NCBI GenBank assembly: GCA_016463705.1
Contig: JAEMQU010000014.1
Location: forward strand, 7,188 to 45,410
Reading direction: 5' to 3'
Origin: Opitutales bacterium
GTDB lineage: Bacteria > Verrucomicrobiota > Verrucomicrobiia > Opitutales > UBA953
DNA: 38,223 bases
Made by a program: the position numbers and the translations under genes. Positions 1 through 38,223 of this stretch are shown here, one piece after another. The first letter of the stretch is position 1, and each line of letters begins with the position of its first letter. The notes beneath the pieces are model-generated. The model was given only the letters and a program-made list of their open reading frames with translations. It was not told the origin of the DNA and did not search any database.

Positions 1-144
1 GAATCGGGCACCAACCTGTGGGACGTGGCGGCGGGACTCGCCATCATCAAGGCATCGGGCGGACACTACCGCATGATTCCAACAGGCAAGAAACCCCTGA
101 ACTACGACCTCTGGGCCTCGGCGCACGAGGCTTGGACCGTCTAA
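1..144 (+). CDS. Inositol monophosphatase family protein, C-terminal fragment
   Basis: Frame 1 is open from the window edge to a TAA at 142-144 and gives 47 residues. It contains NLWDVAAGLAIIKASGG, which matches the C-terminal signature of the inositol monophosphatase superfamily (W-D-x-A-A-G, then a hydrophobic run and G-G). In that family the Asp of this motif binds one of the catalytic metal ions. The rest of the gene lies outside the window, so substrate (inositol phosphate, PAP or other) cannot be decided. The next gene starts 48 bases downstream on the same strand. Confidence in the family is good because the motif is nearly complete; confidence in the precise enzyme is low. Confidence 0.75.
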   Translation, partial: ESGTNLWDVAAGLAIIKASGGHYRMIPTGKKPLNYDLWASAHEAWTV

Positions 145-192
145 CCTTCTGCGTAGACACTGACCTTAATTTTCTTATAAAATTTCATCAGT

Positions 193-666
193 ATGAACCT
201 TCCTAACCTCACCACCCCCCTCACATTCGAGAGTGCCGTTAAACAGTACGCTGAGTCGATCCTCGGTCAGTCCTACGGCAACGGATCGGAAATCGGATTC
301 TGGATCGCCCTCGCGATGGTCGTCATTTACGTCCCGGTGCTTGGTCGTTTAGCTGCTCAACATTTCTTCGGTAAAGACGGATCTGTCTGGGCGATTGGTG
401 CGGTTGGACTCGTTTCCGTCGGACTGACTTTCGCAGCTATCTGTATGGCCGATACCAGTCTCTCGAGCTTCGTACCTAAAGCAGTGCAGACTCTGGTGAT
501 CTCACTTTGTACAGGTACGGTTGTCCTACTCGTCACGAGCGCAGCGACGCAGGTGTTGAGCCTAGGTTTCGGACCCTCACTCGGTCTGCAACTCGTCTTT
601 TGGAATATTGTGCTCGTTGCGCAACTCGCGACGAAGTTCTTAACCGACTTCTTTAAGCATATTTAA
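193..666 (+). CDS. Four-helix integral membrane protein of unknown function
   Basis: This 157-residue protein has four hydrophobic segments, at about residues 34-52, 66-86, 97-118 and 129-150, after a soluble N-terminus of about 30 residues. There is no signal peptide, lipobox or motif I recognise. The ATG at 193 lacks a clear Shine-Dalgarno sequence. The gene may be co-transcribed with the inositol-monophosphatase-family gene 48 bases upstream. Its stop codon is one base from the stop of the convergent PEP carboxylase gene, so there is no room for an independent terminator. It is an inner-membrane protein by inference only; no function is proposed. Confidence 0.7.
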   Translation: MNLPNLTTPLTFESAVKQYAESILGQSYGNGSEIGFWIALAMVVIYVPVLGRLAAQHFFGKDGSVWAIGAVGLVSVGLTFAAICMADTSLSSFVPKAVQTLVISLCTGTVVLLVTSAATQVLSLGFGPSLGLQLVFWNIVLVAQLATKFLTDFFKHI

Positions 667-667
667 A

Positions 668-3415
668 TCAACCGGTCGCTTGCAGACCTGCAGCGATAGC
701 GTTGAGCGAAAGGAGCATCTGTGGAAGTAAGGCATCGGCTTCTTTACGATCACCGTCCGCCGATTTCTTTCTCCAATCCTTCAGAATAGCGACCTGCTGT
801 TCGTGCAGAAGGTCGATCGCTTCTTCGCGAAGCTTAATGACTTTGCGGAGGCGCGGACGGCCTTCGGTAAGTTTTTTGTTCGATATCTCGTTTAACAATT
901 TTTGTGCCAATAAATGTTCATCGAGAATACGCGTCAGGAAAATATTCTTAAGTTTCTTATCCGTAATCATCGAACCATAGAGACGCATCATACCTCGGTT
1001 CGCAGCCATGACACTGGTCGCGGCATTCTTAAGCATGTAACGCAGAGGCGGCCAGGTGTCGTACATCTCTTTCAATAAATCATAACCCTTCGGATCTTCT
1101 TCTTTAAGACGGGCTAAGGCTGATCCTACGCCATACCAACCCGAGAGATAGAAACGCGCTTGGCTCCACGAGAACACCCAAGGAATAGCACGTAAGTCTT
1201 CGAGTGAAGCGGCACCCGTACGACGGGAAGGACGCGAACCGATACGGCTGGCCTCAATGACGTCGATTGGAGTGACCTGACGGAAGAAATCGATAAACTT
1301 TGGAGTCTTGATGAGCGACTGGTAGGCCTCGCGAGAAAACTCAGCGAACTTATCCATGACTTTGCTGATGGCTGCGTCTTGTGCTTTTTCTACTTCATCA
1401 AGAATTGTATGCTGAGTCACACCCGAGAGTAATAATTCGAGATTATTGACTGCGGTGATATGATTAGCGTATTTTTGGGTAATACTTTCGCCCTGTTCGG
1501 TGACGCGTAATTCGCCGTTGATACTGCCGCGCGGTAAAGCGTCGATAAAACGGTGAGTGGGTCCGGCACCACGAGAAATCGTACCGCCACGACCGTGGAA
1601 GAATACAATACGCACGCCGTGCTTAGCTCCTACTTTAGTTAAATTCTGTTGGGCGCGATAGAGATTCCAGAGTGAGGCAAGAATACCACCGTCTTTATTG
1701 GAGTCCGAATAACCAATCATCACTTGCTGCGTTAAGCCACGGGTGATTCCGGCATCGCGGCGCATCTCGAGGGTGCGACGTGTGAAAGGATGTGAAAGGA
1801 AGTCATCGAGAATCGCGGTGCTACGCTCTAAGTCGTCGATGGTTTCAAAAAGTGGAACAACGGGAAGTAAACAATACGGACTATCGGATCCGCCGGCGGT
1901 TAAGCCTGCTTCACGAGCGATTAAATAAACGGAAAGTAAATCGGAGACCGAGCGGGTCATACTCACAATCAAAGAGCCCAAGCCCTCTGAACCGTAATGA
2001 TTGATATGGGTAACTAAAGAGCGATGGCAGGCAATGACAGCGTCCGCTTCAGATCCGATGCTTTCTTGCGAGCGGATAAAGGGACGAGTTGAGCGCAACT
2101 CAGAATCCAGGAAGCCCAGGCGACGAGATTCATCCCAGTTGGGATAGTCGGTATCATCTAAACCAGCGACGGTCATGAGTTGGGAAATCGCTTTATCGTG
2201 GAAGGCGCTGTTCTGACGAATATCCAACGTCGCCATGTGGAAACCAAAAGTACGGAGGAAACGAATCAAGGGATCGATTTCATAACGCGCAATTTGTGCC
2301 CCACCCACTTCAACTAAAGTTTCTCTTAAGAAAAGTAAGTCAGCGACAATGCCTTCGGGAGTCTTGTGTGAACCATCGGGACATTCACCCACTGCAGGCG
2401 GCATACGTAGACGAATAAGATTAATATATTGTCTCCAAGTTTCACCGACATTGCGAGCTACGGCATGCTCACCCGCTTCGCCGAGTGCAGCAGCATGCTT
2501 ATTGACCTGCTTGATAAATACGGCGGGAGGAAGTTGTAAGTGATCGCCTAAAGAAAGACGCTGACCCAAAATCTCGAGTCGCTCGGTAACAATATTCAGC
2601 GCAGTGGTCCGGAAAAGATTGAGCGCTCTCGTAGTAACTTCAGCGGTGACCAAGGGGTGGCCATCGCGATCACCACCGACCCAGGTTCCGAGGGTAATTA
2701 AGGGTAACGCATCGGGGTGTTCAATCTTCTCAGATGAAAACCCAGCCTCTTCCCAGGCCTGACGCATCCGTAAATCCATGCTCATAATCGCGTCGGGGAA
2801 AACCTTAGATAAAAAATAGTTTATATTACGGAGTTCCGACTGAACTTCGGGCTTTTGTTGATAAAACTCACCGGTTCTCCAGAGACGTTCGAGCGCGACT
2901 TTAATTTCATCACGGATCGCACGTTGTTCCGCCGCGGTCCACATACTGTTTTCGCGACGAACTAATAATTTATAAAGCTCGCGGTGAATTTCTAAAACGG
3001 TGGCGCGTTTAGCTTCGGTGGGGTGCGCCGTTAAAACGGGTTCGACGTGAATATCGCTTAAACGCTTGGCGACTTGTTTTTCAGTTAAACCTTGATCACG
3101 CAGACGATTAAAAGTTTTACCCCATGAACCTGGATCGGAGGCGAGACCGCTTTTGTCTTCGCGAATACGTTTCGACTGCGCCGAAGCATTTTCTTCCACC
3201 ATGTTGAGTAACTGAAACGCAATCGAGTAAGCTTGCACACCGCGATACGAGAAAATTTGCACGCCCCGTAATTTACGTTTACCCATCCAAGGCAAAGTAC
3301 CGGCTAAATCTTTGTGACCTAACTGCTCAAGCACTTCGACAAAGCACTCCATCATGAACGCAAGATCGCGATCCACTTTTTTAAGTCCTTGAACTAGGTC
3401 CTTAGTGATAGGCAT
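668..3415 (-). CDS. ppc: Phosphoenolpyruvate carboxylase
   Basis: PEP carboxylase makes oxaloacetate from PEP and bicarbonate, an anaplerotic step feeding the TCA cycle; citrate synthase is encoded 3 kb away. The protein is 915 residues from the ATG at 3415, within the family range. Visible motifs are VLTAHPTEAKRA (catalytic His131), MIGYSDSNKDGG, FFHGRGGTISRGAGP (the glycine-rich catalytic loop), IGSRPSRR, and the C-terminal Gly that closes PEPC proteins, here in LQATG. The frame stays open upstream to a TTG at 3487, but that extension is hydrophobic and not family-like, so I prefer the ATG. It is divergent from the helicase gene with about 95 bases between starts. The sequence looks like a divergent PEPC branch rather than the enterobacterial type; this is an impression, not a measured identity. 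Confidence 0.95.
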   Translation of the reverse strand: MPITKDLVQGLKKVDRDLAFMMECFVEVLEQLGHKDLAGTLPWMGKRKLRGVQIFSYRGVQAYSIAFQLLNMVEENASAQSKRIREDKSGLASDPGSWGKTFNRLRDQGLTEKQVAKRLSDIHVEPVLTAHPTEAKRATVLEIHRELYKLLVRRENSMWTAAEQRAIRDEIKVALERLWRTGEFYQQKPEVQSELRNINYFLSKVFPDAIMSMDLRMRQAWEEAGFSSEKIEHPDALPLITLGTWVGGDRDGHPLVTAEVTTRALNLFRTTALNIVTERLEILGQRLSLGDHLQLPPAVFIKQVNKHAAALGEAGEHAVARNVGETWRQYINLIRLRMPPAVGECPDGSHKTPEGIVADLLFLRETLVEVGGAQIARYEIDPLIRFLRTFGFHMATLDIRQNSAFHDKAISQLMTVAGLDDTDYPNWDESRRLGFLDSELRSTRPFIRSQESIGSEADAVIACHRSLVTHINHYGSEGLGSLIVSMTRSVSDLLSVYLIAREAGLTAGGSDSPYCLLPVVPLFETIDDLERSTAILDDFLSHPFTRRTLEMRRDAGITRGLTQQVMIGYSDSNKDGGILASLWNLYRAQQNLTKVGAKHGVRIVFFHGRGGTISRGAGPTHRFIDALPRGSINGELRVTEQGESITQKYANHITAVNNLELLLSGVTQHTILDEVEKAQDAAISKVMDKFAEFSREAYQSLIKTPKFIDFFRQVTPIDVIEASRIGSRPSRRTGAASLEDLRAIPWVFSWSQARFYLSGWYGVGSALARLKEEDPKGYDLLKEMYDTWPPLRYMLKNAATSVMAANRGMMRLYGSMITDKKLKNIFLTRILDEHLLAQKLLNEISNKKLTEGRPRLRKVIKLREEAIDLLHEQQVAILKDWRKKSADGDRKEADALLPQMLLSLNAIAAGLQATG

Positions 3416-3510
3416 GTTGGTAATTATTAGCACACGGAGTCCGATTGTCGCAATCGCAAACACCCATTGGCTTGCGTCTAAGTTCAAGTACGATTTGCTG
3501 AAATGTAGAT

Positions 3511-5877
3511 ATGTCGGAACAACGTCTCATCCTGCCCGACCTCTGGCAACAGACCGCCCTTCGCGCCCTTCGTGCACGGAAAGACGTGATCGTACAAGCA
3601 CCGACGGGCTCAGGAAAGACCCACGTCTTCGAGTTATTTATTAAAGGCGGCCACCAAGGCCAAGCCGTCTACACGGTCCCCACCCGAGCCCTGGCTAATG
3701 ACAAACGGGCCGAATGGTCCGAACTGGGCTGGGACGTCGGCATCGCCACGGGCGACATTAGCGAAAATCTAAACGCACCAATCATCGTCGCCACTCTCGA
3801 AACCCAACGTCAAAAATTTCTAGAAAACAAGGGGCCCGATTTATTAGTCGTCGATGAATACCAAATGCTCACCGATAACCGTCGCGGTGCAGCCTACGAA
3901 ACTGTTTTAGCCCTCGCCCCGAAAACAACGCAGCTACTCTTATTGAGTGGAAGCGTCGCCAATCCTAAAGCAGTAGTCGAATGGCTCAGCTCACTCGGAC
4001 GCGATGTCACCCTCGTCGAAGAACACCGCCGACCCGTTCCCTTAGAAGAAATCTGGTTAGATGCGCTTGAGACCAAAGAACCTGAAGGCGTTCGCAGTAG
4101 CATCGCACGGGCAGTGATTAAGGGCCTGCAGTCCGACCTTGGACCGATTTTAGTTTTTGCACCTCGAAGAAAAGCCGCTGAACAAATCGCCAAAGACATC
4201 GCCTATGCCCTTCCCCTCGGCAACGGACCACAGTTAACGGCAGAACAGAGAAAATTGGCTGGGGATGATTTATATAAATTATTAAGACAAGGGGTTGGCT
4301 TACATCACAGCGGATTAACCTATCAACAACGGAGCGAACTGATTGAACCCTGGGCAAAATCCGGTAAATTAGACGTCGTCGTCGCAACCACCGGACTGGC
4401 CGCGGGGATTAATTTTTCTCTGCGTTCGGTGCTCGTGACGGATCGAAAATATACCACCGAACATGCGGCACAAGAAATTCGGCCCGATGAATTATTGCAG
4501 ATGTTTGGTCGGGCCGGTCGACGCGGACTCGACGAAAAAGGTTATGCGGTGTGGTCGGGTGACTCACCCCGACTCGGCGAAGCGAAACCCTTACAAATCA
4601 AACGCAGCAAGGGATTAGACTGGCCGGCTATACTCACGGTGATGCGTCACTCGGATCAGCCTAAGGAGTCGGCCCAGAAATTTGTACAAAGCCTCTTCAC
4701 CCGTGAAACCATTCAATTAGGACTTACGAATCTAAGCGAAATAGAAACCGCACCCTCGGAAGAACTTCCAGGTACGATCCGACACGTGGAAGAAATGTTA
4801 GGACGAAACGGAATTTGGCAACGGATACGACCGAACAAAGTAGTACCCATGAGCGAAGCACTGATCAGAATTAAAGGTGAATGGTATCCGGCACTTTCAA
4901 AGCCTGATTCGCTCAAAGCCGTTACTTACGGAACACCCTGTAAGATTAAACAAGAGAATGACGTCACCTTTTATGGTCGAATCGTTCCGCTGGCCCATTT
5001 CCCGAAGACGAATGAAACCAATGGCTTAACCCCTGTAGAATGGCTACGCAAAGCCCTTCAGAAATGGGTAGGTAAGAAACCACGGACCGCGATTTGGACT
5101 CTTGAACAAATCGAAAAAGAAATTTTGCCGCTTTTGCCTCAGCTCACCCAAGGCGGACGTCCGATTGAAGGCATCCAAATCCAACGCGAAACGGTGATGG
5201 TTAAATTAGATTATTCGTCAGCCCAAGTTCGGGTGATTCCTGATGCGCAGGAAGAAAATCTCATTAATCCCGACCGACGCTTTGTTGATAAAGAAGATAT
5301 TAATTTAAAAAATGTTCTGGGGACTCATCAGTCACAGCTCTTCACCGCACAGTCGGGTAAACTTTGGCTAAAGCTTAAACTCATAAAAGCCGATGGAACG
5401 CCAACCGTCCGTGGACAAATTGCTTCACTCTTTCAACACGGCGAAGGACTGGCGGTAGCCGCGGCACTCGAAGATGAAAGCTATAATGTCGCAGACCTTT
5501 GCTGGGATCTTGCAGAGCTGCGGGCTGGCGACAGACTCGGAGCGGTTGCGAGAAACTCCAGTCGTCTTGGTGCCTGCTGTCGTCTGACCTACAAATCTCT
5601 GACGGCAGAAGGTTATCTGCATGACGGATTGCCTGATGGATTTGGTGAAGGTTGTGCAGAATTATTAAAAGATTTCGCACTGCATAATAAAACGAGTCAA
5701 TCCACTGACCCCGATGGACATGGACCAGGTCGGGGCGATTTAGAAAGAGCTCTGCTCGAATGGCGGAGTACGCTTCGTCTCATTTCTAATGGTGAGAGTG
5801 GATTTTCGGAGCGCTGGGATCAGTTACAAAAATCTGCGAAAGCGGTTCTTACACAAATTACGCCGGACCACTCTTAA
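3511..5877 (+). CDS. Ski2-like DExH-box helicase
   Basis: A superfamily 2 helicase of 788 residues. Ordered motifs are visible: Q-motif-like LPDLWQQTALRAL, Walker A APTGSGKT (30-37), motif Ia VPTRALA, motif II DEYQ (115-118) replacing DEAD/DEAH, motif III SGSVAN, motif IV VFAPRRKAAEQIA, motif V VVVATTGLAAGINFSLRSV, and motif VI QMFGRAGRRG (330-339). The AAGIN and QMFGRAGR signatures are those of Ski2-like enzymes, which unwind RNA or DNA 3'-5'. The roughly 350 residues after the helicase core have no motif I recognise. The gene is followed by the RNase P RNA gene on the same strand, about 100 bases downstream. A role in RNA metabolism is possible but not shown. The ATG at 3511 has no clear Shine-Dalgarno sequence. 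Confidence 0.9.
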   Translation: MSEQRLILPDLWQQTALRALRARKDVIVQAPTGSGKTHVFELFIKGGHQGQAVYTVPTRALANDKRAEWSELGWDVGIATGDISENLNAPIIVATLETQRQKFLENKGPDLLVVDEYQMLTDNRRGAAYETVLALAPKTTQLLLLSGSVANPKAVVEWLSSLGRDVTLVEEHRRPVPLEEIWLDALETKEPEGVRSSIARAVIKGLQSDLGPILVFAPRRKAAEQIAKDIAYALPLGNGPQLTAEQRKLAGDDLYKLLRQGVGLHHSGLTYQQRSELIEPWAKSGKLDVVVATTGLAAGINFSLRSVLVTDRKYTTEHAAQEIRPDELLQMFGRAGRRGLDEKGYAVWSGDSPRLGEAKPLQIKRSKGLDWPAILTVMRHSDQPKESAQKFVQSLFTRETIQLGLTNLSEIETAPSEELPGTIRHVEEMLGRNGIWQRIRPNKVVPMSEALIRIKGEWYPALSKPDSLKAVTYGTPCKIKQENDVTFYGRIVPLAHFPKTNETNGLTPVEWLRKALQKWVGKKPRTAIWTLEQIEKEILPLLPQLTQGGRPIEGIQIQRETVMVKLDYSSAQVRVIPDAQEENLINPDRRFVDKEDINLKNVLGTHQSQLFTAQSGKLWLKLKLIKADGTPTVRGQIASLFQHGEGLAVAAALEDESYNVADLCWDLAELRAGDRLGAVARNSSRLGACCRLTYKSLTAEGYLHDGLPDGFGEGCAELLKDFALHNKTSQSTDPDGHGPGRGDLERALLEWRSTLRLISNGESGFSERWDQLQKSAKAVLTQITPDHS

Positions 5878-5938
5878 AAATATTTTCCTGATTAGAGGTT
5901 AGAAAACTCGTTCAATTTGAGGTGAGTGGAGTTTTAAC

Positions 5939-5967
5939 TTTTCAAATTAAGGAATAAAATGTAGAGT
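5939..5967 (+). promoter_or_regulatory. Possible sigma70 promoter of the RNase P RNA
   Basis: TTTTCA (5939-5944) and TAGAGT (5962-5967) are separated by 17 bases and would start transcription near 5974, at the 5' side of helix P1. Each box matches the sigma70 consensus at four of six positions, so this is a weak, position-based prediction. The region 5878-5975 otherwise holds no ORF or hairpin that I can support. Confidence 0.25.
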
Positions 5968-5975
5968 ATTGGGAC

Positions 5976-6344
5976 AGTCATATATGCGTATTCGCACGGG
6001 TTAAACCGTGAGGAAAGTCCGGACACCACAGGGTAGGATTCCCGCCGCAAGTCGGGGCACGGCGCAAGCCGTGACGGACAGTGCCACAGAGAAGATACCG
6101 CCGCTACCGCAAGGAAAACGGTAAGGGTGAAAAGGTGGGGTAAGAGCCCACCGCTCCAAGGGTAACCGAGGAGGCAAGGTAAACCCAATCCGGTGCAAGA
6201 TAAACAGGAGCCGCTACTAGGTCACCCACCGAGGCTCCGGGTTGTCGCATCGCCGCAAGGCGGGACTTAAAACGTCAGAGAAATGAATACGCAGAGGTAA
6301 GGTGAGTACCCCCTCAGACAGAATCCGGCTTATAGTATATGACT
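5976..6344 (+). ncRNA. rnpB: RNase P RNA, bacterial type A
   Basis: This is the catalytic RNA that trims the 5' leader of tRNA precursors. The universally conserved blocks are present in order: GAGGAAAGTCCGGACACC near 6010-6027, GGTAAGGGTGAAAAGGTGGG near 6120-6139 followed by GTAAGAGCCCACCG, GGCAAGGTAAACCC near 6173-6186, GAATACGCAGAGGTAA near 6285-6300, and ACAGAATCCGGCTTATAG near 6318-6335, the 3' strand of P4. The GGT at 6296-6298 is the element that pairs with the tRNA 3' CCA. Ends were set by helix P1: AGTCATATA (5976-5984) pairs perfectly with TATATGACT (6336-6344). The length, about 369 bases, is normal. A strong hairpin follows eight bases after P1. Confidence 0.96.
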
Positions 6345-6352
6345 CAACAGAC

Positions 6353-6382
6353 GGAGAGCCGATCGGAAACGATCGGCTCTCC
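6353..6382. terminator. GNRA-capped 13-bp hairpin between rnpB and gltA
   Basis: GGAGAGCCGATCG (6353-6365) pairs perfectly with CGATCGGCTCTCC (6370-6382) around a GAAA tetraloop. It lies between the end of RNase P RNA on the plus strand and the 3' end of gltA on the minus strand, the expected place for a bidirectional terminator or 3'-end stabiliser. No U-tract follows on either strand, so classical intrinsic termination is uncertain. The hairpin itself is certain from the sequence; the function is inferred. Confidence 0.65.
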
Positions 6383-6433
6383 CCCTGTATACCCATTTCT
6401 TAGGTATGAAGTAATATTCAGTTTCAATGAGCA

Positions 6434-6455
6434 GGATAAACCAAAAAACTTATCC
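6434..6455 (-). terminator. Weak hairpin at the gltA stop codon
   Basis: On the minus strand GGATAA (6455-6450), which includes the gltA stop codon, can pair with TTATCC (6439-6434) around a ten-base T-rich loop. The stem is short and no U-tract follows it, so termination here is doubtful. The stronger hairpin at 6353-6382 is a better candidate. Confidence 0.2.
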
Positions 6456-7751
6456 GCGTTTTTCAATCGGCACGTATTTACGCTCAGTATTACCGACGTA
6501 AATTTGACGGGGACGATGAATCTTCTGCTTCGGTGTTTCCGCAATTTCCTTCCAGTGTGAAATCCAACCAGGCATCCGACCAATCGCAAAAATCACGGTG
6601 AACATTTCCGTCGGGATACCAATGGCCTTGAGAATAATGCCACTGTAGAAGTCTACATTCGGATAGAGATTACGTTCTTTAAAGTAAGGGTCATTTAACG
6701 CCGCATTCTCTAAACGCATCGCAATCGCAAGAAGCGGATCGTTAATTCCAAGAACTTTTAAAACTTTATCGCACTGTGCTTTGATAATCTTGGCACGGGG
6801 GTCGTAGTTCTTGTAAACGCGATGACCAAAACCCATTAAGCGGATCTGTTTGGTTTTGTCTTTCGCATCGGCGATAAATTTCGAACCGTCGTCACCCGAG
6901 TTGTGAATCTCTTGGAGCATTTCAATGACGGCTTGATTAGCACCGCCGTGTAATGGACCCCAGAGCGCACAGACACCGGCCGAAACGGAGGGGAAGAGAT
7001 TAGCACCGCCCGAGGCCACCATTCTGACGGTCGAGGTCGAACAGTTCTGTTCATGATCCGCATGTAAAATCAGGATTAAATCTAAGGCGCGAGCGACTTC
7101 AGGATGGATTGTGAAATCAGCATTTGGCTGGGAAAAGAGGAGGTGCAGGAAGTTCGAGCAATAATCTAAGCCTGGTTTAGGATAAACGGGAGGCTCACCT
7201 TCTTTCGAGCGGTGTGCTAAGGCTGCAAGTGTACGAACTTTCGTAATTAATACGGCAGCTGTTTCGTCAAACTTAGCCAAGTCGTGCGTACGTTCATTGG
7301 TACCTAGTTCTGGATAATAACAGCCGAGAGTATTCAAAGTCGCCGATAATACGGCCATCGGGTGGGCGTTGCTGGGGAAACCGCTGAGTGCGATACGCAG
7401 GCCTTCGTGAATTTGCGAATTATCGAGAATACGTGCTTTGAACTTTTTGATTTGTTCAGCCGTCGGCAGCTCACCGTAAATTAATAAATAAGCGGTTTCG
7501 ATGAAGGTAGATTTTTCCGCTAATTCTTCGATCGAGTAACCACGGTAACGAAGCAGACCCTTATCGCCGTCGATGAAAGTAACTTTCGATTCACAAGCGC
7601 CCGTGTTCGCGTATCCGTCGTCAAAAGTTACATAACCAGTCTCATCGCGCAACTTGCGGATATCGACAGCTCGTTCGGCCTCTGTGCCTACGATTACTGG
7701 GAGGACAATTTCTTTGTCATCCAATTTGAGAATAGCGTTTTTAGAACTCAT
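6450..7751 (-). CDS. gltA: Type II citrate synthase
   Basis: Condenses acetyl-CoA with oxaloacetate in the first TCA-cycle step. The 433-residue length, the beta-rich N-terminal region and the family motifs fit the hexameric bacterial type II enzyme. Seen are [29 protein letters not shown] with catalytic His268, [14 protein letters not shown] with the second conserved His, and [16 protein letters not shown], which carries the catalytic Asp. The start ATG at 7751 gives [15 protein letters not shown], matching the usual N-terminus. It is the last gene of a seven-gene minus-strand run and begins 29 bases after hisH, so it may be transcribed with the his genes or from its own promoter. Type II enzymes are often inhibited by NADH; that cannot be judged here. 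Confidence 0.97.
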
Positions 7752-7780
7752 GACGGTGATGGGCCGCCAAGGGAATGACC

Positions 7781-8425
7781 TTAGCGGTTCACTAAACTCA
7801 GAAAATTGCGGTAGATTTGCAAGCCTTTGACCTGACTTTTCTCAGGGTGGAACTGCGTCGCCAACACCCTCCCCCGCTTAATTCCACTTACAAATCGGCC
7901 CGCGTATTCAGTCTCACACCAAATGAGCGACTCCTCGGTCTTCACCAAACGGTAACTATGGACAAAGTAAAAGGGCTCGCCCTCGACCTTAATACCCTCG
8001 GTGAGCGGACCCGACTCTCTGAAAATCGCCTCATTCCAACCCATGTGTGGAATCCGCAAGCGAGGCATGGACTCAAAGCGCGAAATGACTCCCGGAAAAA
8101 TCCCTAGCCCGGCGCGATTACCTTCTTCCGATCTTTCGAATAAGGCCTGCAGACCTAAGCAGACTCCGAGAAATGGTTTATCTGATTTAATCCACTCCTT
8201 CAAAAAACTATCGAAGGATGTTCGACTCAAACAATCCATACAATCGGCGATGGCCCCCTGTCCTGGAAAAACAACGGCATCAGCTTTTTCCGCGTCGCGT
8301 GGATTAGCCGCTAAATAAGCATCCGCACCCGCGGCGATTAAAGCACGACTGACACTGCGTAAATTGCCCATGCCGTAATCAATCACCGCAACACGTGGAC
8401 GAGGCTGAGAATCCGCAGTGCTCAC
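7781..8425 (-). CDS. hisH: Imidazole glycerol phosphate synthase, glutamine amidotransferase subunit
   Basis: HisH supplies ammonia from glutamine to HisF for imidazole glycerol phosphate formation in histidine synthesis. The 214-residue protein has the class I amidotransferase triad: Cys89 in [12 protein letters not shown], and His193 and Glu195 in [10 protein letters not shown]. The N-terminus [14 protein letters not shown] is typical of HisH. The frame opens with GTG at 8425, three bases after the hisB stop; I see no better ATG upstream of the conserved VAVIDYG. No hisF lies in the window, so the partner must be encoded elsewhere. Length is normal. Confidence 0.96.
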
Positions 8426-8428
8426 AAC

Positions 8429-9031
8429 TTAAGCAAGCGTACCTTTAGTACTAGGCACGCGTCCATCTTGACGTGGATCAATTTCGACAGCGGCCCGTAA
8501 GGCTTTGGCAAATGCTTTAAATAGGGCCTCGGCGATGTGGTGAGGCTCTTCGCCGTACTCCACTTTTAAGTGCAGATTGCAGCCTAAGGAATTCGCAACG
8601 CCTTGGAAAAATTCGCGGACAAGGGCGATGTTGAAATCCTTCACCATGAAATTGATGATGTCTGCTTGGTAGACCAGCATCGAGCGATTGCTTAAATCAA
8701 TGACGCAACGCGCCAAGGTTTCATCCATCGGCAGAATAAAGAATCCGTAACGACGAATTCCCGCTTTGTCGCCGAGGGCTTCCTTAATGGCAGAACCTAA
8801 AACGATACCCACGTCCTCAACGGTGTGGTGATAATCTACATCGGTGTCGCCGGTAGCTTTAACTTTTAAGTCGATCATCGCGTGACGACTAAGCAACGTC
8901 AGCATGTGGTCAAAAAAGGCCACCCCGGTGCTGATTTCGGATACGCCCGTGCCGTCTAGATTTACCGATAAATCTATCTTGGTTTCGGCGGTATTACGTC
9001 GAATCGTCGCTTGGCGAGTTCGTGCAGTCAT
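8429..9031 (-). CDS. hisB: Imidazoleglycerol-phosphate dehydratase (monofunctional)
   Basis: Dehydrates imidazole glycerol phosphate to imidazole acetol phosphate. It is 200 residues from the ATG at 9031, the length of the monofunctional enzyme without the histidinol phosphatase domain. Diagnostic motifs are [39 protein letters not shown] (metal-binding His/Glu cluster) and the C-terminal [13 protein letters not shown] two codons upstream is a less likely start. Downstream hisH begins three bases after its stop; upstream hisC ends 37 bases away. Since the phosphatase domain is missing, histidinol-phosphatase activity must come from another gene. Confidence 0.97.
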
Positions 9032-9068
9032 ACCCAAGAAATCATCGCTCTAGACCTAAATGTCAACC

Positions 9069-10160
9069 TCACCCTTCCGACCAAGCCCTGGCGGCCTTTA
9101 AAAAAGCATCCATTTCGGCATCCGTTCCCACGCTTATTCTTAACGACTTTTCCGTCAAGGGATGATGCGGAAAGCAACGTACTAAAATTTTATGCTCCTT
9201 CAAAAAATTAAACGCCGACTCCGCCGTGGCACTCGAAAATTCGTGCGTCTTACTTCTCGGTTTAGCTAAAATAAAATTTCCTGACGAAGGATTAATCTTC
9301 CAGCCCAACTGAGTGAGTTCGCTAATCAATCTTGTACGAGTGGTTTTGATTTTTTCGATATTTTTATGGACCCATTCCCGATCCTCCAAGGCGGCTACCG
9401 CGGCGACCTGGGCCAATCGGTCGACATTATAACTATCTCGAACTCGGTGGAGAATCTCGGCGACCTTCGGCGAGCAAAGCGCATAACCTACACGCATTCC
9501 GGCCAAGGAATATGACTTGGAAAGCGTACGGGTGACGACGACGTTCGGATATTTCAACGGCAATGGCGTGCAGTCCTCCTCCGCGAAATCTGCATAAGCT
9601 TCATCCACAACTAAGATACCGGAAAATACCTGAGCTAATTCTTCGACGTTTTTCGCTGAAAAAGAAATTCCCAAAGGCGCGTTGGGATTAGTCAGGAAAA
9701 AAATCGGGGCTCTACAATTGACGATGGCGTTAATATCCAACGAAAAATCTGGAGTAATCGGCACTTTGACTACGGAGGCACCTTGAATCGCGGCGATGAT
9801 CGGATAAAGCGAGTAACTCGGATCCAACAGGCCAATCGGACGATTTAAATCCGCGTAAGACCTGACCAATAAATTAAGAATGTCGTCCGAGCCATTACCC
9901 ACCACAATATTATCGGCGTTGTAGCCATGCAATGCAGCGATCGCTTTACGCAACGGGGCCGAATCGGGCGATGGATAAAGCCTAAGGGCTGCACCATCGG
10001 TTTCTAAATGCTTTTTAATCGCTGCAACCACCCGCGGGCTAGGTGGATAAGGATTTTCGTTGGTATTTAATTTAATCCATCCTCCACCCTGCGGTTGTTC
10101 ACCAGGAACATAACCCTTAAGCGAAACAATATGCGGATTGGGCAACGGCTCCGATGACAT
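9069..10160 (-). CDS. hisC: Histidinol-phosphate aminotransferase
   Basis: A PLP-dependent fold type I aminotransferase that converts imidazole acetol phosphate to histidinol phosphate. At 363 residues it is of normal length. Lys215 in RTLSKSYSLAGMRVGYA forms the PLP Schiff base, Asp186 in VVDEAYADF binds the pyridine nitrogen, Asn158 sits in FLTNPNAPLG, and the N-terminus has LNTNENPYPPSP, the signature of HisC proteins. Its ATG overlaps the ptsI stop by one base (TAATG), which suggests translational coupling. HisC-like enzymes sometimes serve aromatic amino acid synthesis, but the adjoining hisB and hisH support the histidine role. Confidence 0.95.
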   Translation of the reverse strand: MSSEPLPNPHIVSLKGYVPGEQPQGGGWIKLNTNENPYPPSPRVVAAIKKHLETDGAALRLYPSPDSAPLRKAIAALHGYNADNIVVGNGSDDILNLLVRSYADLNRPIGLLDPSYSLYPIIAAIQGASVVKVPITPDFSLDINAIVNCRAPIFFLTNPNAPLGISFSAKNVEELAQVFSGILVVDEAYADFAEEDCTPLPLKYPNVVVTRTLSKSYSLAGMRVGYALCSPKVAEILHRVRDSYNVDRLAQVAAVAALEDREWVHKNIEKIKTTRTRLISELTQLGWKINPSSGNFILAKPRSKTHEFSSATAESAFNFLKEHKILVRCFPHHPLTEKSLRISVGTDAEMDAFLKAARAWSEG

Positions 10161-11911
10161 TAGCGTAACTTTAATTTAGTTTGGGAAAACTCATTCATCC
10201 GATTCTTAATCTGCGCGGTCTCGGTCATCTTGAGTACACTTTCGGCCAAAGATTTCAATTCGGCGTGCGTTGAATGTCGTAAAATAAATCGTACTTCAGG
10301 AATCGACCCGGGTGACATACTTAATTCATCTACTCCCATACCAACGAATAAAGGGGCCCACAGTGAATCTCCGGCCAACTCTCCACAAACAGCGGAAACG
10401 ACATTATTCTTTTTAGCCGAAGAAAATATCTTATCGATCGTGCGGATAAAGCCAGGATGAGCGGGCTCATAAAGCGTCGCGACTCTTTGGTTGCCGCGAT
10501 CCACGGCGAGTAAGTATTGGACTAAATCATTCGTACCCACACTGAAAAAGTCGACCTCTTGGGCTAACTCTTCCGCAACGGCTACGGCAGCAGGAATTTC
10601 GATCATCGCACCCAGACGGATCACACCTTTTGGCGTCACGCCTTCACTTGCGAGTTCAGTGGCGACGCCGCGGAGAAATTGTTTCGCTTTACGTAATTCC
10701 TCGAGACTCGAAATCATCGGGAACATGATGGCGGCGGGACCTAATTGCGCCGCGCGCAATATCGCCCGTAATTGCGGTCTAAAAATATCGGGGCGATCCA
10801 AGCACAGTCGAATCGCACGATAACCCATAAACGGATTAGCTTCGTCGGTTAAATCGCCTAAGCGCTTATCTCCGCCCAAATCCAGTGTACGAAAAGTAAC
10901 TAATTTGCCGTGCGCTTGTTTAACGACTGCGGCGTATTCTTCATACTGTTCTTCTTCGGTCGGCCAAGCATCGAGACGTAAAAATAAATTTTCGGTGCGA
11001 TAAAGTCCGACGCTGTGCGCGTGATAAAGGCTCATATCTTCCATATCTTCGGGACCACCGATATTGGCTTGGAGACTAAAACTCACGCCATCGAGGGTGC
11101 AATCGGGCAGGCCGATTTCTTTCATCACGCGATCGCGACGATTCTGGATAGTCACTTCTTTGGCCTGATAGCTCTCAATCGTCTGCGCTGTCGGATTAAT
11201 AACCACGAGACCCAATTCACCATCCACTAAAATAACGTCGTCTTCATTCACCGCATCAAGCAACCCGCGCACGCCAACGACGGCGGGAATCTCGAGCGAA
11301 CGGGCCATAATGGCGGAGTGGCCGGTGCGACCGCCCTCTTCAGTTACAAACGCGATTACGCCGTCGGTCGGCAGAGTCGCCGTTTCCGAAGGGGTTAAAT
11401 CTTTGGCTGCCACGACGGGTTTACGCAGTGGAGTTCCGACGCGCTCGGGACTAATGCCCACTAATTGATTCATAACCCGACTCGTCACATCACGAATATC
11501 GGAGGCGCGCTCGCGGAGAAAATCATCCTCCATCTTTTCAAAAATATCGATGTAGCGTTGGGAGACTTCCTGAAAACAAAATTCAATATTAAATCCAGTT
11601 GCACGCACTTGTTTGATCACTTCATCAACCAAGGCCACATCTTCTAAGACCAATAAGTGTGCATCAAAAATCGCGGCTTCCGATTCACCTAATTCGCCAA
11701 CCACTTTATCTCGAAGATGAGTGATTTCATGTCGCGTGGCGATGAGAGCCTCTTCAAATCTGCGAATTTCCGCATCGAGATCCCCCACCTTAACACACGA
11801 CGCCAGCGGCACACCTTTCTGCAGTAAATAAACCGGGCCACGACCAACACCGGGAGCAGCGGCGATGCCCTTCAAACGAATTTCTGGCCTAGAATTTTCG
11901 GCCTGTTGCAT
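10160..11911 (-). CDS. ptsI: Phosphoenolpyruvate-protein phosphotransferase, PTS Enzyme I
   Basis: Enzyme I autophosphorylates from PEP and passes phosphate to HPr. The 583-residue length and domain order fit: an N-terminal HPr-binding region, His198 in EEGGRTGHSAIMARSLEIPA as the phosphorylated residue, and a C-terminal PEP-binding barrel with DFFSVGTNDLVQYLLAVDR and the active Cys509 in SAVCGELAGD. The N-terminal IRLKGIAAAPGVGRGPV is typical. It lies between the anti-sigma-like gene and hisC, and its stop overlaps the hisC start. No HPr, EIIA or permease genes are in the window, so whether it drives sugar uptake or a regulatory phosphorelay cannot be decided. It is not the nitrogen-type PtsP, as there is no GAF domain. 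Confidence 0.95.
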   Translation of the reverse strand: MQQAENSRPEIRLKGIAAAPGVGRGPVYLLQKGVPLASCVKVGDLDAEIRRFEEALIATRHEITHLRDKVVGELGESEAAIFDAHLLVLEDVALVDEVIKQVRATGFNIEFCFQEVSQRYIDIFEKMEDDFLRERASDIRDVTSRVMNQLVGISPERVGTPLRKPVVAAKDLTPSETATLPTDGVIAFVTEEGGRTGHSAIMARSLEIPAVVGVRGLLDAVNEDDVILVDGELGLVVINPTAQTIESYQAKEVTIQNRRDRVMKEIGLPDCTLDGVSFSLQANIGGPEDMEDMSLYHAHSVGLYRTENLFLRLDAWPTEEEQYEEYAAVVKQAHGKLVTFRTLDLGGDKRLGDLTDEANPFMGYRAIRLCLDRPDIFRPQLRAILRAAQLGPAAIMFPMISSLEELRKAKQFLRGVATELASEGVTPKGVIRLGAMIEIPAAVAVAEELAQEVDFFSVGTNDLVQYLLAVDRGNQRVATLYEPAHPGFIRTIDKIFSSAKKNNVVSAVCGELAGDSLWAPLFVGMGVDELSMSPGSIPEVRFILRHSTHAELKSLAESVLKMTETAQIKNRMNEFSQTKLKLR

Positions 11912-11958
11912 ACAGCGATAAGCACATTCGTCTCGATGCGATTAAGCAAGGAGGATTG

Positions 11959-12447
11959 TTATGCTTCGGATGACTCCAGCTCATCTATCGGTGAAAGAAT
12001 ATCATTATTTTCACTATCCGGCATACTCATGTCGGACAGATCATCTTGTTCCAAACTAGCCACCATCGCATCCGGCGTAACATTCTCGGTCATTTCCTCA
12101 AAATCTTCACTCACCCCTTCACTGATGTGATAGAGTAAGCCGCTGTATTCCGCGGGCAGAGTGACTCGGAGCTGAACAAAAACCGCCGCGACTAAACACG
12201 CATAAGAAGCAACTTGGCTCATGCGATAGACGAATAACCTCAACCATGTAAATGAGAGATAAGCCTGCTTAGATTTATCGGCCGCGAGACATTCCAGTTG
12301 GGCCTCGTGTAAACGCACTTTCGCTTTAAATCGATTTTTTAACTCCGGCGATTCTTGAATAAACTTAAGTAAACGAGCCTCTTCCACCCGCGAGATATTT
12401 CCCTCGAGATAGCGCTCCACCAAAACTTCAAACTCGGCCAAACTCAT
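11959..12447 (-). CDS. Putative anti-sigma factor, single-pass membrane protein
   Basis: A 162-residue protein whose ATG overlaps the stop of the ECF sigma gene (ATGA). The N-terminal stretch FEVLVERYLEGNISRVEEARLLKFI, then residues ending in PELKNRF, resembles the short helical N-terminal domain of anti-sigma factors of Planctomycetes and Verrucomicrobia. One hydrophobic segment lies at about residues 74-95. The remaining 65 residues are strongly acidic and low in complexity, with no recognised fold, and would be outside the cytoplasm if the helix is a membrane anchor. Function is inferred from order and overlap with the sigma gene plus this topology; there is no HxxxCxxC zinc motif. It could instead be an unrelated membrane protein. 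Confidence 0.6.
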   Translation of the reverse strand: MSLAEFEVLVERYLEGNISRVEEARLLKFIQESPELKNRFKAKVRLHEAQLECLAADKSKQAYLSFTWLRLFVYRMSQVASYACLVAAVFVQLRVTLPAEYSGLLYHISEGVSEDFEEMTENVTPDAMVASLEQDDLSDMSMPDSENNDILSPIDELESSEA

Positions 12448-13034
12448 TTCAAATACTCATCTCCCATGAGTTCGCGTAAGGCCTCACGTGCGCGATTGAT
12501 TCGACTTTTAACCGTGCCGATGGAAAGCCCAAGCTCTTGCGCAATATCTTCATAGGATATGTTTTGGATATTACGCATGGTAAGGATTAGAGCATGTTCG
12601 GGCTTTAATTGTTCCATGCAGTCGGCAACTTTTTTAACGAATTCATTGTGTTGTGCTTCGTGGCCTGGTCCCTGGGTACCGTCCGATAAAATATCATGCA
12701 AGGTTGCCCCGGCATCTTCCCCGAGATCGGCGTCTAATGACATCGACTCATCACGCTTGCGGCGTTTCCAATACCAGTAGCGATTCCGAGCTAAATTAGT
12801 ACCAATTTGATAAATCCAAGTCGAAAAACTGGCATTTCCACGAAAGGTCGCGAGCGCACGGTGGGCACGAATAAAAGTATCTTGGGTAATCTCTTCAGCG
12901 TCTTGGCTATTTCGGAGCATCGAAAAAACCTTAGCAAAAATTCTCTCCTGATATTTTAATACCAATTGATTGTAGGCATCCAAATCACCCTTGCGGGCAC
13001 GATTTAGGGTAAGCTCTTCTGATTCATTATCCAT
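12444..13034 (-). CDS. ECF-family RNA polymerase sigma factor
   Basis: A 196-residue sigma-70 family protein with only regions 2 and 4, as in ECF (group 4) factors. Region 2, about residues 19-92, contains MLRNSQDAEEITQDTFIRAH and FSTWIYQIGTNLARNRYWYWKRR. Region 4, about residues 142-190, contains LGLSIGTVKSRINRAREALRE, the helix-turn-helix that reads the -35 box. The linker is acidic and longer than minimal. It is RpoE-like in appearance. It overlaps the membrane anti-sigma-like gene by four bases and is divergent from the GTPase operon at 13134, with 99 bases between starts. A sigma70-type promoter is proposed at 13069-13096. Whether this factor controls the facing operon is open. Confidence 0.93.
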   Translation of the reverse strand: MDNESEELTLNRARKGDLDAYNQLVLKYQERIFAKVFSMLRNSQDAEEITQDTFIRAHRALATFRGNASFSTWIYQIGTNLARNRYWYWKRRKRDESMSLDADLGEDAGATLHDILSDGTQGPGHEAQHNEFVKKVADCMEQLKPEHALILTMRNIQNISYEDIAQELGLSIGTVKSRINRAREALRELMGDEYLK

Positions 13035-13061
13035 AATTAGGGGTAATTAATGGTTGGGGGA

Positions 13062-13079
13062 ACTGACTATAGTACTGAC
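13062..13079. repeat. ACTGAC direct repeat flanking TATAGT in a divergent promoter region
   Basis: Two exact ACTGAC hexamers, 13062-13067 and 13074-13079, are spaced 12 bases apart start to start and enclose TATAGT. They sit between the sigma factor gene and the GTPase operon and cover the proposed -10 box of the sigma gene. Such placement suits an operator for a repressor or activator, but no binding protein is known and hexamer repeats can occur by chance. Confidence 0.3.
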
Positions 13080-13096
13080 ATCCTTGCAGAATTCAA
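13069..13096 (-). promoter_or_regulatory. Possible sigma70 promoter of the ECF sigma operon
   Basis: On the minus strand TTGAAT (13096-13091) and TACTAT (13074-13069) are 16 bases apart. Transcription would begin near 13062, giving a leader of about 28 bases before the ATG at 13034. The boxes match the consensus at four and five positions respectively. I did not find an equally good promoter for the plus-strand operon. Confidence 0.4.
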
Positions 13097-13133
13097 CTGC
13101 TGTCTTTAGTGTATTTTACGCCCCAAAGGACCC

Positions 13134-14852
13134 ATGTTTATCTCTAGTAAGAAGAAAGCCATCGTGCAGTGGTACAATTGCACCCTTGGCACAAAGGGCA
13201 GCTTTGAAACTCTACCCGCAAAACTCCCCACAGAGAGTCTGTTACCATCCATTATTCTCACTCAGAATTCTGGTCACCTTTCCATCGAATCAGTGGCGGG
13301 TAAAAAGATTTTTGTGAATGGAAATTTACTGATTAAGCCCACGCCGATTTCTGAAACCACCACTCTGCAATTTCCCGACTCACTTTGGGTAATCAGTCCA
13401 AGTCCCGAAATAGATTTCAGTGAAGTAAATAATACTCTCTGGACTTTGTTCGATGCTTCGACCGGTGAAAACATTGGCCAATATCCCTCAAGTCAACTTT
13501 TGAACGCCGCCCAGCACATGGGTCGCGCCCCCGAAACCCTTGCCTGCACCCCTCACGGTTTAGAAGTGGGTTTTAATCTTTCGCAGATTGCCAGTCACCT
13601 GAGTCCCCACGAAGAAAATTTTGCGCCGACCAAATCTTCCGTCACCTTAGCTGAAGAAAAAAATAAAGGTAGTCACAGCTGCCCAGTCTGTTGGACACGA
13701 TTTAATCCAGGCGACGCTCTCAGCATCGCCGTGCACGAAGATCTGCGCGGTGATCCGATTCTCGGTAGCGATGTTCGACTGCGCTTCCATCCCACCCGCT
13801 TTAACGATCATGGTCTCGCCCTCGACCCCATGGGCCTCGCCTGCACCGACATCGCTTGCCCTCATTGCCGCCGCCAACTCCCGCCAGGCTATCTGGATAT
13901 GCCGCACCAGATTTTATCGATCATTGGAGCCCCTAGCGCAGGTAAATCGTACTATTTAGCCGTACTTACTAGAATTCTCCAAGAGAAACTACCGACCGAC
14001 TTAGGACTGGCCTTCAAGGACGCCGACCCGACGGGCAATCTGCTCCTCAATCAAATGCGGAACTCCCTCTTCTCCGCCACCACACCCGAAGAGGCTCTCC
14101 TCGGCAAAACCGCCCTCGAAGGCGCCACCTACGAAAAACTTCCGCGGCTAGGACGCATCGTCTCTCTGCCCCGTCCGTTTATTTACACGCTCAGCGTTCC
14201 CAGCCAAAAACAAAAAGAGACCTCGATTATTTTCTACGATAACGCCGGTGAACATTTTGAGCCCGGCATCGATATCCATGACTCCCCTGGCGCCATGCAC
14301 GTCGCCACTGCAGCGGGACTCATCTTCCTTTTCGACCCCACCGCGAATGCCCGCTTCAAAGCAAAATTAGTCGGCGTCGATGATCCTCAACTTTCCATCA
14401 AAGGTCGCATCGATCAGCAAGATACGATTCTCGCTGAAATGGAAACACGGATCAAACGCGTCTTAGGCCTCTCACAAAAAGAACGCATCGCCACTCCTTT
14501 AGCTTTTGTCGTTGGCAAATGCGACACCTGGCAATTCCTCCTCACTTCACCACTCGAACCCATTCTGCAAAATGGAAAAATTGATCTGGAAGCCATTCAC
14601 CGAAATTCTGACCGCGTTCGAGAAGTCCTGATCCAACTCTGCCCAGGACTCGTCGCCACCGCAGAATCTCTCACCCAAGAAATTCGTTATTTCGCCGCGA
14701 CATCTTTCGGACACCAACCCGTCGTGATTGCCGAAGGCGCTAATAAAGGTCGTATCGCACCCGACCCCCAAAAACTCGCGCCCGCCTTCGTCGAAGCCCC
14801 TGTTTATTGGCTCATGCATTTAGCTTCGCCTGAATTGATTCCTGGAAAATAA
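13134..14852 (+). CDS. Zinc-finger P-loop GTPase-like protein (TRAFAC-type, GYF-like region)
   Basis: A 572-residue soluble protein. Residues 1-95 are beta-rich and vaguely FHA-like, without the FHA signature residues. Residues 103-150 resemble a GYF_2 domain (W103, then GENIGQ, and RAPETL). A Cys cluster follows: CPVC (183-186), Cys237 and CPHC (242-245), a likely zinc site just before the nucleotide fold. That fold has Walker A GAPSAGKS (265-272), a G3-like DNAGE (369-373) after hydrophobic IIFY, and a G4-like GKCD (461-464) after AFVV. This combination points to a small-GTPase-like protein of the kind that accompanies GAP1 proteins, and the next gene is GAP1-N2-like. It begins the operon; AAAGGA at 13125-13130 is a close but short-spaced ribosome site. 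GTP specificity is inferred from the G4 motif only. Confidence 0.8.
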   Translation: MFISSKKKAIVQWYNCTLGTKGSFETLPAKLPTESLLPSIILTQNSGHLSIESVAGKKIFVNGNLLIKPTPISETTTLQFPDSLWVISPSPEIDFSEVNNTLWTLFDASTGENIGQYPSSQLLNAAQHMGRAPETLACTPHGLEVGFNLSQIASHLSPHEENFAPTKSSVTLAEEKNKGSHSCPVCWTRFNPGDALSIAVHEDLRGDPILGSDVRLRFHPTRFNDHGLALDPMGLACTDIACPHCRRQLPPGYLDMPHQILSIIGAPSAGKSYYLAVLTRILQEKLPTDLGLAFKDADPTGNLLLNQMRNSLFSATTPEEALLGKTALEGATYEKLPRLGRIVSLPRPFIYTLSVPSQKQKETSIIFYDNAGEHFEPGIDIHDSPGAMHVATAAGLIFLFDPTANARFKAKLVGVDDPQLSIKGRIDQQDTILAEMETRIKRVLGLSQKERIATPLAFVVGKCDTWQFLLTSPLEPILQNGKIDLEAIHRNSDRVREVLIQLCPGLVATAESLTQEIRYFAATSFGHQPVVIAEGANKGRIAPDPQKLAPAFVEAPVYWLMHLASPELIPGK

Positions 14853-14856
14853 TTTC

Positions 14857-16986
14857 ATGCCTCTGCAACTCATATTCACTTCCGCCCCACGTGGCCTCGT
14901 GGCTGGGCGATCGGGATATTGCACCGTGGCACGTCATCGTTCAATTCCGGATCGACTCGCCCAAATTTTAGAATCACTCGGCACCCCACATCAAAATCCT
15001 GAAGGCGCCACTTTCACTTTTCGAATCATCGAAGCGAGTAATACCAATTGGTTTGTCTTATCACGATTTGTGGCTCGCGGACTCGATTACTCACAACGCG
15101 ATAACCGTCTGGCTCATCACTTAATTTTCACCGCGGAAGAAGCCGCCGTTCTCCCACCCCCTTCAGCGATGGCGTTTCGCTGGAATGGATGGCTGACAGA
15201 ATGGACCCAAGAACCGACGTGGCTAACCGAGGACCCTCGTCCACTTATACTCGACAAAGCTCCACCACTTCGCCCGGCCTCTGCCTGGCGTGAATTCTCG
15301 GGCACCGGTGCAAAAGCCGCTTGGTTAGTCAATGAAGTGGGACCCACGACACTTTGCCTCACGCAACCACCCGAAGACAAAATCCTCCTTCGCCTCTTAG
15401 CCGAATCAGCCGCCTTGTTGGGAAATTCTTCATGGTATGCCACCTTCACTTCTAATGTAATTGTCACCGGATCAGACGGATTTCATTGGGCAGTCGGTCT
15501 GGTTACTGGCCGACCTGAAATAAATCTCAGTCAAACCCAACAACTGCCCGCCCCCACCAGCGAACTCGCCCGCCAAGCAGCCACGGGAAACAGTGCAACA
15601 ATTCCGGTTCGCGCAGCCGGTGAAAAAAATAGCTCAGCGCTTAATAGTGCTAAATCAAATCAGTCTAAACTTCCTTGGAATATAATAATAATTTTCTTCA
15701 GCTTAGGAGTTTTAGCCATCATTGCCGCCCTCGTCATCGGCCAGTTTAGTAACGGTTCAAAAAAAACTGCTACACCCAGCAATCCGACAGCTCCGGCAAT
15801 CAATACGACGCAAAGTAGCGATATTTACCGTAGTAATATTGCGATACAAGGGGTCGCCAGTTTCCTCGACAGCGAAAGGTATGTCGATGCCGGTAAACTC
15901 TGGCTCGAAAGTGTAAATCACTCTCCCACTTTTACTGAGCGTTATCGCGAGCAATACCTAACACGTATCACCAAAAACTACGCGGAGAAAACAGCAGCTC
16001 AACTTTTACAACGACTCGCCCAACCTAATCTTAATCAGAGTACGGTCTCAGAAATCGGTGAAGACGCCGCCACTGCTGTACGCATCGGGACTGAGTTAAA
16101 TATTCCCGTCGATACTCACTGGAAAAAGTTAGTAAACGTAAACGAACAAATTCAAATTATTTCTCAATTAGATATTCGTCCGGTTATCTTAATCAGCGGT
16201 CGTTGGCAAACGACTGACCTCGGAAAATCGGCCCCCTCATCCGCGGAGTTTAAATTGAGCAATGCGGGGGCGGAAAAGATTTTGAAATTTATCGAGATAA
16301 CCAAGGTAACTCCCGAACTAACCGTCAGCGCCCGCGTGCGTTTACTTCCGTTAACGAGTTTTCATAAACGCGATAATCATACGCCTTACCTCAATGCTGA
16401 AATCCGTCGTGGTGGACAGAGCTATTGGATTGAAACCAGTGGCACTGCGGGCACCGCACCCATTGTCGTGGGGATTGGCCCGAAGAAGAAATCATTAGAA
16501 CTTAATTTTAGCGATGGTACTGCCACGAGTTTACAGGAACAAAATCGATTACTAGAAATTGTTTTACCCGATGGTTCGCATCAGTGTATCGCCCTCATTG
16601 CAGATTGGAAAAAAATTAAGCCTCTCAATCTCGGCACTTGGGCTCTCGATGTAGAACGCGATACCGGCGTCGTTCAAGCCGCCACTTGGGCTGAAAATGC
16701 ATTAAAAGCCTTCCAGCCTGAAACCGGAACGGTCGGACTCTACCCCACCGGACACGAATTCCCCGATCGTGACCTCGCCTCCATTCGCGCCACGCGTTCG
16801 CTGCTCGAAACCGATTTACTCCGCAACGAATACAAAGAAAGCACACGCATCTCGAACCAAGAAAGCATTAAGTCGCGCAAACAGTTCTTTGCCCAAGGTG
16901 ATTATATCAACGCCGGACGTCCGTGGTCGCTCATCATCGTCAGCCCTAAAGGCGATGCCGGTGCCACCCTCATTGAGTTTCAATAA
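14857..16986 (+). CDS. GAP1-N2-like (GTPase-associated protein) membrane-anchored protein
   Basis: The 709-residue protein starts four bases after the GTPase-like gene. Its first 190 residues carry features I associate with the GAP1-N2 family (GTPase-associated protein 1, N-terminal type 2): IFTSAPRGLVAGRSGYCTVA near the start, then NWFVLSRFVARGLDYSQRDN and RLAHHLIF. A basic linker leads to one transmembrane helix at about residues 275-297. The remaining 410 residues have no family I recognise; they include a beta-rich region and a segment before the end that could be disordered. With cytosolic GAP1-N2 and GTPase, the C-terminal part would be periplasmic if the helix is single-pass, which is a prediction. 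The GAP1-N2 assignment rests on remembered sequence patterns, not a search. Confidence 0.75.
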   Translation: MPLQLIFTSAPRGLVAGRSGYCTVARHRSIPDRLAQILESLGTPHQNPEGATFTFRIIEASNTNWFVLSRFVARGLDYSQRDNRLAHHLIFTAEEAAVLPPPSAMAFRWNGWLTEWTQEPTWLTEDPRPLILDKAPPLRPASAWREFSGTGAKAAWLVNEVGPTTLCLTQPPEDKILLRLLAESAALLGNSSWYATFTSNVIVTGSDGFHWAVGLVTGRPEINLSQTQQLPAPTSELARQAATGNSATIPVRAAGEKNSSALNSAKSNQSKLPWNIIIIFFSLGVLAIIAALVIGQFSNGSKKTATPSNPTAPAINTTQSSDIYRSNIAIQGVASFLDSERYVDAGKLWLESVNHSPTFTERYREQYLTRITKNYAEKTAAQLLQRLAQPNLNQSTVSEIGEDAATAVRIGTELNIPVDTHWKKLVNVNEQIQIISQLDIRPVILISGRWQTTDLGKSAPSSAEFKLSNAGAEKILKFIEITKVTPELTVSARVRLLPLTSFHKRDNHTPYLNAEIRRGGQSYWIETSGTAGTAPIVVGIGPKKKSLELNFSDGTATSLQEQNRLLEIVLPDGSHQCIALIADWKKIKPLNLGTWALDVERDTGVVQAATWAENALKAFQPETGTVGLYPTGHEFPDRDLASIRATRSLLETDLLRNEYKESTRISNQESIKSRKQFFAQGDYINAGRPWSLIIVSPKGDAGATLIEFQ

Positions 16987-16991
16987 GCCGA

Positions 16992-19952
16992 ATGCAAATT
17001 GATAAACTCATTGCACGAATTCGCGGACAACTCGAAATTGGCACGCCCGACCTCGAAGCGCGGACCTTAGCGAGTGAGTACTCCGCACTTTGCCAACGTG
17101 CCCGTGAGCGCCTTGAGCAATGCAATACCCTGATTCGCAATGGTAATGATTATGCAGCTTTTCAAATCGCCGAAACTGAACCCGACCTCTTGACGCTGGG
17201 TAGTCAATTGAGTTTTGCCGATTCCGAACGGTGGCATACACTCTGTCGTGAACGCGGACTCCCCTCTGGTTTCATTCTTGATGAACAACATATTTTAGCT
17301 GTCGAAGGTTTATACGGGAAATCCATCGGTGAAAACCATCAACTCTATCGCGAATACCGTGAAGCCATGCGCACCCACGATGAAGATCGTGCCCTCAATG
17401 TCCTCCGCTCTATCGTCAGAATTAATCCCGAAGACCCGACCGCTCGCTCAGAGTTAATTCGCCTATCCGCCAAATTTATCCGCGAATCACTCCATAACCT
17501 AGGGAAATTACTGGATGAAGATAAAGATGATGAAGCGATTCATTTAATGGGGCAAATGGAACGCTTTGGTGATGATGACTTAAATTCCAAACCGGAGTGG
17601 ATTAATGCCCTGAATCGCCGAATCACGATTTTACGTCAGAAAGCGTCTCAACAAATCCCCGCACTCATCAAAGAAGCTGAGTCAGCTAAAAGCAATCAGC
17701 TCTGGGAATTATGTATTAACTCTCTCGCGAGGATCAGAACACTCGAGCGCGACCACCAACTCAGCCTCTCCGAGAATGTTCAATCCTCCATTAAAAGTCT
17801 CGAAAAATGGGCGGGGGAACTGGCGACTGCTCACGAAGCCGAAGCAACGATAAAATCCAACACCCAACAACTCGTGACGCAGTGGGAAAATCTTTCAGCA
17901 AGTATTCAAAAGGGCAACTCGCCCGTCTTTTTAATCTCTAGTCTAAATGACTGGCTAGAACGTGCGAAGAATTTTACGGAAAGTCTTCCGCCCGGCTTAA
18001 TTGATAAAGTAAATTCCGCGCTGAAATTAACGCGGGCACGCCTCACTCGTCGCTACGCCCTTTTAATTTCTACCTGGATCGCTGGTTTTCTCATTCTCGT
18101 AGGCGCACTCTTTTACGGCTATCGCACTCAGGAATTGAAATCAGAGGCCCGGCGGAACTTCCAAGAAATTCGATCTCTGCTCGAGGTCTGGGACACCGAA
18201 ACCGCTGCTCAGAAACTAACCAGCGATAATAATAATAGTATGGTAAACGAGAAAAGTTCAGAATTTTTGGACGAATACACGGAAATTAAAAAGGAGATTC
18301 AAAAACAACGCGAAAGCATCACCACCCTGCGCACTGAAGCGAGTTACCTTCAGCAAGCCTTCAAATCGGGCATCACACTTTCAAACTATGCGGAAGTTAA
18401 TATTCATGCCAAGGCCTACATCCAAGCCATCACGCAAGTAGGACCCAAGGCTGCCGAAGATTTAAAGAAATTATGTCCCGACCCAGCGCTGATTCTTTCG
18501 AGCTGCCAAAAAATCACGGAAGAAAGTCGGACGCAATTATTCAATCTACGCGTCCAACTTAAGAAATCCATCGGCAGTAACGACAAAATTTCGGATTTAC
18601 CGAATGCGCTTAACACCATTGAGAAAATTCGTCCACTCATTCTCAGTCTCTCGATTGCGGGCGTGAAAGACCTCGATGAAGCGAATGCCGAAATTGATCG
18701 AGCGAACATCCGAATTGAAAGTGAAAACCAAGCCCTCTCCCAACTGCAGAGCCTCACTCAGGCCACCGATCTCAAATTGTATCTCAGTGCCTTGGGTTCA
18801 ATGATCAAAAATAATACGACGAGCTCCCCTTTAAGCAAGCGTGCACAAAATATCATTAATCATTCACCCAAGATTCTCACACTGCCCCGCTCTGTTTTAG
18901 CTCCGCACATCGGTGCCATGTGGGATAATATTCCCAATACAGATTCCTCCGGACTATTTCAACCGTCTCAACTCACGCCCTATGAATCGAATATTGTTCA
19001 AGCATTAGCGGATAATCGCACTGCCCTATCGATGCGCCGATATTATGTGCGCCAAAACTCCTCCGAGGGGATTAAAAAAATACGTTCGGTGGTGATCTCG
19101 GGCGAACTTGACATACAACGCAAAGGCTTCAACGGCGGGATTGAATATGTAATCACTGGCAAAGAATTAAATCGGGACGGTGAATTCATCGACTCTTCCT
19201 GGAGTCGCCGAGAATTCCGAACCGAAAAAGGTGAATTCATCTCGAAGGGCGAAGACCTGGTTGAAGAAACCCCTCTGGGTGAACTTGATTACCTCCGACA
19301 GTTCAATCGCTTCTTCGAAGTTAAAAATGGTCAACTCCCCGAGCCCATCATTCGTAAACTTGATTTAGTCCGTCGCAGCCCAGCTCCATTCATCGAATTG
19401 CGCGCCTATCAGCTGCAAGAACTTTTCAAAGTCGCCAATCAACGTCCCGAAATCTGGGGCATCATGTATTCACCTTCGGCCCTACGCGACGCGGAGCAAC
19501 TCCGCCGTATCACCCAAAACTCAATCAATGCGCATGACTTCCTGTTTAAAGAAAAATGGAACGATGCCCTCGGTGAGCTAAAATCCATTCTTCTTCGTCA
19601 AGGCGGTTGCACCTACGCTGAAGAAGCGCGTTTTTGGCGAAGTCTCTTAGCCACGCTACGCACCCAAAAAATGATTTATGTCGGCTTCCAGTCTGCTGAC
19701 GGCGAAGCGATTCTGCGCGAGAAACTTTCCGACAACCTCATTTTCGGTATCGATAACGAAGGTAAAGCTAATGTGATTTATCGCGTCGATGCCGACGGCA
19801 ACCGCACCCGAATCAACGAGCCCGCACCCCTCTCGCCCCTTTTACGCTTGTCCACCACGGTCACCGAGGCTGCGCGATCTTCCAAAATCCCGGCCAATCT
19901 CAATCCACCTGAAGGAGGCTGGGAAGTCATCCTCCTTGGCCGTGATTTATAA
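16992..19952 (+). CDS. Large bitopic protein of unknown family in the GTPase operon
   Basis: A 986-residue protein beginning five bases after the GAP1-N2-like gene. The first 350 residues are charged and look helical, with TPR-like spacing in places such as HDEDRALNVLRSIVRINPEDP. One transmembrane helix follows at about residues 355-376, preceded by Arg-rich TRARLTRRY. After it come long Glu/Lys/Gln-rich helices (about 380-640) that are probably coiled coil, then a C-terminal region with mixed secondary structure. No enzyme motif was found. The topology mirrors the preceding gene: a cytosolic N-terminus and a large C-terminal part across the membrane, or the reverse. I cannot name a family. 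Its position in a tight operon implies that it works with the GTPase and GAP1-like proteins, probably as a membrane scaffold. Confidence 0.7.
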   Translation: MQIDKLIARIRGQLEIGTPDLEARTLASEYSALCQRARERLEQCNTLIRNGNDYAAFQIAETEPDLLTLGSQLSFADSERWHTLCRERGLPSGFILDEQHILAVEGLYGKSIGENHQLYREYREAMRTHDEDRALNVLRSIVRINPEDPTARSELIRLSAKFIRESLHNLGKLLDEDKDDEAIHLMGQMERFGDDDLNSKPEWINALNRRITILRQKASQQIPALIKEAESAKSNQLWELCINSLARIRTLERDHQLSLSENVQSSIKSLEKWAGELATAHEAEATIKSNTQQLVTQWENLSASIQKGNSPVFLISSLNDWLERAKNFTESLPPGLIDKVNSALKLTRARLTRRYALLISTWIAGFLILVGALFYGYRTQELKSEARRNFQEIRSLLEVWDTETAAQKLTSDNNNSMVNEKSSEFLDEYTEIKKEIQKQRESITTLRTEASYLQQAFKSGITLSNYAEVNIHAKAYIQAITQVGPKAAEDLKKLCPDPALILSSCQKITEESRTQLFNLRVQLKKSIGSNDKISDLPNALNTIEKIRPLILSLSIAGVKDLDEANAEIDRANIRIESENQALSQLQSLTQATDLKLYLSALGSMIKNNTTSSPLSKRAQNIINHSPKILTLPRSVLAPHIGAMWDNIPNTDSSGLFQPSQLTPYESNIVQALADNRTALSMRRYYVRQNSSEGIKKIRSVVISGELDIQRKGFNGGIEYVITGKELNRDGEFIDSSWSRREFRTEKGEFISKGEDLVEETPLGELDYLRQFNRFFEVKNGQLPEPIIRKLDLVRRSPAPFIELRAYQLQELFKVANQRPEIWGIMYSPSALRDAEQLRRITQNSINAHDFLFKEKWNDALGELKSILLRQGGCTYAEEARFWRSLLATLRTQKMIYVGFQSADGEAILREKLSDNLIFGIDNEGKANVIYRVDADGNRTRINEPAPLSPLLRLSTTVTEAARSSKIPANLNPPEGGWEVILLGRDL

Positions 19953-19955
19953 ACG

Positions 19956-20558
19956 ATGAGTAAACAATCCACATTTCGTCTACGCTGGAAAGGTGCCATT
20001 TCCGAACCGCTCTCCTTAGGTCAGATTAGCGATAAATTACGTTCCGGTGAAATTAGTTTAATTCATAACATCGAAGTCGAAGGCTCATGGATAACCATCC
20101 GCGAATATTTCCGGACTATTGGCTTAAGTCGCTCGCCCATCACCACCGCCTCCCAAATCAAAAATCAGGAATCGGGCAACAACCCTCCCGAATTAAAAGC
20201 GTCCGAGACGGGCAATATAAATAATCAGCCAAACCTCGAACACCTTGTACGCATGGGCTACCTCTGGTGTGGCTCCACTTTTATTTTCCCACTTTTATTT
20301 TCCCTCATCGTACCCATCTTAGAATTTTTAACTAAGGCTACTTTTCCATTCTCCTCCCGTTTTGTCCTTCTGGCCTTTGGAACCCTTGCGGGGTGTGGCC
20401 TTCCCTACTTATCCATCCGACACATTAACGCTTATATTCAAGACCACGGACTGAGCGATATCGTCAAAGATCAGCAAAAACTTTACGTTACCCTCGCCAC
20501 GACCAGTGCCCTCGTTTGGCTCATAGTTTTCTGGATTTTAGCAGGGACCAAGGCCTAA
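19956..20558 (+). CDS. GYF-like domain protein with three C-terminal membrane helices
   Basis: The last gene of the operon starts three bases after the previous stop. Residues 6-52 follow the GYF_2 pattern: FRLRWKGAISEPLSLGQISD, then LRSGEISLIHNIEV and GSW. A polar linker of about 40 residues leads to hydrophobic segments at about 100-125, 133-152 and 177-197. GYF_2 domains act as small protein-binding modules in many bacterial membrane proteins, so this may tether another component to the membrane. The conserved glycine-proline of the motif reads SEP here, so the match is imperfect. There is no terminator hairpin after it, and a tRNA gene follows after 59 bases. Confidence 0.7.
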   Translation: MSKQSTFRLRWKGAISEPLSLGQISDKLRSGEISLIHNIEVEGSWITIREYFRTIGLSRSPITTASQIKNQESGNNPPELKASETGNINNQPNLEHLVRMGYLWCGSTFIFPLLFSLIVPILEFLTKATFPFSSRFVLLAFGTLAGCGLPYLSIRHINAYIQDHGLSDIVKDQQKLYVTLATTSALVWLIVFWILAGTKA

Positions 20559-20571
20559 TTCTTCAATCCGC

Positions 20572-20603
20572 TTGACGCATTGAGACGACCTGATTGAGAT
20601 ACT
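20572..20603 (+). promoter_or_regulatory. Possible promoter of the tRNA gene
   Basis: TTGACG at 20572-20577 is a good -35 box. Downstream, TGAGAT (17-base spacing) or GATACT (20-base spacing) could serve as -10. Both are weak or badly spaced, so the call rests mainly on the -35 box and its place 40 bases before the tRNA. Confidence 0.3.
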
Positions 20604-20617
20604 TTCTTCCGGTTTTC

Positions 20618-20694
20618 GGTAGCGTAGCTCAGATGGTTAGAGCGCGGGACTCATAAGCCTGAGGTCGGCAGTTCAATTCTGCCCGCTACCACCA
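20618..20694 (+). tRNA. tRNA-Met (CAU), elongator type
   Basis: The 77-base sequence folds as a cloverleaf: acceptor GGTAGCG/CGCTACC, D arm GCTC/GAGC, anticodon loop CTCATAA with anticodon CAT, and T arm GGCAG-TTCAATT-CTGCC. Discriminator A73 is followed by an encoded CCA. The paired G1-C72 argues against the initiator, which has a 1-72 mismatch in bacteria, so this is elongator tRNA-Met. The alternative is tRNA-Ile2, which has the same gene anticodon and is modified to lysidine. The anticodon stem has an A31-G39 mismatch. TTCCGGT and ACCGGAA flank the gene. Confidence 0.9.
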
Positions 20695-20705
20695 CCGGAA
20701 ATTTA

Positions 20706-21209
20706 TTATTTAATAATCGAACCTACGGGGATGTCTAAACCATCGCGCCAGAGGGATTCCATACTGTAACTCTCACGGACGTCGGGACGGAAAATATGCA
20801 CGAGAACATCAAAGCCATCGACTACGGTCCAACCGCTTTCCCGTTGCGATTCCGTTCCGCGAGCAGGTGAGCCGACTTCATCCAAAGCTTTTTCAACTTC
20901 GATACGCAAGGCACGTAAATGCGGATCGGATGTACCCGTCGCAATGACCATGTAGTCAGCGACGGACGAAAGTTGGCCTAACTCTAAAACGCGAATCGAC
21001 TCTGCTTTTTTGTCATCGAGTGCTCGAATAATCGCAATCACGTGTGCTGGCATTTTCGAAGCTACTTTTTGGGCCACGGGCTTGACTGACTCCGAACGAG
21101 TCTTCGCCTTACTCGCCGCAGGCTTTTTGATAATCTTACGGCGTAATGGCTTGGGCGCTGCTTTGGATTTTAATGCAGGTTTAAATTTTTTCTTTTTAGG
21201 GGCGGGCAT
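20706..21209 (-). CDS. rsfS: Ribosomal silencing factor RsfS (Iojap family)
   Basis: RsfS binds uL14 on the 50S subunit and blocks subunit joining under starvation. The C-terminal 110 residues carry the family motifs ALDDKKAESIRVLELGQ, ADYMVIATGTSDPHLRAL, GWTVVDGFDVLVHIF and RESYSMESLWRDG. The first 55 residues are an unusual Lys/Arg/Ala/Pro-rich extension that may bind RNA; the family is usually about 110-130 residues. I chose the ATG at 21209, one base after the nadD stop, giving 167 residues; the frame continues upstream inside nadD but that part is not family-like. nadD-rsfS order is common across bacteria, which supports both calls. Confidence 0.92.
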   Translation of the reverse strand: MPAPKKKKFKPALKSKAAPKPLRRKIIKKPAASKAKTRSESVKPVAQKVASKMPAHVIAIIRALDDKKAESIRVLELGQLSSVADYMVIATGTSDPHLRALRIEVEKALDEVGSPARGTESQRESGWTVVDGFDVLVHIFRPDVRESYSMESLWRDGLDIPVGSIIK

Positions 21210-21210
21210 G

Positions 21211-21801
21211 TTAGGATTGATAAAGTGAATGCTCATCGATGTAGGCACGTACCGACTTGGGCAAGCCGTTTCCAAAGGGCTTTCGTTCCTTTAACGACAA
21301 ACGCAATGCCGTGGACGAAACCTTCACGGGGGGCGCCTTCAAAATGGTGACTTTTACTTTGTTCGCAATCGACCGAGGTGGCTCCGTCGAAATGTCGTCC
21401 CGACTCAAAACCGCAAATTCTACGTAACGGCCCAGTTCCTCCACGTCTTTCCATCGATCGAGCCGAGCTAATTGATCGGCACCAATAATCCACACGCGGC
21501 GCGAGTTCGGAAAATCCTTGGCAAGTTCTCGTGCCGTATCGACCGACCAACACACGCCCTCGCGACGAACTTCCCGGTCATCAATCACCGCCCATGGACA
21601 GGGTTCGAAGGCGAGTCGCGACATCGCCAAGCGATCCGCCGCCGAGGCCAACGGCAAAGCCGCCCGTAATGGCGCCAGGCCTGCAGGAATAATTCTAACC
21701 TGGTCGAGAGAAAGTTGACGCCATGCCGCCGTCGCCGCCGCCACATGCCCAGCATGCGGAGGGTCGAAAGTACCTCCCAAAATGCCAAATGAGGCTGACA
21801 C
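21211..21801 (-). CDS. nadD: Nicotinate-nucleotide adenylyltransferase
   Basis: NadD transfers AMP from ATP to nicotinate mononucleotide in NAD synthesis. The nucleotidyltransferase signature GILGGTFDPPHAGH is at the N-terminus and VSSTALRLSLKERK near the C-terminus corresponds to the second ATP-binding motif. I chose GTG at 21801, which places the signature six residues from the start as in known NadD. The frame continues to a TTG at 21861, but this would crowd the divergent lpxI gene and adds a Cys-rich tail atypical of the family. The gap to the lpxI ATG is then 81 bases. rsfS follows one base after the stop. Confidence 0.92.
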   Translation of the reverse strand: MSASFGILGGTFDPPHAGHVAAATAAWRQLSLDQVRIIPAGLAPLRAALPLASAADRLAMSRLAFEPCPWAVIDDREVRREGVCWSVDTARELAKDFPNSRRVWIIGADQLARLDRWKDVEELGRYVEFAVLSRDDISTEPPRSIANKVKVTILKAPPVKVSSTALRLSLKERKPFGNGLPKSVRAYIDEHSLYQS

Positions 21802-21882
21802 ACTGCCATACTTGCAGACTTGAGGCCTCTGGCAATCCAAAGCAGGCTTGAGCCCAGCCAAATACCGAGAAACACTCCACCC

Positions 21883-22737
21883 ATGGCCGTTGCCACAAAA
21901 TTTCTACCTGCAGGGTTCGACCTTAAAAAACCCATCGCCGTGATCGCCGGTCAAGGACGGTACCCCGCTCTCCTCATCGAATCCGCCCGCGCACAAGGTG
22001 CCAACATTAAGCTTCTCTCGTTTGAACAAGAAACGGATCCAAAATTAATTGAGACATTTTCCGCACAAGACCATCGCTCCATCACAGTCGGAAAATTGGG
22101 TCAGTTGCTCGATGCCTTAAAAGAAGTCGGCGCGGCGGGCGCGGTGATGGCCGGACAAATCACCCCGCGAAAACTTTTTTCAGGAATGATTCCTGATTTA
22201 AAATTAGTCGCCCTCTTTGCTAAATTAAAAGAGCGAAACGCTGAAACTATTTTTGGCGCAATTACAGAAGAAATTGAAAGCCTAGGTATCACGATGCTCG
22301 ATGCCCGTGTCTTCTTGGATGAACATCTCACTACAGCGGGCTGCCTCACGGGCTGGTCCTGCGATGTTTCCGATACGGAATTAGAATTCGGCACACACAT
22401 GGCCCGAGAAATGGCGCGTCTCGATATCGGCCAATCGGTCGTGACCGCCAAAGGCACCGTCATCGCCGTTGAAGCTTTTGAGGGCACGGATCAAATGCTT
22501 CAGCGCTGCGTACAAACCGGCGGAAAAGAAATGCTTTTGATTAAGACTAGTAAACACGCTCAAGATTTCCGCTTCGATGTCCCCTGCTTTGGAATTCAAA
22601 CTTTAGAAAGTATGGCCAAAGGTGGCGTACAAAAAGCTGCGCTCGAAGTCGATAGTGTCATTCTCATCGATCGCCCCGCCGTTGTCGCCCACGCTAAAAA
22701 ACTAGGCATCGATATTGTTGGCTTTCCGAAAAAATAA
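21883..22737 (+). CDS. lpxI: UDP-2,3-diacylglucosamine pyrophosphatase LpxI
   Basis: LpxI hydrolyses UDP-2,3-diacylglucosamine to lipid X and UMP in lipid A synthesis; it replaces LpxH in some Gram-negatives. The 284-residue protein has the family motifs IAVIAGQGRYPALLIESA, GAVMAGQITPRKLF, TAGCLTGWSCDVSDTELE, VTAKGTVIAVEAFEGTDQM and the C-terminal VDSVILIDRP. The ATG at 21883 yields MAVATKFLPAGFDLKKPI; the frame opens further up at TTG 21820, which would overlap the nadD promoter region. It is convergent with a small membrane protein gene, with the stops two bases apart. Its presence supports an outer membrane with lipid A. Confidence 0.94.
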   Translation: MAVATKFLPAGFDLKKPIAVIAGQGRYPALLIESARAQGANIKLLSFEQETDPKLIETFSAQDHRSITVGKLGQLLDALKEVGAAGAVMAGQITPRKLFSGMIPDLKLVALFAKLKERNAETIFGAITEEIESLGITMLDARVFLDEHLTTAGCLTGWSCDVSDTELEFGTHMAREMARLDIGQSVVTAKGTVIAVEAFEGTDQMLQRCVQTGGKEMLLIKTSKHAQDFRFDVPCFGIQTLESMAKGGVQKAALEVDSVILIDRPAVVAHAKKLGIDIVGFPKK

Positions 22738-22739
22738 TT

Positions 22740-23003
22740 TTAGCCGTCAAAAAAATTCCAGGCGAGAATCGACTCGGCCAGAATCCAGCCCGCAATCAGC
22801 GCAAAAACTAAAATAAAGAATCGGCGATAGCGGATCCAAAAGCGCGAAGGTTCTTCGGGCGTTTGGACATAGCCCTGGGAGTCAAAAAATCTTTTAATCG
22901 TCGCCCAAATTGAGAAAATTTTTCCCGTATCGATCGTTTGATGGCGATACCCCATCGGCCGATAATCTTTGGGTTTAAACCTCTTAAAAAGGTTGAATAG
23001 CAT
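22740..23003 (-). CDS. Small membrane protein of unknown function
   Basis: An 87-residue protein with a basic, aromatic N-terminal half and one hydrophobic segment at about residues 61-81. I recognise no family or motif. It ends two bases after the convergent lpxI stop and is divergent from panB, with 64 bases between starts. Coding is supported by the compact fit between two real genes and the clean ATG at 23003. Its likely location is the inner membrane with the N-terminus in the cytoplasm, judging from the positive charges. Confidence 0.6.
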   Translation of the reverse strand: MLFNLFKRFKPKDYRPMGYRHQTIDTGKIFSIWATIKRFFDSQGYVQTPEEPSRFWIRYRRFFILVFALIAGWILAESILAWNFFDG

Positions 23004-23067
23004 ATTCTGACCCTAAAGCCCTCTCTGACGCTTTACAAGCGACACCTCTAAGCCTTATGACATCCCT

Positions 23068-23838
23068 GTGAAGTCCACCACCCGGTCCATTCGCGCACTC
23101 AAAGGCACCCGCCCCATCGTATGCCTCACCGCCTATGATGCGATAACTGCACGAATTGCCGACCAGGCCGGCGTTGACCTCATCCTCGTGGGCGACTCCC
23201 TCGGTAACACTGTCCTCGGCATGGACGACACCGTTGGCGTCACCCTCGAAATGATGGTCCACCACACGGCCGCCGTGGTTCGCACTAAACCATCCGCCCT
23301 CGTCATCGCCGATCTTCCCTTCGCCCTCGCGCACGAGCCTTTTCCAAAACTTCTTAAATCCTGCCGCGCGCTCATGCAGAATGGTGGAGCTCACGGAGTA
23401 AAAATTGAAGGTGGTGCGACACTCGCCGTTTCCATTCTTAAATTAGTCGATGCCGGCATTCCGGTGATGGGTCACGTTGGTCTCCTGCCTCAACGCGTTC
23501 ACTCCACCGGTTACAAACGCCGTGGATTAAATCCTGCCGATCAACAAAAGATTTTAATTGATGCGCAATCCGTCGCCGCTGCGGGCGCCTTTAGTATCGT
23601 GATTGAATGTGTGGATGAAAAATTTTCTCAGCAACTGACTGAGTCTCTCGAAATTCCCACGATTGGCATCGGCTCAGGTAAGGGATGCGATGGACAGATC
23701 CTCGTCATCCATGATTTACTCGGACTCACCTCCAACCCTCCTCCCTTTGTTAAACCCGAAGCTCAGTTACACCGCGACGCTGTTGCCGCCGTTCAACGCT
23801 GGGCTAAAAAAGTACGTAAACCAGGAATAAAAAAATGA
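23068..23838 (+). CDS. panB: 3-methyl-2-oxobutanoate hydroxymethyltransferase (ketopantoate)
   Basis: PanB adds a hydroxymethyl group from methylene-tetrahydrofolate to 2-oxoisovalerate, the first step of pantothenate synthesis. The 256-residue length is normal. Motifs include CLTAYDAITARIADQAGVDLILVGDSLGN (metal-binding Asp), DLPFA, NGGAHGVKIEGG, IPVMGHVGLLPQ and GSGKGCDGQILVIHDLLGL. The start is a GTG at 23068, because the nearest upstream ATG in this region is followed at once by a stop. Its stop overlaps the gpsA start (ATGA), so the two are likely co-translated. No panC or panE is seen. Confidence 0.95.
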   Translation: MKSTTRSIRALKGTRPIVCLTAYDAITARIADQAGVDLILVGDSLGNTVLGMDDTVGVTLEMMVHHTAAVVRTKPSALVIADLPFALAHEPFPKLLKSCRALMQNGGAHGVKIEGGATLAVSILKLVDAGIPVMGHVGLLPQRVHSTGYKRRGLNPADQQKILIDAQSVAAAGAFSIVIECVDEKFSQQLTESLEIPTIGIGSGKGCDGQILVIHDLLGLTSNPPPFVKPEAQLHRDAVAAVQRWAKKVRKPGIKK

Positions 23839-24839
23839 ACTGCGTCGTCTTTGGTGCCGGTGCGTGGGGCACCGCCTTTAGTTTACACTTAAGTCGTCAA
23901 GGCCACACGGTGACGCTCGTGCCTCGTCGTATCGAGCAAGCCCTCGAACTCGCGACCACGCGTGAAAATAAAGATTACTTGGCCGGATATAAATTACCTC
24001 TCTCCATTCAAATCGGACTCGAAGCTGTGCCCGCGTTAATGGATGCGGACATCGTATTCCTCGCCTACCCGTCCAAAGGTCTCGCGGATTTACTCAAACA
24101 AATCGGCCCTTCTATTAAATCATCGGAAACCGTGAAGATGGTGGTTTCACTCACTAAAGGACTTGATCAAAAAACTTTAGAGCGTCCGTGCGAACAGATG
24201 TTACACGCCTTCGGAAAAATTCCCGTCGGCACACTCAACGGACCGAGCAACGCCCAAGAAGTAGCGCGCGCCCAGCCAACCGCGATGGTTCTCGCCTCCA
24301 ATGCCAATGAAAAAACTTTAAGCGAAGTCCAAGCCGCCATCAGCGGACCTTCTCTTCGCACTTACACTTCAACGGATATCGCTGGTGTCGAAATCGGTGG
24401 TACGTTAAAAAACGTCTACGCCCTCGGTGCTGGATTATGCGATGGCTTGAAACTCGGTGATAATGCCAAAGCCGCCTTTCTGACCCGCGCTCTCCAAGAA
24501 ATGATGCGCGTTGGCCAAGCGCTCGGCGGTAAAAGCGAAACTTTCCTCGGACTCAGTGGAGTCGGCGATCTGATGGCCACTGCCCACGGTTCCTGGAGTC
24601 GTAACCGCGCCCTCGGTGAAGCGATCGCTCGCAATGCCACACAGGCTTTAGCCGAACTCGCCTCACGTCGTGATGCCGTTGAAGGCCATCGCGCCACCGA
24701 AACGGTCAGCCGCTTAGCGAAGTCACGTAACGTCGACGCTCCTATTTTATTTTGTTTGAATAAAATTCTTTTTGAAGGTCTCGACGCTCGCGCCGGAGTC
24801 ACCGCGCTCATGACTCGCGATCTCAAATCTGAAATATGA
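23835..24839 (+). CDS. gpsA: Glycerol-3-phosphate dehydrogenase [NAD(P)+]
   Basis: Makes sn-glycerol 3-phosphate from dihydroxyacetone phosphate for phospholipid synthesis. The protein has 334 residues and shows the Rossmann signature GAGAWGTAFSLHLS (7-20), YPSKGL, SLTKGL, LNGPSNAQEVA, and the catalytic Lys192 in EIGGTLKNVYALGAG followed by GDNAKAAFLTRALQEM. It overlaps panB by four bases upstream and the SET-domain gene by four bases downstream, forming a three-gene coupled unit. A weak AGGA precedes the start. Cofactor preference cannot be read with certainty. Confidence 0.96.
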   Translation: MNCVVFGAGAWGTAFSLHLSRQGHTVTLVPRRIEQALELATTRENKDYLAGYKLPLSIQIGLEAVPALMDADIVFLAYPSKGLADLLKQIGPSIKSSETVKMVVSLTKGLDQKTLERPCEQMLHAFGKIPVGTLNGPSNAQEVARAQPTAMVLASNANEKTLSEVQAAISGPSLRTYTSTDIAGVEIGGTLKNVYALGAGLCDGLKLGDNAKAAFLTRALQEMMRVGQALGGKSETFLGLSGVGDLMATAHGSWSRNRALGEAIARNATQALAELASRRDAVEGHRATETVSRLAKSRNVDAPILFCLNKILFEGLDARAGVTALMTRDLKSEI

Positions 24840-25300
24840 GTAATGGGGACGTAGTCACACGCCCCTCAGCCATTTCGGGTCAAGGTCTCTTCGCCACCCG
24901 TACCTTTTCGCCAGGTGAAATCATCGCACCCTACTTGGGAAAAGTTCTGACTTCTCGACCGGTAAAATCTTCGGAGTCATCCGCCACTTATATTTTAGAA
25001 ATTAAACCCGGCCTCTGGATCGATGGATCCGATATCCAAAATCCCGCTCGTTCAGCGAACCACTCGTGTGAACCCACCGCTGAACTCGTGTTGAATGAAA
25101 CCGAAACCTTCGCCAATCTCCGTGCGTCATCTCATATTCTGCCGGGTGACGAAATAACCTTTGATTACGGCTTTTCGTTGTCGGAAAGCCTTTTTAACCC
25201 CTGTACATGCGGAAAAATGAGCTGCCCAGGGAAAATCATCGCCGAACCACTGCGCCCCGCCCTCCGGCGCCACCTGCGTTTTATACGTCGAAGGGATTGA
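24836..25300 (+). CDS. Small SET-domain protein (putative protein lysine methyltransferase)
   Basis: A 154-residue protein that is almost entirely a SET domain with a post-SET zinc site. Motifs are ISGQGLFATRTFSPGEII (SET-N), RSANHSCEPTAEL (72-84, with the NHSC that binds S-adenosylmethionine and pairs with the post-SET), GDEITFDYGF (104-113, catalytic Tyr111) and CTCGKMSC (123-130; CxCxxxxC). All key residues are present, so activity is plausible. Its start overlaps gpsA (ATGA), which suggests co-expression rather than a functional link. The substrate is unknown; histones or other lysine-rich proteins are possible by family analogy. Bacterial SET proteins are patchily distributed and often regarded as transferred. 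Confidence 0.88.
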   Translation: MSNGDVVTRPSAISGQGLFATRTFSPGEIIAPYLGKVLTSRPVKSSESSATYILEIKPGLWIDGSDIQNPARSANHSCEPTAELVLNETETFANLRASSHILPGDEITFDYGFSLSESLFNPCTCGKMSCPGKIIAEPLRPALRRHLRFIRRRD

Positions 25301-25353
25301 CCACCCTCCCTCCGAGCCTCACTTTTCGAACTTCTATTTATCTATACCCTTAA

Positions 25354-26745
25354 ATGAAAAAAGTAGCCATTACTGAACTTGATCCTCGCCTGCAGAAGCA
25401 AATCGCTGCCGCCGATCAACAGCTCAAAACCAATCCTCAATACGCCGTGGAAGTTCTTTCCGGTATATTGTCGCGTAATGCTGGTTGCTTAGAAGTTCGT
25501 CGCTCGCTCCGCCGTGCTCAAAAAGCAGTTCTTGGAGTTAAAAAAGGAATGTTCGATGGATTACTCGGAGGTAATGCCGACAAGGCAGCCGAAAAAGATC
25601 CTCTCGCTGCGATCCAAGCCGCCGAAGATACCTTCGCGAAAAAGCCTGGTGATATCGGTGCTAATAAATTACTCGCCGCGGCTGCGCTCAAACTCGACTT
25701 CCCTGAGCTCGCTGCTTTCGCCTACGAAGAACTCACTCAAGTCGACGCCAAAAATGTTCAAAACTTTATCGACTTAGCGAACACCTGGATCATCGCACAC
25801 GATTACGACGCGGCACTCAATGCTGCGGACGCTGGTTTGAAACTTTTCCCTGGAAATGGCGATCTCCAAGAATCCGTGCGTAAAGCCTCGGTCAGCAAAA
25901 CAATGCGCAAAGGAAACTGGGAAGACAAAGGCGACTTCCAATCCAAACTTAAAGACAAAGACGAAGCTCTTCGCCTCGAACAATCCACTCGTACAGTTAC
26001 CGATTCAGGTACCGCACTCGAACAAGCCGCCACACTCGCTGTTAGAATCCAAGCACAACCTGATAACCTCGATCTCTACCGTGAAATCGTTCGTCAATTC
26101 ATCGGTGCGGGCGACCTCGATAGTGCCGTCGCTTGGTTACAACGCGGACGTCTGACAACGCTCGGCAAACAAGACTCTTCTCTGGAAAGTCAGGAAATCA
26201 GCCTCATCACTCAACGCTTTGAAAAGGTTTCCAAACTTCTTGCGGAAAAAGTTCAGGCAAATCCCGCCGACGCTGCGGCCGTGGCGGAACTCGCCAAGAA
26301 CGATGCAGAACTTACCGCCTACCGACTACAAACTACCGCGAGCCTCGTGGAACGTTACCCGAACGACTACTCATTCCGTTTTGAATACGGCAACTTACTC
26401 CTCAATGCCGGTCGCCTCGACGAATCGATTCAACAATTACAGTATGCCCAACGTAATCCAAAATTCCGCCAGGCCTCCATTCTCGCCATCGGCAAAGCTT
26501 TCACGGCTAGTTCTAAATTCGATTTAGCCGTCGATCAATTCAACTTAGCTAAATCTGAATTACAGGTAATGAATGATCTTAAGAAAGAAGTCATTTACGA
26601 ACTAGCGAGTGCCTTTGAGAAAATGGGTCGTACCAAAGAAGCGATGGAAGAATTTAAAGCGATTTACATGGCCGACTCCGGATATCGTGATGTTTCGAAG
26701 AAAATTAACACCTTCTACGACAGCCAAAAAGGTCCCGCCTCATAA
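25354..26745 (+). CDS. Tetratricopeptide-repeat-like protein
   Basis: A 463-residue soluble, Ala-, Glu- and Lys-rich protein made of helical hairpins. TPR-like units are visible at several places: near 30-65, at about 110-165 (FAYEELTQVDAKNVQNFIDLANTW region), 230-260, 330-360 and 370-440. A stretch around 185-210 is rich in Lys/Asp and probably unstructured. There is no signal peptide or membrane helix, so it should be cytoplasmic. No enzymatic motif was seen. It lies 53 bases after the SET gene on the same strand, with its own ATG and no strong Shine-Dalgarno. It probably acts as a protein-interaction scaffold; the partner is unknown. Confidence 0.8.
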   Translation: MKKVAITELDPRLQKQIAAADQQLKTNPQYAVEVLSGILSRNAGCLEVRRSLRRAQKAVLGVKKGMFDGLLGGNADKAAEKDPLAAIQAAEDTFAKKPGDIGANKLLAAAALKLDFPELAAFAYEELTQVDAKNVQNFIDLANTWIIAHDYDAALNAADAGLKLFPGNGDLQESVRKASVSKTMRKGNWEDKGDFQSKLKDKDEALRLEQSTRTVTDSGTALEQAATLAVRIQAQPDNLDLYREIVRQFIGAGDLDSAVAWLQRGRLTTLGKQDSSLESQEISLITQRFEKVSKLLAEKVQANPADAAAVAELAKNDAELTAYRLQTTASLVERYPNDYSFRFEYGNLLLNAGRLDESIQQLQYAQRNPKFRQASILAIGKAFTASSKFDLAVDQFNLAKSELQVMNDLKKEVIYELASAFEKMGRTKEAMEEFKAIYMADSGYRDVSKKINTFYDSQKGPAS

Positions 26746-26804
26746 TTTTGTTTTGTATTTTTTGTTAAGCAGGAGAATACTACCGTTTCCTTCTTGCTGC
26801 TCAT

Positions 26805-28349
26805 ATGTCTCTGACTCCGTTTAAAAGCCTTCTCATTGCCGACGTCGGCATCAGCATGGGCGATGAAGGTAAGGGTCGAGTCATCCCCGAAATTGTTCGC
26901 GAACTGCAACACCTCACGGGTCGCCGCGATGTCGTGGGCACCGTTCTCAAAGTTAACGGCGGCGCAAACTCAGGCCACACGGTCGCTGGACTTAAATTAA
27001 ATCTTTTACCCGGTGGCGTAGCCGAACACGACGTCGGTTGCCTCGCACTGGGCTCAGGCGTCGTCGCCGACCCTCGTAAAGCCCTCTGGGAAGCTCTCCC
27101 AGTCGAAAAGCTTGGCTACCCGGTTCTCTCACGTCTCCTCATCGACGAACGTTGTATGGTGAGCGATATCTCGCACCGCATTCTCGATCTGGCTTGGGAA
27201 GATTACCGCGTCACTGTTCTCGGACAAGACGCACGTGGCTCTACGGGTCGCGGTATCACTCCCGCCTACGCTGATGAAGTCGGCCAGATGCAAATTTATT
27301 ACTCAGAGTTTCTCGGAAATAAATCTGACTACGCCAAGCGTCTCTCGGCTCGACTCAACCGCGCCGCCGATATCGTCCAAAACGTTTGCAAACTCAGCCC
27401 CGAAAAATGGTCCACCCTTTTCACGAAACTTACTGAAGCCGAAATTCGTGCTAATAAAGGGGCGATCGATGCCGGAGTTTTCACCGTCGCTGAATTCGAT
27501 TTCACCCGCTTCGCCGGCTCACAACCTTTCACTTTTAATCATGAATCAGTCTTAGCTGCTTATTGGGAAGCAGGTTCAAAACTCGCTCACACTATTGGCG
27601 ATGTTCGTGAACGCATTTTGAGCGATCTGTCAGCCGATCGCCGCATCATCGGTGAATTCGGACAAGCCTACTGGCTCGATAAACGCGCCGGCTTCGCTCC
27701 TAACGTTACTGCCTCTCACACTTACACTCCTGAGTTCTTTCAATCCGCCGGTATTCCCGTTCAAGCAATTCACACGGTGGGTTGCTGCAAAGCATACGAT
27801 ACCAAAGTAGGCACGCACGTCTTCATCACCAAAATGGAAGAGTCGCACCCTCTCCAACGTGCCCTCGCTAAATTAGAATTTGGTACCAGCACCGGCCGTC
27901 AACGCATGGTGGGGTGGTCCGACCTCGTAGAAAAAGCCGACACCCTACGTTACGGTGGTTTCGATGATTTAGTGCTCAATAAACTCGACGCTCTTTCACC
28001 GCACGGAGAATGGACCGGCGGAGATCTCCAACTTTGCACAGGCTATCGCGATAGTTCTGGAAAAACCCATTTAGGAGTGCCCCGTAATGACGCCGTGCGT
28101 CGCACCCTCACGCCAATCTACGCTACTTTACCAGGTTGGAAGTCAGATATCTCCAAAGTGCGCTCCTGGGCACAACTTCCAGCCGAAGCTCGTCGCTACG
28201 TCTCATTTACCATGTCCGAAATGGTCCGCCTCGCCTCACGCGGACATACCCTGAAGTCTCTGCCTAATTTAAGATATATCGGAGTCGGACCTGACCCTGA
28301 TCAAATTATTTCCGACGTGCCTGCGACATCGGAATTAATTAAGCAGTAA
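26805..28349 (+). CDS. purA: Adenylosuccinate synthetase, divergent long form
   Basis: PurA joins IMP and aspartate with GTP in AMP synthesis. Family motifs are present but altered: GDEGKGR (19-25; base Asp20; the last Lys of the usual GDEGKGK is Arg), [10 protein letters not shown] with catalytic His58, [34 protein letters not shown], and [14 protein letters not shown] with the aspartate-loop TGR. At 514 residues it is longer than the common 430. Extra residues are spread through the middle (about 150-240) and the end. It stands alone between the TPR-like protein and convergent mgtE, its stop one base from theirs. Because the catalytic Asp and His remain, I expect an active enzyme; a related ligase is an alternative. 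Confidence 0.85.
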
Positions 28350-28350
28350 T

Positions 28351-29754
28351 TTATCCCTTGATATACGGGAGGAAAATAAGTCCCGCAATCAGGAAGTAGA
28401 TAACCAATCCGGTGACGTCGACAATCGTCGCTACGAATGGCGCGGCCGCTTTGGCAGGATCAAATCCGAATCGTCGTAAAATAAACGGTAACATCGCGCC
28501 CGATAAACTTCCCCATAATACTACCCCAATCAACGAGAAGAAAATAACGAGTCCTAATAAGAACCAATGTTCACCATAGCCGGGTGTGCTACCACAAAGA
28601 TTAGGGAAGAAAAAGTGCCAAATCGCAATACGGGCAAAGCCGATGGTGCCTAAAATAACTCCGAGCCCCAGACCGCTCGTGATTTCCCGACGGAAGACCT
28701 TGAACCAATCCTTTAAATTAATTTCAGCCAGAGCCATCGCACGAATTACTAAAGCAGAGGCCTGTGATCCAGAATTACCACCCGATGAAATAATCAGGGG
28801 TAAGAATAAAGATAAAACGACCGCCTTCTCAATCGCACCTTCAAAAAAACCCATCGCCGTGGCGGTAAACATTTCCCCAATAAATAAAATCACAAGCCAG
28901 CCCGCCCGTTGACGAATGAGCTGTGTTAAGGGTGTATCTAAGAGAGGTTCTTCCGGCACTTCGACTGCACCCAAGAACGCGATATCTTTTGCGGCCTCTT
29001 CGCTCGCCGTCTCTAAAACGTCGTCCACCGTCACAATACCCAACACAATCATATCCGCATTAACCACCGGAATGATGGTGCGAGAGTGCTTACGGAATAA
29101 TTTTACGGCATCCGTCTGTGAGTCGGTAACTTTTAGGTAAATGGGAGGGGCCGCAGGTAAATCCGACACCTTAGAGGCAGCATCGGCCGTAAAGATATCA
29201 CGAATCCGGTGCACGCCTAAGAGTTTACCTGCCTCATCCACCGAGCAAACCACGTGAACGTAATAAACATCCTTCGCCCGTTCTTTAACGTAATCGAGTG
29301 CTTGTTGAATCGTCCAATTCTGACGAATCGAAACAAACTTCGTCGTCATCATTCGACCCACACTATTCTCGGGATAACCTAAAAGCTGTAAGGCCACTCG
29401 CTGCTGCGCTGGATCGAGTAAACTCAATAAGCTAACGGCATGCTCGGGACATTCTTCGAGGAAGGCTGTGCGGTCGTCATCCGACATCGCATTTAAAATC
29501 GATGCCGCATCTTTCTCACCCAACGCTCGAATTAAATCTTCTTGGTGATTGGGATCAATGTATTCAAAAATTTCCGCGGCGACCGTCTTCGGTAATAAAC
29601 GAAAACTCACGGCCATCTCGACGGGCTCTAAATGCTCGAGTAAATCAGAAGCGTCCGCATGCGGTAAACTCACCAACAATTGACGTATCCCCTGGAAGTC
29701 ACGCTTCTCAATAAGGAGATGGACGTTCTCAATATGCTCTGGAGTTGCCGTCAT
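28351..29754 (-). CDS. mgtE: Magnesium transporter MgtE
   Basis: MgtE is a homodimeric Mg2+ channel gated by cytosolic magnesium. The 467-residue protein has the family order: an N-terminal helical MgtE_N domain (LLEHLEPVEMAVSFRLLPK and similar), two CBS domains (about 125-245, including VRMTTKFV-like SVGRMMTTKFVSIRQ and VIVNADMIVLGIVTVDDVLE) and a C-terminal five-helix membrane domain with GGNSGSQASALVIRAMALAE, the ion-pore signature. The ATG at 29754 fits the family; a farther in-frame start at 29790 adds an unusual tail. It is convergent with purA. The N domain and CBS pair imply magnesium-dependent closing of the pore, as known for the family. Confidence 0.95.
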   Translation of the reverse strand: MTATPEHIENVHLLIEKRDFQGIRQLLVSLPHADASDLLEHLEPVEMAVSFRLLPKTVAAEIFEYIDPNHQEDLIRALGEKDAASILNAMSDDDRTAFLEECPEHAVSLLSLLDPAQQRVALQLLGYPENSVGRMMTTKFVSIRQNWTIQQALDYVKERAKDVYYVHVVCSVDEAGKLLGVHRIRDIFTADAASKVSDLPAAPPIYLKVTDSQTDAVKLFRKHSRTIIPVVNADMIVLGIVTVDDVLETASEEAAKDIAFLGAVEVPEEPLLDTPLTQLIRQRAGWLVILFIGEMFTATAMGFFEGAIEKAVVLSLFLPLIISSGGNSGSQASALVIRAMALAEINLKDWFKVFRREITSGLGLGVILGTIGFARIAIWHFFFPNLCGSTPGYGEHWFLLGLVIFFSLIGVVLWGSLSGAMLPFILRRFGFDPAKAAAPFVATIVDVTGLVIYFLIAGLIFLPYIKG

Positions 29755-29830
29755 GCAAAGAATGTGCCATTGATGTCGAGACTTGGGCAAACCCTAAAAT
29801 TGATTTTTACCACTTCGTCACCCTCCCGCC

Positions 29831-30157
29831 ATGCAACATAATTTTGCACTCCCCCTCTGGTCACTCGTCGACCAACGTAAAATTGAATTAGGTAAATCAG
29901 ATATGCGTGGCTTAGCCAAAGAACTGGGTCGCTGGCTTAATCATAATTTTGATATCGATCATCAAGGGACCGCCATCGAAGAACCCACTGATCTTACGGG
30001 TTTTGCTGAACCTATACTCGTCATCGCAGGCGTCGAACAAGCTAAGTGGCCCACGATGGTTGCCCTCGCCCAAAGCAAGAAGACCCAACTTTTCGTGGTG
30101 CTGGTTAATGAAGCCGGACAGTTCACCCTAAAGGAACTAATCTTGCCCGAAGGTTAA
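29831..30157 (+). CDS. Small soluble protein of unknown function
   Basis: A 108-residue protein with balanced alpha/beta composition and no signal peptide, membrane helix or motif that I know. Two short beta-like stretches, PILVIAGV and LFVVLVNEAG, suggest a small globular fold. The ATG at 29831 is preceded by a C/T-rich, unhelpful leader. It is divergent from mgtE by 76 bases and convergent with the GYF_2 gene, with a 20-base gap. I cannot propose a function; coding potential is supported by fit and absence of a better overlapping gene. Confidence 0.5.
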   Translation: MQHNFALPLWSLVDQRKIELGKSDMRGLAKELGRWLNHNFDIDHQGTAIEEPTDLTGFAEPILVIAGVEQAKWPTMVALAQSKKTQLFVVLVNEAGQFTLKELILPEG

Positions 30158-30177
30158 GCGGGGTGTCGACCAACGGC

Positions 30178-31452
30178 TTAGTTTTTCGCTTCCCGCACCA
30201 ACCGCTTTAATAAAACGGTCGCGTCCCCCGCTCCCTGGTCGAAATTAAAGAAGACGTCCCCGCCCGAGTCCTTACCGATTTCAATGCCGTTATTATACTC
30301 CTTAATATCCAGAATCTTGTTCAGCTTGAAATTTATATTTTTATATTCGCCGTTAAAAATTACCCGTTGGTCCGTAAAAATCGCCGTCCCGCTATCAATT
30401 TTAGTCAACTGATCCTTAGTCTCGCGCTGCACGTCGTAACTCCCCACCCGATAACGCAAACTACCGAAGATTTTAATACTCGAAGAAAATCCGCCATAAT
30501 TTCTGCGGACCACCGTGCGCTTCACCAATAATAAATTCACGGGCTGCATCCAAAAACACACCTCACTCCCCAATTCGAGATTACAATCAATCGGAGTTAA
30601 TTTTCCTTTCAGTAACTCGAAATATTTTTGGGCCCGATTAAACGATGTCTGAATCGCAGGATAATTCGCTAAACGTAAATCTAAATCCGTGGTGAATTGA
30701 TTAAAAACCCTAACATTCTCCGGCGAAATAATCGCATCTTCATCCACCGTCTCACACAAGTATTTAAGCTCCTGCGTTAATACTTCACCCCAGATAATCG
30801 TATTGAGACTATCCATCACACTACTGGGCAAGGGAATACTCTGCGCGAGGGTTTTGATTTTTTCTCTTTTTTCCGAATACTCCCCAGTCGCATTCAAAAT
30901 AGCCTGAAAAGCTTTTTTATAATATTCCAAGAAAACTTCTTTCTGCATTTCGTGGGCCCTCTCCTGCTTTACCCCGAAACTGACCATGAGATTATTTAAA
31001 TTAATTTTCTCCTCGGTGGTGAAAAGATGATCCTCTAAATGAGCCTGCACCATCAAAAGATACCACGCCTCTAACTCTTTTTTGCAGCGACGATATAAAT
31101 TGGATCGGGTCGCTTGATTGATTTGCTCAATATCAGCTACGGTTAACTGACACTGCTGGTGAGCCGCCGTTAACTTATCCCATAACATCGCTAACATCAT
31201 CGGCTTGCTCTCTCGGGAGAGTAGCTGATCCCATAGATTGGGGGATTTTTCTTCCGGACGCGGAAAAGGTAATTTCCAAATTTTTTGCGTATTCACTAAC
31301 TCATAAACCAGTTTCCAAGCCGTCATCCCCGGACGCCAGAAAAAATCCGTTTCCATCAGCTGGCCACTGGCAATGAGACTCGGAATTTCTTGAACGTTAA
31401 ACTGTCCAATCTCCTGCCCACTACGAGCAATATGTACACGGTCGGCTACCAT
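30178..31452 (-). CDS. GYF_2-domain protein with PH-like C-terminal domain
   Basis: A 424-residue soluble protein. Residues 6-55 match GYF_2: VHIARSGQEIGQFNVQEI, LIASGQLMETDFFWRPGM and W. The middle (about 75-285) is helical, with LNNLMVSFGVKQERAHEMQKE and many charged residues, and no known family. Residues 300-420 are beta-rich: SGTAIFTDQRVIFNGEY and FKLNKILDIKEYNNGIEI resemble bacterial PH/GRAM-like domains that sense membrane lipids. No membrane helix or signal peptide. It stands alone, 49 bases upstream of the sulfatase stop and facing the small protein gene. A role at the inner membrane face is inferred from the two domains; a link to the GTPase operon 10 kb away is only suggested by the shared GYF type. 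Confidence 0.75.
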   Translation of the reverse strand: MVADRVHIARSGQEIGQFNVQEIPSLIASGQLMETDFFWRPGMTAWKLVYELVNTQKIWKLPFPRPEEKSPNLWDQLLSRESKPMMLAMLWDKLTAAHQQCQLTVADIEQINQATRSNLYRRCKKELEAWYLLMVQAHLEDHLFTTEEKINLNNLMVSFGVKQERAHEMQKEVFLEYYKKAFQAILNATGEYSEKREKIKTLAQSIPLPSSVMDSLNTIIWGEVLTQELKYLCETVDEDAIISPENVRVFNQFTTDLDLRLANYPAIQTSFNRAQKYFELLKGKLTPIDCNLELGSEVCFWMQPVNLLLVKRTVVRRNYGGFSSSIKIFGSLRYRVGSYDVQRETKDQLTKIDSGTAIFTDQRVIFNGEYKNINFKLNKILDIKEYNNGIEIGKDSGGDVFFNFDQGAGDATVLLKRLVREAKN

Positions 31453-31501
31453 ACTAAACTAATAAAATTCTAAAAGATTTAATCAAGTTTTGGTTTAGTA
31501 C

Positions 31502-32956
31502 TCACTCACCCTTCTTCACTTCCCCACCCTTTTTTATGGCCTTGCCCGGCGTTACGATGACGGGGTGAATTTTTTTACTCAGGGCCTTTAACTCACTCAT
31601 TATCGAAGCAAACGCAGGGTCCTTCGCCAAATTCTTTAGTTCCTGTGGATCATTATCGTGATCATACAGCTCCATACCCTTCTCTCCATTTTGCCACTCG
31701 GTAAATCTCCAACGTTCAGTTCTCACACTGTAACCCTGTACCTTATCTTTGCCCTTGGTCACTGTTTGCGTATAGGCCGCTCGACTCCAGGGCGCATCAG
31801 CGTTCGCTAACAATGGACGTAAACTGACACCCTCTAGTCCATCAGGGGCTTTCACTCCCGCTAAATCTGTCAAGGTGGGATAAATATCCACCAACTCAAT
31901 AGTGCGCTTCGAGGCCTTGCCATTGGCTGCCGCTTTGGGTGTCACGATAATCATTGGCACCCTCGCCGCTTCCTCAAAACAGGTCTGCTTCATCCACAAT
32001 CCGTGCTCACCTAAATGATAACCATGATCACTAATAAAAACGATAATCGTATTATCCGCTAAACCTAATCGGTCTAACGCATCGACCACTCGACCAATCT
32101 GCGAGTCCACATAAGAAATCGTCGCGTGATAAGCGCGGCGGCATTCCCGCGCCTGCTCTGCCGTTACTCCGCGATAGGGCCACTTCACTCCCGTGTCCAA
32201 AGCTGCCGCGGGCACCGTCGATTTCCAATCTGGGGCAATCGGCGGTAGTACTTCGTTTTCCACTTTATACAGATCAAACCACTTCTTGGGAGCTACCCAG
32301 GGACAATGGGGTTTATAAAATCCAACCGCTAAAAAGAACGGCTTATCTTTATTCGCTTCTAATAACTTAATGGCCTCAGTCGCTACCTTGCCATCTGTAT
32401 GCTCTTCATCCTTACCTGTAGGATCAGCGAGAAGTGACATCGATGAACCCAGCACAGTAGTCGGTGGATAAATTAAAATATCATTTTCCAATGCTGTCTT
32501 ATCCAGACCAGCCGGATTCACGACCTGATTCCACGACGCTGGATCGTCCGGTCCACTGGTGCCGATATCCCCAGGATTTCCGTAGTGATAAATTTTTCCC
32601 ACCCGTGCCGCAAAATACCCGGCCTTCATAAACGCTTGCGGCATCGTCACCACATCCGGCATACCCTGACGAAAATGATAAGCTAGATCCATGACCTTCG
32701 TGGTATCTGGACGTAACCCTGTCATGAACGAGGCCCGACTCGGAGCACACCAAGGGAACTGACAATAGGCCCGATCAAATTTCACCCCGCGCGATGCTAA
32801 CTTATCTAGATTCGGCGACTTCACAAACGGATGACCATACGCACCCAAATCATTATTCATATCATCCGATACAATAAATAAGACATTCATTTTTTTGTCC
32901 GACTCCACCGCCCATCCCAGAGTCGCCATTAAAAATAAAGCTAACAAGGTTCGCAT
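31502..32956 (-). CDS. Secreted sulfatase, iduronate-2-sulfatase-like (formylglycine type)
   Basis: Hydrolyses sulfate esters, here most likely on a polysaccharide. The 484-residue protein starts with a Sec signal peptide (MRTLLALFLMATLGWAVES). Asp31-Asp32 in IVSDDMN bind Ca2+, and the Cys70-Ala-Pro-Ser-Arg74 core (CAPSRASFMTG) is the site that an anaerobic or FGE maturase converts to formylglycine. The motif FISDHGYHLGEHGLW supplies further metal and catalytic residues. The similarity to iduronate-2-sulfatases (FNVIVSDD, SPNLDKLASRG and CAPSR) is strong. It ends the cluster of carbohydrate genes. The substrate is not predictable from sequence alone, but neighbours suggest a uronate-rich sulfated glycan. 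No anti-sulfatase gene is in the window. Confidence 0.95.
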   Translation of the reverse strand: MRTLLALFLMATLGWAVESDKKMNVLFIVSDDMNNDLGAYGHPFVKSPNLDKLASRGVKFDRAYCQFPWCAPSRASFMTGLRPDTTKVMDLAYHFRQGMPDVVTMPQAFMKAGYFAARVGKIYHYGNPGDIGTSGPDDPASWNQVVNPAGLDKTALENDILIYPPTTVLGSSMSLLADPTGKDEEHTDGKVATEAIKLLEANKDKPFFLAVGFYKPHCPWVAPKKWFDLYKVENEVLPPIAPDWKSTVPAAALDTGVKWPYRGVTAEQARECRRAYHATISYVDSQIGRVVDALDRLGLADNTIIVFISDHGYHLGEHGLWMKQTCFEEAARVPMIIVTPKAAANGKASKRTIELVDIYPTLTDLAGVKAPDGLEGVSLRPLLANADAPWSRAAYTQTVTKGKDKVQGYSVRTERWRFTEWQNGEKGMELYDHDNDPQELKNLAKDPAFASIMSELKALSKKIHPVIVTPGKAIKKGGEVKKGE

Positions 32957-33040
32957 AGATTTTATCTACCACATTCTACGTCCAACGACCAGCCAATGTT
33001 CTGCCCTATTCCTGCGATTATTTATTTTCTAATTGTAATC

Positions 33041-33111
33041 GGTAGGGGTGCGACTGCGTCGCGTCCATTCACTACCCCTTGCCAACGTGTCCCCGTGTCA
33101 CCTTGTCCCCT
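33041..33111. repeat. Composite intergenic repeat, copy 1
   Basis: In order it has GGTAGGGG (33041-33048), a small palindrome GCGAC-TGC-GTCGC (33050-33062), GCGTCC (33061-33066), and a 37-base block starting CCCCTTG at 33075 and ending at 33111. That block is copied at 34392-34428 with three mismatches (positions 8, 11 and 21). It lies between the sulfatase and the first lyase gene. The end of the window at 38142-38223 has the same block order, cut at the edge. It is not a CRISPR: too few units. Confidence 0.75.
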
Positions 33112-33114
33112 AAA

Positions 33115-34338
33115 CTAAAACCCTCCTACCAAATAATCGACCTTACTAATAGTGGGTAAATCATCATATTTTGCAGCAACCGCCGCGTATTCCACCTTCT
33201 TAAATAGTATCGATGCCATACGCATTTCGGGTAAAATTTCAGGGACCTCAGCCTTCTTTGGGACAATCTGCTTATACGGCCAAGGCTTACGTGGCACATC
33301 AAGATAAGGTAGAAGGTAATCAAGAGCGATCGCGATGCATCGTCCGTCCTTGGTTTTATAATTCCATAAATCAACCCCCACGTACTCACCCATAATCGCC
33401 AAACTGGTGAGCGCCTTCAAATTAAACTGCGAGTAGCTCAAACTATTCGTACGAGATAACTCCAAAGGTTGTTTTCCATCGAGCTCAATCTGCAACGCGA
33501 TGCGTTTCTCTTTCGCACGTTCTAAAAATTCTTTAGCCACGTCCGTCTGACCCACATGCAATGCCCAGCGAACAATTTGGGCATCATAATGCGTTCCGTG
33601 ATTATTCTTAGACTCCCCTTCTGCTTTTCCTAATTCACCTTTCAGCATCCACTCGAAAAAAGTCTTAAACCAAACTTCCGCCGCTTCACGTTCACCGGCC
33701 TTCCAGGCTTTCGAATTCACAAAGAAAGCCGTTGCATCCGCGGCCATAGAAATGTGGCGCCCATCCATCATTCCCGTGAACCGACCCGTCGACTCACCTC
33801 TCACCCCTTGCGAAAATTTCATGTGCGGATTCATTTTAGTTTTTTCATCCACAAACCACACCCGGATCTGCTCCACCGCCTTCGCCCCATATTTTTCATC
33901 CCCCGTAAAATAATAAGCTAGTCCAAGAGTCTTCATGCGACGTGCCAGAGCCAACACGCGGGTATCATCCGCAAAATCAGGGTTCTTACTCTCGGGATTC
34001 ACTTCACCATCTTTACGAATATAGGGTAGACCATCATTGGTTTTCGGATTCGGCCAATAGTACGGTGCTAAACTTACGTAGTCGCGAATATCACCTGTTG
34101 GACTAGCTACTTTTTTATCCGTCACCGTGAGCGGCTTATCATCTAAAAATTTATCCGCTTCCTTGGTTAAACTTTTTAAAACTGCCAGCGCCGCCTTGTC
34201 ACCTTGAGCAATCAACGCCTTCGTCTTCTCTAAGGCACCAGGACGATAACCATAATAAGTAGATGTCATCACCGGCACTGGAGCCACTTCGGCAGCCACA
34301 AGCCCAACCGACATCCATAATAATGCAAAAAACTTCAT
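33115..34338 (-). CDS. Alginate-lyase-family protein (Sec-secreted)
   Basis: A polysaccharide lyase candidate of 407 residues with an N-terminal signal peptide (MKFFALLWMSVGLVAA). The fold family is shown by SLAPYYWPNP, GLPYIRKDGEVNPES, RMKTLGLAYYFTGDEKY, IRVWFVDEKTKMNPHM and ESKNNHGTHYDAQIV; the Asn-Asn-His247 pair and the later Tyr in LSYSQFNLK correspond to the catalytic residues of alginate lyases. Such families act on uronic acid chains such as alginate, glucuronan or ulvan. I prefer the ATG at 34338 because an in-frame GTG at 34362 adds a non-signal stretch. The next lyase gene is a paralogue. CAZy assignment (PL5, PL38 or related) needs a search. Confidence 0.88.
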   Translation of the reverse strand: MKFFALLWMSVGLVAAEVAPVPVMTSTYYGYRPGALEKTKALIAQGDKAALAVLKSLTKEADKFLDDKPLTVTDKKVASPTGDIRDYVSLAPYYWPNPKTNDGLPYIRKDGEVNPESKNPDFADDTRVLALARRMKTLGLAYYFTGDEKYGAKAVEQIRVWFVDEKTKMNPHMKFSQGVRGESTGRFTGMMDGRHISMAADATAFFVNSKAWKAGEREAAEVWFKTFFEWMLKGELGKAEGESKNNHGTHYDAQIVRWALHVGQTDVAKEFLERAKEKRIALQIELDGKQPLELSRTNSLSYSQFNLKALTSLAIMGEYVGVDLWNYKTKDGRCIAIALDYLLPYLDVPRKPWPYKQIVPKKAEVPEILPEMRMASILFKKVEYAAVAAKYDDLPTISKVDYLVGGF

Positions 34339-34391
34339 AGTATTTATGTATATCTTAAACACCCCTTAAACACAAATGTTCCTTAGCATCT

Positions 34392-34428
34392 CCCCTTGTC
34401 ACCGTGTCCCCATGTCACCTTGTCCCCT
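34392..34428. repeat. Composite intergenic repeat, copy 2 (37-base block only)
   Basis: This block repeats 33075-33111 with 34 of 37 bases identical. It has the alternating units CCCCTTGTCACC, GTGTCCCC, ATGTCACC and TTGTCCCC, so each repeat is itself a short degenerate tandem. It lies in the gap between the two lyase genes, upstream of the first. The GGTAGGGG part is not seen here. Function is unknown. Confidence 0.75.
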
Positions 34429-34441
34429 CAGTGAGCTTTGC

Positions 34442-35641
34442 TCACTGCCACAACACCGGCTGCGTAATCGCAATATTACGGCGCACTTCTAAATCGGTTG
34501 GATCAGTCGGTAACTTCTTCCATAGCTCAATATATTTGGGCTCATTATAGGCCAGCCCCGCAAAGAGTAATGCTGGCTGACGCGAGGGCCAACCATCCCA
34601 GGACATGACATCAGGCGGCTTCGGCCAGCTCGATTTATCCGCTAGATACGGATACAACCAAGCGGCCGCCTTCTTAATACTGCGTCCTTCTGGTCCTTCA
34701 TAGTTCCAAAGATTTTCCTCAGGCGTCGATAAGACCTTACATAAAGCCACCATATTATCTAATTGGAAAATGGAATAGGCATAAGGCTTAGTACGAGCCG
34801 TCTCACGCGGAAAACTTCCGTCAGCCGCCATCTGGTCAGCAATAAAGACCTCCTTAAATTTCGTCCGACTTTTGGCTAAGGTTTCTTTGTCGCCGACGAA
34901 ATCTGCAAACACGGCCACTTGTAAAAAGTAAGCCACCGCGTGATTATTTTTCGTAAGACCTTCTTCAATTCCATGCTTGTGTGTTAACATCCAAGTATTG
35001 AGTTCACCAAACCAAGTGCGGAGTGACTTGGCTAACTCCGGATCAAAGGTTTTCGACTTTTCCAAGGCCTTGATGGCCACCGGAACCTCTACTAAATGGA
35101 GTCCATCAATCACCCCCGTCTTTGAGCCAGTGTGACGACCAGGAATCGCCTGCGTAAAAGCTAAATGCGGATTCATCCGCGTCTTCGCATCAACGAAGAA
35201 CACTTTCAATAACTCGGCCGCCTTCACCGCATACTTGTCATCACCCGTCACCTTGTAAGCGGCAGCCAAGGACGCTACGGCGTCTTTAATTGTTCGCATG
35301 GCCATCCGATGTGCCACGAAATTATCAGGATTCGTCTGCCCATCACGATTCATGTAAGGCAAGCCATCAGGCTTCGAGGGATCGGGCCACCAGTAGTCAC
35401 CATTCGAATAAAAATCGTTCGGCGTTCCCGGTGAATACTTCGCCACATCCGAGGTAATCGTCAAAGGCTTCTGACTCAATGCCACATCGGCCAACTTTAA
35501 AATACGCACGCGGTCATGCTGACCCACATTAATTTCAACCTTACTCGCTGCGGGTGTACTCGGAGCGCTCTGTGCATTACAAGCGGTGAGGCCCGACAGC
35601 GTGAATAATAAAACCGATGTGAATTGATGCAGGGTTTTCAT
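34442..35641 (-). CDS. Alginate-lyase-family lipoprotein
   Basis: A 399-residue lyase candidate, paralogous to the neighbouring gene. The N-terminus is a lipoprotein signal with lipobox Leu-Thr-Ala-Cys21 (LSGLTAC), so it should be anchored to a membrane. Motifs parallel the first lyase: GDYWWPDPSKPDGLPYMNRDG, AAYKVTGDDKYAVKAAELLKV, VFFVDAKTRMNPHLAFTQ and the catalytic-type KNNHAVAYFLQ with His234, followed by YSIFQLDNMVALCKV that aligns with the catalytic Tyr region. It begins four bases after the GH2 stop, so they are probably co-transcribed. Product and depolymerisation mode (endo or exo) cannot be read; different sorting from its paralogue suggests a division of labour. Confidence 0.9.
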   Translation of the reverse strand: MKTLHQFTSVLLFTLSGLTACNAQSAPSTPAASKVEINVGQHDRVRILKLADVALSQKPLTITSDVAKYSPGTPNDFYSNGDYWWPDPSKPDGLPYMNRDGQTNPDNFVAHRMAMRTIKDAVASLAAAYKVTGDDKYAVKAAELLKVFFVDAKTRMNPHLAFTQAIPGRHTGSKTGVIDGLHLVEVPVAIKALEKSKTFDPELAKSLRTWFGELNTWMLTHKHGIEEGLTKNNHAVAYFLQVAVFADFVGDKETLAKSRTKFKEVFIADQMAADGSFPRETARTKPYAYSIFQLDNMVALCKVLSTPEENLWNYEGPEGRSIKKAAAWLYPYLADKSSWPKPPDVMSWDGWPSRQPALLFAGLAYNEPKYIELWKKLPTDPTDLEVRRNIAITQPVLWQ

Positions 35642-35645
35642 TGAA

Positions 35646-38093
35646 TTACTTTTTGAGAGTTAAGTACTGAGTTTCGAGGTCAGCACTAGACAAACTAAAG
35701 ACCGCTTGGGTTCCCGATAAACGTGCCTTAATAATAGCCCGTCCATTATAGAGCTGAACGGCACGCGAACCTGTCGATGTCCCTAAATTATCCATCAGTT
35801 CAGCATCCCCCAACTTATCAAAGCGAACGAGCGTTGCAGCATCCAGACAGGGCACACCGTTGGCATCGAAAATCTTCGCCTGCAATGTTACCATACCATC
35901 CTTCCGCTCCAACTCAGTGAGAGCCAACTTAGACGGCTTGCCCCACGCCGCACTTTGATAGCCGACTTTAATCTCATCCGAAATTTTCTCCTTAACTGCT
36001 ATAGCTTTCACCTGATTGGGACCTTCCTTTAATACGACACTCCAACGTAAACCGGCCGCCGGATAATCTTGGCTGTTGCGTTTCTTCACGCCCATGGATT
36101 TTCCATTCACCATCAATTCAACCTCGGAACAATTGGAATAGACTCGAATCTCTTTTGCCTCTCCAGGTTTGCCCGAACGGGTCTGCCATTCATGACCAAA
36201 TAAACGGATCATGGGTTTGTCCGACCAGAAACTTTGGAAAATATAATAGGACTCTTTAGGGGTTCCATCGCGCTCAATTAAACCTTTTTGATTCATCCGT
36301 GGCACTGGATTCTCTGGACGTAATGGCGTGGAAAAATCTTTGAAGATCCACTGCGCAGCCCCCGTCAGATTGGGCATCGTCTCCTGCTCTTTTAAATGCC
36401 AATCAAAGAGATTCGCCATGTAACTCTCCGACCAATCGCCATCCTTCGACATACGTACCTTACCGCCCGTGCCCTTATAGTCTTTTCCTTTTTCAGCAGC
36501 ACCTTGGCCGACATCAATTTTTTCTACCATCGATTCTGGATCTTCGGCAAAGCGTCGGGCATGACTGTCACCACCCCACTCGGCATGGAAGAAGTGCTTA
36601 ACTTTAGCTATCCACTTTTCGGTTTCAGATTTATATTCAACATAACGACCCCGATACCAACCTGCCCAAATGCTCGGCGAATAAACATCCACAATATCGC
36701 TACAGAAATCACAGCGACGGATAGTCGTTACGCGTGAAGGGTCCAATTCATGAGAACGGTCATTCAATACTTTCATGAATGCCCTAATGCTTTCTTGATA
36801 CACCTTTTTTTCCTGAGTTTCAAAATCTCCGGTCCAATCATTCTCATTACCTAGGCCCCACATAATAATTGATGGGTGATTGTAGTGCTGATCAATCATC
36901 GCATCTAGCATATCTAAACATTGTTTCTTGTAGCGTTCGCCGCCCAGGCCCCCACGACACCAGGGAATCTCTTCCCACGCGAGTAATCCTAACTCATCAC
37001 AAAGTTCTAAAACCAAGGGAGCCTGTTGATAGTGACCCAGGCGAATATAGTTCGCTCCCATGTCCTTAACCATCTGCATGGTCTTGCGCACTTCTTCATC
37101 CGGCACCGCTGCCGCTACGCCCGCATGGTCTTCATGATAATGCGTTCCTTTTAATAATAAACGCTCTCCATTTAATTTAAACGGACCGTTAGCCACCCAC
37201 TCAAAAGTGCGGACCCCAAAACGCTCCATCACCACTTGCTCACCATGAATGGATTTGATAACCGTCTTTAATTGATAAAGGTTCGGACTCTTGGGTGACC
37301 AAAGGCTTGGCTGCTTCATCGTAAAAGTAGTCAACTCTTGTTGATTAGCCCACGGAGCTATTTTTTTGCTAAACTTTTCGATGACCGCTCCCGCTGGGTC
37401 TATAACCTCCATCGTTACCTCAACCTCATCCTTCAAAGCAGTCGGATTTCTTAGACGTCCTGAAACCTTAACGGTTGCTACACCGTTCTCTAATGTAGGC
37501 TTAACATGCACGCGCGCCAAAGAGACGGCCGGTAAATATTTTAGATATACATGGCGATAGAGTCCGCCGTAACGATTAAAGTCACTGAGGTCTGAAGGAA
37601 TCGACTCCGCATCGCGCGAATTATCACAAAGTACCGCTACAGGCACTTCACCTTTCGCACCCTTACGGGTTAAAGATTTTGTCGCGGCATCGGTGATATC
37701 GACTTCCCACTGATCATACCCGCCTAAGTGCTCACCTACTTTTTGGGTGTAGACGAAAACCTCGGATCTCTGACCGGCGCCATCAAAATGTAAAATAGTT
37801 CGTCCGTTTGGATACGGATTATTGATTTTCAACTTCGTGCGATACCAACCTGGGCCTTGATAATAACGAACGTCCGGATCCACCGAATCACGTCCATTAA
37901 AACAATGCGGCAACGAAACACCATTCCAAGTGACGTTGTCGGAGGCCGCCTCGCCGCGCCAAACTTCCCAGGCGCTGCCGAGCGATCCCTGATAATACTC
38001 CCAACCTGTCGAGAGACGTTGGGAATTTGTTTCAACCGCTTGGGCCGTACCAAGCAATGCAACCAACATTAAGGCATTAAGCATCGAGCGCAT
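35646..38093 (-). CDS. Secreted glycoside hydrolase family 2 protein (beta-galactosidase/glucuronidase-like)
   Basis: An 815-residue retaining glycosidase with a signal peptide (MRSMLNALMLVALLGTAQA). The order is sugar-binding jelly roll (about 30-190, PHCFNGRDS), an immunoglobulin-like domain (190-300), then the TIM barrel with RLGHYQQAPLVLELCDELGLLAWEEIP, HPSIIMWGLGNEND holding the acid/base Glu417, and FFHAEWGGD with the nucleophile Glu505. A C-terminal beta region follows. Exact sugar (galactose, glucuronate, mannose) is not determined by these motifs. Strong AGGAGG lies five bases before the ATG. It is the first gene in the polysaccharide cluster, with a lyase four bases downstream of its stop, and it is likely to start the transcript. 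Confidence 0.93.
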   Translation of the reverse strand: MRSMLNALMLVALLGTAQAVETNSQRLSTGWEYYQGSLGSAWEVWRGEAASDNVTWNGVSLPHCFNGRDSVDPDVRYYQGPGWYRTKLKINNPYPNGRTILHFDGAGQRSEVFVYTQKVGEHLGGYDQWEVDITDAATKSLTRKGAKGEVPVAVLCDNSRDAESIPSDLSDFNRYGGLYRHVYLKYLPAVSLARVHVKPTLENGVATVKVSGRLRNPTALKDEVEVTMEVIDPAGAVIEKFSKKIAPWANQQELTTFTMKQPSLWSPKSPNLYQLKTVIKSIHGEQVVMERFGVRTFEWVANGPFKLNGERLLLKGTHYHEDHAGVAAAVPDEEVRKTMQMVKDMGANYIRLGHYQQAPLVLELCDELGLLAWEEIPWCRGGLGGERYKKQCLDMLDAMIDQHYNHPSIIMWGLGNENDWTGDFETQEKKVYQESIRAFMKVLNDRSHELDPSRVTTIRRCDFCSDIVDVYSPSIWAGWYRGRYVEYKSETEKWIAKVKHFFHAEWGGDSHARRFAEDPESMVEKIDVGQGAAEKGKDYKGTGGKVRMSKDGDWSESYMANLFDWHLKEQETMPNLTGAAQWIFKDFSTPLRPENPVPRMNQKGLIERDGTPKESYYIFQSFWSDKPMIRLFGHEWQTRSGKPGEAKEIRVYSNCSEVELMVNGKSMGVKKRNSQDYPAAGLRWSVVLKEGPNQVKAIAVKEKISDEIKVGYQSAAWGKPSKLALTELERKDGMVTLQAKIFDANGVPCLDAATLVRFDKLGDAELMDNLGTSTGSRAVQLYNGRAIIKARLSGTQAVFSLSSADLETQYLTLKK

Positions 38094-38097
38094 AGTC

Positions 38098-38103
38098 CCT
38101 CCT
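38098..38103 (-). promoter_or_regulatory. Strong Shine-Dalgarno of the GH2 gene
   Basis: AGGAGG on the minus strand at 38103-38098 precedes the ATG at 38093 by four bases. It is the clearest ribosome-binding site in the window; most other genes have weak or no such site. It fixes the start of the glycosidase. Confidence 0.7.
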
Positions 38104-38140
38104 AATTGACTGATTTTGAGAAAAAGTAAATACCTGCCTC

Positions 38141-38223
38141 GGGTAGGGGCGGCTGACCCTATCCACCCCTGTAAATACTGGGTCGGGGCGGCCCAGCGTG
38201 GCGTCCTAGCCTCCCCCTTGTCA
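38141..38223. repeat. Composite intergenic repeat, copy 3 (cut by the window edge)
   Basis: GGTAGGGG (38142-38149) with a related 18-base unit at 38180-38197 (14 of 18 matching the one at 38141-38158), then GCGTCC (38201-38206) and CCCCTTGTCA (38214-38223), the first ten bases of the 37-base block. The GCGTCC-to-CCCC spacing is 7 bases here and 8 in copy 1. The rest lies outside the window. Confidence 0.6.

Follow-up and report, generated by a model that had tools for sequence, protein, structure and literature searches.

A vertically inherited DO-GTPase/GAP1-N2 gene cluster of a freshwater Opitutales bacterium with a large unnamed partner and a proposed role in envelope signalling

DO-GTPase/GAP1-N2 systems were defined by Kaur, Burroughs, Iyer and Aravind (2020, eLife 9:e52696; PMC7159879), who list Verrucomicrobiae and describe planctomycete GYF proteins that are fused to transmembrane-rich regions. 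In type VI secretion, the protein TagF serves as a brake on the system. It works through its binding to Fha, an FHA protein (PMC5995506). More recently, a 2024 paper named a DO-GTPase in phage-shock envelope-stress operons (PMC11237479), which fits the envelope role that we propose below; no experimental study of DO-GTPases was found in the literature searched. Herein, we describe a four-gene cluster, P1 to P4, from a freshwater Opitutales (Verrucomicrobiota) bacterium. The system is known in outline from Kaur et al. (2020), while its third protein, its link to motor genes and the likeness of its second protein to TagF and longin domains appear undescribed: the text of PMC7159879 mentions neither the P3 family, the ExbB/ExbD linkage nor the TagF/longin likeness, and the terms TagF, longin, ExbB, TolQ and MotA are absent from it.

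The cluster comprises four genes on the + strand that lie head to tail at positions 13134-20558 of the window, by which we mean the whole stretch of 38,223 nucleotides analysed here, and that are separated by gaps of 4, 5 and 3 bases. An initial annotation of the stretch had reported four genes on one strand with gaps of 3-5 bases, and its coordinates were confirmed by the list of open reading frames; its helix counts were also right, as hydropathy gives one membrane helix in P2, one in P3 and three in P4. The housekeeping genes rsfS, nadD and lpxI adjoin the cluster. Relatives keep the P1-P2-P3-P4 order, with junctions of 60 bases or fewer in 58/59, 63/64 and 61/64 cases, and this order recurs in other Opitutales families with other flanks. 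The BrkB, NAD-kinase and PNPOx genes found behind the cluster in one of these loci (L042, family f17) look like ordinary neighbours and were set aside. As in the GAP1-N2 systems of Kaur et al. (2020), a DO-GTPase with a zinc ribbon is followed by a GAP1-N2 protein, here after a 4-base gap, and the GAP1 protein carries membrane helices. In contrast to those systems, none of the partner types FNIII, tubulin, HSP70, kinase and vWA was found among P1-P4 (a Pfam scan detected no FNIII repeats in P1, P2, P3 or P4), and the four genes form a vertically kept core set rather than a set of variable effectors.

P1 (13134-14852, + strand, 572 aa) is a DO-GTPase2 protein that scores 28.6 bits against PF19993, for which the Pfam cut-off is 27; the same family was matched at E ≤ 0.1 by all 26 of its 26 aligned relatives. 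The P-loop, DNAGE and GKCD motifs from which this gene had been read as a GTPase are present where they had been reported, as G1 GAPSAGKS, G3 DNAGEHF and G4 GKCD, in alignment columns that are invariant or nearly so. The conserved Glu after Walker B that is typical of DO-GTPase2 is also present (DNAGEHF). Whereas DO-GTPase2 proteins usually have two zinc ribbons, P1 shows one, CPxC...CPHC, whose four Cys (C183, C186, C242 and C245) are invariant in relatives. From its N-terminus, P1 is ordered as an FHA-like stretch at ~38-92, a conserved 'WxLFDxxTG' region, the zinc ribbon and then the GTPase, and hydropathy predicts no membrane helix. The N-terminus matched an FHA profile with a probability of 80%, compared with 0.1-0.2% for three unrelated controls, in one small profile comparison that covers half of the FHA domain (the second half). 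As hmmscan gave no FHA match for this region, its FHA-like character is suggestive. Sequence-profile searches of the PDB with P1, the P1 N-terminus, the P2 N-terminus and P4 returned nothing significant; for the P1 N-terminus, FHA domains were two of the top four weak matches.

P2 (14857-16986, + strand, 709 aa) had been called GAP1-N2-like, and it scores 63.2 bits against PF20013 (GAP1-N2; cut-off 24), so that both members of the pair have profile matches over cut-off. The motifs SAPRGL, GYCTVA, LDYSQR and LAHHLIF were found in its N-terminus, as had been described. In a Pfam scan at E ≤ 1, GAP1-N2 was the one family recovered, with no match to TagF_N (PF09867) and no further domain, GAP1-M and GAP1-C included; in the model, a second, helical domain comes after it. 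The protein is predicted to be cytosolic at residues 1-255, to cross the membrane once at 276-294 and to continue into a large periplasmic half. In the AlphaFold model (mean pLDDT 87), this periplasmic part consists of a helical bundle (317-438), an Ig-like beta domain (441-583) and a C-terminal alpha/beta part. The C-termini differ between families, from 339 to about 1250 aa.

When the P2 model was compared with known structures using VIA-align, its cytosolic half aligned with TagF from Acinetobacter (9t0n; Z 7.1, 217 residues, rmsd 4.8, 10% identity) and from Pseudomonas (6iz8; Z 5.0, 141 residues), and residues 1-133 aligned with the longin domains of Lst4 (Z 6.7) and FNIP2 (Z 6.0). FNIP2/FLCN and Lst4 regulate Rag GTPases. 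P2 resembles these proteins in the predicted, longin-like fold of its residues 1-133 (Z 6.0-6.7); it differs in that they are eukaryotic, in that no sequence similarity between them and P2 was detected, and in that GAP activity of P2 is putative. Similarly, the TagF/Fha pair may have a counterpart here in the TagF-like fold predicted for P2 1-255 and the FHA-like N-terminus of P1, whereas P2 gives no TagF_N match, is membrane-anchored and is partnered with a GTPase. The predicted resemblance of P2 1-255 to TagF and to the longin domains of Rag-GTPase regulators is at the level of fold, and we treat it as a lead because Z scores under 8 can mean a common arrangement; we retain it because several relatives point the same way.

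P3 (16992-19952, + strand, 986 aa) belongs to an unnamed family whose homologues occur both within Opitutales and in other parts of the phylum; the closest named record, with 96% identity, belongs to a Lake Baikal MAG assigned to Opitutales. The initial annotation had counted two large bitopic subunits that it did not recognise. This stands for P3, which matches no Pfam family over cut-off, and does not hold for the 709-aa P2, which represents the GAP1 component and is extended into the periplasm. Residues 1-355 of P3 are predicted to be cytosolic, helical and TPR-like, with the best conserved stretch at 1-160, followed by a single transmembrane helix (356-374) whose positive-inside charge favours an N-in orientation. 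The periplasmic half is made up of helices (390-650) and of beta-rich domains at 681-760 and 894-953, in a model with a mean pLDDT of 84.5. Fold matches to P3 were generic helical-repeat proteins with Z of 8 or less, and these were set aside as uninformative. With P3, a large missing partner of the module can be named. In two relatives a gene of the cluster appears as two overlapping frames (P3 in L087:4675-7637 and P2 in L115:4204-7945), each of which points to a frameshift or an assembly error.

P4 (19956-20558, + strand, 200 aa) has an N-terminal GYF-type domain, a variable linker and three membrane helices. P4 of the window has no Pfam match, and its GYF-type assignment is carried across by alignment with relatives that match GYF_2: this family is found in 6 of the 24 aligned relatives (best E 4.6e-12), and RDD in 2 of the 24. 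In another relative, the P4 position is taken by a fusion of a GYF domain with an intramembrane metalloprotease of the PrsW family (L187:333-1721). By eye, L189:2894-4165 resembles this fusion.

On balance we favour, with modest confidence, the reading that P1-P4 form a signalling complex of the DO-GTPase/GAP1-N2 type in the inner membrane, which is gated by a GTPase, is probably devoted to envelope surveillance and is motor-less here. A membrane-bound GTPase signalling module had been proposed at the outset, and this description fits. Our reading draws on the genes observed in the cluster, their domains and predicted folds, their co-inheritance and vertical descent, and the link to motor genes that is seen in relatives. 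From these we infer every interaction, as well as the GTP cycle, the nature of the signal and that of the output. P1 would be the cytosolic GTPase and P2 its regulator, in which a TagF/longin-like cytosolic domain would be tied through the transmembrane helix to a periplasmic sensor or anchor. P3 would act as a scaffold of helical repeats, spanning the membrane a single time and extending into the periplasm, and P4 as an adaptor in the membrane, with its GYF domain binding a proline-rich partner. P2 and P3 would sense the state of the envelope through their periplasmic parts; this would alter the hold of P2 on P1 and in this way the GTP state of P1, with the output probably consisting of envelope remodelling and of an ECF sigma factor that is encoded divergently. 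Since the core runs into ExbB/ExbD-type genes in other Verrucomicrobiota, an ion gradient probably powers the full machine, and the genus of the window would keep a motor-less core function.

The gene for this ECF sigma factor (12444..13034, - strand) lies beside P1 and is divergent from it, and its product matches Sigma70_r2 and Sigma70_r4_2 over cut-off. Further Opitutales families also have an ECF sigma gene at this divergent site (L042, L112 and L125-L129), and in family f2 no such gene lies beside the cluster. In Bacillus subtilis, the release of an ECF sigma factor begins with PrsW, and with this role the GYF-PrsW fusion described above fits the divergent sigma gene. A candidate anti-sigma factor gene (11959..12447, - strand), called from its position and from hydropathy (one weak transmembrane segment at 73-91), overlaps the sigma gene by 4 bases; its product matches no Pfam family. 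The divergent intergenic region (13035..13133) contains TGACA-N11-TTCAA, a candidate shared regulatory element that is present with the same spacing in 20 of 43 related intergenic regions, where 0.015 were expected by shuffling, although this conservation is partly due to descent since the loci are related. The element is absent from six tested loci of other families. In the bacterium's own genome, a longer form of the pattern had 1 exact match, and the reversed control pattern also had 1. The linkage of the sigma gene to the cluster could be one of neighbourhood only.

In family f2, and likewise in further families and classes of Verrucomicrobiota, the core is followed by a MotA/TolQ/ExbB channel gene (PF01618) and then by one or two ExbD-like genes (L116, L189, L190, L191, L194, L196 and L198; the L194 stretch does not extend back to any P1 or P2). 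In L201, the ExbB-type channel gene lies on the other side of the core. The ExbD-like proteins are bitopic and have an Asp at the membrane helix. In having an ExbB-family channel and ExbD-like proteins, these relatives resemble ExbB-ExbD, TolQ-TolR, MotA-MotB and ZorA-ZorB; they differ from them in that the motor is coupled to a GTPase/GAP1 core and has two ExbD-like partners, and the genus of the window differs further in that no motor was detected. The window cluster contains no ExbB/ExbD-type channel or ExbD-like genes, and seven genomes of the genus, searched with an ExbB profile, gave no match at E ≤ 1e-10. The window version is therefore either a reduced form or one that uses another motor, and the motor of the relatives tells nothing direct about it. 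Downstream of the motor genes in L116 (16103-18655), an 851-aa protein with DSDNDG (TSP3-like) repeats was noted by eye as a candidate surface protein.

It is possible, and we put this forward tentatively, that the full loci represent a new class of envelope machine that is widespread in Verrucomicrobiota and is composed of a GTPase switch, a membrane-anchored TagF/longin-like regulator, a new scaffold family and an ion-driven motor with two ExbD proteins. TagF and GAP1-N2 would then stem from a common bacterial longin-type GTPase partner, and the window would hold a motor-less derivative. Three testable predictions on what DO-GTPase systems do arise from the conduct of the module as a vertically inherited core part, from P3 as its missing large partner, and from its links to the ExbB/ExbD motor and, at the level of fold, to TagF. 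We consider it unlikely that P1-P4 in the window are themselves the regulatory and basal part of a motor-driven machine for surface protein export, gliding or adhesion, controlled in a manner like that of TagF and Fha and served by a motor that is unlinked or different. The continuation of the core into ExbB and ExbD-like genes in several families and classes, the surface-type protein further downstream in L116 and the TagF-like fold of P2 are in its favour, but no close ExbB relative was found in the seven genomes of the window's genus, a search of 289 genomes of the phylum gave 0 matches to TagF_N (the controls were likewise without a match), and no secreted substrate was recognised in the window.

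The distribution of the genes is consistent with the signalling complex that we favour, with one exception. Homologues of P2 are present in 35 of the 37 genomes of the window's genus, the window's own included, with the same flanks and at one locus each, save for copies split over contig ends or broken frames; together with the order kept in relatives, this argues that the set is not due to chance. Across related loci, pairwise identities of P1, P2, P3 and P4 track those of the neighbouring gene for a PEP-utilising enzyme (r 0.89, 0.90, 0.93 and 0.86, respectively). Throughout the genus, the set occurs as a single copy in conserved synteny and is inherited vertically. Co-occurrence of the four genes in relatives, on which the initial annotation had staked its proposal, was likewise found. 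The exception is that the set is absent from most sampled Opitutales genomes (137/177), which counts against our explanation.

Among the 177 Opitutales genomes, counting strong matches only, 34 have both P1 and P3, 6 have P1 only, 0 have P3 only and 137 have neither (p about 1e-30). Across 289 Verrucomicrobiota genomes, P3 and GAP1-N2 occur together in 24, P3 alone in 2, GAP1-N2 alone in 25 and neither in 238 (p about 2e-19). Weak, coiled-coil-like matches to P3 (E 1e-3 to 1e-6) in some genomes were left out of the strict count. Both p-values overstate the evidence, as the sampled genomes are related. A stronger argument is the repeated separation of the genes with co-retention. At nine loci of termite-gut type (mostly Puniceicoccales), an origin that we take from the isolate names, P3 stands without P1 and P2 nearby, and the same genomes carry P1 elsewhere in 9/9 cases and P2 in 7/9. 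Genomes of family f4 have P1 either on a different contig from P3 or at a distance of about 70 kb.

These patterns bear on the suggestion, also made in the initial annotation, of a defence module. In such a conflict system, anti-phage or for kin competition, P2 and P3 would detect an invader through their periplasmic parts, and the membrane would be disrupted by P4 or P3. The families of the core pair are among the predicted conflict systems of Kaur et al. (2020; PMC7159879), P2 has C-termini that differ from family to family, and outside the genus the distribution is patchy (36/177). However, we find this reading improbable: the set is kept by nearly the whole genus as a single copy at one locus among housekeeping genes, it diverges in step with its housekeeping neighbour, a Pfam scan recognised no effector enzyme in the four proteins, P2 has no match in plasmids or viral contigs, and PADLOC gave no meaningful match (best E 0.026, for a 53-residue stretch of P3 against a methyltransferase model). 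P1-P4 would be an ancient core part of the cell and not a phage-defence island, and a predicted 'conflict' module behaves in one lineage as a vertically inherited core part. That P1-P4 are unrelated proteins of a co-transcribed housekeeping neighbourhood, as their position by rsfS, nadD and lpxI could suggest, is very hard to credit, since other families preserve their order amid different flanking genes and since P1 and P3 are retained together even where they lie apart, P3 being without P1 in 0/34.

A partial form of the proposed signalling complex may be preserved in g22, a genus of the same family as the window, in which the isolated N-terminal domain of P1 is kept in 4 of 6 genomes. One of these (G074) has this domain together with a 467-aa P2-like protein, and no GTPase domain or P3 was found in it. 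The g22 loci followed in detail come from one genome with both parts (L203 and L204) and one with the P1 domain (L205). Retention of the P1 N-terminus and a P2-like protein suggests that the two work together without the GTPase, like Fha and TagF. By eye, the P1 N-terminal domain adjoins a gene for a CPBP-like membrane protease at L204:6990-8204 and L205:6951-8129.
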